Made by a program: the position numbers and the translations under genes. A model generated the notes under the pieces. That model ran no database searches and was not told the origin of the DNA. It saw nothing but the letters and a program-made list of their open reading frames with translations. From Siccirubricoccus phaeus (lineage in GTDB: Bacteria > Pseudomonadota > Alphaproteobacteria > Acetobacterales > Acetobacteraceae): 64,000 nt of DNA. The stretch is taken from assembly GCF_008360935.1 (NCBI RefSeq), contig NZ_SRXO01000014.1, positions 62,001 through 126,000 of the forward strand. The letters are read 5' to 3'. This document shows positions 1 to 64,000 of the stretch, piece after piece (position 1 is the stretch's first letter; each line of letters opens with the position of its first letter).

Positions 1-432
1 GTGGAAGCCGAGCCGGGTGAAATTGGCGCTGAACCGCGCCTCCGGCGCCGCCACGCGGAAATCCGCGACGCAGGCCAGGCCGAGCCCGCCGCCGATCGCC
101 GGCCCCTGCACCGCCGCGACGATCGGCTTCTTCGTGCGGAACAGCCGCACCGCTTCCTTGTAGAGGTGCTGCACCGGCCCGCCGACCGGCACCTGGCCTT
201 CCTCCGTCCCGTCATCCCGCCGATTCGCGAAATTGGCGCCGGCGCAGAAGGATTTGCCCTCCGCGCAGAGCAGCACGGCGCGGATGGCGGGGTCGGCATC
301 GGCGGCGTCGAAGGCGGTGGCGATTTCGCGGATCAGCGGGGTGTCGAAGAAATTATGCGGCGGCCGCCGGATCTCGACGACCGCGACGGCGCCCTCCGTG
401 CTGGTGCCGATGCTGGTGAATGCTGGGGCCAT
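1..432 (-). CDS. Enoyl-CoA hydratase/isomerase, 5' part (runs off the window)
   Basis: The minus strand from an ATG at 432 reads without a stop to the window edge, giving the first 144 residues. The product shows the crotonase N-terminal fold: an early strand, the oxyanion-hole stretch around FCAGANF near residue 75, and a GPAIGGGLGLA stretch near residue 122 that supplies the second oxyanion glycine. Crotonases hydrate trans-2-enoyl-CoA in beta-oxidation, but the superfamily also holds isomerases and hydrolases, and the catalytic glutamates usually lie in the missing part, so the substrate is unknown. No gene lies just upstream of its start, so it is probably transcribed from its own promoter in 433-763. 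Confidence 0.85.
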   Translation of the reverse strand, partial: MAPAFTSIGTSTEGAVAVVEIRRPPHNFFDTPLIREIATAFDAADADPAIRAVLLCAEGKSFCAGANFANRRDDGTEEGQVPVGGPVQHLYKEAVRLFRTKKPIVAAVQGPAIGGGLGLACVADFRVAAPEARFSANFTRLGFH

Positions 433-763
433 CCGGCCGTCCTCCCGCTGCGTTGCCCGGAGCGGGTTCCCACTGGCCGGACCCGGTCAGCGTGAAGCCG
501 TGCTCCAGAAACATGACATCCGGGGCGGCCCCGGCCTGGCTGGGCGATGCGTTCCAGCCGGGCCGGGGCTGCCCTGGCCGGGGAGGATGCCGCGGAACGC
601 CCCCGGCCGGAAGAGCACCCCTCCGCCCGGCCAGCGTCGCGGTGCCGGCGCCGCCCGCCCCGCCCGCGGGCGCGCCCCCAGGGGCGCGGCCTCCGCCTTC
701 GCCCCCGCCTCGCGCACCGGCTATCGGCCTGATCGCATGCTCGGGCGGCCAGGCTCCGGTCTC
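433..763. other. Intergenic stretch, no gene recognised
   Basis: This stretch separates the start of the enoyl-CoA hydratase from the end of a 63-residue gene. It is very GC-rich and open in several frames, as expected by chance at this composition. None of those frames gives a protein with recognisable features or a good ribosome binding site. It presumably contains the hydratase promoter, but I cannot point to clear -35 and -10 boxes. Confidence 0.5.
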
Positions 764-955
764 TCAGGCGGAGGCCTTGGCCACCGGGCGCCGCCGCCGG
801 TTGGGCTGCATGGCCGGCCGCTCCGCCGCCACCGCCGGCTTGGCCGGCCCGGCCTGATCCGGCCGCTTCGCCCCCGCCTCGGGCCGCGCCGACAGCCGGT
901 CCAGCGCCATCAGCGTCACCAGCGTCGTGACGCCCAGGGAATGATGCCGTTCCAT
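764..955 (-). CDS. Hypothetical small basic protein, 63 aa
   Basis: This short frame starts with ATG at 955, 13 bases after the stop of the 173-residue gene on the same strand, so the two are probably co-transcribed. The N-terminal 20 residues are mildly hydrophobic. The rest is rich in Ala, Pro, Arg and Lys and ends in a cluster of four arginines, which suggests nucleic-acid or membrane-surface binding, though nothing more specific. I recognise no domain. The frame could be chance at this GC content; its position and start codon argue modestly for a real gene. Confidence 0.4.
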   Translation of the reverse strand: MERHHSLGVTTLVTLMALDRLSARPEAGAKRPDQAGPAKPAVAAERPAMQPNRRRRPVAKASA

Positions 956-968
956 CCGCGCCTCCCTA

Positions 969-1490
969 TCAGTGCAGCACGGTCCAGGGCGGCAGGCGCC
1001 AGCCCTCCGGCTCGGACGCCGGGGGCTGCGGCGCCAGGGCGGTGAAGCGCAGCCCGGCCGAGGCGAAGAGGGCGCCGAGGCCGGAGAGCGCCTCCGCCGC
1101 CTCCGGCGCCGCCTCCGGCCGCAGCATGCCCTCGCCGAGGCAGCCGGCGGCGGCGGTGGCCTCGCCGAGCTGGGCGAGGCGGGCGGCGCGCAGGAGCTGC
1201 GCCTCATCGGCGCCGAGGCAGGGGCAGCGCGGGGCGTGGACGTCGATCTGCCGGCGGGCGCCGCGGGCGACCTGCCGCATGAAGCCGTCCAGCGCATCGG
1301 CGGTGGGGCCGGGCAGGGCGGCCATGGCCAGAGCGTGGCGCAGCCTGCCGGTAGGGTCGCCGCCGCCGCGCAGATCCGCCACCCACCAGCGCAGGGCGAG
1401 CAGCAGGATGGACTCCGCGGGCCGGAGATCGGCGGTGGTGGGCGGCTCCTGGCGCAGGATGCGGGGGGCGAAGGTGAGGATTCGGCCCAT
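969..1490 (-). CDS. Hypothetical protein, 173 aa
   Basis: An ATG at 1490 opens a 173-residue frame with balanced composition, a predicted mostly helical middle and one CPC motif near residue 89. I do not recognise a family. The protein has no signal peptide or membrane segment, so it is likely cytoplasmic. A perfect inverted repeat at 1529-1545, directly upstream, is placed well for an operator. The 63-residue gene follows 13 bases downstream. Coding is supported by the long frame, sensible composition and clean start; function is unknown. Confidence 0.6.
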   Translation of the reverse strand: MGRILTFAPRILRQEPPTTADLRPAESILLLALRWWVADLRGGGDPTGRLRHALAMAALPGPTADALDGFMRQVARGARRQIDVHAPRCPCLGADEAQLLRAARLAQLGEATAAAGCLGEGMLRPEAAPEAAEALSGLGALFASAGLRFTALAPQPPASEPEGWRLPPWTVLH

Positions 1491-1528
1491 GGGACGGCTC
1501 CGCTGTGGCCCATCTGGGATAGGCTAAT

Positions 1529-1545
1529 TTGCGAATGCGTCGCAA
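1529..1545. promoter_or_regulatory. Perfect inverted repeat upstream of the 173-aa gene, candidate operator
   Basis: The site reads TTGCGA, a five-base spacer, then TCGCAA: a perfect 6-5-6 dyad in a locally AT-richer stretch 39 bases before the start codon of the minus-strand gene at 1490. Dyads of this size and place are typical of dimeric repressors of the MarR or TetR type. No regulator gene is adjacent, so the binding protein is unknown. Confidence 0.35.
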
Positions 1546-1565
1546 GTGCAGATTCGCGCGTCGCC

Positions 1566-1844
1566 GTGGATACCTTCTTCCAGGTCTTCTACGACCACGA
1601 CCTCGTCATCGCCGCCGCCAGCTTCCGGCTTCCCGAGAATGTCGAGGACCTCCGGCTGGCCGCCGCCGCCGGCGATGCCCATGCCGCCGGCAACGAGAAG
1701 GACAACGTCATCACCGGCAATGCCGGCGCCAACCTGCTGATCGGCTTCGAAGGCGCGGACAGCCTCCTCGGCGGGGCGGGCGACGACACGCTCTATGGCG
1801 GCGCGGATCTGGATTTCCTCGCCGGCTGGGCCGTGATCGGTTGA
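1566..1844 (+). pseudogene. Fragment of an RTX (hemolysin-type calcium-binding repeat) protein
   Basis: The plus strand here encodes about 92 residues typical of the repeat region of RTX proteins: a strand resembling SFRLPENVEDLRL, then GNEKDNVITGN and GGAGDDTLYGGADLD, matching the nine-residue GGxGxDxLx calcium-binding pattern. RTX proteins are secreted by type I systems and are normally many hundreds of residues long. Here there is no N-terminal domain, only two or three repeats, and the C-terminal secretion signal is missing. A GTG at 1566 could start translation, but no ribosome binding site is evident. I read it as the remnant of a larger gene, ended just before the palindromic repeats at 1891. 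Confidence 0.6.
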
Positions 1845-1890
1845 GGTCGAATCGACCGAAACCGTGAATCACGCGACCGAACAAAGGGCT

Positions 1891-2031
1891 AGAGCGGGGC
1901 GGGTGAGCGCAGCTCAGCCGATCCCGCTCTAGAGCAGATCGCCGGAGGGCGGTATCGCCCGGAGGCGTGAAGCTGCTCTACAATCCATAAGCTAGAGCGG
2001 TTTCGCGCTGCACAGTCAGCGTGAAACCGCT
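1891..2031. repeat. Cluster of three palindromic hairpins (repeat family A)
   Basis: Three consecutive stem-loops lie at 1891-1930 (ends AGAGCGGG and CCCGCTCT), 1931-1979 (ends AGAGCAG and CTGCTCT) and 1996-2031 (AGCGGTTTC paired with GAAACCGCT). The second and third units recur almost unchanged at 57994-58101, and a diverged version is at 13164-13266. This modular, dispersed, non-coding palindromic structure is characteristic of REP or MITE-like intergenic elements. Confidence 0.75.
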
Positions 2032-2149
2032 AGTGTCCTGCCCGCGAAGTTCGCTGGATTTCCAGCGAACGCAGCGGACAGGCAGGCCACTGAAAACACA
2101 AGCCAGTGGCCCGAGACCGAAATCCGCAGGACTGCGGAAGCGGGCCACC
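2032..2149. repeat. Palindromic repeat, second copy inverted at 53702-53820
   Basis: A roughly 118-bp element directly follows the family A hairpins. It contains a perfect 10-bp stem at 2049-2070 (GTTCGCTGGA, two-base loop, TCCAGCGAAC). The same element occurs in reverse orientation at 53702-53820 with about nine of ten bases identical by eye. It encodes no convincing protein in any frame; the open frames through it are by-products of composition. Confidence 0.75.
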
Positions 2150-2237
2150 AGGCCCCTTCCCTCCCGCCCCGCCACCCCTGCCCCGCGCACGCACCCTTGC
2201 CCCGCCGCGGCACCTCGGCCATGACTGCCGCCGCGCC

Positions 2238-2855
2238 ATGCCGACCGACCTGCCCAACCTGCTGACGCTTTCCCGCATCGCCGCCATCCCGCTGCTGGTG
2301 GTGATGGTGGCGCTGCGCCTGCCCTGGGCCGATCTCGCCGCCTGCGCCGTCTTCTCCGCCGCCGCCATCACGGATTATTTCGACGGCAAGATCGCCCGCC
2401 AGCGCGATGCCGTCTCCGGCTTCGGCCGCATGCTGGACCCCATCGCGGACAAGCTACTGGTCGGCGCCGCCCTCATGCTGCTGGCGGGGTTCGACCGGCT
2501 GGGCGGCGGCCTCGCCCTCTACCCCGCCATCCTCATCCTGCTCAGGGAAATCCTGGTCTCCGGCCTGCGCGAATACCTCGCCCAGCTCCGGGTCGGGCTG
2601 CCGGTCACGCCGCTCGCCAAGTGGAAGACCGGCTTCCAGATGGGCGCCCTCGGCACCCTGCTGGCCGGGGACAGCGGCGCCCGGGTGCTCGGCCTCGGCT
2701 TCCTCCCCGTCTCCGTGATCGGGGAGGCGATGCTCTGGACCGCCGCCGCCCTCACCCTGGTCACCGGCTGGGACTACCTCACCGCCGGGCTGCGCCATGC
2801 CGAGGCGGAGGATGGCAGCCGCACCCGCGCCCCCGGGCCGGCGGTCCGCCCTTGA
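2238..2855 (+). CDS. pgsA: CDP-diacylglycerol-glycerol-3-phosphate 3-phosphatidyltransferase
   Basis: This 205-residue inner-membrane enzyme makes phosphatidylglycerol phosphate from CDP-diacylglycerol and glycerol 3-phosphate, the committed step to phosphatidylglycerol and cardiolipin. The full CDP-alcohol phosphotransferase signature is present: D49-G50-x2-A53-R54-x8-G63-x3-D67-x3-D71. Several hydrophobic helices flank it. The start at 2238 gives the usual length and N-terminus (MPTDLPNLLTLSR). The following lipoprotein, moaD and moaE lie on the same strand; the pgsA-moaD-moaE order is common in alphaproteobacteria. The repeats at 1891-2149 end shortly before the start codon. Confidence 0.93.
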   Translation: MPTDLPNLLTLSRIAAIPLLVVMVALRLPWADLAACAVFSAAAITDYFDGKIARQRDAVSGFGRMLDPIADKLLVGAALMLLAGFDRLGGGLALYPAILILLREILVSGLREYLAQLRVGLPVTPLAKWKTGFQMGALGTLLAGDSGARVLGLGFLPVSVIGEAMLWTAAALTLVTGWDYLTAGLRHAEAEDGSRTRAPGPAVRP

Positions 2856-2920
2856 GACGTCCCGGCCGCGGACGCATCTTCCGACCAATCCCGGGCGTTT
2901 CCGGGTTCCAGGAGTTCGCC

Positions 2921-3586
2921 ATGCAACGCAAGCAGGGATGGGGCAAGCACGGGTGGAAGGCCCCCGCCGGGGCGGCGCTGGCCGCGGCGCTCGCGCTCGG
3001 GGCCTGTTCCCGGGTGGAGAGCGGCGGCTATGCGGTGACCGACGGCATCACCCAGGCCGGCGCGGCGGTCGGCGCCCCTTGGGGCAGCATGCGGGTGACG
3101 CCGCCGGGCGAAGGCGCCACCATCGACCGGGTGCGCGGCGTCGCCGCCCCCACCGCCTCCCTCCAGACCGAACAGGGCAATGTCTGGCCGGCCGGGGAGG
3201 CGCCGCGCGCCACCCTCGCCAATCCGGATGCGGCGCTGCGCAACATCCCCACCTACCGCCCGGGCGAACTGGACCGCATGTCCGCCCCCGCCGGCCGTTC
3301 CGACTGGCAGCCGCAGGATCCGCCGCCGGTGCGCCCGGCCCCGGCCGACCTCAACCTGCAGCCCCTGGTGCCCGCCCCACCGCCGCCGCCCATCACCGGC
3401 CCCGGCCCGCGCACCGATGCCGGCCAGGTGATCCAGACGCCGCGGGGCCCCTACGCCACCAGCGGCGGCACCGACCGGGTGCAGAGCGTCAATGGCCCGG
3501 ACGGCACCGGCGTCGCGGTGCGGGACGGCAATTTCGTCACCCTCGCCACCCCGAACGGCCCCCAGACGGTGGTGCAGCCGCGGTAG
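2921..3586 (+). CDS. Proline-rich lipoprotein of unknown function, 221 aa
   Basis: The protein opens with a positively charged N-terminus, a short hydrophobic stretch and a lipobox LGAC with the acylated cysteine at residue 29, so it should be exported and lipidated. The mature part is low in regular structure, rich in Gly, Pro and Ala, with a proline run near residue 160. A ribosome binding site, AGGAG, lies eight bases before the ATG at 2921. It sits 65 bp after pgsA and 6 bp before moaD, so it is probably in the same transcript. I recognise no family. Confidence 0.7.
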   Translation: MQRKQGWGKHGWKAPAGAALAAALALGACSRVESGGYAVTDGITQAGAAVGAPWGSMRVTPPGEGATIDRVRGVAAPTASLQTEQGNVWPAGEAPRATLANPDAALRNIPTYRPGELDRMSAPAGRSDWQPQDPPPVRPAPADLNLQPLVPAPPPPPITGPGPRTDAGQVIQTPRGPYATSGGTDRVQSVNGPDGTGVAVRDGNFVTLATPNGPQTVVQPR

Positions 3587-3592
3587 GCCCCG

Positions 3593-3844
3593 ATGCGCGT
3601 GCTCTATTTCGCCTGGGTACGGCAGAAGGTGGGACGGGCGGAGGAGGAGGTGGCGCCCCCCGCCGAGGTGCGGGACGTCGCCGGCCTCGTCGCCTGGCTC
3701 GCGGCGCAGAGCCCGGGCCATGCCGCCGCCTTCGCCAATGCCAGGACGATCCGCGCCGCGGTGAACCAGGAATTCGCCACGCCGGACCAGGCGGTGGGCC
3801 CGGGCGACGAGGTGGCCTTCTTCCCCCCGGTGACCGGCGGATGA
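3593..3844 (+). CDS. moaD: Molybdopterin synthase small subunit (sulfur carrier)
   Basis: The 83-residue product has the ubiquitin-like length and composition of MoaD and ends in the required Gly-Gly (residues 82-83), which is thiocarboxylated and donates sulfur for the dithiolene of molybdopterin. The stop codon overlaps the moaE start by four bases (ATGA), the classic arrangement for the two molybdopterin synthase subunits, and implies translational coupling. No other moa gene lies nearby in this window. Confidence 0.93.
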   Translation: MRVLYFAWVRQKVGRAEEEVAPPAEVRDVAGLVAWLAAQSPGHAAAFANARTIRAAVNQEFATPDQAVGPGDEVAFFPPVTGG

Positions 3845-4302
3845 GCGTGACCCCCACCATCCGCATCCAGGAAGCGCCCTTCGACCTGGCGGTGGAGACG
3901 GCGGCGCTGACCGCGGGGCGGGAGGATGTCGGCGGCCTCGCCAGCTTCCTCGGGCTGTGCCGGGCGGATGACGGGCTTTCGGCGCTGGTGCTGGAACACT
4001 ATCCCGGCATGACGGAGCGGGCGATCGCGGCGATCGCCGGCGAGGCCTGCCTGCGCTGGCCGCTCACCGGCTGCACCGTCGTCCACCGGGTCGGGCGGCT
4101 GCCGCCGGGGGCGCCGATCGTGCTGGTCCTCACCGCCTCCTCCCACCGCGCCGCGGCGCTCGAGAGCTGCGCCTTCCTGATCGACTGGCTGAAGACCCGC
4201 GCCCCCTTCTGGAAGCGCGAGGAATTCGCCGATGGGCGGGAGCGCTGGGTGGCGGCCAAGGCGGAGGACGACGAGGCCGCCGCGCGCTGGGACAGGGCAT
4301 GA
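3841..4302 (+). CDS. moaE: Molybdopterin synthase catalytic subunit
   Basis: MoaE converts precursor Z (cyclic pyranopterin monophosphate) into molybdopterin with two thiocarboxylated MoaD subunits. The 153-residue length is standard. Characteristic features include the HYPGMTE stretch near residue 51, the VVHRVGRLPPGAP stretch near residue 80 and a C-terminal APFWKRE segment near residue 120, containing the conserved lysine of the active site. It overlaps moaD by four bases and the next gene by four bases, so all three are read as one unit. Confidence 0.93.
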   Translation: MSVTPTIRIQEAPFDLAVETAALTAGREDVGGLASFLGLCRADDGLSALVLEHYPGMTERAIAAIAGEACLRWPLTGCTVVHRVGRLPPGAPIVLVLTASSHRAAALESCAFLIDWLKTRAPFWKREEFADGRERWVAAKAEDDEAAARWDRA

Positions 4303-4670
4303 CGCTCGGCCCCCTGGCGCGGCTGGAGCTGGCCTGCCGCGACCCAAGGCGGCAGCAGGCCTTCTTCGGCGGCATCCTCGGGCTGAAGCCGGCGCTCGGC
4401 ACGGACGGCCCGCCGCGCTTCGTCCTCGGCGGGGTGGAGCTGGTGCTGCGGGCGCGGGGCGACGCGCTGTTCCCCGCCCATCCGCGCGGCGATGCCGGGG
4501 CGCTGCTCGCCTTCCCCGTGCCGGATGACGAGCTGGAGCGCTGGCACCGCCGCATGCTGACCGCCCGGGTCGCGGTGCTGGATGCGCCGGGCCCGGCCGG
4601 CGCGCCGCCGCGCATGCTGCGCATCGCCGACCCGGAGGGGAATGTGGTGGAGCTTTACGCCGCCAGGTGA
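4299..4670 (+). CDS. VOC (glyoxalase/bleomycin-resistance fold) family protein
   Basis: This 123-residue protein is the length of a single vicinal-oxygen-chelate domain. It shows the usual pattern of two beta-alpha-beta-beta-beta modules, with a first helix carrying ELACRDPRRQQAFFGGILGL and a last strand DPEGNVVELYA, whose glutamate is a metal ligand in active members. The family spans glyoxalases, dioxygenases and resistance proteins, so no substrate can be named. It overlaps moaE and the following gene by four bases each (ATGA), so it belongs to this operon, although a role in molybdenum cofactor synthesis is not implied. Confidence 0.8.
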   Translation: MTLGPLARLELACRDPRRQQAFFGGILGLKPALGTDGPPRFVLGGVELVLRARGDALFPAHPRGDAGALLAFPVPDDELERWHRRMLTARVAVLDAPGPAGAPPRMLRIADPEGNVVELYAAR

Positions 4671-6031
4671 AGGGCGCGCTCGCCCTTCCGGCCGGGGCGG
4701 CGCTGCTGCTCTGGCCCGCGGCGCTGAATGGCTATCCGCTGCTCTTCAGCGATACCGGCGCCTTCCTGGCCCAGACGGTGCAGGGCTGGGCGGTGTGGGA
4801 CAAGCCTTTCATCTACGGGCCGGCGCTGCACCTGTTCCATGGGCGGGTGACGCTGTGGGGGCCGGTGGCGGCGCAGGCCCTGGCGCTGTCCTGGCTGCTG
4901 CGGCTGACGGCGCGGGTGCTGGGGCGGCCGGGGTGGCACCTGCCGCTCTGCGCCCTGCTGGCCCTGGGCAGCGCGGCACCCTGGTTCACCGCCACGCTGA
5001 TGCCGGATTGGCTGGCCCCGGCGCTGGTGCTGGCGATGTTCCTGCTGGGCTTTGGCGGGGCGGCGCTGCGGCGCGCGGAGCACTGGGGCGTGGCGGCGCT
5101 GGCGGTGCTGGCGGTGGCGGCGCATCTCTCTCACCTGCCGCTGGCCGTGGCGCTGCTGGTGGCGGTGCTGGGGCTGCGCGGCTGGCGGGCGGCGGGGCGC
5201 TGCGCCCTGCCGGTGGCGCTGGCGGTGGGCCTGCTGCTGGGCAGCAATCTCTGGGCGCAGGGGCGGCTGGCGCTGTCGCCCTATGGCACGGTCTTCGCCC
5301 TGGCGCGGCTGGTGGCGGATGGCCCGGCCGCCCGCACCATCATGGCGCGCTGTCCAGGGGCGGGCTGGCATCTCTGCGCCTGGGCCGGGCGGCTGCCGGC
5401 GGATGCGGATGATTTCCTGTGGTCCGGCGACGGCCCGGTCTGGGGGAAGCGGACGGATGGCGCCCGGCCCGGCGGGCCGATCAGCCTGGCGCCCGAGGCC
5501 ACGGCGATCCTGCGCGAGACGCTGCTGCGGGAGCCGGGGGCGGTGCTGCTGGCCGCCCTGCGCAACGCCGCGCGGCAGCTTGTGCTGCTGCGCGTCGGGG
5601 ACACGCTGGGGCCGGAGAATCTGGCCCTTTTCGTGGGGCGGCAGCTCGCCCTTGGCTTCCCCCCGGCGGAGCAGGCGCGCTTCGCCGCCGGGCGGCAGGC
5701 GCGGGGAGAGCTGCCGGCGGCGGCGGCGCCGTTCCTCTGGCCGCATCTGCCGCTGCTGGGGGTGGGGCTGGGGCTGACGCTCTGGGTCGCCTGGCGCGGC
5801 GCGGGGGTGGGGCGGGGGCTGGCGGTGCTGGTGCTGCTCGGCCTGCTGGCCAATGCCGCCGCCACCGGCGCCCTTTCCGGCCCGCATGACCGCTACCAGG
5901 CGCGGATGGCGTGGCTGCTGCTGGTCGCCGCCCCCTCCCTCCCCCGCGGAGCGGGGGAGGGTCGGGGTGGGGGTGCGGGTGGGAGTGGCGCGGCGGCCGT
6001 ACCCACGCCGCGACCGTCGCCACAACCGTAA
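4667..6031 (+). CDS. Polytopic membrane protein of unknown function, 454 aa
   Basis: The protein has about nine to ten hydrophobic segments distributed along its length and a cytoplasmic or periplasmic loop near residues 225-290, an architecture seen in membrane glycosyltransferase-like proteins. I cannot assign a family. The final 30 residues, from about 424, are a Gly/Pro/Arg-rich tail that does not resemble the rest. This tail is encoded by the palindromic repeat that starts at 5933, so the natural C-terminus was probably nearer residue 422. The gene starts inside the stop codon of the VOC gene and closes the pgsA-to-membrane-protein operon. Confidence 0.7.
   Translation: MKGALALPAGAALLLWPAALNGYPLLFSDTGAFLAQTVQGWAVWDKPFIYGPALHLFHGRVTLWGPVAAQALALSWLLRLTARVLGRPGWHLPLCALLALGSAAPWFTATLMPDWLAPALVLAMFLLGFGGAALRRAEHWGVAALAVLAVAAHLSHLPLAVALLVAVLGLRGWRAAGRCALPVALAVGLLLGSNLWAQGRLALSPYGTVFALARLVADGPAARTIMARCPGAGWHLCAWAGRLPADADDFLWSGDGPVWGKRTDGARPGGPISLAPEATAILRETLLREPGAVLLAALRNAARQLVLLRVGDTLGPENLALFVGRQLALGFPPAEQARFAAGRQARGELPAAAAPFLWPHLPLLGVGLGLTLWVAWRGAGVGRGLAVLVLLGLLANAAATGALSGPHDRYQARMAWLLLVAAPSLPRGAGEGRGGGAGGSGAAAVPTPRPSPQP
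5933..5961. repeat. CCTCCCCCGC palindrome (repeat family D), inside a reading frame
   Basis: The stretch CCCTCCCTCCCCCGC-GGA-GCGGGGGAGGG is a near-perfect hairpin followed by GTCGGGGTGGGGGTG. Relatives occur at 16911-17016 and 19785-19812 next to metK and dnaQ. Here the element lies within the 3' end of the membrane protein gene and supplies its last codons. Confidence 0.65.
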
Positions 6032-6127
6032 CGCCACCCCGGCCCTCCCCCCGCAGAGCGTGCTCGGCGCCTGGCTGGCGTTCGGCTTGTTCGGCGGTTG
6101 GACGGTCGGGTCTGAAACCCAAGGTTT

Positions 6128-6186
6128 CCAAAGGCCCTTCGGCCTTTGGCGGGGAGAGCCCGAGAGGGGGCGGAGCCCCCCTCTCG
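6128..6186. terminator. Two strong hairpins between genes, probable terminator
   Basis: A perfect palindrome at 6128-6149 (CCAAAGGC paired with GCCTTTGG) is followed at 6161-6186 by CGAGAGGGGG paired with GCCCCCCTCTCG. They lie after the membrane protein gene and before the next plus-strand gene. No T-run follows, so efficient termination is not certain. The same pair of hairpins occurs in inverted order at 43177-43231. Confidence 0.5.
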
Positions 6187-6250
6187 GCCCCTTGCCGGGC
6201 GCCACCGCCAGTGCTGCAACCGCTCCGCACAAACCCCCGGGAGGAACCCC

Positions 6251-7396
6251 ATGGCCACGCGCATCATCCGCGCCGAAAGCTTCGTCTGCCGCGCCGCCAT
6301 CGCCACGCCGGTGGTGAACGCCTTCGGCGCGATGGCGGAGCGCGTGGCGGTCTTCATCCGCCTCACCGATGCCGATGGCGTCAGCGGCTGGGGCGAGATC
6401 TGGGCCAATTTCCCCACCATCAGCGCCGAGCACCGCGCCCGGCTGTTCGACGCCTTCATCGCCCCCCGGCTGCTGGGCCGCCAGATTGCGGACCCCGCCG
6501 GCTTCTGGGCGGAGACCGACCGCGCCCTGCATCTCTGGGGCCTGCAGGCCGGCGAGCCGGGGGCGTTCTCCGCCGCCCTGGCCGGCGCCGACCTGGCGCT
6601 GCACGACCTCCTCGCCCGCCGCGCCGGGCTGCCGCTCTGGCGCTGGTGGGGCGGGACCGATGGCGGCCCGGTGCCCGCCTATGCCAGCGGCCTGAACCCG
6701 GACGCCCAGGCCCTGGCGCAGGTGGAGGAGGCCCGCGCCGCCGGCCATCGCGCCTTCAAGATCAAGATCGGCTTCGGCGAGGAGCGCGACCTCGCCACCC
6801 TGCGCCCGGTCTTCGCCGGGCTGCGGGAGGGGGAGCGGGTGATGGTGGACATCAACCAGGGCTGGGAGCTGCGCCGCGCCACCCGCATGGTGGGGGTGCT
6901 GGGCGAATTCCCCCTGACCTGGATCGAGGAGCCGCTGGCGGCCGACCGCCCGGCCTGGGAATGGGCGCAGGTCTCCGGCGCCAGCCGGGCGCCGCTGGCC
7001 GCCGGCGAGAACCTCCGCGGCGCGCTGGAATTCCATCAGGCCCTGGCGGGCTGCCATCTGGGCTTCGTGCAGCCGGATTGCGGCAAATGGGGCGGCGCCT
7101 CCGCGACGCTGCCGGTGGCGCGGGCGGTGGTGGCCTCCGGCCGCGCCTATTGCCCGCATTTCCTCGGCGGCGGGGTGGGGCAGCTCGCCTCCCTGCATCT
7201 GCTGGCGGCGGTGCGCGGCCCGGGGCTGCTGGAGATGGATGCCAACCCCAACCCGCTGCGCAGCCTGCTGACGGACCAGGTGCTGCGGCTGGAGGCGGGA
7301 CGGCTGGCGCTGCCGGAAGGCCCCGGCCTCGGCCTGCTGCCGGAGCCGGCGATGTTCGAGCGCCATATCGCCACAAGGAGCTGCCGGGAGGCCTGA
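6251..7396 (+). CDS. Mandelate racemase/muconate lactonizing enzyme (enolase superfamily)
   Basis: The 381-residue protein has the two-domain enolase-superfamily build. Visible catalytic elements are the KIKIG motif (K170 and K172, one the likely general base), metal ligands D200 in VDINQGW, E226 in IEEPL and E253 in GENL, and H303 in CPHFLGGG. These enzymes abstract the alpha proton of a carboxylate and racemise or dehydrate it. The lysine-plus-histidine arrangement fits the mandelate racemase subgroup, which acts on hydroxy acids or sugar acids. A strong GGGAGGA ribosome binding site precedes the ATG at 6251. It is flanked by hairpins on both sides and looks monocistronic. Confidence 0.85.
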   Translation: MATRIIRAESFVCRAAIATPVVNAFGAMAERVAVFIRLTDADGVSGWGEIWANFPTISAEHRARLFDAFIAPRLLGRQIADPAGFWAETDRALHLWGLQAGEPGAFSAALAGADLALHDLLARRAGLPLWRWWGGTDGGPVPAYASGLNPDAQALAQVEEARAAGHRAFKIKIGFGEERDLATLRPVFAGLREGERVMVDINQGWELRRATRMVGVLGEFPLTWIEEPLAADRPAWEWAQVSGASRAPLAAGENLRGALEFHQALAGCHLGFVQPDCGKWGGASATLPVARAVVASGRAYCPHFLGGGVGQLASLHLLAAVRGPGLLEMDANPNPLRSLLTDQVLRLEAGRLALPEGPGLGLLPEPAMFERHIATRSCREA

Positions 7397-7907
7397 CCGG
7401 CGCGTCCGCGCTGCCAGGGGCCGGGCCCGGCCAGCATGCCGGCCGAAGCTGCGGACCCGGCGCTGGCCGGGGGAGGCGGAGCGCGCGGCGTGATGCGGGG
7501 GCACCAACGCGCACGCCCGGCGGGGCGGCGCGCCCCCCGCAGATCGGCGGTATCGCCGCCGGCGGGCGGTTCCCCCTTTCCCCTGTCTTCGCGCACGCGA
7601 AGCCACCCCTCCGCGGACGGCTGGTGTCGCCGCCGGCGAGCAGCACCCTTTCCCCCTTCTTCGCGTACACCCCGGCGGGGGCGAAGCCACCCCCGCCGAT
7701 CGGGGGCGCGGCCGCCGGCGGGCGGCATCCGCCGTCTTATTCTGCTTTTCTCAGGCCCTGACCTTCCGCCGATCTCCTGAATCGTCTCAGAGATGGATCC
7801 TGTGGGTTGAATTGCGACGAAGCCTGCGTTAGCAAGCTTCAATTCTCAGCGATCCGTGTGGACGATGGCAGCGCCCCCGGGGGACGCGGCAGGGTTGGGG
7901 GTGCCGG
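7397..7907. repeat. Intergenic stretch with two imperfect direct repeats
   Basis: No gene is supported here. Two units of about 70-75 bp, around 7550-7615 and 7625-7695, share the order TCGCCGCCGGCG, a CCCTTTCCCC run, an inverted TTCGCG/CGCGAA or CGGCGG motif and GAAGCCACCCC. The last 150 bp are noticeably less GC-rich and probably hold the promoter of the glycosyltransferase cluster. Confidence 0.5.
7807..7835 (+). promoter_or_regulatory. Possible promoter of the glycan cluster
   Basis: TTGAAT at 7807-7812 and TAGCAA at 7830-7835 are separated by 17 bp, about 75 bases before the start of the first glycosyltransferase gene. The -35 is good and the -10 weak. An inverted repeat (GAAGC and GCTTC with flanking GAATT and AATTC) overlaps it. 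The call rests on spacing and on the lower GC content of this spot. Confidence 0.25.
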
Positions 7908-8936
7908 ATGTATGACGGTCCGCAGGACAGGCGCCCGCTCCGCGAAAGGCCAGTGGATAGCCTCATCTCCTTCATCATCCCCGTCCTGGATGAGGAGGAG
8001 GCCATCCCGCATTTCCTGCGGGCGGTGGACCTTGCCTTCGCCGGGACCGGCCAGCGGCTCGAACTCCTCTTCGTCGATGACGGCTCCACCGACGGCACCC
8101 TGACCCTGCTGGCCGGGCTGGCGGCGGCGGACCCGCGCATCCGCGTCCTCTCCTTCTCCCGCAATTTCGGCAAGGAGGCGGCGCTGACTGCCGGCCTCGC
8201 CCATGCCCGCGGCGATGCCGCCGTGCCGGTGGATGTGGATCTGCAGGACCCGCTGGAGCTGGTGCCGCGCTTCGTCGAGCAATGGCGCCTGGGCTATGAC
8301 GTGGTCTATGGCGTGCGCGCCGACCGGCGCTCGGACAATCCGCTGAAGCGGCATTCGGCGCGGCTGTTCTACCGCTTCTTCAACCTGCTCTCGGACACCA
8401 GGCTGCCGCAGGATACCGGCGATTTCCGCCTGCTGGACCGCCGCGTCGTCGCCGCCCTGGCGCAGCTGCCGGAGCGCGAGCGCTTCATGAAGGGCCTCTT
8501 CGCCTGGATCGGCTTCCGCGCCATCGGCCTGCCCTTCGAGCGCCCGGCGCGGGTTGCCGGCCGGACCAAATGGCGGCCCTGGAAGCTGTGGAATTTCGCC
8601 CTGCAGGGGGTGACCAGCTTCTCGACCGTGCCGCTGCGGGTCTGGACCTATGTCGGCGCGGTCATCGCCCTCTTCGCCTTCCTCTACGCCGCCTTCATCG
8701 TGCTGCGCACCCTGGTGCTCGGCATCGACCTGCCGGGCTACCCTTCCCTCATGGCGGTGGTGCTGTTCCTCAGCGGGGTGCAGATCCTCAGCCTCGGCAT
8801 CATCGGGGAATATCTCGGCCGGCTGTTCAAGGAAGCGAAGCAGCGGCCGCTCTACATCATCGCCGAGGAATATCCGCCGCCGGCGGTGCCCGACGCCCCA
8901 CGCCTCGCCGCCGGGGTGCCGCAGCCATGGACCTGA
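7908..8936 (+). CDS. Family 2 glycosyltransferase, polyprenyl-phosphate type
   Basis: The protein resembles dolichol-phosphate mannose synthase, GtrB and ArnC, which load a sugar from a nucleotide donor onto undecaprenyl phosphate at the inner face of the membrane. The nucleotide-binding VDDGS motif is at residues 56-60, a DVDLQDP metal motif lies near residue 105, and the acceptor-site stretch QDTGDFRLLDRR lies near residue 168. Two C-terminal membrane helices (about 244-264 and 279-300) place the active site at the membrane. It overlaps the next gene by ten bases. With the following methyltransferase and GT39 enzyme it forms a lipid-linked sugar pathway. Confidence 0.87.
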   Translation: MYDGPQDRRPLRERPVDSLISFIIPVLDEEEAIPHFLRAVDLAFAGTGQRLELLFVDDGSTDGTLTLLAGLAAADPRIRVLSFSRNFGKEAALTAGLAHARGDAAVPVDVDLQDPLELVPRFVEQWRLGYDVVYGVRADRRSDNPLKRHSARLFYRFFNLLSDTRLPQDTGDFRLLDRRVVAALAQLPERERFMKGLFAWIGFRAIGLPFERPARVAGRTKWRPWKLWNFALQGVTSFSTVPLRVWTYVGAVIALFAFLYAAFIVLRTLVLGIDLPGYPSLMAVVLFLSGVQILSLGIIGEYLGRLFKEAKQRPLYIIAEEYPPPAVPDAPRLAAGVPQPWT

Positions 8937-9643
8937 AGGAGGAGGAGATCCTCGGCGACGGCATCGACGCGCATTGGTACTACCGCGCGAAGCTCGCTGC
9001 GCTGCGCCGCTGGACCGCCGATCTCCGCCCCGCCGCGCTGCTCGATGTCGGCGCCGGCTCTGGCCATTTCTCCCGCAAGCTGCTGGAACTGACGCCGGCC
9101 GTCACCGGCACCTGCGTCGATCCCGGCTACCCGGCGGACCGCGAGGAGCAGGTGGCCGGCAAGCCCCTGCTGTTCCGCCGGGAGGTGGCGGCGACCGGGG
9201 CCGACCTCGTCCTGCTGATGGATGTGCTGGAGCATGTGGACGACGATACCGGGCTGCTCGCCGCCTATGTCGGCAAGGCGCGGTCCGGCGCCTGCTTCGT
9301 CCTCACCGTGCCGGCCTTCCAATGGCTCTGGAGCGGGCATGACGTCTTCCTCGAGCATCGCCGGCGCTACACCTTGCCGCAGCTCGAGGGCGTGGCCCGC
9401 GCGGCGGGGCTGCAGGTGGAGCGCGCCGCCTATTACTTCGGCGCGGTGCTGCCGCTGGCCGCCGGGCTGCGCCTGGTCGGCCGGCTGCGCGGCGAGGATC
9501 CGCGCCAGGCGCGCAGCCAGATGCAGCGGCATGGCGCGCTGGTGAATGGCGTGCTCGGGGCGCTCTGCGCCGTGGAGCTGCCGCTGTTTCCGCATAACCG
9601 GCTGGCCGGCCTCAGCATCTTTCTCCGGGCGCGGAAGCCGTGA
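8927..9643 (+). CDS. Class I SAM-dependent methyltransferase
   Basis: The 238-residue product carries the SAM-binding glycine motif LLDVGAGSGHFSRK at about residues 38-51 and a downstream LLMDVLEHVDDD stretch typical of the methyltransf_11/23 group, followed by a segment with HRRRYT that recurs in methyltransferases next to polyprenyl glycosyltransferases. It probably methylates a lipid-linked sugar or related small molecule. The start overlaps the end of the GT2 gene, and the stop overlaps the GTG start of the GT39 gene, so the three genes are translationally coupled. Confidence 0.82.
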   Translation: MDLKEEEILGDGIDAHWYYRAKLAALRRWTADLRPAALLDVGAGSGHFSRKLLELTPAVTGTCVDPGYPADREEQVAGKPLLFRREVAATGADLVLLMDVLEHVDDDTGLLAAYVGKARSGACFVLTVPAFQWLWSGHDVFLEHRRRYTLPQLEGVARAAGLQVERAAYYFGAVLPLAAGLRLVGRLRGEDPRQARSQMQRHGALVNGVLGALCAVELPLFPHNRLAGLSIFLRARKP

Positions 9644-11400
9644 GCGGCATGGCGGCGCCGCGCCCCGCCTCGCCGCACCGCGACCTGCCCGGTCACGCCT
9701 CGTCCGATCCTGCTTCGCCCAGCCCCGGCACGTCCGGTCCGGCTTCGCCCGGTCCCGGCGTGTCCGGTCCCGCCTCGCCCAGTCCCGGCGTATCCGGTCC
9801 CGTCTCGTCCGGTCCCGCCTTGCGCGGTCCCGCCTCGCCCCGCCTGGGGCCGCCGCGCCTGCATCCGCCCCGTCCGGGCCCGCTGCCCCTGGTCCTGGGC
9901 GCGGCGGTGCTGCTGCTCGCCCTCGGGTTCCGGCTGCGGAACCTGGGCGCCTCGCTCTGGCTGGATGAGGCCTACTCGCTCTGGTTCGCCTCCCGCCCGC
10001 TCGACTACCTCTGGCAGGTGGTGCCGCGCTTCGAGCCGCACCCGCCGCTCTACTACACGCTGCTGCGCCCCCTGCTGGCCTTCGGCCAGGCGGAGGTGCT
10101 GCTCCGCCTGCCCTCCCTGCTCGCCAGCCTGGCGCTGCTGCCCCTGGCCTGGCGGCTGGGCTGGGAATTTCTGGCTGACCGGCCGGCGGCGGGCAGGCTG
10201 GCGGGGGGCCTCGCCGCGCTGTTCCTGGCGCTGGCCGCGCCGCAGATCTGGTACGCCCAGGAAGCCCGGCCCTATGCGCTGTTCTGCCTGGCCTACGCCC
10301 TGCTGATCCTGGCCGCGCACCGGCTGCTGCTGGCCTGGGAGGCGGCAGGACCATGGCCGCCGCTCGGCCGCCAGGCGCTGCTGCTGGCGTTGGCCGGCAG
10401 CCTCACCTGCTGGCTGCACAATATCGGCCCGGTCTATGTCGCCGCGGTCATGCTGCCGCTCGGCCTCAGGGCCCTGCTGCATCCAGGGCGCTGGCGGGTG
10501 CTCGGCCAGCTCGTCCTGGCGAATTGCCTGCTGCTGCTGAGCATCCTGCCCAATTTGCTGCACGCCATCGCCCGCAGCCGGGACTGGATCCAGGGCACCT
10601 GGCTGATGCCCCTCACCCTCACCCGCGCCCGGGCGATCATCGAGGAGCTGTTCGGCCTTGGCTCCGCCTTGCCCGGCCCGACAGCCCAGCTCGCGCTGCA
10701 GGCCGCCTTCTGCGGGCTGGCCCTGCTCGGGCTGCTCGGCCTGCTGCGGCGGGGCGAGGGTGGGGTGTGGCGGGCGGCGCTGCTGGCCTCCGCTGCGGCG
10801 GGGCCGGTGCTGGCGGGAATCGGCATCAGCATCGCCGTCTCGCCGGTCTTCCTGCTGCGGACCGCGCTGGCGACAACGGTGCCGCTCCACCTGCTGCTGG
10901 CTATGGGCTGCGCGCTGGGGTTCCGCGGCGCCTGGCGGGCAGCGCCGGCGGGGCTGGTGGCCGCGGTCTTCCTGCTGGGCGCGACGCACGGCTTCCTCTG
11001 GCGGCCGGCCGAGGATTGGCGCGGCGCCGCCCATCTCCTGGCCGAGCAGGCCGGGGCGGCGGAGCCGGTGCTGCTGGCGCCGAACGATGTGGAATTGCCG
11101 ATCCGGCATTACCTGGACCGCGCCGGCCTGCCGCGGCGGCTGCTGCCGGTGCCGGCGCCCTACCCGGCGATGGGGCTGCCCAACCGCTACGAGCTGGGCA
11201 GCCCGGCCGTGCCCAGCCTCTCCGCCACGGATGTCGAGCGGCTGGTGGCCGGGCTGGCGGGGGAGCCCTCGCTGTGGCTGGTGGAGCGCTATGGCGGCGG
11301 CGAGCCGCTGGGGCGGGCGCTGGAGGCGGCGCGGCCGGTGCTGGAGCGGTACGCGTTCGGGCCGGCGATCACGCTGCGGCATTTCGGGGCGGCGAGGTAG
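9640..11400 (+). CDS. Family 39 glycosyltransferase (ArnT/PMT-like membrane protein)
   Basis: The 586-residue protein has about ten membrane helices and the N-terminal signature of the PMT_2 family: a LWLDEAYSLW motif at about residue 107, whose Asp-Glu pair is the catalytic site of ArnT-like enzymes that transfer a sugar from a polyprenyl phosphate to an acceptor on the periplasmic side. The upstream GT2 would make that donor. Residues 1-80 are a Ser/Pro/Gly low-complexity extension encoded by a 30-bp tandem repeat (9691-9840). Translation from GTG at 9640 overlaps the previous stop (GTGA); an in-frame ATG at 9649 is an alternative start. Confidence 0.85.
   Translation: MSGMAAPRPASPHRDLPGHASSDPASPSPGTSGPASPGPGVSGPASPSPGVSGPVSSGPALRGPASPRLGPPRLHPPRPGPLPLVLGAAVLLLALGFRLRNLGASLWLDEAYSLWFASRPLDYLWQVVPRFEPHPPLYYTLLRPLLAFGQAEVLLRLPSLLASLALLPLAWRLGWEFLADRPAAGRLAGGLAALFLALAAPQIWYAQEARPYALFCLAYALLILAAHRLLLAWEAAGPWPPLGRQALLLALAGSLTCWLHNIGPVYVAAVMLPLGLRALLHPGRWRVLGQLVLANCLLLLSILPNLLHAIARSRDWIQGTWLMPLTLTRARAIIEELFGLGSALPGPTAQLALQAAFCGLALLGLLGLLRRGEGGVWRAALLASAAAGPVLAGIGISIAVSPVFLLRTALATTVPLHLLLAMGCALGFRGAWRAAPAGLVAAVFLLGATHGFLWRPAEDWRGAAHLLAEQAGAAEPVLLAPNDVELPIRHYLDRAGLPRRLLPVPAPYPAMGLPNRYELGSPAVPSLSATDVERLVAGLAGEPSLWLVERYGGGEPLGRALEAARPVLERYAFGPAITLRHFGAAR
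9691..9840 (+). repeat. 30-bp tandem repeat within the glycosyltransferase 5' end
   Basis: About five imperfect 30-bp units containing GGTCCCGGCGTGTCCGG and TCCCGCCTCGCCC encode the motif SGPASPGPGV in tandem. The period is a multiple of three, so copy-number change would keep the frame. The encoded segment precedes the first membrane helix and is absent from typical family members. Confidence 0.75.
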
Positions 11401-11603
11401 GGGGCTTCGCCCACAAGCAGGAATGAGGCTCCGTCCCTTGGCCGCAGCGCCGCCAGGGTGGACCACCCCCGGACCCCGATATGCGTCTTGCGGTTCAAGC
11501 GTAGGGGCCAAAACGCCCACGGGGTCCGGGGGAGAGGTCCCCTCCCCGGCGGTCCAGGGGCAGCGCCCCAGGCGGGGTTCGGGGGCGGAGCCCCGATTTT
11601 CCC
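11401..11603. terminator. GC-rich hairpins between convergent genes
   Basis: The space between the GT39 gene (plus) and hemW (minus) contains several stem-loops, including GGGGTCCGGGG pairs, CAGGGGC-AG-CGCCCCAG near 11558 and GGGG-TTCGGGGGCGGAG-CCCC ending near 11594. These match the mosaic hairpin family seen at 17760-17823, 19640-19740, 22000-22230, 45111-45265 and 49490-49560. Position between convergent genes suggests a bidirectional terminator. Confidence 0.45.
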
Positions 11604-12755
11604 CTATCGCAGCAGCACCGGCAGCATCGCGTCCAGCCGCATCCGCCCCTCATCGGTGGCGCGCAGCCGACCGTCCTCCGTCCATTCCAGGTAGTCCTCA
11701 TCCAGGCAGGCGGCGAGCATGGCGGGGTCCACCGCCTCCGCCAGGCTGAGGCCGCTGCGCGCCAGCAGCCGCGCCGGGTCCACACCCTCGGCCAGCCGCA
11801 GCCCCATCAGCAGCAGCTCGCGCGCCCGGTCTTCCGGCGCCAGCGCCTCCTCCTCCACCCGCCCATGACCCTCGCGCTCCACCCGCGCCAGCCATTCCTC
11901 CGGCGCCCGGTGGCGGCGGGCGGCCCATAGCCCCTCCCCCAAGGTCAGCCGCTGATGCGCGCCGGGGCCGATGCCGAGATAGTCGCCATAGCGCCAATAG
12001 GTGAGGTTGTGCCGGCTCTCGGCGCCGGGCTTCGCGTAGTTGGAGACCTCATAGGGGCGCAGGCCGAAGCGCCCCGCCTCCTCCACCGTCGCCCAGTAAA
12101 GCCGCGCGGCTGCTTCCTCCCCCGGCAGGGCGAAGGCGCCGCGGGCATATTCGGTGGCGAAGCGCGTCCCCGGCTCGATGGTGAGCTGGTAGAGTGACAG
12201 GTGGTCGGCGGCCAGCGCCAGGGCCTGGCGCAATTCGGCGCGCCAGGCGGCCTCGCTTTGGTTCGGCCGGGCATAGATCAGGTCGAAGGAGAGGCGGGGG
12301 AAGGTGGCGCGGCCGGCCTCCAGCGCCGCCACCGCCTCCGCCGCGCTGTGCTGCCGGCCGAGGAAGCGCAGTGCCTCGCCGTCCAGCGCCTGGATGCCCA
12401 GCGAGAGGCGGTTCACGCCCGCTGCGCGGAATTCCCGCAGCTTCGCCGCCTCCACGCTGGTGGGGTTGGCTTCCAGGGTGATTTCCAGATCGTCCGGCGC
12501 GTCGAACAGGCGCTTCGCATCGGCGATCAGCGCGGCGGCGGTCCCGGGTGCCATCAGGCTCGGCGTGCCGCCGCCGAAGAAGATGCTGCGGAGCGGTCGG
12601 CGTCCGTCCCGCGCCGCCTCCGCCGCCAACTCCCGCCGCAGGGCGGCGGCGAAGCGGGGCTCGTCGATCCGCTCCCGGACATGGGAGTTGAAGTCGCAAT
12701 AGGGGCACTTCACCTTGCAGAAGGGCCAGTGGAGGTAGAGGGCGAGGGGCTCCAT
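11604..12755 (-). CDS. hemW: HemW-type radical SAM protein
   Basis: The protein has the radical-SAM cluster motif CKVKCPYC (C13, C17, C20, the CxxxCxxC spacing), followed by a GGGTPSLM glycine motif and the C-terminal HemN-like domain. At 383 residues it is the length of HemW, the heme chaperone, rather than of the oxygen-independent coproporphyrinogen oxidase HemN, which is about 70 residues longer and has an extra N-terminal segment. The start at 12755 places CxxxCxxC at the usual distance; the upstream in-frame start would add 17 unconserved residues. HemW delivers heme to respiratory enzymes. The neighbouring rdgB gene often found beside hemW is not seen. Confidence 0.88.
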   Translation of the reverse strand: MEPLALYLHWPFCKVKCPYCDFNSHVRERIDEPRFAAALRRELAAEAARDGRRPLRSIFFGGGTPSLMAPGTAAALIADAKRLFDAPDDLEITLEANPTSVEAAKLREFRAAGVNRLSLGIQALDGEALRFLGRQHSAAEAVAALEAGRATFPRLSFDLIYARPNQSEAAWRAELRQALALAADHLSLYQLTIEPGTRFATEYARGAFALPGEEAAARLYWATVEEAGRFGLRPYEVSNYAKPGAESRHNLTYWRYGDYLGIGPGAHQRLTLGEGLWAARRHRAPEEWLARVEREGHGRVEEEALAPEDRARELLLMGLRLAEGVDPARLLARSGLSLAEAVDPAMLAACLDEDYLEWTEDGRLRATDEGRMRLDAMLPVLLR

Positions 12756-12789
12756 CCGGCGTGATATAGGCGGGGCGGAGGTCCGAAGC

Positions 12790-13175
12790 ATGCCCCTGCC
12801 CGTCACCGCGCCCTATGCCGCGCCGCTGGCGCTGCCGCTGGTGGTGCTGTCGCTGCGGGTGATCCGGGCGCGGGGGGCGGCATGAGGTGCTGCTGGGCGC
12901 CGCGCACCGGCAGCGGAGCAGGCGGCGCGGACGCAGGGGAATTGCGCGGAGTACGTGCCGCTGGCCCCGCCGCTGCTGGCACTGCTGGAAGGGCTGGGCC
13001 TGGTCCGCTGAGCGCTGCGTGCGCTGGGGCTGGCGCTGCTGCTGGGCCGGCTGGCGCATGGCTGCGACATCAGCCGGGCGGTGGAGGTGATGGCCTTCCG
13101 CACCCTAGGCATGGCGGCGACCTTGGGGATGCTGACGGTCTCGGCGAGGCTGCTGGTGGTGCCAGAGCATTTCCA
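12790..13175 (+). pseudogene. Decayed MAPEG-family membrane protein gene
   Basis: Starting at ATG 12790, the plus strand encodes MPLPVTAPYAAPLALPL, the usual first helix of small MAPEG proteins, but reaches a stop at 12883. The homology continues in another frame (QGNCAEYVPLAPPLLALLEG), meets an internal TGA at 13009, and resumes with ALRALGLALLLGRLAHG and a final hydrophobic helix. So at least one frameshift and one nonsense change have accumulated. The sequence runs directly into a palindromic repeat at about 13164, so the natural 3' end is also gone. MAPEG proteins are glutathione-linked membrane enzymes of about 130 residues. Confidence 0.7.
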
Positions 13176-13266
13176 AGTCCGGCGGAATCGCCGGACGACT
13201 CGGAAAATGCGACAGAACAAAAGAGCTCGAACGGGTTCACCGTGCACAGGCGAGATGAAACCGCTC
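13164..13266. repeat. Diverged copy of palindromic repeat family A
   Basis: Two stem-loops: GCATTTCC...GGAAAATGC around AGTCCGGCG-GAAT-CGCCGGAC (13166-13210), and a second ending in GAAACCGCTC (about 13223-13266). The order, the AACAAAAGAGCT linker (compare AACAAAGGGCTAGAGC at 1880) and the GAAACCGCT end match the elements at 1891-2031 and 57994-58101. It abuts the broken MAPEG gene. Confidence 0.7.
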
Positions 13267-13475
13267 CAGCGGCGAGGATTCAGGCGACTCCTTCCCTCCC
13301 CACAGGGCGGGGCTGGGTCCCTGCGATGCGGGACCCGGAACGCGGGGCGTTCGGGTAGCCCGGCCCCCGGGGCGCGCCAGCGCACCGCAGCCCCGACCTC
13401 CCGCCTTCCCCCATGGCCTCCCGCGCAATCCGGGTTAGCCTCCCCGCCCCAACCATCCGGAGAGGAGCCAACGCC

Positions 13476-13853
13476 ATGCCGACCACCGTCCAGGAGATGC
13501 TCGCCGCCGCCAATGCCGCCGTGCCCCGCATCTCCGGTGCCGACGCCAAGGCCCTGCACGATTCCGGCCAGGCCGTCTTCATCGATCTGCGGGAGCCGGC
13601 GGAGCTCGCCGCCTCCGGCAAGGTGCCGGGCGCCCTGCCGATTCCGCGCGGCCTGCTGGAATTCCGCGTGGACCCCAGCAGCCCGCAGCGCGACCCAGCC
13701 CTGAGCAAGCCGGTGGTCGTCACCTACTGCGCCTCCGGCGGCCGTGCCGCGCTGGCGGGGAAGGTGCTGCAGGAGCTGGGCTATGCCGATGTCCGCAATC
13801 TCGGCGGCTTCAAGGATTGGGTGGAGGCCGGCGGCACGGTGGAAAAGGCCTGA
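13476..13853 (+). CDS. Single-domain rhodanese
   Basis: The 125-residue protein is one rhodanese domain with the active-site loop C85-ASGG-R90 in VTYCASGGRA, where the cysteine carries persulfide sulfur, and an upstream FIDLREPAEL stretch typical of the family. It is likely cytoplasmic and could act in thiosulfate sulfurtransfer or in sulfur relay. An AGAGGAG ribosome binding site 8-9 bases before ATG 13476 supports this start over the longer frame. The 300 bases upstream hold repeat family A and GC-rich sequence without a gene. Confidence 0.87.
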   Translation: MPTTVQEMLAAANAAVPRISGADAKALHDSGQAVFIDLREPAELAASGKVPGALPIPRGLLEFRVDPSSPQRDPALSKPVVVTYCASGGRAALAGKVLQELGYADVRNLGGFKDWVEAGGTVEKA

Positions 13854-14113
13854 GCCAGACCGCGGGCGGCGCCCCCGCGCCGCCGCGACCGGTTCGCAAG
13901 GCTGCCCCGGCCGGGGTGTTCCTGTACGTTCCCACCTGACGAGACTAGGCCCGGCGGTATTGCCGCCGGGCCGGGAACCTGCCCTGGCCTGCCTCGTTGA
14001 GCAGGTGGCCGCCGCACTTCCCCCCCCAGACGGCGGCCCTGGCAGGCGGCGGTGCGGCACAGGTCCCAGCCGCATCGTCGCCCGCCCCCCCTTCCACAGC
14101 GACGGAGCCTTGC

Positions 14114-14521
14114 ATGTCCGGCACCCCGGTTGTCGCCTCCGGCCCCGTGCCTATCGAGGAGAGCGCGACCCTGATCGCCGCCGAGAAGGTCAGCGGCACC
14201 CCCGTCTATGACGCGGAGGGCGAGAGCCTGGGCAGCATCGAGACGGTGATGCTGGACAAGCGCTCCGGCCGGGTGGCCTATGCCGTGCTGGCCTTCGGCG
14301 GCTTCCTCGGCTTCGGCGAGAAGCTCTTCCCGCTGCCCTGGTCCGTCCTGCGCTATGACCTGGAGCTGGGCGGCTACCGCGTGGATCTGGACCGGGAGAC
14401 GCTGCGGACCGGCCCGAGCTTCACCGCCGCCGAGGCGCCCGATTGGGGCGACCGCGCCTGGGGCGAGCGGCTGCACAGCCATTACGGCCAGCGCCCCTAT
14501 TGGGAGAGCCTCCTGATTTGA
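14114..14521 (+). CDS. PRC-barrel domain protein
   Basis: The 135-residue protein contains a PRC-barrel (about residues 22-90): a VSGTPVYDAEGESLGSIETVML entry, then a VAYAVLAFGGFLGFGEKLFPLPW strand pair that is diagnostic of the PRC domain found in photosynthetic reaction-centre H subunits, RimM and many stress-related soluble proteins. The C-terminal 40 residues are charged and aromatic. Proteins of this type are often stress-induced in alphaproteobacteria; the exact role is unknown. The gene stands alone between a GC-rich spacer and the dapB leader. Confidence 0.82.
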   Translation: MSGTPVVASGPVPIEESATLIAAEKVSGTPVYDAEGESLGSIETVMLDKRSGRVAYAVLAFGGFLGFGEKLFPLPWSVLRYDLELGGYRVDLDRETLRTGPSFTAAEAPDWGDRAWGERLHSHYGQRPYWESLLI

Positions 14522-14727
14522 TCCCCAGGACGGCGCCGCGCGCCGCCGCGGGGCCCCGGAACCGCCTGACAATCGGCGCCTCTCACAGCCCGCTACGGCG
14601 ACGCCGCGGCGGGCAATGGGCGGCCCGGCTGTGGGGTAACGTCTCCGGCCCGGCTCCGTGGGCTGGCAGGTTGCGGGCGGGCGCGGCGGAGGGCATGAGG
14701 CCCGGGACGCGTGAGGGGAGGGGACCA

Positions 14728-15468
14728 ATGGCCGTCCGCATCGGCATCGCCGGCATCGCCGGCCGCATGGGCAAGCTGCTGGCCGAGGAAGTGGCCGCCG
14801 CCGGCGCCGCCCTGGCCGGCGGCAGCCGGCGCGGCGACGACCCCGCTACCCTCTTCGCCGCCAGCGATGTGGTGATCGACTTCACCCATGCCACTGCCGC
14901 CATCCCGCACGCCCAGGCGGCGGTCGCCGCCGGCAAGCCGCTGGTGCTCGGCTCCTCCGGCCTCTCGACGGAGCAGGAGGCGACGGTGGCGGCGGCGGCG
15001 CGCCAGGTGCCCATCGTCTATGCCGCCAATTTCGCCCCTGGGGTGAACCTCTTCCTGGCCATCGCGGAGCGCATGGCCGCCGCCCTGCCGGCCGAGCAAT
15101 ACGACGCGGAAATCGTCGAGATGCATCACCGCCAGAAGGTCGATGCCCCCTCCGGCACCGCCGTCGCGCTTGGCCGCGCCGTGGCGCGCGGCCGCGGCAC
15201 CACCATGGAGGCGGCAGGCATCGAAAGCGGGCGGGACGGCCATACCGGGCCGCGCAAGGCCGGCGCCATCGGCTTCGCCGCGCTGCGCGGCGGCCAGGTG
15301 GTGGGGGAGCACAGCCTGCTCTTCGCTGCTGCCTCCGAGCACATCATCCTGACCCACAAAAGCTTCGACCGCCGGGTCTATGCCACGGGCGCGGTGCGCG
15401 CGGCGCTCTGGCTGCAGGGGCAGGCGCCCGGGCTCTACGACATGAAGCACGTGCTCGGCATGGGCTGA
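14728..15468 (+). CDS. dapB: 4-hydroxy-tetrahydrodipicolinate reductase
   Basis: DapB reduces the DapA product with NAD(P)H in lysine and meso-diaminopimelate synthesis. The 246-residue protein shows the nucleotide-binding GIAGIAGRMGKLL at the N-terminus, the VVIDFTHATA stretch near residue 50 and the substrate-site EMHHRQKVDAPSGTA near residue 134 with its catalytic His-His and Lys. A GAGGGGAGGGG ribosome binding site precedes ATG 14728. At 246 residues it is about 20 residues shorter than the E. coli enzyme, as in many alphaproteobacteria. It stands alone, 250 bp before metK. Confidence 0.95.
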   Translation: MAVRIGIAGIAGRMGKLLAEEVAAAGAALAGGSRRGDDPATLFAASDVVIDFTHATAAIPHAQAAVAAGKPLVLGSSGLSTEQEATVAAAARQVPIVYAANFAPGVNLFLAIAERMAAALPAEQYDAEIVEMHHRQKVDAPSGTAVALGRAVARGRGTTMEAAGIESGRDGHTGPRKAGAIGFAALRGGQVVGEHSLLFAAASEHIILTHKSFDRRVYATGAVRAALWLQGQAPGLYDMKHVLGMG

Positions 15469-15637
15469 GGGCCCATCCCTTCCTGGCCTGCGGCGGCGCC
15501 GCGCGCCGGGAGGCTGCCGGGCCCTTCCGCAACGGTCGCTGACGGGCCACGAATTTCCCGGTGCAGCCGCGGTTTTACCGCCGCTTTCACGCAGGAAAAC
15601 GCGCCATCCGGCCACTCTCGCCTTGACCCCTCCCCCC

Positions 15638-15677
15638 CTGGCTGCGAAACAGCCCCGCCCCATCCGGGGGCAGCCAG
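15638..15677 (+). promoter_or_regulatory. Alternative stem-loops in the metK leader
   Basis: CTGGCTGC (15638-15645) can pair with GCAGCCAG (15670-15677), or its inner GGCTG (15640-15644) can pair with the nearer CAGCC (15650-15654) in a hairpin with a CGAAA loop. The two pairings exclude each other and lie about 45-80 bases before the metK start. metK leaders in other alphaproteobacteria carry SAM-responsive riboswitches; I cannot match this stretch to a known class. Confidence 0.3.
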
Positions 15678-15719
15678 CCGGGGCGACCGGTTCTCCGCGA
15701 CAAGAGGCCGAATCACGCC

Positions 15720-16907
15720 ATGCGCGACAAGGGTGAATACCTGTTCACCTCGGAGAGCGTCTCCGAGGGCCATCCGGACAAGGTGGCGGACCGCATTTCC
15801 GACACCGTCCTCGACGCCTTCCTGGCTGCCGACCCCTATGCCCGCGTCGCCTGTGAAACCCTGGTGACCACCAACCGCATCGTGCTGGCCGGCGAGGTCC
15901 GCGGCCCGGATGCGGTGCTGTTCAGCCTGGAGGAGAAGGTCCGGGCCGCGGTGAAGGAGATCGGCTACGACCAGGAGGGCTTCTCCTGGCGCCATGCCTC
16001 CTTCGAGAACCACCTGCATGGCCAGTCCGCCGATATCGCCATGGGCGTGGACGCCGCCGGCAACAAGGATGAAGGCGCCGGCGACCAGGGCATCATGTTC
16101 GGCTACGCGACGAACGAGACGCCGGAGCTGATGCCGGCGCCGCTCTCCTACGCCCACAGCATTCTGCGCAAGATGGCGGAGTACCGCCATGCCGGCGACA
16201 AGCGGGCCAAGGGGCTGCTGCCGGACGCGAAAAGCCAGGTCACGCTGCGCTACGTGGATGGAAGGCCGGTGGGCGTCACCTGCGTCGTCGTCTCCACCCA
16301 GCACGAGGCGGGGATGGAGCAGGCGGAGATCAAGGAGCTGATCCGCCCGATCGTCGCCGACGTGCTGCCCAAGGGCTGGACGGTGCCGGAGGCGGAGTTC
16401 TACGTGAACCCGACCGGGCAGTTCGTCATCGGCGGCCCGGATGGCGATGCCGGCCTGACCGGCCGCAAGATCATCGTGGACACCTATGGCGGCGCGGCGC
16501 CGCATGGCGGCGGCGCGTTCAGCGGCAAGGACCCCACCAAGGTGGACCGCTCCGCCGCCTATGCCGCGCGCTACGTGGCGAAGAACGTGGTGGCGGCCGG
16601 GCTGGCGGATCGCTGCACCATCCAGGTCTCCTACGCCATCGGCGTCTCCAAGCCGCTCTCGGTCTATTTCGACCTGCACGGCACGGGCAAGGACGTGGAC
16701 GAGACCAAGCTGGCCCAGGTGGTGCAGGAGGCGGTCAACCTCTCGCCGCGCGGCATCCGGGAGATGCTGCGGATGAACCGGCCGATCTACGTGCCCACCA
16801 GCGCCTATGGCCATTTCGGCCGGACGCCGGACCCGGCGAAGGACAGCTTCACCTGGGAGCGGACGGATATCCTGGCGCCGGAGCTGAAGCGCGCCTTCGG
16901 GCGCTGA
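15720..16907 (+). CDS. metK: S-adenosylmethionine synthetase
   Basis: MetK makes S-adenosylmethionine from methionine and ATP and is essential. The 395-residue product has the family signatures [16 protein letters not shown] near the N-terminus, [12 protein letters not shown] near residue 120 and [22 protein letters not shown] cut across residues 262-283 (its lysines and aspartates bind triphosphate and magnesium). It lies 250 bp after dapB, behind a leader with alternative hairpins, and 122 bp before trmB. It is functionally linked to the sulfur and methionine-salvage genes further along the window. Confidence 0.97.
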
Positions 16908-16910
16908 TCC

Positions 16911-17016
16911 CTCCCTCCCCCGCCTTCCGGGGGAGTGCCGGGGTGGGGTGGCCGCCGAGGACACGGCCGCCCACCGCACCCCCACCCAACCCTCCCCCGC
17001 AAGGCGGGGGAGGGCT
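16911..17016. repeat. Paired CCTCCCCCGC palindromes (repeat family D)
   Basis: Two related arms, TCCCTCCCCCGCCTTCCGGGGGAG at the left and CCTCCCCCGCAAGGCGGGGGAGGG at the right, enclose GGGGTGGGG and CCCCACCC stretches, so the whole 106 bp can fold into a single long hairpin or two small ones. It fills nearly all the space between metK and trmB. Confidence 0.7.
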
Positions 17017-17029
17017 ATGAGGCGGCGGC

Positions 17030-17740
17030 ATGACCGCTGACCGACCGCCCCTCGCCGAGGGCATCCCCGACCGACTCTATGGCCGCCGCCGCGGCCACCC
17101 GCTGCGGCCGCGGCAGCAATTGCTGCTGGACCTCACCCTGCCGCGGCTGCGGCTTGCGCCGGCGCAGGCGCACGATCCTCGCGCTGCCTTCGCGGGGCCG
17201 GTGGAGGCGTTGTGGCTGGAAGTCGGCTTCGGCGGCGGGGAGCATGCGCTGGCGCTGGTCGAAGCCAATCCACGGGTCGGCTACATCGCCTCCGAGGTGT
17301 TCGAGAACGGGCTCTGCTCCCTGCTGACGCGGCTGGTGCCGGAGGGGGAGGAAGCCACCGGCGCGCTGCCGGGCAACCTTCGCCTCTGGCCGCAGGATGC
17401 GCGGCACCTGCTGGGGCTGTTGCCGGAAGGCTGCCTGGACCGGCTGATGCTGATGTTTCCGGACCCCTGGCCGAAGTCGCGCCACGCCAAGCGGCGCTTC
17501 GTGAATCCGGCGCTGCTGCCGCTGGTGGCGCGGGTGCTGAAGCCGGGCGGCGAATGGCGTATCGCCAGCGATGACCCGACCTATCAGGGCTGGGTGGAGG
17601 AGGTGTTCGCGGCGAGCGCGCTTTTCGTGGGGGACCCGCCGGCGACGGCGCGGCCGGAGGGCTGGCCCGGCACCCGCTACGAGGCCAAGGCACGGCGCGA
17701 AGGCCGGCAGCCGAAGTACTGGGTGAAGCGGCGGGTGTGA
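17030..17740 (+). CDS. trmB: tRNA (guanine-N7-)-methyltransferase
   Basis: TrmB methylates G46 of tRNA using SAM. The 236-residue protein has the SAM-binding LEVGFGGGEHALAL near residue 63, the family hallmark MFPDPWPKSRHAKRRF at about residues 142-157, and the late GTRYEAKARREGR segment that holds catalytic residues. It lies downstream of metK on the same strand; repeat family D separates them. Start at ATG 17030 gives the usual length. Confidence 0.95.
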   Translation: MTADRPPLAEGIPDRLYGRRRGHPLRPRQQLLLDLTLPRLRLAPAQAHDPRAAFAGPVEALWLEVGFGGGEHALALVEANPRVGYIASEVFENGLCSLLTRLVPEGEEATGALPGNLRLWPQDARHLLGLLPEGCLDRLMLMFPDPWPKSRHAKRRFVNPALLPLVARVLKPGGEWRIASDDPTYQGWVEEVFAASALFVGDPPATARPEGWPGTRYEAKARREGRQPKYWVKRRV

Positions 17741-17802
17741 GGCCAGAATGGGGGGCTCCGCCCCGTGCCCCGCCAGGGGCGCTGCCCATGACCCCGCCGG
17801 GG

Positions 17803-17823
17803 GTTGGCGGCACTGCCGCCAAC
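17803..17823. repeat. GTTGGCGGCACTGCCGCCAAC palindrome (repeat family C)
   Basis: A hairpin of GTTGGCGGCA against TGCCGCCAAC lies between the convergent trmB and minus-strand genes, together with GGGGC and GGGGTCCGGGG-like inverted repeats. The same motif recurs at 19720-19740 and 22162-22182 and in altered form at 45111-45130. Placement at gene ends suggests termination or RNA stability roles. Confidence 0.55.
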
Positions 17824-17868
17824 CGCCTCCCCGGACCCCGGCGGGTGTTTCGGACCCGAGGGTTCGAC

Positions 17869-18393
17869 CTACGCCACCTCGTTCGCCACGCCCCAGGGCC
17901 GCAGCGGGGCCGGGGTGCGGAAATCCTCCGGCACCACGAAGTCGCGCGCCGCGCCGCGCATCTTCGCCGGCGCGGCCGGCAGGCCGCTGCGCCGCGCATA
18001 CTCCGGCAGGCGCCGCCGCACCGCCGCCATGCCGCGCCGGCGGGACGCCAGGCCACAGGCGCTGGCCAGGTCCAGCGCCGTCACCCCCAGCACGGCCAGC
18101 ATTGCCAGCCCCGCCGCCTCCTGCCGCGGCCGCCGCCCGTCCAGCGCCGTCGCCAGCGTGCCGACATCCAGCGCATCCCCGGCGACGCGGCCCCAGAGCC
18201 AGGGCTCCGGATCCCGCGAGAGCAGCAGGCCGACCCCCGTCGCCACCTCCCGCGCGCCATAGGCGGCGATCAGCCTTTCCTGCCCGCGCAGCCCCAGCGT
18301 CCGGCTCACCGCCTGCGGCGCCAGCAACTCCACCAGCCCCAGCCCGAGGCTGAACCAGCCGAGGCCGCGGGCCATGCGCTGCGCCCGCCTCAT
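17869..18393 (-). CDS. Small membrane protein accompanying a zinc alcohol dehydrogenase
   Basis: The 174-residue protein has several hydrophobic stretches (about 12-30, 42-60, 70-85 and 92-115) and a basic C-terminal half. Its start codon overlaps the stop of the upstream dehydrogenase by three to four bases, so the two are co-translated. Proteins of this type are found next to zinc-dependent dehydrogenases and are sometimes labelled cyclase/dehydrase, but the enzymatic label is unsupported by motifs here. I treat it as a membrane protein of unknown function. Confidence 0.65.
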
Positions 18394-19559
18394 GGCTTCA
18401 GCACCACTTTCACGCAGCCATCCTGCTTGTCGCGGAAGGTCTTGTACATTTCCGGTCCCCGCTCCAGCGGCACGGTATGGGTGATGACGAAGCTGGGGTC
18501 GATCTGCCCCGCCTCGATCCGCCGCAGCAGGTCGTCGCTCCAGCGGTTCACATGGGTCTGGCCCATGCGCATGGTCAGGCCCTTGTTCATCGCCATGCCG
18601 AAGGGGATCTTGTCCAGCAGCCCGCCATAGACGCCGGGGATGGAGAGCGTGCCGGCCGGGCGGCAGACATACATCATCTCCCGCAGCACATGCGGCCGGT
18701 CGGTCTCCAGCATCATCGCCTGCTTGGCGCGGTCATAGATGCTGTCGAGCGTCGCCGTGGCATGCGCCTCCATGCCGACGCAGTCGATGCATTTCTCCGG
18801 GCCCTTGCCCTGGGTCAGCTCGTTCAGCCGCTCCACCACGCTTTCTTCCATGAAGTCGATGGTGGTGGCGCCGCCGGCGCGGGCCATGGCCAGGCGCTCC
18901 GGCACCGTGTCGATGGCGATCACCTGCTTCGCGCCGAGCAGCAGGGCACTGCGGATCGTCATCTGCCCGACCGGGCCGCAGCCCCAGATGGCGACGGTGT
19001 CCGTCGGCTGGATGTCGCATTGCACCGCGGCCTGCCAGCCGGTGGGGAAGATGTCGGAGAGGAAGAGGAGCTGCTCGTCGCTCGGCCCTTGCGGCACCTT
19101 GATATGCGTCTTGTCCGCGAAGGGCACGCGGAGATATTCCGCCTGGCCGCCGGGATAGCCACCGGTGAGGTGGGTGTAGCCGAAGAGGCCGGCGGTGGTG
19201 TGGCCGAACACCTTGTCGGCCAGGCTCTTGTTGCGGTTGCTGCGCTCGCAGACGCTGAAATTGCCGCGCCGGCACTGGTCGCAATCGCCGCAGAAGATGG
19301 TGAAGGGGATCACCACGCGGTCGCCGCGCTTCAGGTTGGTGACCTCCTTGCCCACCTCCTCGACGATTCCCATGGTCTCATGGCCCATGATGTCGCCGCG
19401 TTCCATGGCGGGGATGGTGTTGTCGTAGAGGTGGAGGTCGGAGCCGCAGATCGCGCAGGTCGTCACCTTGATGATGGCGTCGCGCGGATGCTCGAGCTTC
19501 GGGTCGGGGACGGTGTCGCAGCGGATATCCTGCGTGCCGTGCCAGCAGAGTGCGCGCAT
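18390..19559 (-). CDS. Zinc-dependent alcohol dehydrogenase (medium-chain family)
   Basis: The 389-residue protein is a medium-chain dehydrogenase/reductase. It has the catalytic-zinc cysteine in CAICGSDLH, the GHETMG motif, the structural-zinc cysteines in [16 protein letters not shown] and a Rossmann WGCGPVGQ motif. The extended length and an inserted stretch in the C-terminal half match the subgroup with glutathione-independent formaldehyde dehydrogenase and related enzymes. The start at 19559 ([13 protein letters not shown]) is conserved in the family; the longer open frame upstream runs through hairpin repeats and is not used. It is followed by an overlapping membrane protein gene. Confidence 0.88.
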
Positions 19560-19812
19560 GCCGGGACCTTTCCTCGGGGGCTGGCGCAGCAACGCGGCGT
19601 TCGGGGCGCGGGTTTGTTGCGGGGTGGGTCGGGCCCAAACTCCCACCGGGTCCGGGGACCGGTCCGGTCCCCGGCGGGATCGAACGCATGCGTTCGATGG
19701 GGCGGCGCCCCTGGTGGGGGTTGGCGGCACTGCCGCCAACGGGCGAAGCCCCCACGCGCACGCCCGGTGCCACCCCTACCCCGACCCTCCCCCGCGAAGC
19801 GGGGGAGGGAGG
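19560..19812. repeat. Intergenic mosaic of perfect palindromes
   Basis: In 250 bp between the dehydrogenase start and the dnaQ stop there are at least four palindromes: GGACCGGTCCGGTCC near 19655-19672, a perfect 20-bp palindrome at 19679-19698 (ATCGAACGCATGCGTTCGAT), the family C hairpin at 19720-19740 and the family D hairpin at 19785-19812 which ends at the dnaQ stop codon. No gene is supported here. Confidence 0.65.
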
Positions 19813-20508
19813 TCAGCCCTCTGCCGCCACGAAAGGCGGCTGCAGCCAGAGCGGCTCCCTGATCTTCTTCAGGAAGGCCGCATGCGCCGCCAGCTCCGCC
19901 TCGCTCGGGATGATGGGCCGCGGCGTCCGCCGGACGAGCAGCGCTGCCGCTTCCGCGCTCGGCGCCCGCCGCGCCGCCGCCAATTCCAGCCCCGGCTGCT
20001 TGCCGCCCATCAGCTCCAGGAACACCTGGGCCAGCAGCTTCACGTCCAGCAGCGCGTTGTGGCTGGTGCGCATGGAATTATCGATCTCGTAGCGCCGGCA
20101 GAGCGCGTCGAGGCTGTTCGGCATGCCGGGGAAGCGCTTCTTCGCCAGCGCCAGGCTGTCCACCATCCGCGCCCGGTCCAGCGGCGGCCGCCCGAGCAGC
20201 TTCAGCTCGGCATCGAGGAAGCCGAAATCGAAGGGTGCGTTGTGCGCGACGATCGGCGAATCGCCGAGGAAGGCCAGCATCTCCTCGGCGATCTCGGCGA
20301 ATTTCGGCTTGCCCTGCAGCATCGCGGCGGTGAAGCCGTGGATGCGCGTCGCCTCCTCCGGCACCTCGCGCTGCGGGTCGATCAGGGTGTGGTAGGCGGC
20401 GCCGGTCGGGATGAGGTTCACCAGCTCGATCGCCGCCACTTCCAGCACGCGGTCGCCCGTCGAGGGGTCGAGGCCGGTGGTCTCGGTATCCAGCACCACA
20501 TGCCTCAT
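19813..20508 (-). CDS. dnaQ: DNA polymerase III epsilon subunit (proofreading exonuclease)
   Basis: The 231-residue protein is a DEDDh 3'-5' exonuclease. ExoI is seen in VVLDTETTGLD (D7, E9), ExoII in AHNAPFDFGFLD near residue 88, and ExoIII-epsilon in SHNALLDVKLL near residue 149, where the histidine is the general base. The C-terminal 50 residues would bind the polymerase alpha subunit. Its start overlaps the coaE stop by four bases. The aroE-coaE-dnaQ order is conserved widely in alphaproteobacteria; the usual neighbours maf and secB are missing on either side. Confidence 0.95.
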   Translation of the reverse strand: MRHVVLDTETTGLDPSTGDRVLEVAAIELVNLIPTGAAYHTLIDPQREVPEEATRIHGFTAAMLQGKPKFAEIAEEMLAFLGDSPIVAHNAPFDFGFLDAELKLLGRPPLDRARMVDSLALAKKRFPGMPNSLDALCRRYEIDNSMRTSHNALLDVKLLAQVFLELMGGKQPGLELAAARRAPSAEAAALLVRRTPRPIIPSEAELAAHAAFLKKIREPLWLQPPFVAAEG

Positions 20509-21095
20509 CGCCCGCTTTCCTCCCGCACCAGCCGCCGGATCCGCCGCTGCGCCAGATGGCGGGAAAGGCCGGTCGGCACCACCACATCCGCGCGCCTTCG
20601 CTTTTCCGCATCCGGCGTCTGCCGCGCCAGGATGGCGTCGAACCGCGCCGGCGTCATGCCGCGGCGGCGCAGCACGCGCCAGCGCTGCACCGCGGCGGGG
20701 GCGGAGACCACCACCACCAGGTCGCAGCGCCCCTGGCCCCGCGTCTCGAACAGCAGGGGAATGTCCAGCACCGCAAGCGGTTCCGCCCGGCGGCGGGCGG
20801 CGGCGAGGAAGCGCTGCTCCGCCTGCCGCACCAGCGGGTGGATGATGCGTTCCAGCCGGGTGAGGGCGGCGGGGTCGGTCAGCACGGCGCGGCGCAGCGC
20901 TTCGCGGTCCACCGCGCCGTCCCGCACCGTGCCGGGGAAGGCGGCGGCGATGGGCGCCACGGCGCGGCCGCCCCTGGCCTGCAGCCTGTGCACGGCGGCA
21001 TCGGCGTCGAAGACCGGCACGTGCAGGCGGCGGAAGGTGGCGGTGGCGGTGGATTTGCCCATGCCGATGCCGCCGGTCAGGCCGATGATCTTCAT
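20505..21095 (-). CDS. coaE: Dephospho-CoA kinase
   Basis: CoaE phosphorylates the 3'-hydroxyl of dephospho-CoA, the last step of coenzyme A synthesis. The P-loop GLTGGIGMGKST is at residues 5-16, the DADAAVHRL lid stretch follows near residue 31, and DIPLLFETR near residue 110 is diagnostic. The 196-residue length is normal. The ATG at 21095 fits the conserved N-terminus MKIIGLTGG; a longer open frame upstream belongs to the antisense reading of aroE. It overlaps dnaQ and starts 10 bp after aroE. Confidence 0.95.
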   Translation of the reverse strand: MKIIGLTGGIGMGKSTATATFRRLHVPVFDADAAVHRLQARGGRAVAPIAAAFPGTVRDGAVDREALRRAVLTDPAALTRLERIIHPLVRQAEQRFLAAARRRAEPLAVLDIPLLFETRGQGRCDLVVVVSAPAAVQRWRVLRRRGMTPARFDAILARQTPDAEKRRRADVVVPTGLSRHLAQRRIRRLVREESGR

Positions 21096-21105
21096 CGCCC
21101 CGCCC

Positions 21106-21945
21106 TCATCGCAGGGGGATGTCCCCGCCGACGAATGCCTCCAGCTCGGCGTCCACCTCCGGCATCGTGCCGAACCACTCGGAAAAACCCGGCCGCGCCT
21201 GGTGCAGTAGCATGCCGAGCCCGTCCACCGTGGCGAGGCCACGGGCGCGGGCGGCGGCGAGCAGCCCGGTTTCCCGCGGGACATAGACGATGTCGGCGAC
21301 AATGGCGGTGGCGGGCAGCGGCGCCAGGTCCAGCGTGAGCGGCGGCTGACCCTGCATGCCCTGGGAGGTGGTGTTGACCAGCAGGGCGGCGTCTTCCAGC
21401 GGCGGGCGGTCGGCGACCTCGATGGGGCCGCCCAGGGCCTGGGCCAGCGCCTCCGCCCGCGCCGGGGTGCGGTTCACCAGGGTGAGCCGCGGGCAGCCGG
21501 CATCCAGCAGCGAAGCGGCAATGGCCCGGGCGGAGCCGCCGGCGCCGAGCAGCACCACGGGGCCGGCAGCCGGGCTCCAGCCCGGCACGGAGGCCATGGC
21601 ATGGGCGAGGAAGCCGAAACCGTCGGTGTTGGAGCCTTCGATCCGTCCGTCCCGGAAGACCAGGGTGTTGACGGCCCCGGCGCGGTGCGCGGTGGCGTCC
21701 ACCCGGTCGCAGGCGGCGAAGGCGGCTTCCTTGTGGGGAATGGTCACGTTGGCGCCGGCGAAGCCGAGATCGGCCAGGGACCGCACCGCGGCGGCGAAGC
21801 GCTCCGGCCGCACCGGCAGGGGCATATAGGCACCATCCAGCCCGTGGCGCCGCAGCCAGAAGCCATGCAGAAGGGGCGAGCGGGAATGCGCCACGGGCCA
21901 GCCCAGGATGCCGGCAAGGCGCGAATGGCCGGAGAGAATCGACAT
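21106..21945 (-). CDS. aroE: Shikimate dehydrogenase
   Basis: AroE reduces 3-dehydroshikimate to shikimate with NADPH in aromatic amino-acid synthesis. The 279-residue protein has the substrate motif HSRSPLLHGFW near residue 20, NVTIPHKEAAF with the catalytic lysine near residue 67, and the NADP-binding GAGGSARA near residue 130. The ATG at 21945 gives the family N-terminus. It is the first gene of aroE-coaE-dnaQ. Upstream lie 294 bases of hairpin repeats rather than the maf gene that usually precedes it. Confidence 0.95.
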   Translation of the reverse strand: MSILSGHSRLAGILGWPVAHSRSPLLHGFWLRRHGLDGAYMPLPVRPERFAAAVRSLADLGFAGANVTIPHKEAAFAACDRVDATAHRAGAVNTLVFRDGRIEGSNTDGFGFLAHAMASVPGWSPAAGPVVLLGAGGSARAIAASLLDAGCPRLTLVNRTPARAEALAQALGGPIEVADRPPLEDAALLVNTTSQGMQGQPPLTLDLAPLPATAIVADIVYVPRETGLLAAARARGLATVDGLGMLLHQARPGFSEWFGTMPEVDAELEAFVGGDIPLR

Positions 21946-22239
21946 GCGCCATGCAAAGCCGCCGGGTGGCGCGAGGTCAATGCGGGTCGTTGGGGGCTTC
22001 GCCCCCAAATCCGGGCAGGAGGTCGTCGCGGGCAGCGCCCGCGACCCCGCACCTCCGCCGGGGAGGCGCGGCGGAGGCAGTGCCTTCAGCCTCGGGCCCA
22101 GCGTGAGCCGGCAGGATGAATCGTCGTGCGGAAAGACCCAGGGCGGGGTCCGGGGGGAAGCGTTGGCGGCAGTGCCGCCAACCCCGCCCGGCGGGGTCCA
22201 GGGGCAGAGCCCCTGGCGGGGGCTTGAGGGCGAAGCCCC
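21946..22239. repeat. Hairpin-rich spacer between aroE and cysA
   Basis: The spacer holds GGGGGCTTCGCCCCC near 21992-22006, CGCGGGCAGCGCCCGCG near 22028-22046, the family C hairpin at 22162-22182, CCAGGGGCAGAGCCCCTGG near 22199-22217 and GGGGGCTTGAGGGCGAAGCCCCC ending at 22240. The last one directly follows the cysA stop codon and could end that transcript. No gene is supported. Confidence 0.6.
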
Positions 22240-23331
22240 CTACCGCACCTCCGCCAACCGCAACGCCCCCGCCATTCCGCGCGCCCCGCCGGCGCCGAAG
22301 ACCTGCGCCCCGGTGATCTCCAGCCGGCAGGCGGCCTGGCGCCGCGGCCATTCGCCCTGAACCGCCCCATGGGGCGTCGCCACCGCGTCCAGGGTGACGT
22401 CCTCCGCCAGCTCCACCACCAGTCGCGCCTCGCCCTCCGCCGTCGCGCGCACCAGGCGGATCAGCGGGCCCTCCGGTGCCGGATGGGCCACGACCTCCCG
22501 CGGGCGCAGGAAGGCGGTGGCCGGGCCGTCCGGCAGCGCCACCGCCAAGGGCGGCAGGCCGGGCAGGCGGAAGCGCAGCACGCCGCCGGCCACCTGCCCC
22601 TCCAGCCTTGCCGCCTCGCCCAGGAAGCCGGCGACGAAGGGCGTCGCCGGTGCCGCCAGCAGCGCCGAGGGCGTATCGAATTGCGCGATGCGGCCGCTTT
22701 CCAGCAGCGCCACGCGGTCCGCCAGCTCCATCGCCTCCTCCTGGTCATGGGTGACGAGGATGGTGGTGATGCCGAGGCGATCATGCAGGCCGCGCAGCCA
22801 GCGCCGCACCTCTCGCCGCACCAGCGCGTCCAGCGCGCCGAAGGGCTCGTCCAGCAGCAGCAGCCTGGGCTCGATGGCCAGCGCCCGGGCCAGCGCCACA
22901 CGCTGCCGCTGGCCGCCGGAAAGCTGGTCCGGCCAGCGCCGCTCCAGCTCCGGGATCTGGGTGAGGCGCAGCAATTCCCGCACCCGCGCCGTCAGCTCCG
23001 CCCGGCCCGGGCGCCGGCCGCGGGGCAGCACGGAGAGGCCGAAGGCGATGTTGTCGAAGACGTTCATGTGGCGGAACAGCGCGTAATTCTGGAACATCAC
23101 GCCGATGCCGCGTTCCCGCGCCGGCACCCCCGCCATCTCCCGCCCGGCGATCGCGACGCGGCCTTCCTCCTGCGGCTCCAGCCCCGCCAGCACGCGCAGC
23201 AGCGTGGTCTTGCCGGAGCCGGAAGGGCCGAGCAGGGCGACGAATTCCCCGTCCCGGACCGCCAGGCTCACGCCATCCAGCGCGGCGGTGGTGCCGAAGC
23301 GGCGCACCAGGCCTTCGACGATCACGCTCAT
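22240..23331 (-). CDS. cysA: Sulfate/thiosulfate ABC transporter ATPase
   Basis: The 363-residue ATPase has Walker A GPSGSGKT near residue 35, signature LSGGQRQRVALARA near residue 137, Walker B LLLLDEPFGAL and a C-terminal TOBE-type regulatory domain, the length expected for CysA. It energises uptake of sulfate or thiosulfate through the CysT-CysW channel. The start overlaps the cysW stop by four bases. It is the last gene of the sulfate operon sbp-cysT-cysW-cysA. Confidence 0.93.
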   Translation of the reverse strand: MSVIVEGLVRRFGTTAALDGVSLAVRDGEFVALLGPSGSGKTTLLRVLAGLEPQEEGRVAIAGREMAGVPARERGIGVMFQNYALFRHMNVFDNIAFGLSVLPRGRRPGRAELTARVRELLRLTQIPELERRWPDQLSGGQRQRVALARALAIEPRLLLLDEPFGALDALVRREVRRWLRGLHDRLGITTILVTHDQEEAMELADRVALLESGRIAQFDTPSALLAAPATPFVAGFLGEAARLEGQVAGGVLRFRLPGLPPLAVALPDGPATAFLRPREVVAHPAPEGPLIRLVRATAEGEARLVVELAEDVTLDAVATPHGAVQGEWPRRQAACRLEITGAQVFGAGGARGMAGALRLAEVR

Positions 23332-24158
23332 CCCGCCTCTCCCGCCACCCGGCCGGACCAGCGTTCCAGCACCGCCTTGGCGGCGAGGGTGACGAGGCCG
23401 AGCAACGCCAGCAGCGCCGCCACCGCGAAGGCGCCGGCGAATTGGTACTCATTGTAGAGGATCTCGACATGCAGCGGCATGGTGTTCGTCTGGCCGCGGA
23501 TATGGCCGGAGACGACCGAGACCGCGCCGAATTCCCCCATGGCGCGCGCATTGCACAGCAGCACGCCGGCGAGCAGCGCCCAGCGGATATTGGGCAGCGT
23601 CACCCGGCGGAAGATCTGCCAGCCGCCGGCGCCGAGCGTCGCCGCCGCTTCCTCCTCCGCCCGGCCCTGGTCCTGCATCAGCGGCAGCACGGTACGGGCG
23701 ACGAAGGGGAAGGTGACGAAGAGCGTCGCCAGCACGAGCCCGGGCAGGGCGAAGATCACCTGGATGCCGCGCGCCTGCAGCCACGGCCCGAGCCAGCCCT
23801 GCAGGCCGAAGATCAGCACGAAGACCAGGCCGGAGATCACGGGCGAGACGGAGAAGGGCAGTTCCACCAGCGTCACCAGCAGGCGCTTGCCGGGGAAGTC
23901 GTGCTTGGCGATGCACCAGGCGGCGGCGAGGCCGCCCACCGTGTTCAGCGGCACCGAAATGGCGGCGACGATCAGTGTCATGCGGATGGCGGCCAGGGTG
24001 TCGGGCTCGAGGATCGCGGCCAGCGCCGCCTCCCCGCCGCGGCGCAGCGCCTCGGTGAAGACGGCGGCCAGCGGCAGGGCCAGCAGCAGCAGCCCGGTGA
24101 GGACAGCCAGCGCCACCAGCAGGGCGCGGAACCAAAGCGGGTCCTCGGTGGCGTTCAT
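23328..24158 (-). CDS. cysW: Sulfate ABC transporter permease
   Basis: The 276-residue protein has six membrane helices and the cytoplasmic EAA loop ([19 protein letters not shown] at about residues 170-188), which contacts CysA. CAR-MGEFGAVSVVSG near residue 208 is characteristic of CysW. It overlaps cysA by four bases and starts eight bases after the stop of cysT, consistent with a single transcript. Confidence 0.92.
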   Translation of the reverse strand: MNATEDPLWFRALLVALAVLTGLLLLALPLAAVFTEALRRGGEAALAAILEPDTLAAIRMTLIVAAISVPLNTVGGLAAAWCIAKHDFPGKRLLVTLVELPFSVSPVISGLVFVLIFGLQGWLGPWLQARGIQVIFALPGLVLATLFVTFPFVARTVLPLMQDQGRAEEEAAATLGAGGWQIFRRVTLPNIRWALLAGVLLCNARAMGEFGAVSVVSGHIRGQTNTMPLHVEILYNEYQFAGAFAVAALLALLGLVTLAAKAVLERWSGRVAGEAG

Positions 24159-24166
24159 GGCCTGCC

Positions 24167-25018
24167 TCACCCTTGGCCTCGCCGCAGGGCGCGCTGCGCC
24201 AGGTTCAGCGCCAGCAGCACGGCGAAGGCCAGCAGCAGCATGGCAAGGCCGATGGCGGCGGCGCCGGCATAGTCGAATTGCTCCAGCCGGATGGTGATGA
24301 GGAGGGGGGCGATTTCGCTGACCATCGGCATGTTGCCGGCGATGAAGATGACGCTGCCGTATTCGCCGACGGCCCGGGCGAAGCCGAGGCCGAAGCCGGT
24401 GAGGATGGCGGGCGCCAGCGCGGGCAGGACGACGCGCCGCAGGGTCTGGAAGCGGGTGGCGCCGAGGGTCGCGGCGGCTTCCTCCGACTCCCGGCCCAGA
24501 TCGCGCAGCACCGGCTCCACCGTGCGGGCGGTGAAGGGCAGGGCGACGAAGACCAGGGCGATGACGATGCCGGCGGGGGTGAAGGCGACGCGCCAGCCGA
24601 ACCATTCCCCAAGCGGTCCGCCGACCCAGCCATTCGGCGCCAGCAGCGCCGTCATCGCCAGGCCGGCGACGGCGGTGGGCAGGGCGAAGGGCAGGTCGAT
24701 GGCGGCGTCCAGCACGGCACGGCCGGGAAAGCGCAACCGCACCACCGCCCAGGCCAGCAGCAGGCCGAGCGGCGCGGCGATGGCCGCCGCCAGCAGCGCC
24801 GCGCCGAAGGAAAGCCGCAGCGAGGCGGCGACGCGCGGCTCCGCCAGCGAGGCCCAGAGGCCGGCGAGCCCCAATTCGAAGGGCCGCAGCAGCAAGGCGA
24901 GCAGCGGCACCAGCACGATGGCGGAAAGCCAGAACAGCGCGATGCCGAAGGCGAGGCCGAAGCCCGGTATGGCGCGCAGCCGCCGGGCCCGGTGAGGCAA
25001 GGCGAGGCTGGCGCTCAT
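24167..25018 (-). CDS. cysT: Sulfate ABC transporter permease
   Basis: The 283-residue partner permease has six membrane helices and an EAA loop, [19 protein letters not shown], near residue 180. The [17 protein letters not shown] stretch near residue 215 is typical of CysT (CysU). Its ATG overlaps the stop of the sulfate-binding protein gene by four bases. Together with CysW it forms the sulfate channel. Confidence 0.92.
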
Positions 25019-26019
25019 CGTCCCGGTCGGTAGATGCGGTCGAACACGCCGCCATCGTTGAAATGGACGCGCTGCGCCTCCGCCCAGCCGCCGAAGGCGC
25101 CGTCGATCGTCACCAGCTCCAAAGTCGGGAAGCGCTCCGCGTTCTTCTGCAGCAGCGCCTGGTCGCGCGGGCGGTAGAAATGCTTCGCGGCGGCTTCCTG
25201 GCCGGCAGGGGCGTAGAGGCCGCGCAGATAGGCCTCCGCCAGGTCGCGGGTGCCGCGGCGGTCCACATTGCCGTCCACCACGGCGACGGAAGGTTCCGCC
25301 AGGATGGAGAGCGGCGGGTAGATAATGTCGAACTGGCCGGCGCCGAATTCCTGCAGGGCGAGATGCGCCTCGTTCTCCCAGGCCAGCAGCACGTCGCCCT
25401 GGCCGCGCTGGACGAAGGTGGTGGTGGAGCCGCGCGCGCCGGTATCCAACACCGGCACCTGGCGGAACAGCCTTGCGAGGAATTCCTCCGGGTTCTGCCC
25501 GTGCTTCTGCGCCGAGGCCCAGGCGGCGAGGTAGTTCCACCGCGCGCCGCCACTGGTCTTCGGGTTGGGGGTGATGATGGCGACGCCAGGCTTCACCAAA
25601 TCCGGCCAGTCCCGCAGCCCCTTCGGATTTCCCTTGCGGGTCAGGAAGACGATGGTGCTGGTGTAGGGCGCGCTGTTCTGCGGCAGGCGGGTGATCCAAT
25701 CCCTGGCGATCAGGCCGCGCTCGGCGATGGCATCCACGTCATAGGCCAGGGCGAGCGTCACCACATCGGCCGCCAGCCCGTCGATGACGGAGCGCGCCTG
25801 GCGCCCGGAGCCGCCATGGGAGGTGTTGATGCGCAGCGTCTGGCGGTGCTGCGCCTGCCACTCCCGGGCGAAGCCGGCATTGTAGTCGCGGTAGAATTCG
25901 CGCGTCGGGTCATAGCTGACATTCAGCAGCTCCCGCACCCCCTGGGCGCGGGCGGGCAGGGCCAGCAGGGCGGGCGCGGCGAGCATGGCGCGACGGCCGG
26001 GGCGGAAGGTGGATCGCAT
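25015..26019 (-). CDS. sbp: Periplasmic sulfate-binding protein
   Basis: The 334-residue protein has a signal sequence with an early Arg pair and cleavage near ARAQG at residue 26, and the family motifs [28 protein letters not shown] and [17 protein letters not shown], which place backbone and serine donors around the sulfate ion. It delivers sulfate to CysT-CysW-CysA. A GGAG ribosome binding site precedes the ATG at 26019. A 61-residue frame lies 48 bp upstream on the same strand. Confidence 0.93.
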
Positions 26020-26067
26020 CGCAGCAATCTCCGGTAGGCGTAGCGGAGGGGATAACGCGGCTGCCGC

Positions 26068-26253
26068 TCACATGGCGGCAAAGGCGGAGAGGATGGTGGC
26101 CTCGATTGTGTCCTCCGCCGGCGGCGGCAGGGTGGCCTGGAGGGTGAGGCCGAGCGCGGCGGCGGCAAGGCCGAGGCAGGTCATCGCCGCTTCCGGCGCC
26201 GCATGCAGCGCCTGGAGGGCGGCGAGGATCGGGGTGGCGAGACCAAGAAGCAT
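26068..26253 (-). CDS. Small hydrophobic protein before the sulfate operon, 61 aa
   Basis: The frame starts at ATG 26253 with an AGAGGGA ribosome binding site seven bases upstream and ends 48 bp before sbp. The product is mostly Ala and Leu with one cysteine near residue 26 and two hydrophobic segments, so it may sit in the membrane or be a short-lived leader product. I recognise no family. Coding is plausible because of the start signals and position, though chance is possible at this GC content. Confidence 0.4.
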   Translation of the reverse strand: MLLGLATPILAALQALHAAPEAAMTCLGLAAAALGLTLQATLPPPAEDTIEATILSAFAAM

Positions 26254-26364
26254 CGTCGTTTCCCTCTGAGGGTTGCATCACGGAATGGGCGCTGCCCGCT
26301 GCCCGCCATGGCTTTGCCGCGGCGGGGCTGTGGGCAGGCTGGGGAGGCCGGCGACCTCCGGCGT

Positions 26365-26438
26365 CCCCGCGAACACCGCGCAGCGGTTGCGTGGGGTTTT
26401 CCGGGCGCCCCACGACGCTGCGCAGCGGTGCCGTGGGG
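26365..26438 (-). terminator. Two tandem gene-end hairpins after ssuB (family B)
   Basis: CCCCACG...CGTGGGG at 26408-26438 ends eight bases after the ssuB stop codon; a related hairpin, CCCCGCGAAC...GTTGCGTGGGG, lies at 26365-26396. Both have the GCGCAGCGG core seen in gene-end hairpins after rho, hemJ, the ABC-2 permease and the DUF2889 gene. They probably terminate the long sulfonate operon. Confidence 0.55.
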
Positions 26439-26445
26439 ATCACGG

Positions 26446-27213
26446 TCAAGCCGCCTCGGCCAGGCCGAGCAGCGCCAGGATCTCCTCCCGCAGCGCCACC
26501 AGCCCGGCATCGTCGCGGCGGCGCGGCCGCGGCGTTTCGACGCGGATATCGGCACGGATGCGGGCCGGGCGATCGCTGAGGACGAGGACGCGGTCGGCCA
26601 GCAGCAGCGCTTCCTCCACGTCATGCGTCACCAGGAGAGCGGTGAAGCGCTCCCGCTCCCACAGCGCCACCAGCTCCCGCTGCATCGCCAGCCGGGTGAG
26701 GCTGTCGAGCTTGCCGAGCGGCTCGTCCAGCATCAGGATCTTCGGCTCGTTCACCAGCGAGCGGGCCAGCGAGGCGCGCTGCGCCATGCCGCCGGAAAGC
26801 TGGTGCGGATAGGCGCTGGCGAAGCCGGCAAGACCCACGAGGCGCAGCGCCTCCTCGATCCGCGGGCCGTCCGCCGCCAGTGTCCCGCGCGCCTCCGGGC
26901 CGAGCTGGGCATTGCCGCGCACGGTGCGCCAGGGGAACAGCGTCGGGTCCTGGAACATGATGGTGCGGCTGGGATGGGTGCCGGTGATCTCGGCGCCATC
27001 CACCAGCAACTGCCCCTCGGTCGGCGGTTCCAGCCCCGCCACCAGCCGCAGCAGGGTGGATTTGCCGCAGCCGGAAGGGCCGAGCAGGGCGACGAACTCG
27101 CCCGGCTCCGCGGTGAAGTCGATGTCCTGGAGGACGGGCAGGCTCCGCTTCTCCAGGGCGAAGGCGTGGCTGACGCCGCGCACTTCCAGCCTTGCGCCGT
27201 TCACGCCGCTCAC
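26446..27213 (-). CDS. ssuB: Sulfonate/taurine-type ABC transporter ATPase
   Basis: The 255-residue ATPase has Walker A LGPSGCGKST, the family stretch MFQDPTLFPWRTV, signature LSGGMAQRASLARSL and Walker B ILMLDEPLGKLD, matching the NrtD/SsuB/TauB group. A GTG start at 27213 overlaps the permease stop (GTGA), which I prefer to the longer frame. It is the last gene of the sulfonate operon and powers uptake through the adjacent permease. The substrate is inferred from SsuD and SfnB-like neighbours; taurine or other sulfonates are equally possible. Confidence 0.85.
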   Translation of the reverse strand: MSGVNGARLEVRGVSHAFALEKRSLPVLQDIDFTAEPGEFVALLGPSGCGKSTLLRLVAGLEPPTEGQLLVDGAEITGTHPSRTIMFQDPTLFPWRTVRGNAQLGPEARGTLAADGPRIEEALRLVGLAGFASAYPHQLSGGMAQRASLARSLVNEPKILMLDEPLGKLDSLTRLAMQRELVALWERERFTALLVTHDVEEALLLADRVLVLSDRPARIRADIRVETPRPRRRDDAGLVALREEILALLGLAEAA

Positions 27214-28208
27214 CACCGGACCAGCCCCTTCTGCCAGGAGAGCAGGCGGTCGCGCAGCCGGAACAGCAGGGTGACGGCGCCGGAGCACATGCCCGCCATG
27301 ACCAGCAGCGCGGCATACATGTTGGCGTAGGCGGCCCAGCCCTGGGCCCATTGCATGTACCAGCCGAGCCCGGCCTTCACCCCCATCATCTCGGCGACCA
27401 CGAGCACCGAGAAGGAGGCGCCGAGCCCCATGAACAGCCCGACGAAGACCGAGGGCATGGCCGCCGGCACCGCCACCTTCCGCACCAGGAACCAGGGCGA
27501 GGCGCCCATGGTGCGCGCCACGTCGTAATAGGCCTTGGAGACGGCGGAGACGCCGGACCAGGTGAGCACCGTCACCGGGAAGAAGCTGGCCAGCGCGATG
27601 AGGAAGGTGGAGGCGCCGCGGGAGGAGGCGAAGGCGAAGAAGGCGATGGGCAGCCAGGCCGTCGCCGGCAGCGGGCCGATCAGCCGCACCACCGGATGCG
27701 CCCAGTAGCCGACGATGCGCGACCAGCCCATGGCGACGCCGAAGAGGAAGCCGATGACGGCACCCAGCGCATAGCCCGGCACCACCAGCAGCAGGCTGCG
27801 CCAGACGCTCTCGCCGAGGCGCGCATAGTCGTCGGTGAAGACTTCCAGGAGCGATTGCGGCGCGGCGAAGAAGGGCCGCGGCAGCAGCTCGTATTTCGCC
27901 GTTGCCAGCTCCCAGGCCAGCAGGGCGGCGGCGAGGACGATCAGCCAGGGGCCTGCTTCGCGCAGCCGCGCCAGGCGCGGCGCCAGGCCGGAGAGAGTGC
28001 TGCCGAGGGCGGCGAGCAGGACCAGCCCGCCGAAGCCGGCGGCGAGCGTCGCCAGCTCCTGCGTGCGGCCGAGGTCGTCGGCATCCGGCAGCAGGGAGAT
28101 CGCCGCCGCGGCACCGATCCAGGCAAGGCCCGCCACCCAGCCGGAGGGCCAGAAGGCGGCGGGACGGGCGGGGGCGAGCAGCCCCGCGCCAAGGGTGGTC
28201 GCGCTCAT
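27210..28208 (-). CDS. ssuC: Sulfonate-type ABC transporter permease
   Basis: The 332-residue protein has the C-terminal binding-protein-dependent permease domain with an EAA-like loop (YYDVARTMGASPWFLVRKV near residue 218). It is about 70 residues longer than usual SsuC because of an extra N-terminal region with two further hydrophobic segments. The start overlaps the stop of the second receptor gene (ATGA). It should form the channel for the tandem receptors encoded upstream. Confidence 0.85.
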   Translation of the reverse strand: MSATTLGAGLLAPARPAAFWPSGWVAGLAWIGAAAAISLLPDADDLGRTQELATLAAGFGGLVLLAALGSTLSGLAPRLARLREAGPWLIVLAAALLAWELATAKYELLPRPFFAAPQSLLEVFTDDYARLGESVWRSLLLVVPGYALGAVIGFLFGVAMGWSRIVGYWAHPVVRLIGPLPATAWLPIAFFAFASSRGASTFLIALASFFPVTVLTWSGVSAVSKAYYDVARTMGASPWFLVRKVAVPAAMPSVFVGLFMGLGASFSVLVVAEMMGVKAGLGWYMQWAQGWAAYANMYAALLVMAGMCSGAVTLLFRLRDRLLSWQKGLVRW

Positions 28209-29299
28209 GCCGGCGCCCCGTTCAGCACATCGACATGGATGCGGGCGGCGAGCCGCGCCGGATCGGTGTTCGGCCGGATGACCTTCACGAGCTTCAGCTC
28301 CGCGATGTAGGCGGCGAGATCGGCTTCCAGATCCGCGCCCTTCGGATGGTGGTTGTGGGTGTGGCTGCGCAGCATGGCGGCCAGCACCGGCGCCGGCGCC
28401 CGCGGCGCGTATTTGGCGAAGATCTCCGCCGCCGCGTCCGGGTTGGCATGCACCCAATCCTCGGCCTCGAGGATGGCGGCGGTGATGGCGCGCGCCACCG
28501 GCCTATCCTGCCGCACCAGCTTGCCGCTGATGCCGAGGATGCAGCAGGTGCGGTGGGCATATTCGCCGGAGAGGTTGTTCGAGACCTCCACCAGCCCGTC
28601 GCGGTCCCGCAGGATGGAGGCCATCGGGTCGCCCAGGGTGAAGCCCTGGATATCGCCGCGCTTCAGCGCCTCGGAGAGCAGGTCGGCCGGGTATTGCCGC
28701 CAATTGATCTCGTTGACCGGATCGATGCCCGCCTTGGCCGCGACGATGGAGAAGAAATTCTTGTTCGGCGAGGCCATGTCCTCGGCGCCGATCGTCTTGC
28801 CGCGCAGATCGGCGATGGCGGCGACGCCGCTGCCCGGCGCGCTGAGCAACCGCATGCAGCCGCCATGCATGGCGGCCGTCACCTTCACGTCGAAGCCGGC
28901 CTCCAGCGCCTTCAGCCAGCGCAGCGCCATGCCGCCGCCGGCATCCGCCTTGCCGGTCGCCAGGGCTTCCAGCAATTGGTCGGTGGAGCCGCCCCAATTG
29001 ACGAACTCGATGTCCAGATTGTGCCGGGCATAGATGCCCTGCACCTCGGCGGAGGGCACCGCCGCGGTGCAGATGCCGTTCTGGCTCCAGGCCAGCTTCA
29101 GCTTGCGGCGCGGGCCGGGCACCGCGGCCTCCGCCAGGTCCGTGGTCGCGGTGCGGCAGATGGGCGGTGCGGCCAGCAGCTCCGCCACCGGATCCGCGGG
29201 CGCGAAGGCGCGCGGGGCCATGGCGCCGAGCGGCGCGGCCAGGCCGGCAACGCCGAGGCCGCGCAGCAGGGCACGGCGGTTGGGCAGGGGCGCGCTCAT
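28205..29299 (-). CDS. ABC transporter substrate-binding protein (SsuA/TauA-like), copy 2
   Basis: The 364-residue periplasmic receptor has a twin-arginine-like leader (NRRALLRG) and belongs to the NMT1/SsuA group. It is clearly paralogous to the gene just upstream, sharing PRRKLKL, GGSTDQLLEA, GKADAG/GKSDAG, MALRWLK and SGEYAxRxCCILG. Two adjacent cysteines near residue 245 are conserved in both copies. Overlaps of four bases on each side tie it into the operon. Two receptors for one channel suggest broadened substrate range. Confidence 0.85.
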   Translation of the reverse strand: MSAPLPNRRALLRGLGVAGLAAPLGAMAPRAFAPADPVAELLAAPPICRTATTDLAEAAVPGPRRKLKLAWSQNGICTAAVPSAEVQGIYARHNLDIEFVNWGGSTDQLLEALATGKADAGGGMALRWLKALEAGFDVKVTAAMHGGCMRLLSAPGSGVAAIADLRGKTIGAEDMASPNKNFFSIVAAKAGIDPVNEINWRQYPADLLSEALKRGDIQGFTLGDPMASILRDRDGLVEVSNNLSGEYAHRTCCILGISGKLVRQDRPVARAITAAILEAEDWVHANPDAAAEIFAKYAPRAPAPVLAAMLRSHTHNHHPKGADLEADLAAYIAELKLVKVIRPNTDPARLAARIHVDVLNGAPA

Positions 29300-30384
29300 G
29301 CCGGCGCCTCGCTCAGCACGTCGGCATAGATGCGCGCGGCCAGCCGCTGCGCATTGGTGTTCGGGCGGATCACCTTCACCAGCTTCAGCTCCTCGATATA
29401 GGCGGCAAGCTGATTGCTCAGCACCGGCCCGTGCGGATGGTCGCCATGGGTGTGGCTGCGCAGCATGGCGGCGAGCTGCGCCGCATTGGTGCCGCGGGCA
29501 TTGGTCAGGAAGATCGCCGCCGCTTCGTCCGGATTGGCGTGGACCCAGTCCTGGGTTTCCAGCAGCGCGCCGGTCACGGCGCGGGCGGCGGCGCGGTCCT
29601 CCCGCAGCAGGCTGCCGCGGATGCCGAGGATGCAGCAGGCGCGGTCCGCATATTCGCCGCTGAGGTTGTTGGCGATCTCGTGCAGATCGTCCCGCTCGCG
29701 CAGGATCCAGGCGAGCGGGTCGCCCAGGGTGATGGCCTGCACGTCCCCGCGCTTCAGCGCCTCGCCCAGCAGGTCGCCGGGGAAGACGCGGTAGGTGATG
29801 TCCTTGTCCGGATCGAGGCCGAGCTTCGCCGCGACGATGCCGAAGAAATTCTTGTCCGGCGCGCCCATATCGGTCACGCCCAGCACCTTGCCGCGCAGAT
29901 CGGCGACCGTGTTGATGCCGCTGCCCTTCTGGGAGAACAGCCGCATGCAGCCGCCATGGATGGCGGTGGAGATGCGGACGTCGAAGCCCTGCTCCAGCGG
30001 CTTCAGCCAGCGCAGCGCCATGCCGATGCCGGCATCCGACTTGCCGGTGGCGATGGCTTCCAGGAGCTGGTCGGTGGAGCCGCCGAAATTCACCAGCTCC
30101 ACGTCCAGATTGTTGCGCGCGAAGAAGCCGCGCTGCACGGCGACGATGGCGCCGACGGTGCAGATGGAATTGGCGTTGAAGCTGAGCTTCAGCTTGCGCC
30201 GTGGCCCCGGCGCGGCATAGGCGCCGCCCCCCGCCGTGGCGCCGATGCGACAGATCGAAGACGGGTCGCGCAGGATGGCGTCCAGATCCGGCGCCGCGGC
30301 GCGCGGCGCCATGGCGCCTGCCGGAATGGCGAGCGCGGCGGCGCCGGCAGCGCGCAGCAGGGCGCGGCGGTCAGGGGTGGTCAT
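29296..30384 (-). CDS. ABC transporter substrate-binding protein (SsuA/TauA-like), copy 1
   Basis: The 362-residue receptor has a twin-arginine-like leader (DRRALLRAAG) and closely resembles the downstream copy over its full length. An AGGAGAGGAG ribosome binding site supports ATG 30384 rather than the start nine codons upstream. Its gene starts 13 bp after the SsuD-like monooxygenase gene. Family knowledge makes it a receptor for a sulfonate, sulfate ester or related oxoanion; no residue pattern here names the ligand. Confidence 0.85.
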   Translation of the reverse strand: MTTPDRRALLRAAGAAALAIPAGAMAPRAAAPDLDAILRDPSSICRIGATAGGGAYAAPGPRRKLKLSFNANSICTVGAIVAVQRGFFARNNLDVELVNFGGSTDQLLEAIATGKSDAGIGMALRWLKPLEQGFDVRISTAIHGGCMRLFSQKGSGINTVADLRGKVLGVTDMGAPDKNFFGIVAAKLGLDPDKDITYRVFPGDLLGEALKRGDVQAITLGDPLAWILRERDDLHEIANNLSGEYADRACCILGIRGSLLREDRAAARAVTGALLETQDWVHANPDEAAAIFLTNARGTNAAQLAAMLRSHTHGDHPHGPVLSNQLAAYIEELKLVKVIRPNTNAQRLAARIYADVLSEAPA

Positions 30385-30397
30385 GGTTCTCCTCTCC

Positions 30398-31501
30398 TCA
30401 CTCGGCGGCAACGGGGACGGCGCCGCGCGCGGCGATGGCGGCGCGGGTCGCCGGCAGCAGCTCGGCGCCGTATTGCGCGGCGTCCTCCAGCGGGTCGAAG
30501 CCGCGGATCAGGAAGGTGTCGATGCCGAGGGCGTGGTAGTCGGCCAGGCTCTCCGCCACCTGCTCCGGCGTGCCGACCAGAGCGGTGGTGTTGGCGCCGG
30601 CGCCGACCGCCGCCGCCACCTCCGTCCACAGCCGCGTGTCGCGCACCGGGCCGGCGGCCGCCGCTTCCAACAGACGCTTGCTGCCGATGCTCTCCGGCTT
30701 CGGCCCGCCGCTGCCCACCGCATCGGCGCGCAGCGTGCGGATGCGCTCGATGATGCGATTGGCGCGGGCCCAGGCATCCGCCTCGCTCCCCGCCAGCACC
30801 GGGCGGAAGGACATGCTGAAGCGGATGGCGGCCGGGTCCCGCCCTGCCTTCGCCACGCTGGCCTTCACCCGCGCGATGGTCTCCCGCGCCTGGTCCAGCG
30901 TCTCGCCCCAGAAGGCATAGACATCGGCGATGCGGCCGGCGATCTCGATGGCGATGTCGGAGGAGCCGCCGAAGAAGACCGGGATATGCGGCTTCTGCAC
31001 CGGCTTCACCTCGGCGAAGCCGCCCTCGAAGCGGTAATGCTCGCCGTGGTGGTCGAAGGGCTTGTCGCTGGTCCAGAGGCGCTTCAGCAGCGTGACGTAT
31101 TCCTCGGACCGGGCGTAGCGGTCGGCATGGTCCAGGTAGTCGCCATCCTTGCGCTGCTCCGTGCTGCTGCCGCCGCTGATGATGTGCACGGCAGCGCGGC
31201 CGCCGGTGAGCTGGTCGAAGGTGGCGAATTGCCGGGCCGCCAGGGTCGGCGCGATGAAGCCCGGGCGGTGCGCCACCATGAAGCCGATGCGCGTCGCGGC
31301 GGCGGCGGCGTGCTGCGCCACCAGCAGCGCGTCCGGGCTGGTGCTGCCCCAGGCGACGAGGATGCGGTCGAAGCCCGCCTGCTCATGCGCCAGGGCGAAG
31401 CGCTGGATGTAGCCGGGGTCCACCACCGGGCCCTGGGGCGGATGGATCTCGGATTGCGCGCGATGCGCGATCATGCCGATGAAGGTCAGCGGGTGCGGCA
31501 T
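30398..31501 (-). CDS. ssuD: SsuD-like FMNH2-dependent monooxygenase
   Basis: The 367-residue protein is a bacterial-luciferase-fold (LLM) enzyme most like alkanesulfonate monooxygenase, which splits sulfonates to sulfite and aldehyde using reduced flavin. Supporting features are the RIGFMVAHRPGF stretch near residue 71, the HIISGGSSTEQRKDGDYLDH segment near residue 104 and VFFGGSSDIA near residue 175. A GGAG ribosome binding site precedes ATG 31501. No flavin reductase (ssuE) is visible in the window, so reduced FMN must come from elsewhere. Location in the sulfur operon supports the assignment. Confidence 0.87.
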   Translation of the reverse strand: MPHPLTFIGMIAHRAQSEIHPPQGPVVDPGYIQRFALAHEQAGFDRILVAWGSTSPDALLVAQHAAAAATRIGFMVAHRPGFIAPTLAARQFATFDQLTGGRAAVHIISGGSSTEQRKDGDYLDHADRYARSEEYVTLLKRLWTSDKPFDHHGEHYRFEGGFAEVKPVQKPHIPVFFGGSSDIAIEIAGRIADVYAFWGETLDQARETIARVKASVAKAGRDPAAIRFSMSFRPVLAGSEADAWARANRIIERIRTLRADAVGSGGPKPESIGSKRLLEAAAAGPVRDTRLWTEVAAAVGAGANTTALVGTPEQVAESLADYHALGIDTFLIRGFDPLEDAAQYGAELLPATRAAIAARGAVPVAAE

Positions 31502-31544
31502 GGGGCTCTCCTTTGGCGTTGGGCCGGCCGGGCGACGGACGGCG

Positions 31545-32516
31545 TCAGGCGATGTTCAGGCGGCGCAGCGCGGCGCCGATGGCGGCATGGTCGGAAGCGG
31601 TGCGGCGGCCCAGCTCCCCGGGCGAGACGGGCTCCGGCTTCAGGCCGAAGCGACGCAGCGCGGCGTCCACCTCCGGCTCCGCCAGCGCCGCGTTGAATTC
31701 CCGGTTCAGCCGGGCGATCACCGGCGCCGGCGTGCCGCGCGGGGCGAACAGGCCGAACCAGCCGCTGCCCGGCCAGTCGCGGCCGATGCCGAGCTCGGCC
31801 AGGGTCGGCAGCTCGGCGAAAGCCGCCCAGCGGTCGGCGCCGATGGTGGCGAGGCCGCGCAGCCTGCCCTCCGCCACATGCGGCGCGGCAATCGGGTCGA
31901 TGGTCAGGTGGCAATCGCCGGCGACGACGCTGGTCGCCGCGGCGGCGCTGCCGGGGAAGGGCACGTGCACCGCCTCGATCCCCACCGCCTCCGCCAGCAG
32001 CGCGCCGCGCAGATGGCCGGCGGAGCCGATGCCGGCGGAGGCATAGTTCAGGAAGCCCGGCCGGCGCCTCGCCAGCGCCACCAGCTCGGCGAGGCTCGCC
32101 ACCCCGAGCTTCGGATTCACCGCGACGATGCTGTAGGCCTCGCCCGCCAGCGCCACCGGCAGCAGGTCCCGCAGCGGGTCATACCCGACCGCCGAGAGAT
32201 GCGGCGCGATGGTCAGGTTGCCGGCGGAGGCGTTCAGCAGGGTGTGGCCATCCGGCTTCGCCTCCGCCACCAGCCGCGCCCCGACCGCGCCGCCGGCGCC
32301 CGCCTTGTTCTCCACGACGACGGGCACGCCGAGCCGCGGCGAGAGCGCGCGGGACATGGTGCGGGAGACGTTGTCGTTGGTGGCACCCGGCGGGAAGGGG
32401 CAGAGATAGCGGATCGGGCGCTCGGGGAATTCGCCATGCGCATGCCCCTGGGCATGCGCCCCGGCGAGGACAGGCGTAGCCAGCGCGGCGCCGAGCAGCA
32501 GGCGGCGACGGATCAT
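31545..32516 (-). CDS. Bug/TctC-family solute receptor within the sulfur operon
   Basis: The 323-residue protein has an Arg-rich signal peptide cleaved near AHAQG at about residue 23 and the Bug-family body: FPERPIRYLCPFPPGATND, VVVENKAGAGG and the late GxxRDWPGSGWFGLFAPRGTP. These periplasmic proteins feed tripartite tricarboxylate transporters or act in signalling; no TctA or TctB gene is near, as is usual for Bug orphans. Placement between an SfnB-like enzyme and SsuD suggests an organosulfur ligand. The start overlaps the stop of the 35-residue peptide gene. Confidence 0.85.
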   Translation of the reverse strand: MIRRRLLLGAALATPVLAGAHAQGHAHGEFPERPIRYLCPFPPGATNDNVSRTMSRALSPRLGVPVVVENKAGAGGAVGARLVAEAKPDGHTLLNASAGNLTIAPHLSAVGYDPLRDLLPVALAGEAYSIVAVNPKLGVASLAELVALARRRPGFLNYASAGIGSAGHLRGALLAEAVGIEAVHVPFPGSAAAATSVVAGDCHLTIDPIAAPHVAEGRLRGLATIGADRWAAFAELPTLAELGIGRDWPGSGWFGLFAPRGTPAPVIARLNREFNAALAEPEVDAALRRFGLKPEPVSPGELGRRTASDHAAIGAALRRLNIA

Positions 32517-32620
32517 TTCAGCAACTCCAGCAGCAGGACAGGGCGGGCGAGCCCGCTGGCGATGAGGGCGGTGCCAAGGCCGCCGAGCAGCAGGGCGAAG
32601 CGGAAGGCGAGACCGGTCAT
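32513..32620 (-). CDS. 35-residue single-helix membrane peptide
   Basis: The frame runs from ATG 32620 to a stop at 32513, overlapping the acyl-CoA dehydrogenase stop and the Bug receptor start by four bases each (ATGA at both ends). The product has one hydrophobic helix over nearly its whole length with two arginines. Such tight coupling on both sides in the middle of an operon argues that it is translated. The function is unknown; it may be a small subunit or stabiliser of a membrane complex. Confidence 0.5.
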   Translation of the reverse strand: MTGLAFRFALLLGGLGTALIASGLARPVLLLELLK

Positions 32621-33765
32621 GGCACGGCCTCCGCCAGGGCGGCGCGGCCGGCGGCGAGGTGCGCGGCATCCGCGGTCGGCGCATGCACCCGGCCGCATTG
32701 CACGTCGCGCCAATGCCGCTCCAGCGGGAAGGCGCGGTCATGCGCGTGGTTGCCGGCGAGGAGCGTCGCCGCCTCCACCGCGCGCACCGCGTTCTCCACC
32801 AGCACCGCCTTCAGCACGCCGGCCTCTGCCGCGGGCGGCGGTGCGCCGGCATCGGTCGCCAGCGCCACCGCCTCCGCGATGCGGGCATTGGCGGCGAGCA
32901 GCGCCTCGATGCCGCCGACAGCCTCCTGCACCCGCGGCAAGGTCGCCAGCGGGGCGCCGAGGCTGCCCGGTACCCTTGTGCGGAGGAAGGAGACGATCCA
33001 GTCCCGCGCCGCACGCGCCACGCCGGTATAGACCGCCGGGACCAGCACCGCGTTCCACACCGCCTGCAGCGGGTCCAGCACCGGGCCGCCGGGCGGGGCC
33101 AGGCCGATGGCGTGGTCCTCCGGGATCTCCACCTCTTCCAGCACCAGATCGTGGCTGCCGGAGCCGCGCAGGCCGAGATGGTTCCAGGTCTCCACCACCC
33201 GCAGCCCGGGCGCGCCGGCCGGCACCAGGAAGATGCCGACCCGCGGTTCCGGCTCCGCGGTGCGGCCGAACACCTCCAGCCAGCGCAGCGCGCCGATGCC
33301 GGTGGCGTAGCGCTTGCGGCCGGAGATCACCCAGCCGGTGGCGGAGCGCCGCGCCGTGGTGGCCGGCAGCCCGCCGCGGGTCGGGGAGCCGAGCTCGGGC
33401 TCCACCCGCAGGGCGTTGATCAGCGCCCCCTCCTCCACCGCCTCGCGCCCGACCAGGCGCTGCAGATGCTCCGGCCAGGCCGGGCTGCGGGCCAGGGCGG
33501 CCTGCTTCAGGTACTGCATGGCCAGGATCAGCGCCGTCGCCGGGCAGGCGGCGCCGACCCGGGCGATGACCTGGCCGGCCAAGCGCAGCCCCGCCCCGCC
33601 GCCGCCGAGCGCCGCCGGCACGGTCAGCGCCGCCAGCCCGGCCTGATGCAGCAGGGCCAGCGAATTGCGCGGCACCGTTCCCTCCCGGTCATGCCGGGGG
33701 GCGGCGGCGGCGATGGCGGGCAGCACGCCGGGCAGGCCGGCGAGCGGGTCGCGATCGGCGGTCAT
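32617..33765 (-). CDS. SfnB/DszC-like acyl-CoA dehydrogenase family flavoprotein
   Basis: The 382-residue protein has the acyl-CoA dehydrogenase domains: an N-terminal helical domain (VPRNSLALLHQAGLAALTVP), a middle beta domain with WVISGRKRYATG and a C-terminal helical domain with HWRDVQCGRVHAP. This C-terminal pattern marks the monooxygenase-like subgroup containing SfnB and DszC, which act on dimethyl sulfone or dibenzothiophene with reduced flavin. Placement in a sulfur operon agrees. The start at 33765 overlaps the stop of a 31-residue frame. Confidence 0.83.
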   Translation of the reverse strand: MTADRDPLAGLPGVLPAIAAAAPRHDREGTVPRNSLALLHQAGLAALTVPAALGGGGAGLRLAGQVIARVGAACPATALILAMQYLKQAALARSPAWPEHLQRLVGREAVEEGALINALRVEPELGSPTRGGLPATTARRSATGWVISGRKRYATGIGALRWLEVFGRTAEPEPRVGIFLVPAGAPGLRVVETWNHLGLRGSGSHDLVLEEVEIPEDHAIGLAPPGGPVLDPLQAVWNAVLVPAVYTGVARAARDWIVSFLRTRVPGSLGAPLATLPRVQEAVGGIEALLAANARIAEAVALATDAGAPPPAAEAGVLKAVLVENAVRAVEAATLLAGNHAHDRAFPLERHWRDVQCGRVHAPTADAAHLAAGRAALAEAVP

Positions 33766-33857
33766 GCGCCCTCCGCCGCCGCAGCGCGGCCGGCGAGCGG
33801 CAGCCCGGACGCCGCGCCCGGCAGGGCGCGGCGAGGCACGGCAAGGCGCAGCTTCAT
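33762..33857 (-). CDS. Possible 31-residue peptide before the SfnB-like gene
   Basis: A short frame from ATG 33857 ends in an ATGA overlap with the acyl-CoA dehydrogenase start. It begins five bases after the stop of the 78-residue gene. The product is basic and Ala-rich. No ribosome binding site is clear. The overlap suggests it may couple translation between neighbours rather than make a stable protein. Confidence 0.3.
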   Translation of the reverse strand: MKLRLAVPRRALPGAASGLPLAGRAAAAEGA

Positions 33858-33862
33858 CGCCG

Positions 33863-34099
33863 TCACAGCACGGGCCGGATGCGCGCCGGGCTCGGCGGCA
33901 GCGGGGCCACGGGCGCGGCCTGGCGGGCACGGCGCAGCACGGCGCGGGCGATGCGCGCCGCCTCCTCCGCCGTGTCGAAGCCGGCGCCGTCGAGGTCGGA
34001 GAGCGCCGGCTCCAGGGCGACGAAATGCCAGCGCTGGCTGGACTGCACGGCGACGCCGACGAAGCGGCCGTCGATATCGATGGGTTGCGAGCGGATCAT
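33863..34099 (-). CDS. Hypothetical protein in the sulfur operon, 78 aa
   Basis: The protein starts at ATG 34099 with an AAAGGA ribosome binding site. Residues 8-35 read as two beta strands (IDIDGRFVGVAVQSSQRWHFVALEP) with a Trp-His-Phe core, followed by a helix (FDTAEEAARIARAVLRRAR) and a proline-rich tail. This compact alpha-beta pattern is typical of small conserved accessory proteins. I do not recognise the family. It lies between the TauD-like gene and the SfnB-like gene. Confidence 0.6.
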   Translation of the reverse strand: MIRSQPIDIDGRFVGVAVQSSQRWHFVALEPALSDLDGAGFDTAEEAARIARAVLRRARQAAPVAPLPPSPARIRPVL

Positions 34100-34194
34100 C
34101 TGCTGATCCTTTCCGGAGACGAATGACGACTAGGCGTGGCGTAAGGGGGCGGCGCGGGGCCGCGGCCTCAGCGCCGACAGCGCCCGGGCGCGGT

Positions 34195-34311
34195 GGCCGC
34201 GAAAAAGCGGCCGGGGCCGAGGACCCCGGCCGAGTTCGGGAGGATGCGCCAGTCACGGGCGCCTGCAGTCGGGCCGTCCAGGGACGGCCCATCCGCCCAG
34301 GCCGGGCGGAT
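34195..34311. repeat. Four consecutive hairpins inside the sulfur operon
   Basis: The stems are GGCCGC/GCGGCC (34195-34212, loop of A's), CGGCCGGGG/CCCCGGCCG (34208-34232), GGGCCGTCC/GGACGGCCC (34271-34290) and ATCCGCCC/GGGCGGAT (34291-34311). They fill the 243-bp gap between the TauD-like gene and the 78-residue gene, the only sizable gap in the operon. They could attenuate transcription or protect the upstream or downstream mRNA. Confidence 0.55.
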
Positions 34312-34342
34312 CCGGGGGCGCGGCGAAGCCATGGGAAGGGCC

Positions 34343-35119
34343 TCAGCCGGCGATGAGGAAAGGGGTGGCGGCGGCGGCGGCACCGAGCGGCGCCTCCGGC
34401 CCCGCCGCGGCGTGCAGCAGCGGCGGCTGCGCCCCGCCCTGGCCCGGCAGCAGCCGGTGCAGCAAGGCGTGGCCGTCCCACAGCAGCAGATCGCCCTGGC
34501 GCAGCGCCAGCCGCCAGGTGAAGGCGGGGGCGGTGGCGGCGGCACGCAGCCGCGGCAGCAGGGCGGCGGCCTCGGCCTGCGGCAGGCCGGTCAGCGCGGT
34601 CGCCTCCGGCGGCAGGAAGAGGCTGCGGCCCGGCCCGGCCCGCCCCGCCCGTACCAGGGGCAGCGGCCCGGCAGGGGTCACCGCCTCGAGATACTCGATA
34701 CGATGGGCCAGCCAGGGGTGCAGCCCGGCGAGGACGGCGTGCTGGCCGGCGAATTCGGCGGCCAGGCCCGGCGCCGGCGCTGCCGCGACGAAGAGGGCCT
34801 GCAGCCGGGAAGGGCGCTGCGGCGCGGCGCGGTCGAAGGCCCAGCCGGCCAGCGCCTCCGGCGCGACCTCCGCCGGGGCCGGGGCGGCGGCGGTGCCGGC
34901 CAGGCGGGCGGCGAGGGTGGCAAGCTGGGCCGGGCGCAGCGACTGGTCGCGCAGCAGGAGGAGGCGATGCGCGGCGAGGGCGGCCTCCAGCCGGGTCTGC
35001 AGCGCCGGCGGCAGCGGCGCGCCGAGGTCGAGGATCTCGGCCCCGAATTCCGGGTGGAGCGGCTGGAAGGGCAGCGCGGCGGCGCGGCGGGGCGCGGCCT
35101 CGGCAAGAAGGGCGGACAT
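34343..35119 (-). CDS. TauD/TfdA-like protein lacking an iron ligand
   Basis: The 258-residue protein aligns with taurine/alpha-ketoglutarate dioxygenases: GAEILDLGAPL near residue 26, LLLLRDQSL near residue 53, SLFLPPEATALTGL near residue 166 and the C-terminal GDLLLWDGHALLHR. Active enzymes bind iron through HxD and a distal His. Here the first motif reads W93-A94-F95-D96, so the His is replaced by Ala; D96 and H221 remain. The distal Arg that binds 2-oxoglutarate is also not evident. It may be inactive or have another role. It is the first large gene of the sulfonate operon. Confidence 0.72.
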   Translation of the reverse strand: MSALLAEAAPRRAAALPFQPLHPEFGAEILDLGAPLPPALQTRLEAALAAHRLLLLRDQSLRPAQLATLAARLAGTAAAPAPAEVAPEALAGWAFDRAAPQRPSRLQALFVAAAPAPGLAAEFAGQHAVLAGLHPWLAHRIEYLEAVTPAGPLPLVRAGRAGPGRSLFLPPEATALTGLPQAEAAALLPRLRAAATAPAFTWRLALRQGDLLLWDGHALLHRLLPGQGGAQPPLLHAAAGPEAPLGAAAAATPFLIAG

Positions 35120-35192
35120 GGGATTCCCCTGCGGGCCTCGGCAGGCGAGGACCGTGGCAAGCGGTGACGGGCGGCGCGGGTCGGTCGGGCGG

Positions 35193-35285
35193 TCAGCCCG
35201 GACAGCGACGACAGGGCGAGAGCGGCGCGGGCCCGTGGACCGAGGGGCTGCGCTTTAGCTCTTGGTGACGCGGCGCAAGCTGCAT
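35193..35285 (-). CDS. 30-codon upstream reading frame ending in Cys-Arg-Arg-Cys, candidate leader peptide
   Basis: In the leader of the sulfonate operon, an ATG at 35285 with GGAG eight bases upstream opens a 30-codon frame. It is Arg/Pro-rich, has cysteines at 25 and 28 (SPCRRCPG) and stops at 35193, 73 bases before the TauD-like start. Cysteine-containing leader peptides are known to control sulfur genes in mycobacteria by ribosome stalling when cysteine is scarce. The same role here is inference from place and composition. Confidence 0.4.
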   Translation of the reverse strand: MQLAPRHQELKRSPSVHGPAPLSPCRRCPG

Positions 35286-35332
35286 TGTTCAAACTCCGCG
35301 GTTCCGCCGCGGGATGCGGCGGCGACGTGATG

Positions 35333-35361
35333 ATTTAACGATGTGATTTCGGGTGAGTCAA
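35333..35361 (-). promoter_or_regulatory. Sigma70 promoter of the sulfonate operon
   Basis: On the minus strand TTGACT (35361-35356) and TTAAAT (35338-35333) are separated by exactly 17 bp, in the most AT-rich stretch of the window. Transcription would start near 35326 and give a leader of about 200 bases that includes the Cys-containing reading frame. Confidence 0.55.
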
Positions 35362-35819
35362 TATGATTCTATCGGTGTTGATCGTGAATTTAGGACCCTT
35401 CCCGGGGCGCTGGAAGGAGGATGGCGTGGAATATTTTTCTGCGCATAATCAGCCAGTTGGGTAAAGGATGTGCGCCCAGGGGGCGGGCCGGCCAGCCTTC
35501 CCGGCCAGATCCACGTCGTATTCCCGCGTGAAACAAGGCAGGATTCACCACTGCGGCGGGTTATTTCACGTGCCGGAAGCGGGGACCGGCGGGCGGGAAG
35601 CCGGGGCGCCGGCGCGGGGGAGGCGCAGCGGCCGTGGCACCGCCGCCGAATCCCTTGCCTTTCCACCCCGCCCCCCGTTGCAGCGGGCCGCTCGGCGGCC
35701 CATCTCCGGGTTTGCGCCGGCCGGGCCGGGGCACTACTGTCCGGCCGGTCCCCGCCGCCCAGTGGCGCGCCAGGGGCGGCCGCAACAATCACCTCAAGAT
35801 CACCTCATCGGGGCGTCAC
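35362..35819. other. Divergent intergenic region before tatA, no gene seen
   Basis: About 460 bp without a supportable gene. The first 200 bp are unusually AT-rich for this genome (for instance GTGGAATATTTTTCTGCG near 35425), consistent with promoters or a regulator site. The remainder is GC-rich spacer running up to tatA. Frames that cross it lack recognisable features. Confidence 0.5.
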
Positions 35820-36080
35820 ATGGGTTCCTTCAGCATCTGGCACTGGCTCATCGTGCTGCTGGTCGTCCTGCTGCTCTTCGGCAGCGGCAAGATCAGCACC
35901 CTGATGGGCGACCTCGCCACGGGCATCAAATCCTTCAAGAAGAACATGAAGGAGGAAGACGCCTCGCTGGCCGAGTCGGCGCCGCCCGCGGCCCAGCCGC
36001 CGGCCGGCAGCATCCAGGGCCCCGCCGCCGGCCAGCAGGGCCAGCAGGCGCACGCCTCCTCCAGCCGGCCCGCCGCCTGA
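35820..36080 (+). CDS. tatA: Twin-arginine translocase subunit TatA
   Basis: The 86-residue protein has one N-terminal membrane helix ([15 protein letters not shown]), the FGSGK hinge, the amphipathic helix [22 protein letters not shown] and a Gln/Pro/Ala-rich tail: a complete TatA. TatA oligomers form the protein-conducting part of the Tat system. No tatB or tatC lies here, so it is an orphan. Several proteins in this window carry twin-arginine-like leaders. The start at 35820 gives the standard N-terminus. Confidence 0.92.
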
Positions 36081-36172
36081 TGCTGCCCGCCCGAGGCGCC
36101 GTGGTCCCGGGCCTCGCCGCCCGCGGCCCGGGGCATCGGGCCCTGCGGCTCCCGCCAGGGCGCTGAGCCCCC

Positions 36173-36910
36173 ATGGTCGGGACGATGGCGGCCGGGACGC
36201 GACCGGCCGCGGCGCGACCCAGCGACATGCCGGTGGACGAGGCCCCTTCCTGGGCCCGCCCGGATGCGGCGGAGAGCCTGGACGCCGCCGCCAGCGCCAT
36301 CATCGCCGCCGGGCGGCGCATGGACCGCTTCGGCTGGGCGCCGGCCACCGCGGGCAATATCTCCATCCGCCTCTCCGCGACGCAGATCGCCATCACCCGC
36401 TCCGGCGGGCATAAGGGCTTCCTGGGCCCTGAAGGCGTCATCCTGGTGGACCCCGAGGGGACGCCGCTGGTGCCGGGGGACCGCGCCTCGGCCGAGACCG
36501 GGCTGCATTGCGGCATCTACCGCCGCTTCCCGGCGGCGGGGGCGGTGCTGCACGGCCATTCCCCGGCGGCCACCGTACTCTCCCGGCTGGGCGGGGACTC
36601 CATCCGCCTGGCGGGCTATGAGCTGCTGAAGGCCTTCCCCGGCCTCTCGACGCATGACGCCGCGATCGCCCTGCCGGTGGTGGAGAACGACCAGGACATT
36701 CCCCGCCTGCAAAGTGTGGTCGAGGCCCGCTGGCAGGCGGCGGCGCAGCAGTCGCCCCGAGGCGTGCCGGGCGGGGTGGTGCCGGGCTATGTCATCCGCG
36801 GCCATGGCGTCTATGTCTGGGCCGCCGATATGCCGACGGCCCTGACAAGGCTGGAGGCGCTGGAATTCATGCTGGCCTGTGACCTGGAAGAACGGAGGAT
36901 CGGGCGATGA
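36173..36910 (+). CDS. mtnB: Methylthioribulose-1-phosphate dehydratase
   Basis: MtnB dehydrates 5-methylthioribulose 1-phosphate in the methionine salvage pathway. The 245-residue protein is a class II aldolase-like zinc enzyme: NISIRLS near residue 62, ITRSGGHKGF near residue 74, and the zinc histidines in AVLHGHSPAATVLSR near residue 124 and in VIRGHGVYVW near residue 206. About 25 residues precede the usual N-terminus; in-frame ATG codons at 36185 and 36227 are alternatives. The stop overlaps mtnD by four bases. Confidence 0.9.
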   Translation: MVGTMAAGTRPAAARPSDMPVDEAPSWARPDAAESLDAAASAIIAAGRRMDRFGWAPATAGNISIRLSATQIAITRSGGHKGFLGPEGVILVDPEGTPLVPGDRASAETGLHCGIYRRFPAAGAVLHGHSPAATVLSRLGGDSIRLAGYELLKAFPGLSTHDAAIALPVVENDQDIPRLQSVVEARWQAAAQQSPRGVPGGVVPGYVIRGHGVYVWAADMPTALTRLEALEFMLACDLEERRIGR

Positions 36911-37443
36911 GCCGTCTGACCGTGTGGGACGCCGCGAGCGGCGCCCGGATCATGCAGAGCGAGGATGCCGCCGAGATCGCCAGGGCGCTCGGCGCCATCG
37001 GCGTGCGCTTCGAGCGCTGGGAAGGCGTGGCGGTGCCGGAGGATGCCGACAACGACGCCATCCTCGCCGCCTACCGCCCCTGGCTGGACAGGCTGATGGG
37101 CGAGACCGGCGCCGGCTCCGCCGATGTGGTGAGCCTGACGCTGGACCATCCCCAGGCCGCGGCGATGCGCGAGAAATTCCTCAACGAGCACATCCACACC
37201 GAGGATGAGGTGCGCTTCTTCGTCCGCGGCAGCGGCGATTTCGTGCTGCATGTGGACGGCAAGGTGTGGGATGCGCATTGCGAGCAGGGCGACCTGCTGA
37301 GCGTGCCGGCCGGCACCCGCCACTGGTTCGACGCCGGCGAGAAGCCGTATTTCACCGCGCTGCGGGTCTTCACCGACCCGGCCGGCTGGGTGGCGCAGTT
37401 CACCGGCACGGATATGGCGCAGCGCTTCCCTGTCGCGGCCTGA
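36907..37443 (+). CDS. mtnD: Acireductone dioxygenase
   Basis: MtnD cleaves acireductone; the iron form yields the keto-acid precursor of methionine plus formate. The 178-residue cupin has the metal ligands H95, H97 and E101 in HIHTEDEVRF and H139 in PAGTRHWF. It overlaps mtnB by four bases. Together with mtnC it covers the middle of methionine salvage; mtnA, mtnK or mtnP and the final transaminase are not in the window. Confidence 0.93.
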   Translation: MSRLTVWDAASGARIMQSEDAAEIARALGAIGVRFERWEGVAVPEDADNDAILAAYRPWLDRLMGETGAGSADVVSLTLDHPQAAAMREKFLNEHIHTEDEVRFFVRGSGDFVLHVDGKVWDAHCEQGDLLSVPAGTRHWFDAGEKPYFTALRVFTDPAGWVAQFTGTDMAQRFPVAA

Positions 37444-37512
37444 GGGCGGCCGGGGAATGACGCCGCGCCGGGCCCGGTCGCGGAACACCGCAGCGCCGGC
37501 GAGGAGCAGGGC

Positions 37513-38223
37513 GTGAGCGAGGCTCGCGCCATCCAGGTCGTGCTGATGGATATCGAAGGCACGACGACCAGCATCGCCTTCGTCAAGGACCGGCTGTTTC
37601 CCTTCGCGGAGGCGGCGCTGGAGGAATTCCTCGCAGCGCATGGGGACCGGCCGGAGGTGCTGGCCATCATCGCGGAGGTGCGGGAGCTGGCGCCCGGGCG
37701 GCAGCCGGTGGAAGCGCTGCGCGCCTGGATCGCCGAGGACGCCAAGGTGACGCCGCTGAAGGCGCTGCAGGGGCTCATCTGGCACCAGGGCTATGCCGAT
37801 GGCCGGCTGCAAGGGCATCTCTGGCCGGATGTCGCCGCCTGCCTGCGGGCCTGGGCGGCGGGCGGGGTGCGGCTGGCGATCTATTCCTCCGGCTCCGTTC
37901 CGGCGCAGCGGGATCTGTTCGGGCATTCCGAGGCGGGGGATCTGACGCCGCTGCTCGCCGGCTTCTTCGACACGCGCATCGGGGCGAAGCGGGAGGCGGA
38001 AAGCTACGCCGCCATCGCCGCCGAGCTGCGCGCGGCGCCGGGGCAGATGCTGTTCCTCTCCGACGTGGCGGAGGAGCTGGATGCGGCGCGCGCCGCCGGG
38101 CTGCTGACCTGCCAATTGGTGCGGGCAGCGGATGGCACGCAGGCGTCCGGGCGGCATCCGGAGGCCGAGGATTTTCCGGCGGTGGCAAGGCGGTTCGGGT
38201 TGCCGGGCGCGCCGCCCCCGTAA
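37513..38223 (+). CDS. mtnC: Enolase-phosphatase E1
   Basis: MtnC is a HAD-family enzyme that enolises and dephosphorylates 2,3-diketo-5-methylthiopentyl-1-phosphate to acireductone, the substrate of MtnD. The 236-residue protein has the first HAD motif LMDIEGTTTS (D13 nucleophile, E15 in place of the usual second Asp, typical of MtnC), YSSGSVPAQRDLFGHS near residue 120 and LFLSDVAEELDAA near residue 180. Translation probably starts at GTG 37513, 69 bases after mtnD, behind GGAGCAGGG. Confidence 0.93.
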   Translation: MSEARAIQVVLMDIEGTTTSIAFVKDRLFPFAEAALEEFLAAHGDRPEVLAIIAEVRELAPGRQPVEALRAWIAEDAKVTPLKALQGLIWHQGYADGRLQGHLWPDVAACLRAWAAGGVRLAIYSSGSVPAQRDLFGHSEAGDLTPLLAGFFDTRIGAKREAESYAAIAAELRAAPGQMLFLSDVAEELDAARAAGLLTCQLVRAADGTQASGRHPEAEDFPAVARRFGLPGAPPP

Positions 38224-38306
38224 GCCCCTGGCAGGCTGGAGGCCCCGCTGTGCGAGGGGCAGCTCGCACCGCCGCGGCGCCACTGGTGACAGGACGCGAC
38301 AGGGAA

Positions 38307-38349
38307 GCTACAGCGGCCCCGGCAGGTCGGCAGCCGGGCCGGCTGTAGC
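38307..38349. terminator. Long inverted repeat between mtnC and corA
   Basis: GCTACAGC (38307-38314) pairs with GCTGTAGC (38342-38349), enclosing GGCCCCGGC-like inner pairing. The hairpin lies 85 bases past mtnC and about 90 bases before corA. It could terminate the mtn transcript or serve as an operator for corA; no T-run follows. Confidence 0.45.
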
Positions 38350-38439
38350 CTATTGTTCACAGTACGAATTCGTCGCCGGGGCGGCTCGCGCCCCGGCGCG
38401 ATCTGTTCTAGAAGCCGCCTGCCCCGTACCGGCCGGGAG

Positions 38440-39432
38440 ATGCGCATGCTGACCACCTACACCCTCGAAGCCGGGCACCTGATGGTGCGCGACGGCGCCC
38501 AGGACGAAGCCGCGCTGCGCCAGGCCATCTGGATCGACCTGCTGACCCCGACCCAGGAGGAAGAGCGGCTGGTGCAGTCGGCGCTCCGCCTGGAAATCCC
38601 GACGCGGGAGGAGATGCAGGAGATCGAGAGCTCCTCCCGCCTCTACAAGGAAGACGACGCGCTCTTCCTCACCGCCCCCTTTCTCTACGGGGTGGAGGGC
38701 GGGGAGCTGGGCTCCACCGCCATCACCTTCGTGCTGGGCAACAGCCATCTGGTCACCGTGCGCTACGCCACGCCCAAGGCCTTCGCGGTGTTCAGCGCGC
38801 GCTGCCAGCGCACCCCGGCGACGCTGCTCGGCACGCCGGACGGGGTGATGTTCCACCTGTTCGAGCAGGTGGTGGACCGGCTGGCGGACATATTGGAGCG
38901 CGTCGGCGCGGATATGGACCGCGCCAGCCAGGCCGCCTTCCGCGCCGCCCGCGCCCAGGTGAAGGCCACCACCAAGGATGCCGACCTGAAGGGCGCGCTC
39001 ATCACCCTGGGCCAGGTGGGGGAGGTGACGACGCGGGCGAATGAGACCCTGCTCGGCCTCTCCCGCATCCTTACTTTCGTCGGCGCGGAGAAGGCGACGG
39101 CGGTCAGGAAGGAGAACCAGGCGCTGATCAAATCCCTGGTGCGGGATGTGCGCTCCCTGGTGGAGCACGCGAATTTCCTCAACAGCAAGGCCAACTTCCT
39201 GCTGGATGCGGTGCTCGGCATCATCAATGTCGAGCAGAACGCCATCATCAAGACCTTCACCGTGGCCAGCGTGGCGCTGATGCCGCCGACGCTGATCGCC
39301 AGCATCTACGGCATGAATTTCGAGTCGATGCCGGAGCTGAAATGGGCCGAGGGCTATCCGATGGCGCTGATCATGATGGTGATCTCGGCGGTGCTGCCGG
39401 TGCTCTATTTCAAGCGGAAGGGATGGCTCTAG
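38440..39432 (+). CDS. corA: CorA-family divalent metal transporter
   Basis: The 330-residue protein has the large N-terminal cytoplasmic domain and two C-terminal membrane helices of CorA, with the diagnostic YGMNF motif between them near residue 291, followed by the loop and final helix. CorA is a pentameric Mg2+ channel that can also carry Co2+ or Ni2+. GGCCGGGAG before ATG 38440 and the conserved start MRMLTTYTLE support this start. The gene is monocistronic, with hairpins on both sides. Confidence 0.92.
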   Translation: MRMLTTYTLEAGHLMVRDGAQDEAALRQAIWIDLLTPTQEEERLVQSALRLEIPTREEMQEIESSSRLYKEDDALFLTAPFLYGVEGGELGSTAITFVLGNSHLVTVRYATPKAFAVFSARCQRTPATLLGTPDGVMFHLFEQVVDRLADILERVGADMDRASQAAFRAARAQVKATTKDADLKGALITLGQVGEVTTRANETLLGLSRILTFVGAEKATAVRKENQALIKSLVRDVRSLVEHANFLNSKANFLLDAVLGIINVEQNAIIKTFTVASVALMPPTLIASIYGMNFESMPELKWAEGYPMALIMMVISAVLPVLYFKRKGWL

Positions 39433-39497
39433 GGCATGGTCCGTCCGCTTGCGCGCATGGCGCATGTTCCTGGCCGTTGTCCGGCGGCGTGACTGAC

Positions 39498-39521
39498 GCC
39501 TTCGGTAAGTCCACCGAAGGC
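39498..39521. terminator. Hairpin after corA
   Basis: GCCTTCGGT and ACCGAAGGC form a perfect 9-bp stem with a six-base loop about 65 bases after the corA stop and before the next gene. It is likely to end the corA transcript, although no T-run follows. Confidence 0.45.
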
Positions 39522-39545
39522 GATCGCGCTCCAGCCCGGGTGGGA

Positions 39546-40289
39546 ATGCGGCGCCGGCGCGCGGCCGGTGGGGCGTCGGGCCGGGGCGCCGGAGGCCGGG
39601 CGGCGGTCCGGTTGCGGTGGCTCTGCGCCCTGGTGCTGGCGCTGGCCCTGCTGGGGCCGGGCCCGGCGCTGGCGCAGCTCTGCCCCCGCGCCGCGCCGCG
39701 GCTGACCCTGGCGGTGGTGGATCCGGAGCCGGTGCTGGGGCATGAGCTGGACATCGCCGCGCTGCATGCGGAAAGCGGGCAGAAGCAGCGGGAGACGCTG
39801 CATCACCTGGGCCTCACCACTTCCCGCGTCGAATGGCAGAGCGAGATCGAGACGCGCTACCGGGAGGCGGCGGGGGTGGTCTGCGCGGTGCCGGCGCAGG
39901 TCGCGCTGAGCCTGGTGCAGACCGAGCATCTGGTGCGCATCGCGCGGGAGCTGCCGGAGGGCGGCTGCCTGTACCGCGAGGTGCTGGCGCATGAGCGGCG
40001 GCATGTGGCGGTGAACCGCCGCACCCTGCAGGTGGCGGCGGATCGGGCAAGGCGGGCGGCCACCCGCTGGGCGGCGCGGGCGAGCGGCCAGGGGCCGACG
40101 CTGGACGACGCCATGGCGGCGCTGCAGCAGGGGCTGCGGCGGGCGCTGGAACCCTCCCTGGCGGCGATGCGGCGGGCGCGGGAGGCCGGGCATCGCGGCA
40201 TCGACACGGAGGCGGAGTACCGCCGGCTGGCGCGGGTGTGCCCGGAGGACCAGCAGCGGCTGCGGGAGATGCTGCGGGTGGCCGGGTAA
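39546..40289 (+). CDS. Exported protein with a HExxH zinc-protease motif
   Basis: The 247-residue protein has an N-terminal hydrophobic segment (about 25-43) with cleavage near LAQLC, so it is likely periplasmic. The central segment EVLAHERRHVAVNRR contains H149-E150-x-x-H153, the zinc-binding motif of zincin metallopeptidases, in the context seen in DUF922-like proteins. A pair of cysteines (about 113 and 141) could form a disulfide. The downstream half is helical and Arg-rich. Substrate is unknown. The gene is convergent with rho. Confidence 0.7.
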   Translation: MRRRRAAGGASGRGAGGRAAVRLRWLCALVLALALLGPGPALAQLCPRAAPRLTLAVVDPEPVLGHELDIAALHAESGQKQRETLHHLGLTTSRVEWQSEIETRYREAAGVVCAVPAQVALSLVQTEHLVRIARELPEGGCLYREVLAHERRHVAVNRRTLQVAADRARRAATRWAARASGQGPTLDDAMAALQQGLRRALEPSLAAMRRAREAGHRGIDTEAEYRRLARVCPEDQQRLREMLRVAG

Positions 40290-40400
40290 CATGCGGCCGG
40301 GCCGCATGGCGCTCGATTCGAACCTTCGCCGCCTGTTGCCCTGCCGCGGCTTTGCCGCGGCAGGCTGTGCGAGGCTGTGATCCGAGGGGAGCGCCGGGCC

Positions 40401-40431
40401 CCCCACGAAGCCGCGCAGCGGCTTCGTGGGG
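40401..40431 (-). terminator. Gene-end hairpin after rho (family B)
   Basis: CCCCACGAAGCCG and CGGCTTCGTGGGG form an almost perfect 13-bp stem ending seven bases after the rho stop codon (rho is on the minus strand). An upstream GCCGCGGC/GCCGCGGC hairpin near 40345-40366 belongs to the same element. The same architecture occurs after four other genes in this window. Confidence 0.65.
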
Positions 40432-40437
40432 AATACA

Positions 40438-41712
<1,275 letters not shown>

Positions 41713-41924
41713 GGCGCATTGCGTCCGGATGCGAGGGGACCGGGACTGTCCCGAAGGGAGCCGGGTGCCGCGCGAGAGCTTCGCGGGAGCCCCGGCCGTT
41801 TCGCCTGTGGGTCCGGCCCATCCCTGGCGGGATGCGGACGGAGCTGGGAGACGAAATTCCCGAGGAGGAGGGAGGGAGGTGAGCCGGCACGGCGGGGACG
41901 CCGGCTGGCCCGGGAAACGGCGCG

Positions 41925-41953
41925 ACCCTAGGGACCGCCCCGCACGGCGTCAA
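41925..41953 (-). promoter_or_regulatory. Probable rho promoter
   Basis: On the minus strand TTGACG (41953-41948) and TAGGGT (41930-41925) are 17 bp apart. This would start transcription near 41918, leaving a leader of about 205 bases before rho. The rest of the 420-bp region between hemJ and rho contains GC-rich sequence and the hemJ gene-end hairpin, without another gene. Confidence 0.4.
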
Positions 41954-42097
41954 CTGGCGATGTTGAGGTGCCGTGTCAAGTCTGCGGGCCAAGCGGCGGC
42001 CGGAATTCTCCACGCACCCGCGGACCGGCCCGCCCCTTGCCCCGGCGCCGCCCCGCCAGGCGGTGCGAGCCGCCGCTCGCCCCGCGCCTTCCCGGGG

Positions 42098-42128
42098 CCC
42101 CCGCGGCGTTGCGCAGCAACGTCGTGGG
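42098..42128 (-). terminator. Gene-end hairpin after hemJ (family B)
   Basis: CCCCCGCGGCGTTG and CAACGTCGTGGGG flank a short loop, ending five bases after the hemJ stop codon. The GCGCAGCAAC core and CCCC/GGGG ends match the other family B hairpins. Confidence 0.55.
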
Positions 42129-42133
42129 GAAAG

Positions 42134-42586
42134 TCAAAAGGGCTTCACGATCACCATGATGACGATGATGACCATGAGGACCGTCGGCACCTCGTTGGCC
42201 ACCCGCCAGTAGCGCTCGGAATGCCGCCGCTCCCCCCGCGCCAGGCGCTTGCGGCTGACGCTCAGGTGATGGTGGAAGCCGGTCATCAGCAGCACGCAGA
42301 GCAGCTTGGTGTGCCACCAGCCGGCCCGCCAATCCAGCACCCCGGGCGTCAGCACCAGCGTCAGCCCCAGCAGCCACACGGCGATCATGGCGGGGTTCAT
42401 GATGGCGCGCAGCAGCCGGCGCTCCATCCCCTCCAGCATCGCCGCCTCGGGCGAGTCAGGGGCGGCGCGGTAATGGTTCACGAAGAGCCGTGGCAGGTAG
42501 AGCAGCCCCGCCATCCAGGCGATGACGGAGACCAGATGCAGCGCCTTCACCCAGGGGTAGGCAGGCACCAGGACATCGAGGGTCAC
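42134..42586 (-). CDS. hemJ: Protoporphyrinogen IX oxidase HemJ
   Basis: HemJ oxidises protoporphyrinogen IX to protoporphyrin IX in heme synthesis. The 150-residue membrane protein has four hydrophobic helices and the family marks VKALHLVSVIAWMAGLLYLPRLFVNH near residues 15-40 (containing the conserved His and the WMAG stretch) and WWHTKLLCVLLMTGFHHHLS near residue 92. A GTG start at 42586 gives the conserved N-terminus and overlaps the stop of the MORN gene. It neighbours rho and, two genes away, hemH. Confidence 0.9.
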   Translation of the reverse strand: MTLDVLVPAYPWVKALHLVSVIAWMAGLLYLPRLFVNHYRAAPDSPEAAMLEGMERRLLRAIMNPAMIAVWLLGLTLVLTPGVLDWRAGWWHTKLLCVLLMTGFHHHLSVSRKRLARGERRHSERYWRVANEVPTVLMVIIVIMVIVKPF

Positions 42587-43155
42587 GTATCCTCGCCCTC
42601 GCAGCTTTCGGCGGCGCGGGTGAAGGCCACCCAGGCGCCGCGGACGGAAAGGCAGCCATTCTGCCACTCGCCCTCGAAGACCCGGCCATTCAGGGTGAGC
42701 TTGCCCTGGCCGTGCGGATGGCCGGCCCGCATATGCCCCTCATAGGTCAGGCCCAGGCGCCGGATCACCAGCCTGCCTTCCACCAAATGGTCGTTGCGGT
42801 ATTCGCCCTCCTCCACCGCGGTCAGCTCGCCGGCCTCGTAATGGCTCAGCTTGCCACGGCCCTCCGCCTTGCCGCGCCGCAAGGGGCCCTCATAGACCAT
42901 CGAACGGTCCTGGCCGCCGACGCGCCAGGAGATCTCGGAACGGCCGGTGCCCTCGGCCGGGCCCTCCGGGCAGGGGCCGGACCAGCGGGCGCGGACATCA
43001 CTGGAGCCGCCCTGCAGGCCGCCGACCCACAGCCAGCAGCCGCCGGCGCCATCGCTGGCCCAGCCGGACCGGCCGCCGGGGACGACACGTTCCTCGGCAG
43101 GCGGGTCGGCGGCGGCCAGCAACAGGACAACCCCGAGGAGGGACCAAAACCGCAT
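42583..43155 (-). CDS. Exported MORN-repeat protein
   Basis: The 190-residue protein has a signal peptide (cleaved near AAADP, about residue 17) and at least four MORN-like repeats in the C-terminal two-thirds: YEGPLRRGKAEGRGKL, EEGEYRNDHLVEGRL, YEGHMRAGHPHGQGKL and FEGEWQNGCL. MORN repeats fold as beta hairpins and often bind lipids or peptidoglycan-associated partners. Two cysteines near residues 40 and 60 could form a disulfide. Start at 43155 is chosen because the longer frame runs through palindromic repeats. It overlaps hemJ by four bases. Confidence 0.78.
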   Translation of the reverse strand: MRFWSLLGVVLLLAAADPPAEERVVPGGRSGWASDGAGGCWLWVGGLQGGSSDVRARWSGPCPEGPAEGTGRSEISWRVGGQDRSMVYEGPLRRGKAEGRGKLSHYEAGELTAVEEGEYRNDHLVEGRLVIRRLGLTYEGHMRAGHPHGQGKLTLNGRVFEGEWQNGCLSVRGAWVAFTRAAESCEGEDT

Positions 43156-43176
43156 GCGCGTCTCCCGACAAGCGCT

Positions 43177-43231
43177 CGGGAGGGGCCTTGCCCCTCCCGA
43201 ACCCACCCCACCAAAGGCCGAAGGGCCTTTG
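43177..43231. repeat. Two-hairpin element, inverted copy of 6128-6186
   Basis: CGGGAGGGGC/GCCCCTCCCG (43177-43199) and CAAAGGCC/GGGCCTTTG (43211-43231) lie between the HAD gene stop and the MORN gene start. Order and sequence match the 6128-6186 element in reverse. It could terminate the hemH-HAD transcript. Confidence 0.55.
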
Positions 43232-43267
43232 AAAACCATGAGTCTTACGACCCGAGCCGTGGCAGCA

Positions 43268-43927
43268 TCACGCCGCAAGGCCGAGCAACTCACCTAACGC
43301 TGCCATATCCGCGAAAGGTTCGGCACCCACGGCGGCCAGCACGGCCCGGTCGGTCTCACGGGTGAAGCCCAGCACGCGGCAGCCGGCGGCGATGCCGGCA
43401 CGGGCGCCCAGCAAGCTGTCCTCCACCACCACGCAAGCCGCGGGCGCGGCGCCGCAAGCGGCAGCGGCCGCCAGATACATGTCCGGGGCGGGCTTGGGGC
43501 GGGGGACGTCCTCGAAGCTGAAGACGCGGGTGCCGAACACCGCGGCGAGGTCCAGCCGCCGCAGCTTCGCGGCCAGCTCCAGGCGGGCGGAATTGGAGGC
43601 GACGGCCACCGGCACCCCGGCCGCCACCACCGCCCGCACCGCCTCCGGCGCGCCCGGGATCGGCTCCAATTCCGTCAGCATGGCGCCGGCGATGCGGGCG
43701 GAGAGGGCCTCGGCCCAGCCGGGCCCCAGGGTGCCGACCCGGGCCTCGATCACCAACATCATGTCCGGCAGCGCCATGCCGAGGAAGGTCTCCCGCGCCT
43801 GCTCCCCGCTCATCCGCCAGCCGCGGGCGGTCAGCTCCGCCGCCACCAGGCGGTTCACCAGCCCCTCGCTGTCCGCCAGCACGCCGTCGCAATCGAACAG
43901 CACGGCGGCGGGGCGCGGCCGCCTCAC
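43268..43927 (-). CDS. HAD-family phosphatase (Gph/PgmB-like)
   Basis: The 219-residue protein has HAD motif I VLFDCDGVLADSE near residue 9 (both Asp present), motif II VAVASNS near residue 109, a lysine in PRPKPAPDMY near residue 145 and the acidic motif VVVEDSLLGARAGIAAG near residue 168. The cap domain is of the C1 helical type, as in phosphoglycolate phosphatase and beta-phosphoglucomutase. The exact substrate cannot be told. A GTG start at 43927 overlaps the hemH stop (GTGA), so it is translated with hemH. Confidence 0.85.
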   Translation of the reverse strand: MRRPRPAAVLFDCDGVLADSEGLVNRLVAAELTARGWRMSGEQARETFLGMALPDMMLVIEARVGTLGPGWAEALSARIAGAMLTELEPIPGAPEAVRAVVAAGVPVAVASNSARLELAAKLRRLDLAAVFGTRVFSFEDVPRPKPAPDMYLAAAAACGAAPAACVVVEDSLLGARAGIAAGCRVLGFTRETDRAVLAAVGAEPFADMAALGELLGLAA

Positions 43928-44997
43928 GCCGCCACCTGCATGGGCGGCCGGGCCTTGCCATGCGGGCAATCGCCCCAGGGCTTCGGGCATTGCCGCCCGC
44001 CGGCGAAGCTGCACAGCGCCCGGCCGCCGCCCATGGCGCCCAGCACCAGCTCCCGCAGTGCGGCGATGAAGCCGGGGTAGTCATTCTGCGTCGGCACCCG
44101 GAAATAGCCGGGGATGCCGAGCTTCTCCGCCACTTCCCGGTATTCCACGTCCAGCTCCACCAGGGTTTCCGAATGCTCGGAGACGAAGGCGATCGGGCAG
44201 ATCAGCACCGCCACCCCGTCATGCGCCGCGCGCTCCAGCGCCTGCTCCGTGCTCGGGCCGATCCATTTCTGCGGGGTGACGCGGGATTGGTAGCAGATGC
44301 CGTGATCCAGCCCCTCGATGCCCAGCCGCTCCACCACCGCGGCGACGCTGCGCTCCACCTGCCATTGATAGGGGTCGCCGGCCTTCACGATGCTTTCCGG
44401 CAAGCCATGGGCGGAGAAAAGGAGGCGCAGCGCGACGCCTTCCGGCAGCTTCGCCCGCGCATCCGCATAGGCGCGCCGCACCGGGACGGCGGTGGCGGCG
44501 GCGAAGCCGGGGTGGGAGTGGTAGCAGCAGAGGGTGACGGTCGGCACCGCCAGCCCCGCCTGCCGTGCCGCCTGCTGCCAGGCCAGCACGCTGCTGCCCG
44601 TGGTGGTGGTGGAGTATTGCGGATAGAGCGGCAGCAGCAGCACGGCATCCGGCCCCCAGGCGGCGACGTCCTGCGCCGCCTGCTCGCTGAAGGGGTGCCA
44701 GTAGCGCATGGCGATGAAGCTGCGATAGGTCGCCGCCTCCCCGTCCAGCGCCGCGTCCAGGGCCCGGGCCTGGGCCTCGGTCAGTTCCAGCAGGGGGGAG
44801 CGGCCGCCGAGGATGGCGTAATTCTCGGTGGCGGCCCGGACCCGCCGCCGGGCGATGAACCGCCCGAGCCAGGGGCGGAGGAAGCCGGGGACGCGGAGGA
44901 TGGCGGGATCGGTGAAGAGGTTTTCCAGGAAGGGCTGGACGGCCTCCGGCGCATCCGGCCCCCCGAGGTTGAGCAGCACCACCGCGACCCGTTGCAT
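43924..44997 (-). CDS. hemH: Ferrochelatase
   Basis: HemH inserts Fe2+ into protoporphyrin IX, the last step of heme synthesis. The 357-residue protein has VAVVLLNLGGPDAPE at the N-terminus, SAHGLPESIVKAGDPY near residue 200 with the catalytic His, and SEHSETLVELDVEY near residue 278. The C-terminal tail contains three cysteines in CSFAGGRQCPKPWGDC (spacing x7, x6). C-terminal cysteines hold a [2Fe-2S] cluster in some bacterial ferrochelatases, for example Caulobacter. ATG 44997 gives the standard N-terminus. Confidence 0.95.
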   Translation of the reverse strand: MQRVAVVLLNLGGPDAPEAVQPFLENLFTDPAILRVPGFLRPWLGRFIARRRVRAATENYAILGGRSPLLELTEAQARALDAALDGEAATYRSFIAMRYWHPFSEQAAQDVAAWGPDAVLLLPLYPQYSTTTTGSSVLAWQQAARQAGLAVPTVTLCCYHSHPGFAAATAVPVRRAYADARAKLPEGVALRLLFSAHGLPESIVKAGDPYQWQVERSVAAVVERLGIEGLDHGICYQSRVTPQKWIGPSTEQALERAAHDGVAVLICPIAFVSEHSETLVELDVEYREVAEKLGIPGYFRVPTQNDYPGFIAALRELVLGAMGGGRALCSFAGGRQCPKPWGDCPHGKARPPMQVAA

Positions 44998-45283
44998 GCC
45001 GGCACTCCTGCACCCCCGCCCCGCAGATGTGGTGGCCAGGGCGTGCTGCAAGCGCGGTGTAGCAGCCGGGCGCCCCCGGCCTCAAACCGGGGTGGTCAGG
45101 GGCGCTACCCGTCGGCGGCAGTGCCGCCAGATTCCCCTACCGGGGGTGAACCACCCCCCGGAGCCCGGTGTGGGCCGGCAGGTCGAGCAGCAAACTCGGA
45201 CCGGGGGTCCGGGGCCAGGTCCTGGCCCCGGCGGGGTACAGGGGCAGAGCCCCTGCCGGCCGCCCGCGGTGAAGTCCCGCCTT
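44998..45283. repeat. Hairpin mosaic between hemH and the SYLF genes
   Basis: Contains a variant family C palindrome (45111-45130), GGGGTGAACCACCCCCC near 45143-45160, GGGGCCAGGTCCTGGCCCC near 45212-45230 and CAGGGGCAGAGCCCCTG near 45239-45255. The latter two recur in the spacers at 11558, 22199 and 49500. No gene is supported. Confidence 0.55.
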
Positions 45284-46081
45284 TCAGTTCCGCGGCGCGG
45301 CGATGGGCGGCAGCGGCGAGGCCTGCACCCCGCCCGGCGCCGGCGTCATCTGCGCAGGCGGCGGCGCGGCCGGGGCGGGCTCGGGTCCCGGCGCCACGCC
45401 CTGGCCGTAGCGGATCAGCGCCGCCCGCAGCGGGTCGGCGCCCGGGTTGTAGACCTGCATCGAGATCACGATCTGCCGCGGCCCGACCTCCTGCCCGTAA
45501 TAGGCGCGGTTCCACTCGCTGCGGGCGCTGAGCAGCGAGCCTTCCAGCGCCAGCCCGGCGAACAGCCCGCGGGTGCGGGCGATGGCCAGGATGTCCGCCC
45601 CCACCGCCGCCGTGGTGGATCCCTCCACCCCCGCCCCCACCGTGGCGAGGGCGAGGGACAGGTCGGCGCCGAATTTGAATTGGCTGTCGAGGACGGCGGT
45701 CAGCCCCTTCTCGGTGAAGATCAGCATCAGCACCTGGGCGTCCTGGATGCCGAATTGCAGGCCGAAGCTGCCGGAGGCGAGGCCGTAGAAGGCCGGCGAG
45801 GACCAGGAGCCGGCGGCGTCGCGGGCCAGCAGCACGCAGCCCCCGCCCTCACCGCCGAAGAAGAAGCCGGCGCGGAAGAGCTGCGGGCAGACCATGGCGG
45901 CGCGGGCGCGGCGCAGCAGGCTGCGATTGTCCTCGGTGCCCGGCCCGGTGCCCAGGATCTCCTGCACCGTCAGCGTGGCCTGGTCCACCAGCGCCTGCGC
46001 CTCCCCCTGGCTTTGCGCCCGCGCCGGGGTGACGAGGAGGGGCGCGGCGAGGAGCAGGGCCGCCAGCAGCAGGGCCCGCAT
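45284..46081 (-). CDS. Exported SYLF-domain (DUF500) protein, copy 2
   Basis: The 265-residue protein has a signal peptide (cleavage near ARAQS, residue 23) and a full SYLF/Ysc84 domain: LLRRARAAMVCPQLFRAGFFFGG cut near residues 56-78, FGLQFGIQDAQVLMLIF and GADLSLALATVGAG. SYLF domains bind lipids. A Pro/Ala-rich tail follows residue 230. The upstream gene is a close paralogue, 10 bp away, so this is a tandem duplication within one transcript. This copy has an ordinary signal peptide without a lipobox cysteine. Confidence 0.83.
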   Translation of the reverse strand: MRALLLAALLLAAPLLVTPARAQSQGEAQALVDQATLTVQEILGTGPGTEDNRSLLRRARAAMVCPQLFRAGFFFGGEGGGCVLLARDAAGSWSSPAFYGLASGSFGLQFGIQDAQVLMLIFTEKGLTAVLDSQFKFGADLSLALATVGAGVEGSTTAAVGADILAIARTRGLFAGLALEGSLLSARSEWNRAYYGQEVGPRQIVISMQVYNPGADPLRAALIRYGQGVAPGPEPAPAAPPPAQMTPAPGGVQASPLPPIAAPRN

Positions 46082-46091
46082 GGCCGGCGCC

Positions 46092-46931
46092 TCAGCGCAG
46101 CGGCGGCAGGTTGCCGCGCTGCACCGGGCCGCTGCCCAGCACGGTGCCGGGGGCGGGGGTGCCATAGCCCGCCGCTGCCGGCGGGGCAGCGTAGCCGGCG
46201 GGGCTGCCATAGGCCGGCTCCGGCGGCGGGGCCGCGGCGGCGGCCGGCGCGCCGGAGCCGAAGCGCATCAGCGCCGCCCGCAGCGGATCGGCGCCCGGGT
46301 TATGCGCCTGCATCGCCACCACGATCTGCCGGGCCGAAACCTCCTGCCGGTAGTAGCTGCGGTTCCACTCGCTGCGGGAGGAGAGGATGGAGCCTTCCAG
46401 CGTCAGCCCGGCGAAGAGGCCGCGGGTGCGGGAGAAGGCCAGGATGTCCGCCCCCACCGCCGCGGTGGTGGAGGCTTCCACCGAGCCGCCGATGGTGGCG
46501 ACGGCGATGGAGGCATCCGCGCCGAGTTTGAACTGGCTGTCCAGCACCGCCGTCAGCGCCTTGTCGTTCATGATGAGCAGCAGGATCTGCGCGTCCTGGA
46601 TGCCCGCCTGCAGGCCGAAGCTGCCGGAGCCGATGGAGTAGAAGGCCGGCGAGGACCAGGAGCCGGCGGCATCCCGCCCGACCAGGACGCAGCCCCCGCC
46701 CTCCCCGCCGAAGAAGAAGCCGGCGCGGAAGATGCGCGGGCAGATCAGCGCGGCGCGGGCGCGGCGCAGCATGCGCGCGGCGTCCAGATGGTCATGGCCG
46801 TCGGAGAGCATGTCCTGCACGGTGAGGGTGGCGCGGTCCACCAGCGCCTGCTCCTCCCCGCCGCTCGGGCGGCCGCCTGCGCAGCCGGCCAGCCCGGCCA
46901 GGGTGATGCCGAGAATAATAAGACGGCGCAT
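46092..46931 (-). CDS. SYLF-domain (DUF500) lipoprotein, copy 1
   Basis: The 279-residue protein begins with MRRLIILGITLAGLAGC, a lipoprotein signal with the acylated cysteine at residue 17. The SYLF domain is nearly identical in layout to the downstream copy (AGFFFGGEGGGCVL, GAGIQDAQ-like stretch, SEWNRSYY). A Gly/Pro/Ala/Tyr-rich tail follows. ATG 46931 is chosen because it yields the signal sequence; the longer open frame has none. Duplicate SYLF proteins, one anchored and one free, may work together at the envelope. Confidence 0.83.
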   Translation of the reverse strand: MRRLIILGITLAGLAGCAGGRPSGGEEQALVDRATLTVQDMLSDGHDHLDAARMLRRARAALICPRIFRAGFFFGGEGGGCVLVGRDAAGSWSSPAFYSIGSGSFGLQAGIQDAQILLLIMNDKALTAVLDSQFKLGADASIAVATIGGSVEASTTAAVGADILAFSRTRGLFAGLTLEGSILSSRSEWNRSYYRQEVSARQIVVAMQAHNPGADPLRAALMRFGSGAPAAAAAPPPEPAYGSPAGYAAPPAAAGYGTPAPGTVLGSGPVQRGNLPPLR

Positions 46932-47008
46932 GAAGCCCCCCCGCCAAGCATCGGAATTTCCGCGCTTGTATCCGGTTATGCGTCCGCTGTCCAAACTTCC
47001 GGATCGGA

Positions 47009-47641
47009 TCAGCCCGGCGGCGGGGTCCAAGGCTCCTCATTCACCGTCGCCACGCGCCAGTCTGCGCCATGCTTTTCCAGCCGGGTCAGGCCCAGATTGC
47101 GGATGGAAAAGACCAGCGCTTGGTGCGGCGTGAGCCCCAGCGCATGCGCCAGGGCGGCGCGGATGGAGCCGCCATGGGCGATGATCACGATGTCTTGTCC
47201 GGCATGGGTCTCGGCCAGCCGGTCCAGCACCGGGGCGACGCGGGCCTGCACCTCAGCGAAGGATTCGCCGCCCGGCGGGCGCTCCTCCGCGGCATGCGGC
47301 CAGAAGGGGTGGGGCTTGTGGCGCAGGCGCTCGGCCAGCGCCTCATGCGGAATGCCCTGCCATTCGCCGAGATACTGTTCCGCGAGGTCCGGCTCGGTGG
47401 CGAGCGGCGCTTCCGGATAGCCGGCGGCGAAGATGGCGGCGGCGGTCGCCCTGGTGCGGGCGAGGTGGGAGGTGACCCAATGCGCCGGCCGCGGCAGCCG
47501 CCCCGCCAGCCAGCGATAGAGCGCGGCTTCCTGCTGCAGCGCCAGCTCGCACAGGGCGACATCCATGGAACCGTAGAAGGTGAGGCGGGCGGAGGGCTCC
47601 ACGAGGGCGTGGCGGATGAGGAAGAGGCGGGTTTCGGGCAT
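47009..47641 (-). CDS. Histidine phosphatase family protein
   Basis: The 210-residue protein has the catalytic FLIRHALVEPSARL (His acts as nucleophile, preceded by Arg), a second arginine in SHLARTRATAAAI near residue 58, the acidic EQYLGEWQG near residue 88 and the late IVIIAHGGSIRAALA with the second catalytic His near residue 152. Members include alpha-ribazole phosphatase and phosphoglycerate mutase-like enzymes; nothing here decides the substrate. It starts at ATG 47641 and appears monocistronic. Confidence 0.85.
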   Translation of the reverse strand: MPETRLFLIRHALVEPSARLTFYGSMDVALCELALQQEAALYRWLAGRLPRPAHWVTSHLARTRATAAAIFAAGYPEAPLATEPDLAEQYLGEWQGIPHEALAERLRHKPHPFWPHAAEERPPGGESFAEVQARVAPVLDRLAETHAGQDIVIIAHGGSIRAALAHALGLTPHQALVFSIRNLGLTRLEKHGADWRVATVNEEPWTPPPG

Positions 47642-47767
47642 GTCCCCCGGATGTAGCGCCGCCGCCCCCGGGGCGGAAGCGCGCGCCCCCGGCAAAGCCT
47701 GTGCCTCCTGTTGTCCGGCCGCGGCTTCGTCGCGGCAGGCTGTGCGGACCTGGGGCGCAATCCGGGG

Positions 47768-47797
47768 CCCCATGAGCCGCACAGCGGCTTCATGGGG
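47768..47797 (-). terminator. Gene-end hairpin after the ABC-2 permease (family B)
   Basis: CCCCATGAGCCGC and GCGGCTTCATGGGG form a stem that ends nine bases after the permease stop codon. A GCCGCGGCTTCGTCGCGGC hairpin lies further downstream at about 47718-47736, the same two-part layout as after rho. Confidence 0.6.
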
Positions 47798-47805
47798 AGT
47801 TCCCC

Positions 47806-48609
47806 TTACTCTCCGATATTCAGCAGCGCCCCCTTCACCCGCGCCGCCTGGAATTGCCGCATGAACACCCAGCCCATCGCCACCAGCCAAGCCGCATCCA
47901 GCACGAAGGCCCAGCCCAGATGCGCCCAGGCGATCGCCCCATCCAGCAGCGCCGCCCGCATCCCCTCGAACACATGCGAGGCCGGCAGCGCCAGGGCCAA
48001 GGGCTGCAGCCAGGCGGGCAGCACCGCCACCGGGTAGAAGACGCAGGAAATCGGCGCGATGCCGAACAGCACGGACCAGGCCAGCGTCTCCGCCCCCGCG
48101 CCGTAGCGCAGCAGCAGGGAGGTGACGCCGAGCGCCACCGCCCAGCCCATCAGCAGCAGCGCCAGGAAGAAGGCCACCACCACCGGCCCCATGCGGAACA
48201 AGCCGAAGGCGTAGAGCAGCCAGGCCAGCAGCACCGCCGGCGCCACGCCCACCACCACGCGGATCAGGCTCATCGCCATCAGCGCCGCCACCAGCTCCCG
48301 CGGCCGCAGCGGGCTGACGAAGACATGGCCCAGGTTGCGGGACCAGATCTCCTCGAGGAAGGAGATGGAGAAGCCCATCTGCCCGCGCAGCGCCACCTCC
48401 CACAACAGCGCGCCGCCCAGCAGCGCGGCGGCCGCGAGGCTCGCGGTATTGGCCTGGATGCCGGCGACATAGGCGGTGACGAAGCCCCACACCACCATCT
48501 GCAGCACCGGCCAGTACATCAGCTCCAGCAGCCGGGGCCAGGAGCGGCGGTAGAGCGCCAGGTGGCGATAGACCAGCCCCCAGATGCGGCGCAGCGCGGC
48601 GCGGTTCAT
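47806..48609 (-). CDS. ABC-2 type exporter permease
   Basis: The 267-residue protein has six membrane helices in the ABC-2 pattern, with a central VSPLRPRELVAALM loop near residue 100 and the FYPVAVLPAWLQPLALALPASHVFEGMR segment cut near residues 188-212 that is typical of ABC-2 permeases. These dimerise with ATPases to export drugs, polysaccharide or lipids. Its ATPase partner lies directly upstream. Substrate unknown. Confidence 0.82.
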   Translation of the reverse strand: MNRAALRRIWGLVYRHLALYRRSWPRLLELMYWPVLQMVVWGFVTAYVAGIQANTASLAAAALLGGALLWEVALRGQMGFSISFLEEIWSRNLGHVFVSPLRPRELVAALMAMSLIRVVVGVAPAVLLAWLLYAFGLFRMGPVVVAFFLALLLMGWAVALGVTSLLLRYGAGAETLAWSVLFGIAPISCVFYPVAVLPAWLQPLALALPASHVFEGMRAALLDGAIAWAHLGWAFVLDAAWLVAMGWVFMRQFQAARVKGALLNIGE

Positions 48610-48670
48610 GGCCCCTCCCCCATCATTTCCCCTCCCCCGTCACCCCTTCCCCCGTCACCCCCTCCCCGCC

Positions 48671-49435
48671 TCAGGCCGCCGCGGCGCGCTGGCGGCCGCG
48701 GGCGATGTCGAGGAAGACCTCCTCCAGATCCTCCCGGCCGTATTTCGCCAGCAGCGCGGCCGGGCTGCCCGCATCCACCACGCGGCCCTGCTTCAGCATC
48801 AGCACATGCCCGCCGGGGACGCCGCAGAGTCGCTCCACCTCCGCCATGTTGTGGCTGGCCAGCAGGATGGCGCAGCCGCTCTCCGCCCGGTAGCGCTCCA
48901 GCAGGCTGCGCACCCAATCGCCGGTATCGGGGTCGAGGCTCGCCGTCGGCTCGTCCAGCAGCAGCAATTCGGGGCGGTTGATCAGCGCCTTGGCCAGCGC
49001 CACGCGGGTCTTCTGCCCGGCGGAAAGCTCGCCGGCCGGGCGGTCCAGCAGCTCGGTGAGCTGCAGCTCCTCGGCCAGCTCGGCAATGCGCTGCTCGGTC
49101 CGCGGCACGTCGTAGAGATGGGCATAGACCCGCAGATTCTCCGCCACGCTGATCCGCGCCGGCAGGGCGATGTAGGGCGAGGAGAAATTCATCCGCGCCA
49201 GCGCCGCGAACCGGTCCCGCGCCATGTCGTGGCCGAGGCAGGAAACGCGGCCGCCGGAGGGCACCAGCAGGCCCAGCAGCATGGCGATGGTGGTGGTCTT
49301 GCCCGCGCCATTGCCGCCCAGCAGCCCCCAGGTGGCGCCGCGCGGCATGCGGAACGTCAGGCCGTCCACCGCCGGGGGGCCTTCGGGCCGGTAGCGCTTG
49401 GTCAGCGCCTCGGCCTGGATCGCGTCACTCTCCAT
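48671..49435 (-). CDS. ABC-2 type exporter ATPase
   Basis: The 254-residue ATPase has Walker A LGGNGAGKTT near residue 36, signature ELSAGQKTRVALAKAL near residue 133 and Walker B LLLLDEPTASLDPDTG. It lacks a membrane domain. The partner permease starts 61 bp downstream, separated by a short CCCTCCCCC-rich stretch. They probably act as a two-component exporter. ATG 49435 gives standard length. Confidence 0.88.
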   Translation of the reverse strand: MESDAIQAEALTKRYRPEGPPAVDGLTFRMPRGATWGLLGGNGAGKTTTIAMLLGLLVPSGGRVSCLGHDMARDRFAALARMNFSSPYIALPARISVAENLRVYAHLYDVPRTEQRIAELAEELQLTELLDRPAGELSAGQKTRVALAKALINRPELLLLDEPTASLDPDTGDWVRSLLERYRAESGCAILLASHNMAEVERLCGVPGGHVLMLKQGRVVDAGSPAALLAKYGREDLEEVFLDIARGRQRAAAA

Positions 49436-49662
49436 CGGGTCGATATGCGCGCCTCTGCTGCTGGCGCCAAGCGGGGGATGGGGCTTCGCCCCCAGCAGGG
49501 GGCGCTGCCCCCTGCACCCCCGCCGGGGGGAAGGCTTCCCCCCAAACCCCGCCCTGAGACTCCCTCCCTCATGCGAGCGACGGCTGCGTCCGGCGTGTTG
49601 CAGGCCGCGGCCAAGTCCGGTTACGGGGACGCTGGCGCTTGCGGCGGGGGGGGGTCGGGACA

Positions 49663-50079
49663 GTGGCAGGACAGGCCATCACCTTGAGGCTCAGGATCCA
49701 GGATCCCTTCCCAGGCGTCGCTTACAGCCTGCAGAACAAGAAGAGCGAGCCGGTCGGGCAGGTCATCGCCGGCGATGCCCCGATCGCATTCGATGTGCCG
49801 GTGCGGGTGGCGCCAGGGCCAAAGTTCCAGGGGGATTTTGTCCGCAGCGAAGGGGCCGTCAGGCGCTTCGTCTACATCGCGATCGGCGAGCAGGCCGGGC
49901 AATCTCCGTCAGCATGGAGCCGGCGCGCCAAGATCGACATCCATCTGCTGCCCGCCGAGCTGCTGGAGAGGGCCCTGGCCGGCGAAATTCTGAAGGCCGA
50001 ACTCCCGGGCAAGGCCAAGGACGGCGGCCCGGCCTGCGCCACATTGCGCCCGATCGGAGACTGGCGGGTCGCCGAGTGA
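49663..50079 (+). CDS. DUF5990-like protein, 138 aa
   Basis: The protein reads as a compact beta-rich domain: ITLRLRIQDPFPGVAYSLQNK near the N-terminus, then RRFVYIAIGEQAGQ and SAWSRRAKIDIHLL. This arrangement matches the DUF5990 family as I know it, with the sequence ending in the strand-rich LRPIGDWRV. A GTG at 49663 is my chosen start; a TTG 24 bases upstream is possible. Function is unknown. It stands alone, divergent from the ABC-2 exporter and convergent with the EAL-like gene. Confidence 0.65.
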   Translation: MAGQAITLRLRIQDPFPGVAYSLQNKKSEPVGQVIAGDAPIAFDVPVRVAPGPKFQGDFVRSEGAVRRFVYIAIGEQAGQSPSAWSRRAKIDIHLLPAELLERALAGEILKAELPGKAKDGGPACATLRPIGDWRVAE

Positions 50080-50178
50080 CCCTGGCCAGGTGGCGGGGCC
50101 AGGTGGCGGGGCCAGGTGGCGGCGGCCAGTGGCGAAAGACAGGGCGCCGCCCGTGACGCACGAAGCCCCGGCCATGCG

Positions 50179-51375
50179 TCAACCGCGCGGCCGGACCAGC
50201 GCGCCTTCGAACAGGGAAATCCCCATTTCCCACCCCCAGCCGATGGCCGCAGCATGGTCGGCGCCGGCCAGCACCACCGCCTCCGGCCCTTGGGGCAGGC
50301 AGGCGGCCAGCCCGCCCGGCAGGCGTTGCGCCGCCAGCGGCAGCCCGGGGGACCAGCGCAGCCGCAGCAGGGAAAGCCCCAGCCTTTCCGGCGGCAGCAG
50401 CGGCAGCGCCGCAAGCTCCGCCACGTCCAGCGCCACGCGGTAGCCGCGCGCCCGGCAGAAGCCGGCGGCGAAGCGGAACCCTTCCGGATCGGCCAGCGCA
50501 TCCTCGGCGGCGAGCGACACCACCACCTGGCCCCGCCCGGTGCTGCCCAGCAACCCGTCGAGGCGCAGGAATTCCGGGCTGCCGATGCTCTCCAGCGCCA
50601 GGCCGATGCCGCAGGGGCCGCGCCGCCGCACCTCCTCCGGCCGCGCCAGCTCCACCAGCAGCCGCCGGTCCAGCAGGCGGGAGAGGCGGCGGAGCAGCCA
50701 GGGGGAAAGCGCCGGGTCCGCCCCGCCCAGCAGCGCGCCGCGCAGCTCCTCCAGCGCCGGGCGCCATTCTTCCCACAGCATCTCCGCCCCTGCGCCATCC
50801 GCCACCAGCCGGCAGACCGGGCGGCGGCGGAGGAAGCGGGCCAGGCTGGCCTGGCCCAGCGCCTGCTCCAGCGCGGCGAGGTCGGCGGTGGTGAACTCCC
50901 CCTCCGCCGGCGCCGGGGCGGGGGCGAGGACGGCGCCGAGCCCCGCCTCGGCCGCGGCCAGCAGCGCCGCCGCCTGCTCCGGCAGGCGCAGCAGGGCGAA
51001 GGGCGGCGGCGCGGCCTCGGCCTCCGCCGCATCGGCGGCGAAGAGGGTGGCCAGGGCCTGCTCCGCCGCCGCCAGATGGCGGGTGAAGGGCGGCGCCACC
51101 AGCACCAGATCGCCATGCGGCAGCTCGAAGAGCTGGGCGCGGGAGGCCTGCAGCAGCGGCTCCAGCGCTTCCCGCACCAGCCGGCGGTGGTGCGGCTGGT
51201 TCCAGGCCGGGCCGAGATCGGAGAGGCGGAGATGCAGCGCCCGCCGCACCACGCCGGCGGCGACGACGCCGCGGACGAGCTGCGCCAGGGCCAGCGCATC
51301 CCCCGGCCCGTTGCGGCCGAGGCTGGCGAGGCCATTGGGTAGGGTGCCGGGCAGGTCGGGCGCGCGGGGGATCAT
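50179..51375 (-). CDS. Protein resembling a degenerate EAL domain, 398 aa
   Basis: The C-terminal third reads LALESIGSPEFLR, CRARGYRVALDVAELAALPLLPPERLGLSLLRLRWSP and WGWEMGISLFEGALV cut across residues 285-395, the helix-strand order and the final GxxLFQG-like strand of EAL (c-di-GMP phosphodiesterase) domains. The catalytic EAL, DDFG and metal ligands are absent, so it would be non-catalytic, perhaps a regulator or c-di-GMP binder. The N-terminal half is helical and Ala/Leu-rich. ATG 51375 is preferred; the open frame continues upstream through a 60-bp minisatellite, so a longer N-terminus with 20-residue repeats cannot be excluded. Confidence 0.45.
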   Translation of the reverse strand: MIPRAPDLPGTLPNGLASLGRNGPGDALALAQLVRGVVAAGVVRRALHLRLSDLGPAWNQPHHRRLVREALEPLLQASRAQLFELPHGDLVLVAPPFTRHLAAAEQALATLFAADAAEAEAAPPPFALLRLPEQAAALLAAAEAGLGAVLAPAPAPAEGEFTTADLAALEQALGQASLARFLRRRPVCRLVADGAGAEMLWEEWRPALEELRGALLGGADPALSPWLLRRLSRLLDRRLLVELARPEEVRRRGPCGIGLALESIGSPEFLRLDGLLGSTGRGQVVVSLAAEDALADPEGFRFAAGFCRARGYRVALDVAELAALPLLPPERLGLSLLRLRWSPGLPLAAQRLPGGLAACLPQGPEAVVLAGADHAAAIGWGWEMGISLFEGALVRPRG

Positions 51376-51420
51376 GCGCGCCGCCGGCTCAAGGCGGGGT
51401 GGGCTGGCCGCGGCCGGCGG

Positions 51421-51833
51421 GGCACGCATGGCTCCATCCGCGCCGCCCGGGCGGCGGGTTCGGACGAGCCGGCCGGTCGAGCGTGCTCGGGGACCACCCA
51501 TGTCATCCGGGCGATGGGTCGGGGCGGAACCGGCCGGTCGAGCGTGCCTGGGACCACCCAGGCCGCACGGGCGATGAATTGCGGCGACCCCGGCCGGCCG
51601 GGCACGCACGGGACCACCCAAGCCGCATGGGCGACGAGTTGCGGCGACCCCGGCCGGCCAGGCACGCACGGGATCACCCACACCGCCTGGGCGACGGGTT
51701 GCGGCCCCGGCCGGCCGGAGCCGCATGGGATCACCCAGCCGGCCGGGCGACGGGTTGCGGCGCCCGGCCGGCCGGGCACGCACGGGATCGCCCACGCCGC
51801 CCGGGCGACGGGTTGCGGCCCCGGCCGGCCGGG
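51421..51833. repeat. 54-60 bp minisatellite, about seven units
   Basis: Units begin GGCACGCACGGGACCACCCA, continue through GCCGCATGGGCGACGRGTTGCGG and end CCGGCCGG. Most are exactly 60 bp, the later ones 54-58 bp. The period keeps the minus-strand frame open for 20-residue repeats of the type RPAGVAATRRPCGLGGPVRA. The array fills nearly all of the space between two related genes. Confidence 0.8.
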
Positions 51834-51844
51834 CACACGCCGGC

Positions 51845-52906
51845 TCATCCCGGCGGCTCCAGAACCGGGCCGGACAGGGCGGCGAGGCCCAGCCGCGCGG
51901 CGAATTCCAGCGCCGCCGGCCCATCCGCCGCGGTCAGCACCAGCCGGGACGGGTCGGCGCGGCGCAGCGCCGCCAGCGGGGCGCGATCCTCCAGCGCCGG
52001 CGTCCAGCGCAGCAGCAGCAGATCGGCCGGCAGGGCGGCCAGGTCGAAGCCGGGCAGCGCCGCCGCATCGGGGCCCAGCAGCGCCAGCCCCCAGCCGGCG
52101 TCGGCCAGAAGCTGCCGCACGGCGCCGAAGCCGGACGCGGCCAGCGCCGGCAGCGGCAGCACGCCATGCAGCCCGGCCCGGCCCGGCGGCAGCTCCACCC
52201 CGGCCCGCAGCGCGGCGCGCGGCAAAGGCAGCAGCCAGAGGCCCGGGAAATCCCCCGCCCAGGCGGCCAGGGAGGGCAGCAGCCTTGCCGCCAGCCGGTC
52301 CTCCGCATGCCGCAGCAGGTCCGGGTCCGCGCCGGGCCGGCCGAGCGCTGCCGCCAGCGCCGGGCGGGAGAGGCGCAGCCGCAGCCCGGCCATGGACGGC
52401 GCCGCCCCGCCGCCGCGGCCCGGCTGCGGCCGCTGCAGCTTCCGGCTGCGCAGCAGCTTCTCCGGCGCCAGCCGGCCGAGCAGTGCATCCAGCCCCGCCA
52501 GCCCCGGCAGGGCAGCGGGCGCCGCCGGCGGCTGCGGCGGCACCAGGGCGCGCTCGGCCCAGGCCAGCAGCGCCGGCGCATCCCGCGGCAGCAGCCAGGG
52601 CGCGGCGGGCGGCGCCCCCGCCAGCGCCCCGAGGCTCTCCGCCGCGCGGCGCACCAGCCGGGGCAGGCCGCCCAGCAGCAGCAGGCTGCCATCCAGGGTC
52701 TCGAAGACCTGGCCGCTGCCGGCCTCCGCCGCCTCGGCCAGCAGGGTGCAGGCCATGCGCCGCCGCGCTGCGGAGCCCGCCAGCGCCCCGAGCGGCGGCA
52801 CCACCAGCGCCATCCGCCCGTCCAGCCGTGGCAGCAGCCGCGCCAGCGGCGGCAGCAGCGGCGCCGGCGCGGCGGGGCGGATCGGGTCAGCCAGGCTCAC
52901 ATTCAT
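51845..52906 (-). CDS. Protein resembling a degenerate EAL domain, 353 aa
   Basis: This gene is a diverged relative of the next one downstream. Near the C-terminus it has WGLALLGPDAAALPGFDLAALPADLLLLRWTPAL cut across residues 265-300 and SRLVLTAADGPAALEFAARLGLAALSGPVL, following the same strand-helix order. EAL catalytic motifs are absent. It is Ala/Leu/Pro-rich throughout. ATG 52906 is chosen; a TTG two codons earlier is possible. Genes sharing this module, in tandem and separated by a minisatellite, suggest a duplicated non-catalytic signalling pair. Confidence 0.42.
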   Translation of the reverse strand: MNVSLADPIRPAAPAPLLPPLARLLPRLDGRMALVVPPLGALAGSAARRRMACTLLAEAAEAGSGQVFETLDGSLLLLGGLPRLVRRAAESLGALAGAPPAAPWLLPRDAPALLAWAERALVPPQPPAAPAALPGLAGLDALLGRLAPEKLLRSRKLQRPQPGRGGGAAPSMAGLRLRLSRPALAAALGRPGADPDLLRHAEDRLAARLLPSLAAWAGDFPGLWLLPLPRAALRAGVELPPGRAGLHGVLPLPALAASGFGAVRQLLADAGWGLALLGPDAAALPGFDLAALPADLLLLRWTPALEDRAPLAALRRADPSRLVLTAADGPAALEFAARLGLAALSGPVLEPPG

Positions 52907-52975
52907 GCGCAATCCTTGCGCGCAGGGGTTGAGATGCGGTGCAGCACGACGGAAACCCGGCTAGGCTCGCCGCAG

Positions 52976-53683
52976 ATGGTCAATGAAACCCTAAGCCCCG
53001 GCCGCCTGCCGCCGGGCCAGCGTGTCTATGCCATCGGCGACGTGCATGGCTGCGACCGCCGGCTGGCGGCCCTGCACAAGCGCGTCGCCGCCGATGCCCG
53101 CGCCTATCCGGCGCCGGAGATCACGCTGCTGCATCTCGGCGACTATGTGGATCGCGGCACGGACAGCGCCGCGGTGCTGGAACGGCTGCTGGGCCCGCCG
53201 CCGGTGCCCGGGGCGAAGGTGGTGAACCTGCTCGGCAACCATGAGGCGATGATGCTGGCCGCCTGCGAGCCCGATGCGGGGGAGGAGGCGATGGGCCTCT
53301 GGCTGCAGAATGGCGGCGCCGCGACGCTGAAGAGCTACGGCGCCCGTGCCGGCGCGGCCTGGGCCGAGGTGCCGGAGGACCATCTGGAGCTGCTGCGCCG
53401 CCTGCCGCTCTCCCACCGCGCCGGGGAGTATCTCTTCGTTCATGCCGGGGTGCGGCCGGAGGTGCCGCTGGAGCGGCAGGATGCGGCGGACCTCATCTGG
53501 ATCCGCGAGCCCTTTCTCTCCTACGCCGGCGCGCTGCCCTGGGTGGTGGTGCATGGGCATACCCCCTCGCGCGGCCCGGCCATCCTGCCGCATCGCATCG
53601 GCATCGACACCGGCGCCTGTTTCGGTGGCGACCTGACCTGCCTGGTGCTGGAGGGGGAGAAGCTGCGCTTCCTGGTGGAATAG
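52976..53683 (+). CDS. Metallophosphoesterase (PPP-like serine/threonine phosphatase)
   Basis: The 235-residue protein has all metallophosphoesterase blocks: YAIGDVHGC near residue 16, LHLGDYVDRG near residue 50, LLGNHEAMM near residue 80, VHAGVRPEVPL near residue 147 and VVHGHTPS near residue 187, holding the two-metal site. It resembles bacteriophage lambda phosphatase-like and PrpA-type enzymes. A stronger ribosome binding site (AGGGG) precedes an in-frame ATG at 52934, which would add 14 residues. It is divergent from the EAL-like genes and shares a short promoter region with them. Confidence 0.88.
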   Translation: MVNETLSPGRLPPGQRVYAIGDVHGCDRRLAALHKRVAADARAYPAPEITLLHLGDYVDRGTDSAAVLERLLGPPPVPGAKVVNLLGNHEAMMLAACEPDAGEEAMGLWLQNGGAATLKSYGARAGAAWAEVPEDHLELLRRLPLSHRAGEYLFVHAGVRPEVPLERQDAADLIWIREPFLSYAGALPWVVVHGHTPSRGPAILPHRIGIDTGACFGGDLTCLVLEGEKLRFLVE

Positions 53684-53701
53684 ATCCCCATGGCGGCGCT
53701 G

Positions 53702-53820
53702 GTGTCCCGCTTCCGCAGTCCTGCGGACTTCGTTCTCGGGCCACCAGCTTTTGATTTCAACGGCCTGCTTGTCCGCGGCGTTCGCTGGAAATCCAGCGAA
53801 CTTCGCGGGCAGGACACCAG
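53702..53820. repeat. Inverted copy of the 2032-2149 palindromic repeat
   Basis: Reverse complement of this stretch matches 2032-2149 closely, including the perfect stem GTTCGCTGGAA/TTCCAGCGAAC type hairpin and the AGTCCTGCGGA palindrome. It starts 18 bases after the metallophosphoesterase stop. Confidence 0.75.
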
Positions 53821-54281
53821 GCGCCGCCACGAGAGCCCCGGGGCGCTGGTGGTCCCCCTGGCGCGGCAAAGCCGCGCCAGGACGGCGGACGGTGGGGTTG
53901 CAACCGCGGGCCGCAGGTCCGGCCGGCCCGGCTTGCCGGAACCGTCCGGCCCCCCGGGTCAGGCATGCGAGGGCAGAAGCAGCGCATCCTGGGAAGCCGC
54001 CGCGCGAGGGCCCGGGGTGCCGGCCTAACCAGCCCGGCGCGGCAACCCCCGCGCCAGGCAAAGGGGCGGCGCGAGTTGCGGCGGCGGCCCGGCCGCCCTG
54101 GCCCGAAGGCCGGGCCTGGCCTCAGCCCGCGGGAACCGGATTGATCCCGAGACGGGGCGCGCTGGCCGCCTGACTCTGGCAACCGCCGAACCCGGCGGAA
54201 TCGGTGGCCCCGGCCGGTTTTCCGCACGCTTGGCGTGTCCGTGGCTTGCATCCGCCGCCCGCCCTGCGCTACCGCAGCACG
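53821..54281. other. GC-rich spacer before hldE, no gene recognised
   Basis: About 460 bp with hairpins such as GGCGCGGCAAAGCCGCGCC near 53862-53880 and GGCCCGAAGGCCGGGCC near 54099-54115. Frames crossing it show no recognisable protein. The hldE promoter must lie in the last part, but I cannot identify convincing boxes. Confidence 0.5.
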
Positions 54282-55700
54282 ATGCATGGCCCGGCGCCCG
54301 GGACCGGGGTCGTCCCCAGCGGTCCCGCCCCCTCCGATCTCGCCGAAGCTGTCCGCCTGCTGCGGCGCGGCGCGGTGCTCGTCGTTGGCGACGCCATGCT
54401 GGACCGTTACGTGTTCGGCCGGGTGGAGCGGGTCAGCCCCGAAGCCCCGGTGCCCGTGCTGGCGGTGGAACGCGAGGTGGCGCTGCCCGGCGGCGCCGGC
54501 AACGTGGTGCGCAACCTCACCGCCCTCAGCGCCGCCACCGCCTTCGTCTCCGTGGTGGGGGACGACCAGGCGGGCAGCGACCTCACCGGCCTCATCGGCG
54601 GCCAAGCCGGGGTGGAGCCCTGGCTGCTGGTCCAGGGCGGCCGCGCCACCACCACGAAAACCCGCTTCGTCGCCGCCGGCCAGCAGATCCTTCGCGCCGA
54701 CCATGAGGTGGTGGCGCCGATCCATCACCGCCTGGCGGACCGGCTGATCCGCATCGCCACCGATGCGGTGGCGGCGACCAAGGTCATGGTGCTCTCCGAT
54801 TACGGCAAGGGCGTGCTGGCCGGGGATACCGCGCAGCGGCTGATCACCGCCGCCCAGGCCGCCGGCCGTCGCGTGGTGGTGGACCCGAAGGGCGGGGATT
54901 GCGCCCGCTTCGCCGGGGCGGACCTGATCCTGCCGGATGTCGCGGAACTCGCCGCCGCCACCGGGATGGCCGTGGGCAGCGCGGCGGAGATCGCCGCCGC
55001 CGCCGGCGCGCTGCGCTTGGCGCATGGCTTCGGCGCCGTGCTGGTGCTGCGCGGCGAGCAGGGCGCGACCCTGGTGGCGGAGGCCGCCGAAGCGGATCTG
55101 GTGCAGCATTACGGCGCCGATGTGGTGGAGCTGGTGGACCCGGCCGGCGCCGGGGATGCGCTGCTGGCGGTGGTCGCCACTGGCCTCGCCGCCGGGCTGG
55201 CGCTGCCGGTGGCCGCCCGGCTGGGCGCGCTGGCCGCCGGCGTCGCCTTCGGCAAGGCCGGCATCGCCGTGGTGCGGGAGGATGAGTTGCTGGAGATGCT
55301 GATCCCCGGCCGGGTCGCGCGGCGCAAGCTGGCCAGCCGCACCCAGGCGGCGGAGCGGGTGGAGCGCTGGCGCCGGGCCGGCTGGCGCGTCGGCTTCCTG
55401 GCCGGCGCCAGGGCGGCCTCCCGCCCCGGCCTGCTGGCCGAGGCGCGGGGCTGGTGCGACCGGCTGGTGATCGGGCTGCCGGACGAGGAGCCCAGCGGCC
55501 CCGCCTTGGCCGAGGCGCCGGAGATCGACCTGGTGGTGCCCTATGGCGCGCCGGGCCCGGTTGAGCTGATCCGCCTGCTGCGGCCGGATGTGCTGGTGCA
55601 GGACCCGGGCCGGGCGCCGGAGACGGTGGCCGGGGGCGAGCTGCTGCAGGAATGGGGCGGCACCATCCGCCGCGCCACCGCCGAGGCCGAGCCCGCCTGA
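54282..55700 (+). CDS. hldE: HldE-type protein: intact heptose kinase half, degenerate nucleotidyltransferase half
   Basis: HldE normally phosphorylates D-glycero-beta-D-manno-heptose-7-phosphate and then adenylylates heptose-1-phosphate for LPS core. The N-terminal PfkB/ribokinase half is complete: VVGDAMLDRYVFGRV near residue 34, LPGGAGNVVRNL near residue 68, LSDYGKGVL near residue 171 and the catalytic GAGD at 289-292. In the C-terminal half the GCFDxLHxGH nucleotidyltransferase motif is replaced by GARAASRPGLL (about 375-385), and the final GRSTT region is missing. The protein is therefore probably a kinase only. Length is 472 residues. The start has no clear ribosome binding site. Confidence 0.8.
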   Translation: MHGPAPGTGVVPSGPAPSDLAEAVRLLRRGAVLVVGDAMLDRYVFGRVERVSPEAPVPVLAVEREVALPGGAGNVVRNLTALSAATAFVSVVGDDQAGSDLTGLIGGQAGVEPWLLVQGGRATTTKTRFVAAGQQILRADHEVVAPIHHRLADRLIRIATDAVAATKVMVLSDYGKGVLAGDTAQRLITAAQAAGRRVVVDPKGGDCARFAGADLILPDVAELAAATGMAVGSAAEIAAAAGALRLAHGFGAVLVLRGEQGATLVAEAAEADLVQHYGADVVELVDPAGAGDALLAVVATGLAAGLALPVAARLGALAAGVAFGKAGIAVVREDELLEMLIPGRVARRKLASRTQAAERVERWRRAGWRVGFLAGARAASRPGLLAEARGWCDRLVIGLPDEEPSGPALAEAPEIDLVVPYGAPGPVELIRLLRPDVLVQDPGRAPETVAGGELLQEWGGTIRRATAEAEPA

Positions 55701-55848
55701 TTTCTCCCCATGGCGTGGCTGCGCAAGGCCAGGGGCCCGTGGCACCGCCGGGCAACGTCCTGCGGGAAAGCCGCGGCATTTCTTCCACCACCGCTTCATC
55801 CGGCGCCTGAGCTGCGCTAGAGCGAGCCTGCATTCACGCGGGGATGGC

Positions 55849-56454
55849 ATGTCCGGAACGCAGATTCGCCTGATCGCCCTGGGCTTCGGCCTTTGCCTGC
55901 TGGCCGGCCCCGGCCTGGCGCAGAACGCGTCGCGGGGCGCTGCGCCGGCCGCGCCGCCGCCGGCCCCTGCGGCCCCCGCCCCTGCGGCCCCCGCCCCGGA
56001 TTCGCCGGAACGCACCACGGCGGTGTTCGGCGACTGGACCGTGCAATGCGTCACCCGGGCCCAGACCGGGCGGGTCTGCGAAATGGTGCAGGGCACCCAG
56101 AACCAGCAGCAGCAGCCGGTCTCCGTGCTGGCCATCGGCCGCCTGGCCCGGGCCGAGCCGATGCGGCTGGTGGCGCGGCTGCCGGTGGCGGTGCAGGTGG
56201 CCCAGCCGGTGAAGCTGAACCTGGAGGGCGACCCAGGGCTGACCTTGCCCTTCCGCTACTGCAACACCAACCCCGTCGGCTGCTTCGCGGAGCTGGAGCT
56301 GCGCGACGAGGCGGTGCTGCGCCGGCTGCGCAGCCGCAACCCGGAGCAGGGCGGCAAGCTGGAATTCAGGGACCCGACGGGGCAGGCCGTTTCCATTCCT
56401 GTCTCCTTCCGCGGCTTCGCCGCCGCGCTGGAGGCGTTGCAGAAGGAAGGCTAA
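55849..56454 (+). CDS. Invasion-associated locus B (IalB) family exported protein
   Basis: The 201-residue protein has a signal peptide (cleavage near GLAQN, residue 24), a Pro/Ala linker and the IalB domain: FGDWTVQCVTRAQTGRVCEM with two cysteines, LPVAVQVAQPVKL, then RYCNTNPVGCFAEL with two more cysteines, likely forming disulfides. Family members are periplasmic or envelope proteins widespread in alphaproteobacteria; the link to invasion is known only for a few pathogens. It is monocistronic, and tandem repeats follow. Confidence 0.85.
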   Translation: MSGTQIRLIALGFGLCLLAGPGLAQNASRGAAPAAPPPAPAAPAPAAPAPDSPERTTAVFGDWTVQCVTRAQTGRVCEMVQGTQNQQQQPVSVLAIGRLARAEPMRLVARLPVAVQVAQPVKLNLEGDPGLTLPFRYCNTNPVGCFAELELRDEAVLRRLRSRNPEQGGKLEFRDPTGQAVSIPVSFRGFAAALEALQKEG

Positions 56455-56529
56455 TTCCCCGCCACGTCGCGGGGGCCCCTGGAGGGCGCGGCCTGCCTGG
56501 TGTTTCGCGCCGGCCGCGTCAGCGCAACG

Positions 56530-56818
56530 GGCAGCGCGGTTGCGCCCGGGCGCAGATGCCCGGTGCGGCGCCCCGTTCCTGCACCGCGATCCGGGGCCGT
56601 CGCGCAGGCTGTTCCGGATGGCCACTTTCCTGGCGCCCGCACAGCCCGCAGCGGCAGGCCACATCGGCGCAAGAGGCAGCGCGGTTGCACCCGGGCGCAG
56701 ATGCCGGTGCGGCACCCTGTTCCTACACCGCGATCGGGGCCGTGGCGCAGGCTGTTCCGGATGGCCGCCTTCCCGGCGCCGGCACAGCCCGCAGCGGCAG
56801 GCCAGTTCGGCGAGCGGC
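56530..56818. repeat. 145-bp tandem direct repeat, two units
   Basis: Unit one begins at 56530 (GGCAGCGCGGTTGC) and unit two at 56675; they agree over most of their 145 bp. Each contains TTCCTRCACCGCGATCCGGG-type sequence resembling the last codons of the enolase-family gene at 56861 (TTCCAGCACCGCGATCTG), as if derived from its 3' end. The whole 56455-56860 stretch holds no supported gene. Confidence 0.75.
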
Positions 56819-56860
56819 GGCACATCCGGCAGCGGGACGCGCAGCGCCCGGCGCCGCGCC

Positions 56861-57970
56861 CTATTCCAGCACCGCGATCTGCTTGCGCTTGATCAGCTCG
56901 AAATCGATCTCGGCGCCGAGGCCGGGCGCGGTCGGCGCCTGCACCAGCCCGTCCCGCCCCACCTCGATCTCCTTCGCCAGCCCGTATTTATGCGCGCCGT
57001 CGGGCAGCAGCACCTCGAAATAGGTGGTGTTGCGGATGGCGCAGCAGACATGCAGGTTCGCCACGTTGTTCAGGCTGTTGCCGCCGTGATGCACCTCATA
57101 GGTCATGCGGAAGGCCTCGGCGAGGTGGGCGGTCTTCAGCAGCGTCGTGATGCCGCCCTTCACCGCCACGTCGCCGCGCAGATAATCCGTCGCCTGCAGC
57201 ATGATCCAGGGCGCGTAGCTTTCGAGGCCGGCCTGCGGGTACTCCGTCGCCATGATCGGGATGTCGAGCTTCTGCCGCAGCTTCACGTAATTGGTGATGT
57301 CCTGGTCGTGCAGCGGGTCCTCGTACCAGAGGAAGCCCAGCTCCTCGATGGCGCGGCCGACGCGGATGGCGGCGGGGAAGTCGTAGGACCAGGTGCTGTC
57401 CAGCATGATGGTGTAGTCGTCGCCGACGGCGTTGCGTACCGCCTCGCACACCTTGATGTCGGTCGGCGGGTGCTGCGGCGGGTGGATCTTGTAGGCGGCC
57501 CAGCCGGCATCGCGGAAGGCGACCGCCTCCTCCGCGTAAGCCGCTTCGCTGTCCAGCACCTGGGAGGACGCATAGGCCGGAATGCTGTGGCGGGAGGTGC
57601 CGATCAGCCGGTGGATCGGCATGCCCGCCGCCTTGCCGGCGATGTCCCACAGCGCGACATCGACGGCGCCGATGGAACGCACGGAGATGAGGCGCGACAT
57701 CGGCCAGAGCCTGGCGTTGATCGCCTCCCGGTCCAGCGGGTCGCGGCCCAGCAGCAGGGGCTTCAGGAAGCGGATCAGCCCCGGCCCGTCATTCGCCGCG
57801 GTATGCGTCGCGCTGCCGAGGAAGGCGTGGCCGGTGATGCCCTGATCCGTGCCGATGGAGAGCAGGCCAAGGGCCGAAGAGCCGGTCTCCAGCTTCGAGG
57901 CGGCATGGTAGCGGGTGGGCGGGATGCCGTCCCAGGCGAACAGGGTCAGCGAGACATGGTCGATGCGCAT
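56861..57970 (-). CDS. Mandelate racemase/enolase-superfamily dehydratase
   Basis: The 369-residue protein has the enolase-superfamily fold: YKIHPP near residue 159 with the catalytic Lys, metal ligands in MLDSTWSY, WYEDPL and MATEYPQ, and a late EVHHGGNSLNN with a candidate catalytic His near residue 293. This combination resembles the sugar-acid dehydratases. It is the last gene of a catabolic set with a Bug receptor and flavin monooxygenase, suggesting a carboxylic acid substrate. ATG 57970 gives the conserved start. The stop lies beside the 145-bp repeats. Confidence 0.85.
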   Translation of the reverse strand: MRIDHVSLTLFAWDGIPPTRYHAASKLETGSSALGLLSIGTDQGITGHAFLGSATHTAANDGPGLIRFLKPLLLGRDPLDREAINARLWPMSRLISVRSIGAVDVALWDIAGKAAGMPIHRLIGTSRHSIPAYASSQVLDSEAAYAEEAVAFRDAGWAAYKIHPPQHPPTDIKVCEAVRNAVGDDYTIMLDSTWSYDFPAAIRVGRAIEELGFLWYEDPLHDQDITNYVKLRQKLDIPIMATEYPQAGLESYAPWIMLQATDYLRGDVAVKGGITTLLKTAHLAEAFRMTYEVHHGGNSLNNVANLHVCCAIRNTTYFEVLLPDGAHKYGLAKEIEVGRDGLVQAPTAPGLGAEIDFELIKRKQIAVLE

Positions 57971-57993
57971 GCGGTGGTTCCTCCCGCGTGCAG

Positions 57994-58101
57994 GCTAGAG
58001 CAGATCGCCGGAGGGCGGGATCGCCCGGAGGCGTGAATCTGCTCTACAATCCATGAGCTAGAGCGGTTTCGCGCTGCACAGTCAGCGTGAAACCGCTCTA
58101 G
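57994..58101. repeat. Palindromic repeat family A, second copy
   Basis: Hairpins at 57997-58045 (AGAGCAG/CTGCTCT) and 58058-58101 (CTAGAGCGGTTTC/GAAACCGCTCTAG) match 1931-2031 almost base for base, including the linker ACAATCCAT. It lies between the Bug receptor stop and the enolase-family start, inside a likely operon. Confidence 0.8.
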
Positions 58102-58146
58102 CAGGCATCGGGACGTTTGGCGGAGTGCGTCCAAGAGGTGCAGGCC

Positions 58147-59133
58147 CTACTTAATCCGCACCTCCGTCGCCTCGATGATCCGCCGCCAGATCGGCGCGTC
58201 ATGCGCGATCATCGCCGCGAATTCCGCCGGCGTGCTCCCCACCGGCTCATAGCCCACGCCGCGGATGAGCTGGCTCGGCCCCGGCCGCCACACCGCCTCG
58301 CCCATCGCCTTGCCCAGCGCCTCGACGATCCCCGGCGGCGTGCCGGCGGCGACGAACATGCCCTGCCAGATCTGCGGCTCGAAATGCGCGATGCCGAGCT
58401 CGGTCAGCAGGGGCACCTCCGGCAGGTAGGGCGCGCGGCGCGGCCCGGTGACGGCCAGCGGCCGCAATTGCCCGGCGCGGATGAACTCCCGCGCCGAGCC
58501 GGCATCGATGAAGGCGCAGCAGATCCGCCCGCCCAGCATCTCCGAGATCAGTTGCGAGGTGCCGGTATAGGGCACCGGCTCCGCCTCCAGCCCGCTCTCC
58601 CGCGCCAGCAGCATGCCCTGCAGGTGGGAGGAGGAGCCGTAGCCGTAATTGCCGAAGAGCAGCGGCTGCCGCGCCGCCCGCGCCGCCGCGACGAATTCCT
58701 GCAGGCTCTGCGCCGGCATCTCCGCCCGCACGGCGAAGACCGCCATGGCGGCGGTGATCTGGGAGACGGGGATGAGGTCGCGGCCGATCTCATAGGCCAG
58801 GCTGCGATCCAGCATCGGCCCGATCAGCGTGCCGGAAACGGTGGAGAGGATGGTGGCGCCGTCCCGTCGCGCCTGCATGACGCGGGAAATGCCGATCATC
58901 CCGCCGCCGCCCGGCACGTTCTCCACCACCACGGGCTGGCCGAGGATCTCCGCCAGGCTGTCCTGCAGCCCGCGCGCCACGGCGTCCGCGGCGCTGCCCG
59001 GCGGGCTGTTCAGCACCAGCCGCACCGGCCCGGGCAGGGCCAGGCCGCCGGGCGGCTGGCCCTGCGCCCAGGCGGCGCCGGCGCCGGCAGCCAGGGCCAG
59101 CGCCAGCAGGGCGCGCCGGATGAAACGCTGCAT
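58147..59133 (-). CDS. Bug/TctC-family solute receptor in the catabolic cluster
   Basis: The 328-residue periplasmic receptor has a signal peptide (cleavage near AWAQG, residue 24) and family marks VRLVLNSPPGSAADAVAR, VVVENVPGGGGMIG, GNYGYGSSSHLQG and PQIWQGMFVAAGTPP. It shares only fold-level similarity with the one in the sulfur operon. A GGAAGGGAAGG ribosome binding site supports ATG 59133. No TctA or TctB is nearby. Its neighbours suggest it captures the substrate later handled by the flavin and enolase-family enzymes. Confidence 0.87.
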   Translation of the reverse strand: MQRFIRRALLALALAAGAGAAWAQGQPPGGLALPGPVRLVLNSPPGSAADAVARGLQDSLAEILGQPVVVENVPGGGGMIGISRVMQARRDGATILSTVSGTLIGPMLDRSLAYEIGRDLIPVSQITAAMAVFAVRAEMPAQSLQEFVAAARAARQPLLFGNYGYGSSSHLQGMLLARESGLEAEPVPYTGTSQLISEMLGGRICCAFIDAGSAREFIRAGQLRPLAVTGPRRAPYLPEVPLLTELGIAHFEPQIWQGMFVAAGTPPGIVEALGKAMGEAVWRPGPSQLIRGVGYEPVGSTPAEFAAMIAHDAPIWRRIIEATEVRIK

Positions 59134-59288
59134 GCCTTCCCTTCCTCCCCCTTCCTCGTGCCGGCGCGGCCGGTCCAGCCGGATGGCACAGGCTGCGCTG
59201 GCTGCCGCAGCGCGGCCTTCACGCTGGCCGGTTCCGCCCGCGCGCCCCTGCCCCGGGCCCGGCGGCCGCGCCGCCACCCGCGACCGGC

Positions 59289-60317
59289 TCAGGCCGCCAC
59301 CACCTCCGCCGCGCGCAGCGCCGGCGCCACCTGCTCGGCGAAGAGCCGTACCGAGGCCCGGGCATCCGCATGCGCCAGGCTGCCGAACATGAAGCTGCCG
59401 ATCAGGTAGTTCAGCCCGCCCTCGGCGATCTGCCGCGCCAGCTCCGCCCGCACCGTCTCCGCCGTGCCGGCGACCGCCTGGCGGCTTTCCAGCAGCGCGT
59501 CGAATTCCGGGGGCAGCTTGGCATTCACCGGCTGGGTGCCGTGCTTGTGCCAGAGCTTCATGAAATTGCGGTAGAACACCGGCCAGGCGGCACGGCCCAG
59601 CGCCTGCGCCTCGCGGTCCGTCTCGGCGACGATGATGTAGCGGTTCACCCCGATCAGCGGCAGCGGCCCGCCTTCCGGATGCGCCACGGCCCATTCCGCC
59701 CGGTAGCGGTCGGTGATGGCGCGGATGCGCGCGACGGGCCCGCCGCAGACGATATTGGCGCCGCGCTGCGCCGGCCACACGGTGGAGTCCGGCGAGGCGA
59801 GGGCGTACCAGAGCGGCGGGTGGGGCCGCTGATAGGGCCGCATCTCCACCGGCACGTCGTGGAAGCTCCAGTAGCGGCCGGCGAAGGTCAGCGACTCCTC
59901 GGTGAAATAGGCCTCGAGGATGCGGAAGGCCTCGGCATACATCGCCGCCGCCGCCGCCGCATCGACGCCGAGCGCCTCCAGCTCATGCGGGGAGGCGCCG
60001 CGGCCGATGCCGAATTCGAAGCGGCCATGGCTCAGATGGTCGAGCATGCAGATCTCCTCCGCCAGGCGCAGCGGATGGTGGACCGGCAGCAGATAGACCA
60101 GCGGGCAGAAGCGGAGACGGGAGGTGCGCTGGATCAGCGCCGAGAGGAAGACGCCCTGGGAGGGGGTGGTGCTGAGCGGCGTGATGTGGTGCTCGCTCAT
60201 GTGGTAGCAGTGGAAGCCCAGCTCGTCATAGAGCTGCACCAGGCGGATGCGCTGCTCGTATTGCTGCGCGAGTTCCAGGCCGCCGCGGTCGTTCTGGTCG
60301 AAGATGCCGAATTTCAC
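59289..60317 (-). CDS. LLM class flavin-dependent oxidoreductase
   Basis: The 342-residue protein belongs to the bacterial-luciferase fold group: MKFGIFDQNDRGG start, YHMSEHHITPLSTTPSQGVFLSAL cut near residues 38-60, the RFEFGIGRGASPHEL flavin-contact segment near residue 95 and a C-terminal INYLIGSFMFGSLAHA-like stretch. Such enzymes oxygenate small molecules with reduced flavin; the substrate is unknown. It is the first gene of the minus-strand set (this gene, Bug receptor, enolase-family enzyme) and is divergent from the IclR regulator. Confidence 0.86.
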   Translation of the reverse strand: MKFGIFDQNDRGGLELAQQYEQRIRLVQLYDELGFHCYHMSEHHITPLSTTPSQGVFLSALIQRTSRLRFCPLVYLLPVHHPLRLAEEICMLDHLSHGRFEFGIGRGASPHELEALGVDAAAAAAMYAEAFRILEAYFTEESLTFAGRYWSFHDVPVEMRPYQRPHPPLWYALASPDSTVWPAQRGANIVCGGPVARIRAITDRYRAEWAVAHPEGGPLPLIGVNRYIIVAETDREAQALGRAAWPVFYRNFMKLWHKHGTQPVNAKLPPEFDALLESRQAVAGTAETVRAELARQIAEGGLNYLIGSFMFGSLAHADARASVRLFAEQVAPALRAAEVVAA

Positions 60318-60379
60318 CTGGCCCTCCCTTGCCGCCCGTCCCTCGGGGATGCGGCGTCACGGGGCGCGGCGCCCTGCCC

Positions 60380-60412
60380 TTGACCGCCGGCCTGTTTTCA
60401 ATATGGTTGAAA
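60380..60412. promoter_or_regulatory. iclR promoter with overlapping operator dyad
   Basis: TTGACC at 60380-60385 and TATGGT at 60402-60407 (16 bp apart) form a plausible plus-strand promoter. A perfect dyad TTTCAA-TATGG-TTGAAA (60396-60412) covers the -10. IclR regulators commonly bind such dyads between divergent genes, so both this regulator and the minus-strand catabolic genes may be controlled here. Confidence 0.45.
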
Positions 60413-60488
60413 GCGTTTTTCCTTGTTGTATTTGAGGGGACGGCCTGGGCGCTGTCAACGCTCACCTCCCCAGGGAGCCGCAGAGGGC

Positions 60489-61268
60489 ATGGAGGCGCCG
60501 AAGGACCGCAGGGGCATCCACTCCGTGGAGGTGGCCCACCGGGTGCTGGCCGCGCTGCAGGCCAGCCCGAAGCCGCTGCCGCTGAAGCAAATCGCCGCCC
60601 AGACCGGGCTGAGCCCCAGTGCCGCCAACAACTACCTGGTCAGCCTGGCCCGCACCGGCCTCGCCGTGCCGGATGAGCGGGCGGGGCATTACCGGCTGGG
60701 GCCCGGCGCCGTCGCGCTCGGCCTCAGCGCCATCCGGCAGATCGACGGCTATGAGATCCTGCGGCGGGAGGTGACGCTGCTGCGCGACGCCACCGGCCTC
60801 AGCGCCGCGGTCAGCAGCTGGACGGCGGATGGGCCGGTGAGCCTGTTCACCGAGCCGGGCGACAGGCTGGGCGTCTACGATCTGCGGACCGGGCTGCTGG
60901 GCATGCAGGCGACCGCGGCCGGCCGCCTCTTCGCCGCCTGCCTGCCGGAGGCGGTGACGGCGCCGCTGCTGGCCCGCAGCGGCCTCGGCGCCGACGAGGC
61001 GGCGGGCTTCCTCGCCGCGGCGCGGCGGGAATGGCAGGCGGCGGGCTATGTGGCGGTGCGGCGGGAGGATGGGACGGGCTATGTCGCCATCGCCATGCCG
61101 GTCTGGGACTGGCAGGGCAGGCCGCGCTTCGCGCTGAGCGTCATCGGCGCCCGCACCACCCTGCCGACCGCCCCGGACAGCCCGGCCGTGCTGGCGCTGC
61201 GGGCCCGGGCGGCGGCGGCGACCGGGGCGCTGGGCGGGGCGGCGCCGGGCGAGGGCGCGGCCGGGTGA
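60489..61268 (+). CDS. IclR-family transcriptional regulator
   Basis: The 259-residue protein has an N-terminal winged helix-turn-helix (about residues 10-75, with LKQIAAQTGLSPSAANNYLVSL as recognition region cut near 32-53) and a C-terminal IclR effector domain with LGMQATAAGRLFAA near residue 138. It probably controls the divergent flavin oxygenase-Bug-enolase genes in response to their substrate. An AGAGGGC sequence precedes ATG 60489. Confidence 0.85.
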   Translation: MEAPKDRRGIHSVEVAHRVLAALQASPKPLPLKQIAAQTGLSPSAANNYLVSLARTGLAVPDERAGHYRLGPGAVALGLSAIRQIDGYEILRREVTLLRDATGLSAAVSSWTADGPVSLFTEPGDRLGVYDLRTGLLGMQATAAGRLFAACLPEAVTAPLLARSGLGADEAAGFLAAARREWQAAGYVAVRREDGTGYVAIAMPVWDWQGRPRFALSVIGARTTLPTAPDSPAVLALRARAAAATGALGGAAPGEGAAG

Positions 61269-61431
61269 GGCGGTCGGGCGCGACGCCCATGGCCCGGCGC
61301 GTTCCTGGCCTGATCCCACCCGGAACGGCCGGCCCCGCCACCGTCGCCACGCCATCAACATCCCGCGGCGGGCCGCCAAAACGCCGCCCCGGGCTGGCCT
61401 TCCGCCGGGTGCCGCGGCCAGAGTGGGGCGC

Positions 61432-62349
61432 ATGACCACGCTCCTCGCCGATATCGGCGGCACCCATGCCCGCTTCGCCCTGCTGCCGGAAGGCGGCGCG
61501 CCCACAGCGCCGGTGAAATACCGGCTGGACCACTTCCCGGACATCGCCACCGCCATCCGCCAGGCCCTGGCCGGCCAGCCGATGCCCAGGGCGGCCCTGC
61601 TGGCAGTGGCCGGGCCGGTCAGCGGCAACAGCGTCACCCTCACCAATCGCGGCTGGGTGGTGGATGGAGCGGCACTGGCGCCGCTGCTCGGCATCCCGCG
61701 GGTCCGGGTGGTGAATGATTTCGCCGCCCTCGCCTGGGCGCTGCCGGATCTGGCCGGGGCGGATCTGAAGCCGCTCGGCGGGGCGGCGGCAGTGCCGGGC
61801 GCGCCCATGGCGGTGCTCGGCCCGGGCACCGGGCTCGGCGTCGCCGCTTTCCTGCCGCCGGGCCGGGTGCTGGCCAGCGAGGGTGGGCATGCCAGCCTCG
61901 CCGCCCACACGCCGGAGGAGGCGGCGGTGATCGCCACCCTGCGGGGGCAGCACGGCCATGTCTCGGCGGAAAGGCTGATCTCCGGCATGGGGATCGAGGC
62001 GCTGCACGCGGCGCTGGGCGGCCCGCCCGGGCTGCGCGCGGCGGAGGTGACGGCCCGCGCCCTGGAGGGCGGCGATGCCCTCAGCCGCCGGGCGCTGACC
62101 ATGTTCTGCGCGCTGCTCGGCAGCTTCGCCGGGGATGTGGCGCTGATGTTCGGAGCCCAGGGCGGGGTGTTCATCGGCGGCGGCATCTGCCCGCGCTTCC
62201 CGGATTTCCTCGCGGCTTCTCCCTTCCGCGCCCGGTTCGAGGCGAAGGGCCGCTTCCAGCCCTGGCTGGCGCAGGTGCCCACCTGGCTGATCCTGCGGCC
62301 GGACCCGGCGGTGCTGGGCCTGGCTGCCCTGGCCCGGCAGGCGGGCTGA
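61432..62349 (+). CDS. glk: Glucokinase
   Basis: The 305-residue protein has the ATP-binding LLADIGGTHARFAL at the N-terminus, VVNDFAALAWAL near residue 96, GPGTGLGVA near residue 130, and GGVFIGGGICPRF near residue 245, as in proteobacterial glucokinase (Glk family, not ROK). It phosphorylates glucose to glucose 6-phosphate. ATG 61432 is used; GTG 61423 is possible. No other sugar gene is adjacent. Confidence 0.92.
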   Translation: MTTLLADIGGTHARFALLPEGGAPTAPVKYRLDHFPDIATAIRQALAGQPMPRAALLAVAGPVSGNSVTLTNRGWVVDGAALAPLLGIPRVRVVNDFAALAWALPDLAGADLKPLGGAAAVPGAPMAVLGPGTGLGVAAFLPPGRVLASEGGHASLAAHTPEEAAVIATLRGQHGHVSAERLISGMGIEALHAALGGPPGLRAAEVTARALEGGDALSRRALTMFCALLGSFAGDVALMFGAQGGVFIGGGICPRFPDFLAASPFRARFEAKGRFQPWLAQVPTWLILRPDPAVLGLAALARQAG

Positions 62350-62469
62350 GGCGGGGGAAGAGGGACGCCCCATGGCCGCGGCATGGCTGATGCTGCGCCC
62401 GCATCGGCCGTTGCCGCCCTCTGCCCTGCCCAGGCCTCCCGCCCCGCTCCGGCATGGCCGGGGCCGGCC

Positions 62470-62690
62470 AGCACCGGACGGGACGCCAACCAGGCCCGAG
62501 ACCCGCGACCCGCCTGATGCCGCATCGCACGTGCCCCACGCCCAGCCCAGGCACGCCAGCACGGCCGGAATCCGCCAGAGGACCAGGCCGGAACGCCGAT
62601 CAAGGCCGGAGACCCGCGACCCGCCTGATGCCGCACCGCACCTGCCCGACGCCCAACCGCGCCTCGCGCCCTGGCCCCCCGGCATGGCTG
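62470..62690. repeat. Direct repeat with 111-bp spacing
   Basis: GAGACCCGCGACCCGCCTGATGCCGCA occurs at 62498 and again at 62609 in parts (each half under 20 bases is identical), with surrounding bases also similar over about 80 bp. Both lie between glk and the DUF2889 gene in a 429-bp stretch that holds no supported gene. Confidence 0.65.
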
Positions 62691-62778
62691 GGGCCCATCC
62701 AGGGACGGGCTGGCGCGCTGGCCAGGGCCCGATACCCATGGCATAGGCTGATGCTGCGCTGCACCAAGGGACCGCCCG

Positions 62779-63354
62779 ATGCCCCTCTCCGAGCCCGGAC
62801 GCCGCGAACTCCTGCACCTGCGCGACATCCAGTTGCGCGGCTGGCAGCGGGGGGACGGGCTGTTCGACATCGAGGCCCATCTGCTCGACCGCAAGGCCTA
62901 TGATTTCGAGAATGACGACCGCGGCATGATGAAGGCCGGCGATCCCCTGCATGGCATGTGGATCCGCCTGACCATCCGGGACGACATGGAGATCGTGGCC
63001 TGCGAGGCTTCCTCCGACCACACCCCCTATGCGCTCTGCCCCGGTGCCGCGCCGAATTTCGCCCGGCTGGCCGGGCTCAGGATCGGCCCCGGCTTCAACC
63101 GCGCGGTGAATGAGCGGGTGGGTGGGGTGCTGGGCTGCACCCATTTGCGGGAAGTGCTGGCGCAGATGGCGACGGTCGCCTTCCAGACCCTCTACCCCAT
63201 CCGGGCGCGGAAGGAGCGGGAGGAGGCGGCGCGGATCGCCGCCGCCGGCGGCACCGTGCCGCAGCGGAAGCCGGAGCTGGTCGGCACCTGCATCGCCTAT
63301 GCGCCGGACAGCCCGGTCACCCTCGCCCGCTGGCCTTGGCTTCGCTCCCCATAA
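62779..63354 (+). CDS. DUF2889 family protein
   Basis: The 191-residue protein matches the DUF2889 pattern: RREIxLRGWQRxDGLFDIEAHL-like start (residues 9-34), a central DPLHGMWIRLTI, then GPGFNRAVNERVGGVLGCTHLREVL cut near residues 103-125. Members often accompany CoA-dependent catabolic genes, but no such link is visible here. The stop codon is inside a strong hairpin (63347-63377), an unusual overlap with its own terminator. Confidence 0.82.
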   Translation: MPLSEPGRRELLHLRDIQLRGWQRGDGLFDIEAHLLDRKAYDFENDDRGMMKAGDPLHGMWIRLTIRDDMEIVACEASSDHTPYALCPGAAPNFARLAGLRIGPGFNRAVNERVGGVLGCTHLREVLAQMATVAFQTLYPIRARKEREEAARIAAAGGTVPQRKPELVGTCIAYAPDSPVTLARWPWLRSP

Positions 63355-63377
63355 AGCCGTGCGGCGGCTTTATGGGG
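63347..63377 (+). terminator. Terminator hairpin that contains the DUF2889 stop codon (family B)
   Basis: CCCCATAAAGCCG (63347-63359) pairs fully with CGGCTTTATGGGG (63365-63377) around a TGCGG loop. The TAA stop at 63352-63354 lies in the left arm. CCCC/GGGG ends and the GCCG core match family B at the other gene ends. Confidence 0.6.
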
Positions 63378-63533
63378 GTCCCGGGGAGGCGCTGGACGCC
63401 CGGCGCTTCGCACAGCAAGGCCGCCAGACGCCGAAGCGGCATCGCGGCCCTCCCTGGATTCCTGGGCCGGAACGTTACCTTACCTTGCCTGCAACCTGGA
63501 CCTCAAGCGCAGCAGGGGATGGGCAACCTCCTG

Positions 63534-63872
63534 TTACGTCCCGCGCCGGCCGGGCGGAGGCGGCAGGGGCGCGTAGGATTCGGTTGCCGTCCCGCGGCCG
63601 AATTGGCCACGATCCTCCGGCAGCTCCGCGGGCGCCACCTGGCCCGGCGCGTCCATCGGCGCCGGCGCCGCACCCGGCATGCCGTCCCAGGGCGTGCCGT
63701 GCAGCAGGGCAAGCGGCAGGGCCCGCTCCGCCGGGCAGGAACAGACGGCGCTGCGGTCGGCCAGCAGGTTCGGCATGGTGGCCTGGTCGCAGAAGGGACA
63801 GAGCACGGTCTCCAGCCGGGCCTGCTCCGGTTCGGCGCTTTCCCCCGGCACGAACCTGCCCTGCTTCGCCAT
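63534..63872 (-). CDS. Small Cys-containing protein of unknown function, 112 aa
   Basis: A strong AGGAGG ribosome binding site precedes ATG 63872. The 112-residue product has CPFC near residue 25 and CSC near residue 44, a spacing that could bind zinc as a small ribbon, and a long Pro/Gly/Ala-rich tail. No signal peptide or membrane helix is visible. I do not recognise the family. The remaining 128 bases to the window edge show no gene. Confidence 0.6.
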   Translation of the reverse strand: MAKQGRFVPGESAEPEQARLETVLCPFCDQATMPNLLADRSAVCSCPAERALPLALLHGTPWDGMPGAAPAPMDAPGQVAPAELPEDRGQFGRGTATESYAPLPPPPGRRGT

Positions 63873-64000
63873 GACCGCCGCCTCCTTCGCTCGCCCTGGC
63901 TTCAACCGCCGGCATGGCTGGCGGTTCGGCGGAGCGCGGCGGCCTCGGGCGGGTGGCCGGGGATCCGGCGGATCATGCGGCGGGCTGCCGCGCCCGGCGC

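Follow-up and report, generated by a model that had tools for sequence, protein, structure and literature searches.

A SAM-II-like RNA element containing the start of a candidate cysteine-sensing leader peptide upstream of a sulfonate operon in Siccirubricoccus phaeus

The sulfur operon and its leader

The window (the whole stretch of 64,000 nucleotides analysed here, from contig NZ_SRXO01000014.1 of S. phaeus) contains on its minus strand an operon with the gene order TauD, acyl-CoA-dehydrogenase-like, TctC, SsuD-like, two SsuA-like, permease, ATPase, solute-binding protein, permease and ATPase. Judged by Pfam matches and by best NCBIfam matches that stay below cut-off, these are genes for the uptake and use of sulfonate and sulfate. 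The initial annotation had spoken of a ten-gene sulfur operon; the link with sulfur was borne out by Pfam and NCBIfam, the gene number was not, eleven genes being counted (starts approximate). The features of the leader and the operon are as follows.

35333-35361, minus strand: promoter, read from the sequence (TTGACT 35361-35356, 17 bp, TTAAAT 35338-35333)
35304-35322, minus strand: 5' hairpin of 7 bp in the computed fold, immediately 5' of the aptamer
35248-35302, minus strand: SAM-II-like aptamer (P1 35300-35296 with 35273-35269; UUUG 35293-35290; GCAGCUUGC 35283-35275; GCUAAAGCGC 35259-35250)
35294-35297, minus strand: Shine-Dalgarno sequence GGAG of the leader ORF, overlapping P1, 8 nt before ATG 35285
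35193-35285, minus strand: leader ORF of 30 codons, MQLAPRHQELKRSPSVHGPAPLSPCRRCPG, with its start codon (ATG 35285) inside the aptamer
35202-35213, minus strand: Cys codons 25 (35213-35211) and 28 (35204-35202), both TGT
35120-35192, minus strand: C-rich spacer, a candidate Rho loading stretch, with the Shine-Dalgarno sequence of the first gene (AGGGGA, 35130-35125) at its end
34343-35119, minus strand: first structural gene, TauD family dioxygenase (ATG 35119; PF02668, E 1.2e-20)
30398-31501, minus strand: SsuD-like alkanesulfonate monooxygenase (PF00296; NF001939/TIGR03565 best matches, below cut-off)
28205-30411, minus strand: two SsuA-like solute-binding proteins (PF09084/PF13379; TIGR01728 below cut-off)
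22240-28208, minus strand: ABC permease, ABC ATPase, Sbp-like binding protein, permease and ABC ATPase (PF00528, PF00005, PF13531; starts approximate)

The promoter-like pair claimed by the initial annotation (TTGACT, 17 bp, TTAAAT) is present in the minus-strand sequence. A consensus scanner that applies a stricter rule called no promoter in 35050-35850. Among the relatives described below as type A, TTGA[CTA] was found at most 75 nt 5' of P1 in 30 of 33, and a regular expression of TTGAC with a spaced -10 matched just 6 of the 51 leaders of the family. Hairpins resembling the 5' hairpin of the window were seen by eye, and left uncounted, upstream of P1 in several relatives.

Present as originally described are also the 30-codon frame with its GGAG, the two cysteines near its end and the 73 bases that separate it from the ATG of the TauD-family gene. 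The Cys codons are located 3 and 6 codons ahead of the stop codon; the CRRC of the leader end places two cysteines within four codons, and runs of 2-3 adjacent cysteines occur in relatives. In a congener the frame is 83% identical across all 30 residues, and in a third genome of the genus the frame is more divergent, at 50% identity.

The 60 nt after the leader stop consist of 55% C and 27% G in the window (49% and 26% in the pooled type A leaders). The scanner found no intrinsic terminator (hairpin plus U run) at window positions 35050-35850. A hairpin GGCGC-UGA-GCGCC that spans the stop codon, and which pairs well in many type A leaders and fails in others, including that of the window, was dropped as a candidate. 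In the neighbourhood, three frames at 36173-38223 (plus strand) resemble by eye the methionine-salvage genes mtnB, mtnD and mtnC, and a frame at 40438-41712 (minus strand) resembles by eye transcription terminator Rho.

A divergent relative of the SAM-II riboswitch

The first 12 codons of the leader were used as a DNA pattern, allowing 3 mismatches and with the reversed pattern as a control, in a search of 150 genomes of the family. The pattern was found at 15 places in 11 of these genomes, with zero mismatches at 12 places and one at the other 3; the reversed pattern never matched in the 150 genomes. Among the 12, CTT and CTA are retained, which are presumably rare codons given the high GC content of the genome, and in codon 9 the first two bases vary and the third is invariant; both points suggest a constraint on RNA. 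The nucleotides of these codons are conserved because they are located in an RNA element.

This element has the order of the SAM-II riboswitch (metA motif; RF00521 SAM_alpha and RF01726), namely P1, a GAUUUG-like loop, GCUUGC, P1', an A-rich linker and GCUAAA, and like SAM-II, as described in the available part of PMC1273637, it is alphaproteobacterial and found with sulfur and methionine genes. Unlike SAM-II, the element of the window has a shorter linker and P2b, scores below Rfam thresholds and holds the start of a leader ORF.

In the window no Rfam SAM-II match to the element was obtained at gathering or at permissive thresholds, and the same applied to loci L002-L004. Rfam SAM_alpha matched the element in two family genomes (22.8 and 21.8 bits); these scores would be weak if alone, because 13 further family elements, of 15 known at that stage, were absent from the SAM_alpha matches listed, another place reached 20.6 bits, and 14 of 14 control genomes also had SAM_alpha matches below cut-off. 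Elsewhere in these family genomes SAM-II proper scored 55.5 to 65.2 bits with the SAM_alpha model, above cut-off, in 7 of 11. Among 20 loci from the class, RF00521 or RF01726 (SAM-II long-loop) matched the element in 12, at 18.8 to 41.2 bits and in three cases with E about 1 to 2; the remaining 8 gave no SAM-II match at the element. Locus L346, with 37.9 bits vs the RF00521 gathering score of 36, was the sole one of the 20 above that score.

Covariance model R2, for which 70 sequences from other families were used and the window's family was left out, matched the window at 62.6 bits (E 1.7e-14). Model R1, built from 11 family sequences, matched it with E 2.6e-22, the window being among its building sequences. 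R2 also matched 7 of 11 SAM-II loci at 19.9-26.8 bits, with 10.8 bits for the best of 13 unrelated loci; the remaining four SAM-II loci, which are below the Rfam cut-off, scored 10.8 to 16, and one of these did not exceed the best unrelated locus.

P1 covaries: 3 of its 5 pairs change on both sides and 99.7% of cells are paired in 64 distinct class sequences, in an alignment that was fitted to the model and thus favours P1. The covariation score was reached by 0 of 500 shuffles and the number of pair types by 51 of 500, these shuffles ignoring relatedness. In the 15 family sequences P1 is invariant apart from position shifts. A candidate P2 pseudoknot, GC(A)GCUU with AAGCGC, was read from the sequence, and its P2b would be short; apart from one double change GU/AC in L320 it is almost invariant. 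Since the element of the window is below the Rfam gathering score, we filed it as a divergent relative of the SAM-II riboswitch, predicted to bind SAM, and not as a canonical member.

Within the family, R1 detected 51 places of at least 44.6 bits in 33 of 397 genomes, the next match being at 26.9 bits. At E <= 0.1 it gave 206 of the 397 genomes, which was judged to be mostly noise, and the 51 best places were kept. Across the class, a sample of 385 genomes from 277 genera had a match at E <= 1e-4 in 80 genomes (the window's among them) and 54 genera; among the weakest of these, below about 31 bits, are SAM-II itself and perhaps some matches due to chance. The core without the AUG was present in at least 119 stretches of named genomes, including Novosphingobium, Sphingopyxis, Bosea, Azospirillum, Methylopila and Roseomonas. 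The element is widespread in Alphaproteobacteria. In the accessible portion of PMC4239095, SAM_alpha is reported in Rhizobiales and Rhodobacterales only; unlike that range, the variant described here occurs in Acetobacteraceae and sphingomonads, among others.

Among the matches listed, ATG occupies the position of the window's leader start in 34 of 134 core matches, with 18 of 18 sites assigned to the window's family vs 16 of 116 others, mostly sphingomonads. Other triplets at this position, in the same matches, were AAG (33), GAG (27), CAG (14), GGG (13) and further ones. Because 100 of the 116 non-family sites are without ATG, the AUG is an extra feature of the aptamer and no part of the conserved fold.

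Cysteine codons in the leaders of relatives

The 51 family leaders were sorted by eye. Eighteen precede metN-like genes (type B; one member was scanned, with TIGR02314 as best match, below cut-off), and the remaining 33 were designated type A, the majority of which precede recognisable sulfur genes or a small protein of 60-90 aa. The initial annotation had proposed a comparison with related genomes, in which conservation of the frame and its Cys codons would count as support. Such conservation is seen in type A: the sampled family genomes contain 33 such leaders, 32 of them with Cys in the last 8 residues. It is not seen in type B, where the aptamer is kept, the frame is not, and Cys near the end is found in 10 of 18. 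The type A exception is L078, in which the usual stop is lost; L113 is counted among the 32 solely through an extension past its lost stop. In addition, several type B loci (among L033, L094-L100, L107-L109 and L114, all with the aptamer and an AUG before metN-like genes) have a second mini-ORF thereafter, e.g. MTCRMPxC.

The type A leaders have 13 different lengths, and 21 of the 33 end in CRR directly before the stop. After codon 12, cysteine accounts for 74 of 678 codons in frame, compared with 35 and 6 out of 645 for the two other frames and 3.4% for shuffles. TGT (53) exceeds TGC (21) among these Cys codons, though the third base is G or C in 531 of the 678 codons. Because of the 83% identity in the congener and the terminal Cys in 32 of 33 family leaders, the frame is, by its sequence conservation, more than a product of chance. 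A peptide-profile search of the family yielded no leader beyond those found by the RNA model, the five weakest rows (E 0.004-0.008) being set aside as chance. In L116 core bases of the aptamer are lost, yet the peptide end MRLAPRHQALKR...CRR-stop is kept; by reading, L116 differs from the family consensus by four synonymous changes and one nonsynonymous change. L104, L110 and L113 likewise depart from the aptamer core.

Outside the family the cysteine codons were found in ORFs separate from the aptamer. The test permitted ORFs of 7-60 codons with a start 15-140 nt past the aptamer. At 58 of 180 non-family sites, which are not independent as several are close relatives, there is a Shine-Dalgarno-led ORF whose last 9 residues contain at least 2 Cys and whose start is located 29-59 nt past the aptamer (examples are MTGSALRPVEPLARSMMCCCRR and MNTDREIRILITALCCGGTCC). 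The controls gave 29 of 3600 for dinucleotide shuffles and 4 of 1904 for random stretches of the same loci, and none of the 11 SAM-II leaders (7 over and 4 under the Rfam cut-off) had a separate Cys ORF. The other 122 of the 180 sites, most named sphingomonads included, had no Cys leader under this test. Between aptamer and separate leader a hairpin CCACGA...UCGUGG is present in many sites, and anti-Shine-Dalgarno complementarity is weakly enriched (23 of 38 vs 37% of linker shuffles).

The ends of the Cys leaders differ across the class (CC, CCC, CCR and CRC), and the peptide bodies are not conserved, as close pairs of 12 leaders together show 125 nonsynonymous and 19 synonymous codon differences, so that the Cys codons rather than the peptide seem to be kept. 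Both observations argue against an arrest peptide or a metal sensor, in which the Cys-rich C-terminus would act otherwise than by sensing Cys-tRNA. The Arg that follows Cys in many leaders, as in the 21 of 33 with CRR-stop, goes beyond what Cys codons need and would suit such a peptide; on balance we regard it as very unlikely. The identification of a cysteine-sensing leader peptide, with stalling itself predicted, has good support from the comparison with relatives. This part of the initial annotation stands, as the Cys codons are kept in the family and recur class-wide; it was incomplete in that it missed the SAM-II-like aptamer holding the Shine-Dalgarno sequence and the start codon.

Each of the two parts might also act without the other. 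If the SAM-II-like aptamer alone were to regulate, the frame would be a by-product of conserved RNA and of the openness of frames in GC-rich DNA. Conservation of the N-terminal codons as nucleotides, type B leaders that retain the aptamer and not the frame, and the missing ATG at the 100 non-family sites among the matches listed are in line with this. It leaves unexplained, however, the in-frame terminal Cys in 32 type A leaders of so many lengths, the Cys leaders that stand apart from the aptamer at 58 of the 180 non-family sites, and L116, where the core is degraded and MRLAPRHQALKR...CRR-stop retained; we consider it quite unlikely. Conversely, the peptide alone might sense Cys-tRNA, with an aptamer remnant that no longer binds SAM. 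The element of the window escapes Rfam detection, its P2b is short, and core bases are lost in L104, L110, L113 and L116, as would be expected of a remnant. However, the 15 family sequences selected by pattern, and 70 of 70 class sequences selected by model, retain UUUGA, GCUUGC and GCUAAAG, and the pattern matches show 0 (12 places) or 1 (3 places) mismatches where 3 were allowed. A peptide acting alone is thus unlikely.

Downstream genes and a possible control by two signals

A selection of 62 downstream proteins, out of 119, was scanned. The Pfam counts were TonB plug 15, ABC ATPase 10, TauD 7, NlpA lipoprotein 4, NMT1 4, Cys/Met PLP enzymes 3, SBP_bac_11 3, OsmC 3, and others. By these matches many of the downstream genes belong to sulfur or methionine metabolism; the largest group, TonB Plug (15 of 62), is no obvious sulfur gene. 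Metabolism of methionine is represented by metY-type PLP enzymes, methionine-transport proteins and one frame that is metX-like by eye. These genes, together with scores that grade into SAM-II, argue against an aptamer that has drifted to another ligand (e.g. SAH or a sulfur compound) and gates the same leader peptide. Such drift would agree with a spacing and P2b unlike SAM-II, and riboswitch classes are known to have variants that bind new ligands, according to the available text of PMC10853860; we hold it to be highly improbable.

We propose a leader with two sensors for sulfur starvation, in which a SAM aptamer controls whether a cysteine-sensing leader peptide is translated, and put the probability of this at roughly 60%. 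The divergent SAM-II aptamer would fold at the 5' end of the mRNA. As GGAG overlaps P1, and the AUG sits on the pseudoknot strand that would pair with GCUAAAGCGC, the SAM-bound fold should block the leader ORF. With high SAM the aptamer would be folded and the leader ORF untranslated, and in the untranslated C-rich leader Rho may end transcription, or the Shine-Dalgarno sequence of the first gene may stay hidden. With low SAM the leader ORF would be translated. If charged Cys-tRNA were scarce too, ribosomes would stall at the UGU codons that closely precede the stop, and by shielding or refolding the leader would allow the operon to be expressed. We infer that the operon needs both low SAM and low charged Cys-tRNA. 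Since the aptamer contains the Shine-Dalgarno sequence and the start codon of the leader, the logic is likely to be one of two signals and not of one.

It seems to us slightly better than an even bet that such a two-metabolite gate, leading from a divergent SAM-II aptamer through a cysteine-sensing leader ORF to sulfur-scavenging operons, operates class-wide. The sensors would be fused in the window's family, where one stretch of RNA would be both the aptamer and the first twelve codons (MQLAPRHQxLKR).

Cysteine leader peptides of mycobacteria and other actinobacteria, as presented in the available part of PMC1262725, are similar: a short ORF has Cys codons near its stop and precedes sulfur genes, there is no conserved terminator hairpin, and Rho is proposed. 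They differ in that this part of PMC1262725 mentions no aptamer. Polycysteine attenuators are also mentioned in the accessible text of PMC13236596. Riboswitches that act through translation of a uORF resemble our proposal as well: in the B12 riboswitches of Mycobacterium tuberculosis (metE, ppe2) one uORF is located inside an aptamer. The part of PMC11260477 at hand describes one ligand for them and does not report that the uORF senses an amino acid. For metA of Sinorhizobium meliloti, the available portion of PMC9373788 places a Shine-Dalgarno sequence that adjoins the aptamer under SAM-II control; there the gated frame is metA itself, and that portion describes no Cys leader peptide.

The polycysteine attenuators of Canestrari 2020 reportedly involve ORFs that, by the title, are leaderless, unlike the leaders found here, which are Shine-Dalgarno led. 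Among the papers listed by a full-text literature search, with most subscription papers outside its scope, none described a SAM riboswitch paired with a cysteine leader peptide.

If the proposal is correct, SAM and cysteine, the two ends of sulfur metabolism, would be read in series by a single leader, in which the same nucleotides would belong to a coding region and to a ligand pocket. Sulfur-starvation operons of many Alphaproteobacteria would then be under an RNA element that is mostly missed at current Rfam thresholds, and the leader ORF would lend itself as a reporter for studying how riboswitches act together with leader peptides.

A family of small proteins of 60-90 aa (e.g. L187:4046-4249, L181:1227-1421 and L231:3440-3676) heads the operon, among the matches listed, at 52 of 134 sites and at 32 of the 38 Cys-leader sites of that set. 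Scans of members against Pfam and NCBIfam gave nothing significant. The predicted fold has three strands and two helices (mean pLDDT 89.1), and its comparison with the PDB gave no significant match (best E 0.77). In sphingomonads (L151, L155, L161, L176, L189 and others) the aptamer was seen before TauD-like and many TonB-receptor genes; at sphingomonad loci the Cys-leader test was nearly always negative, L226 being positive.

At four of the 20 class loci (L296:144-202, L310:153-211, L311:145-201 and L352:4-73) the variant aptamer is preceded, at a distance of roughly 120-150 bases, by a SAM_alpha match in the same leader, so that SAM-type elements stand in tandem. The genome of the window itself carries, on contig 16 (L050), a SAM-II element in which a long insert precedes GCUAAA (first half 31.4 bits), and similar elements are present in two congeners.
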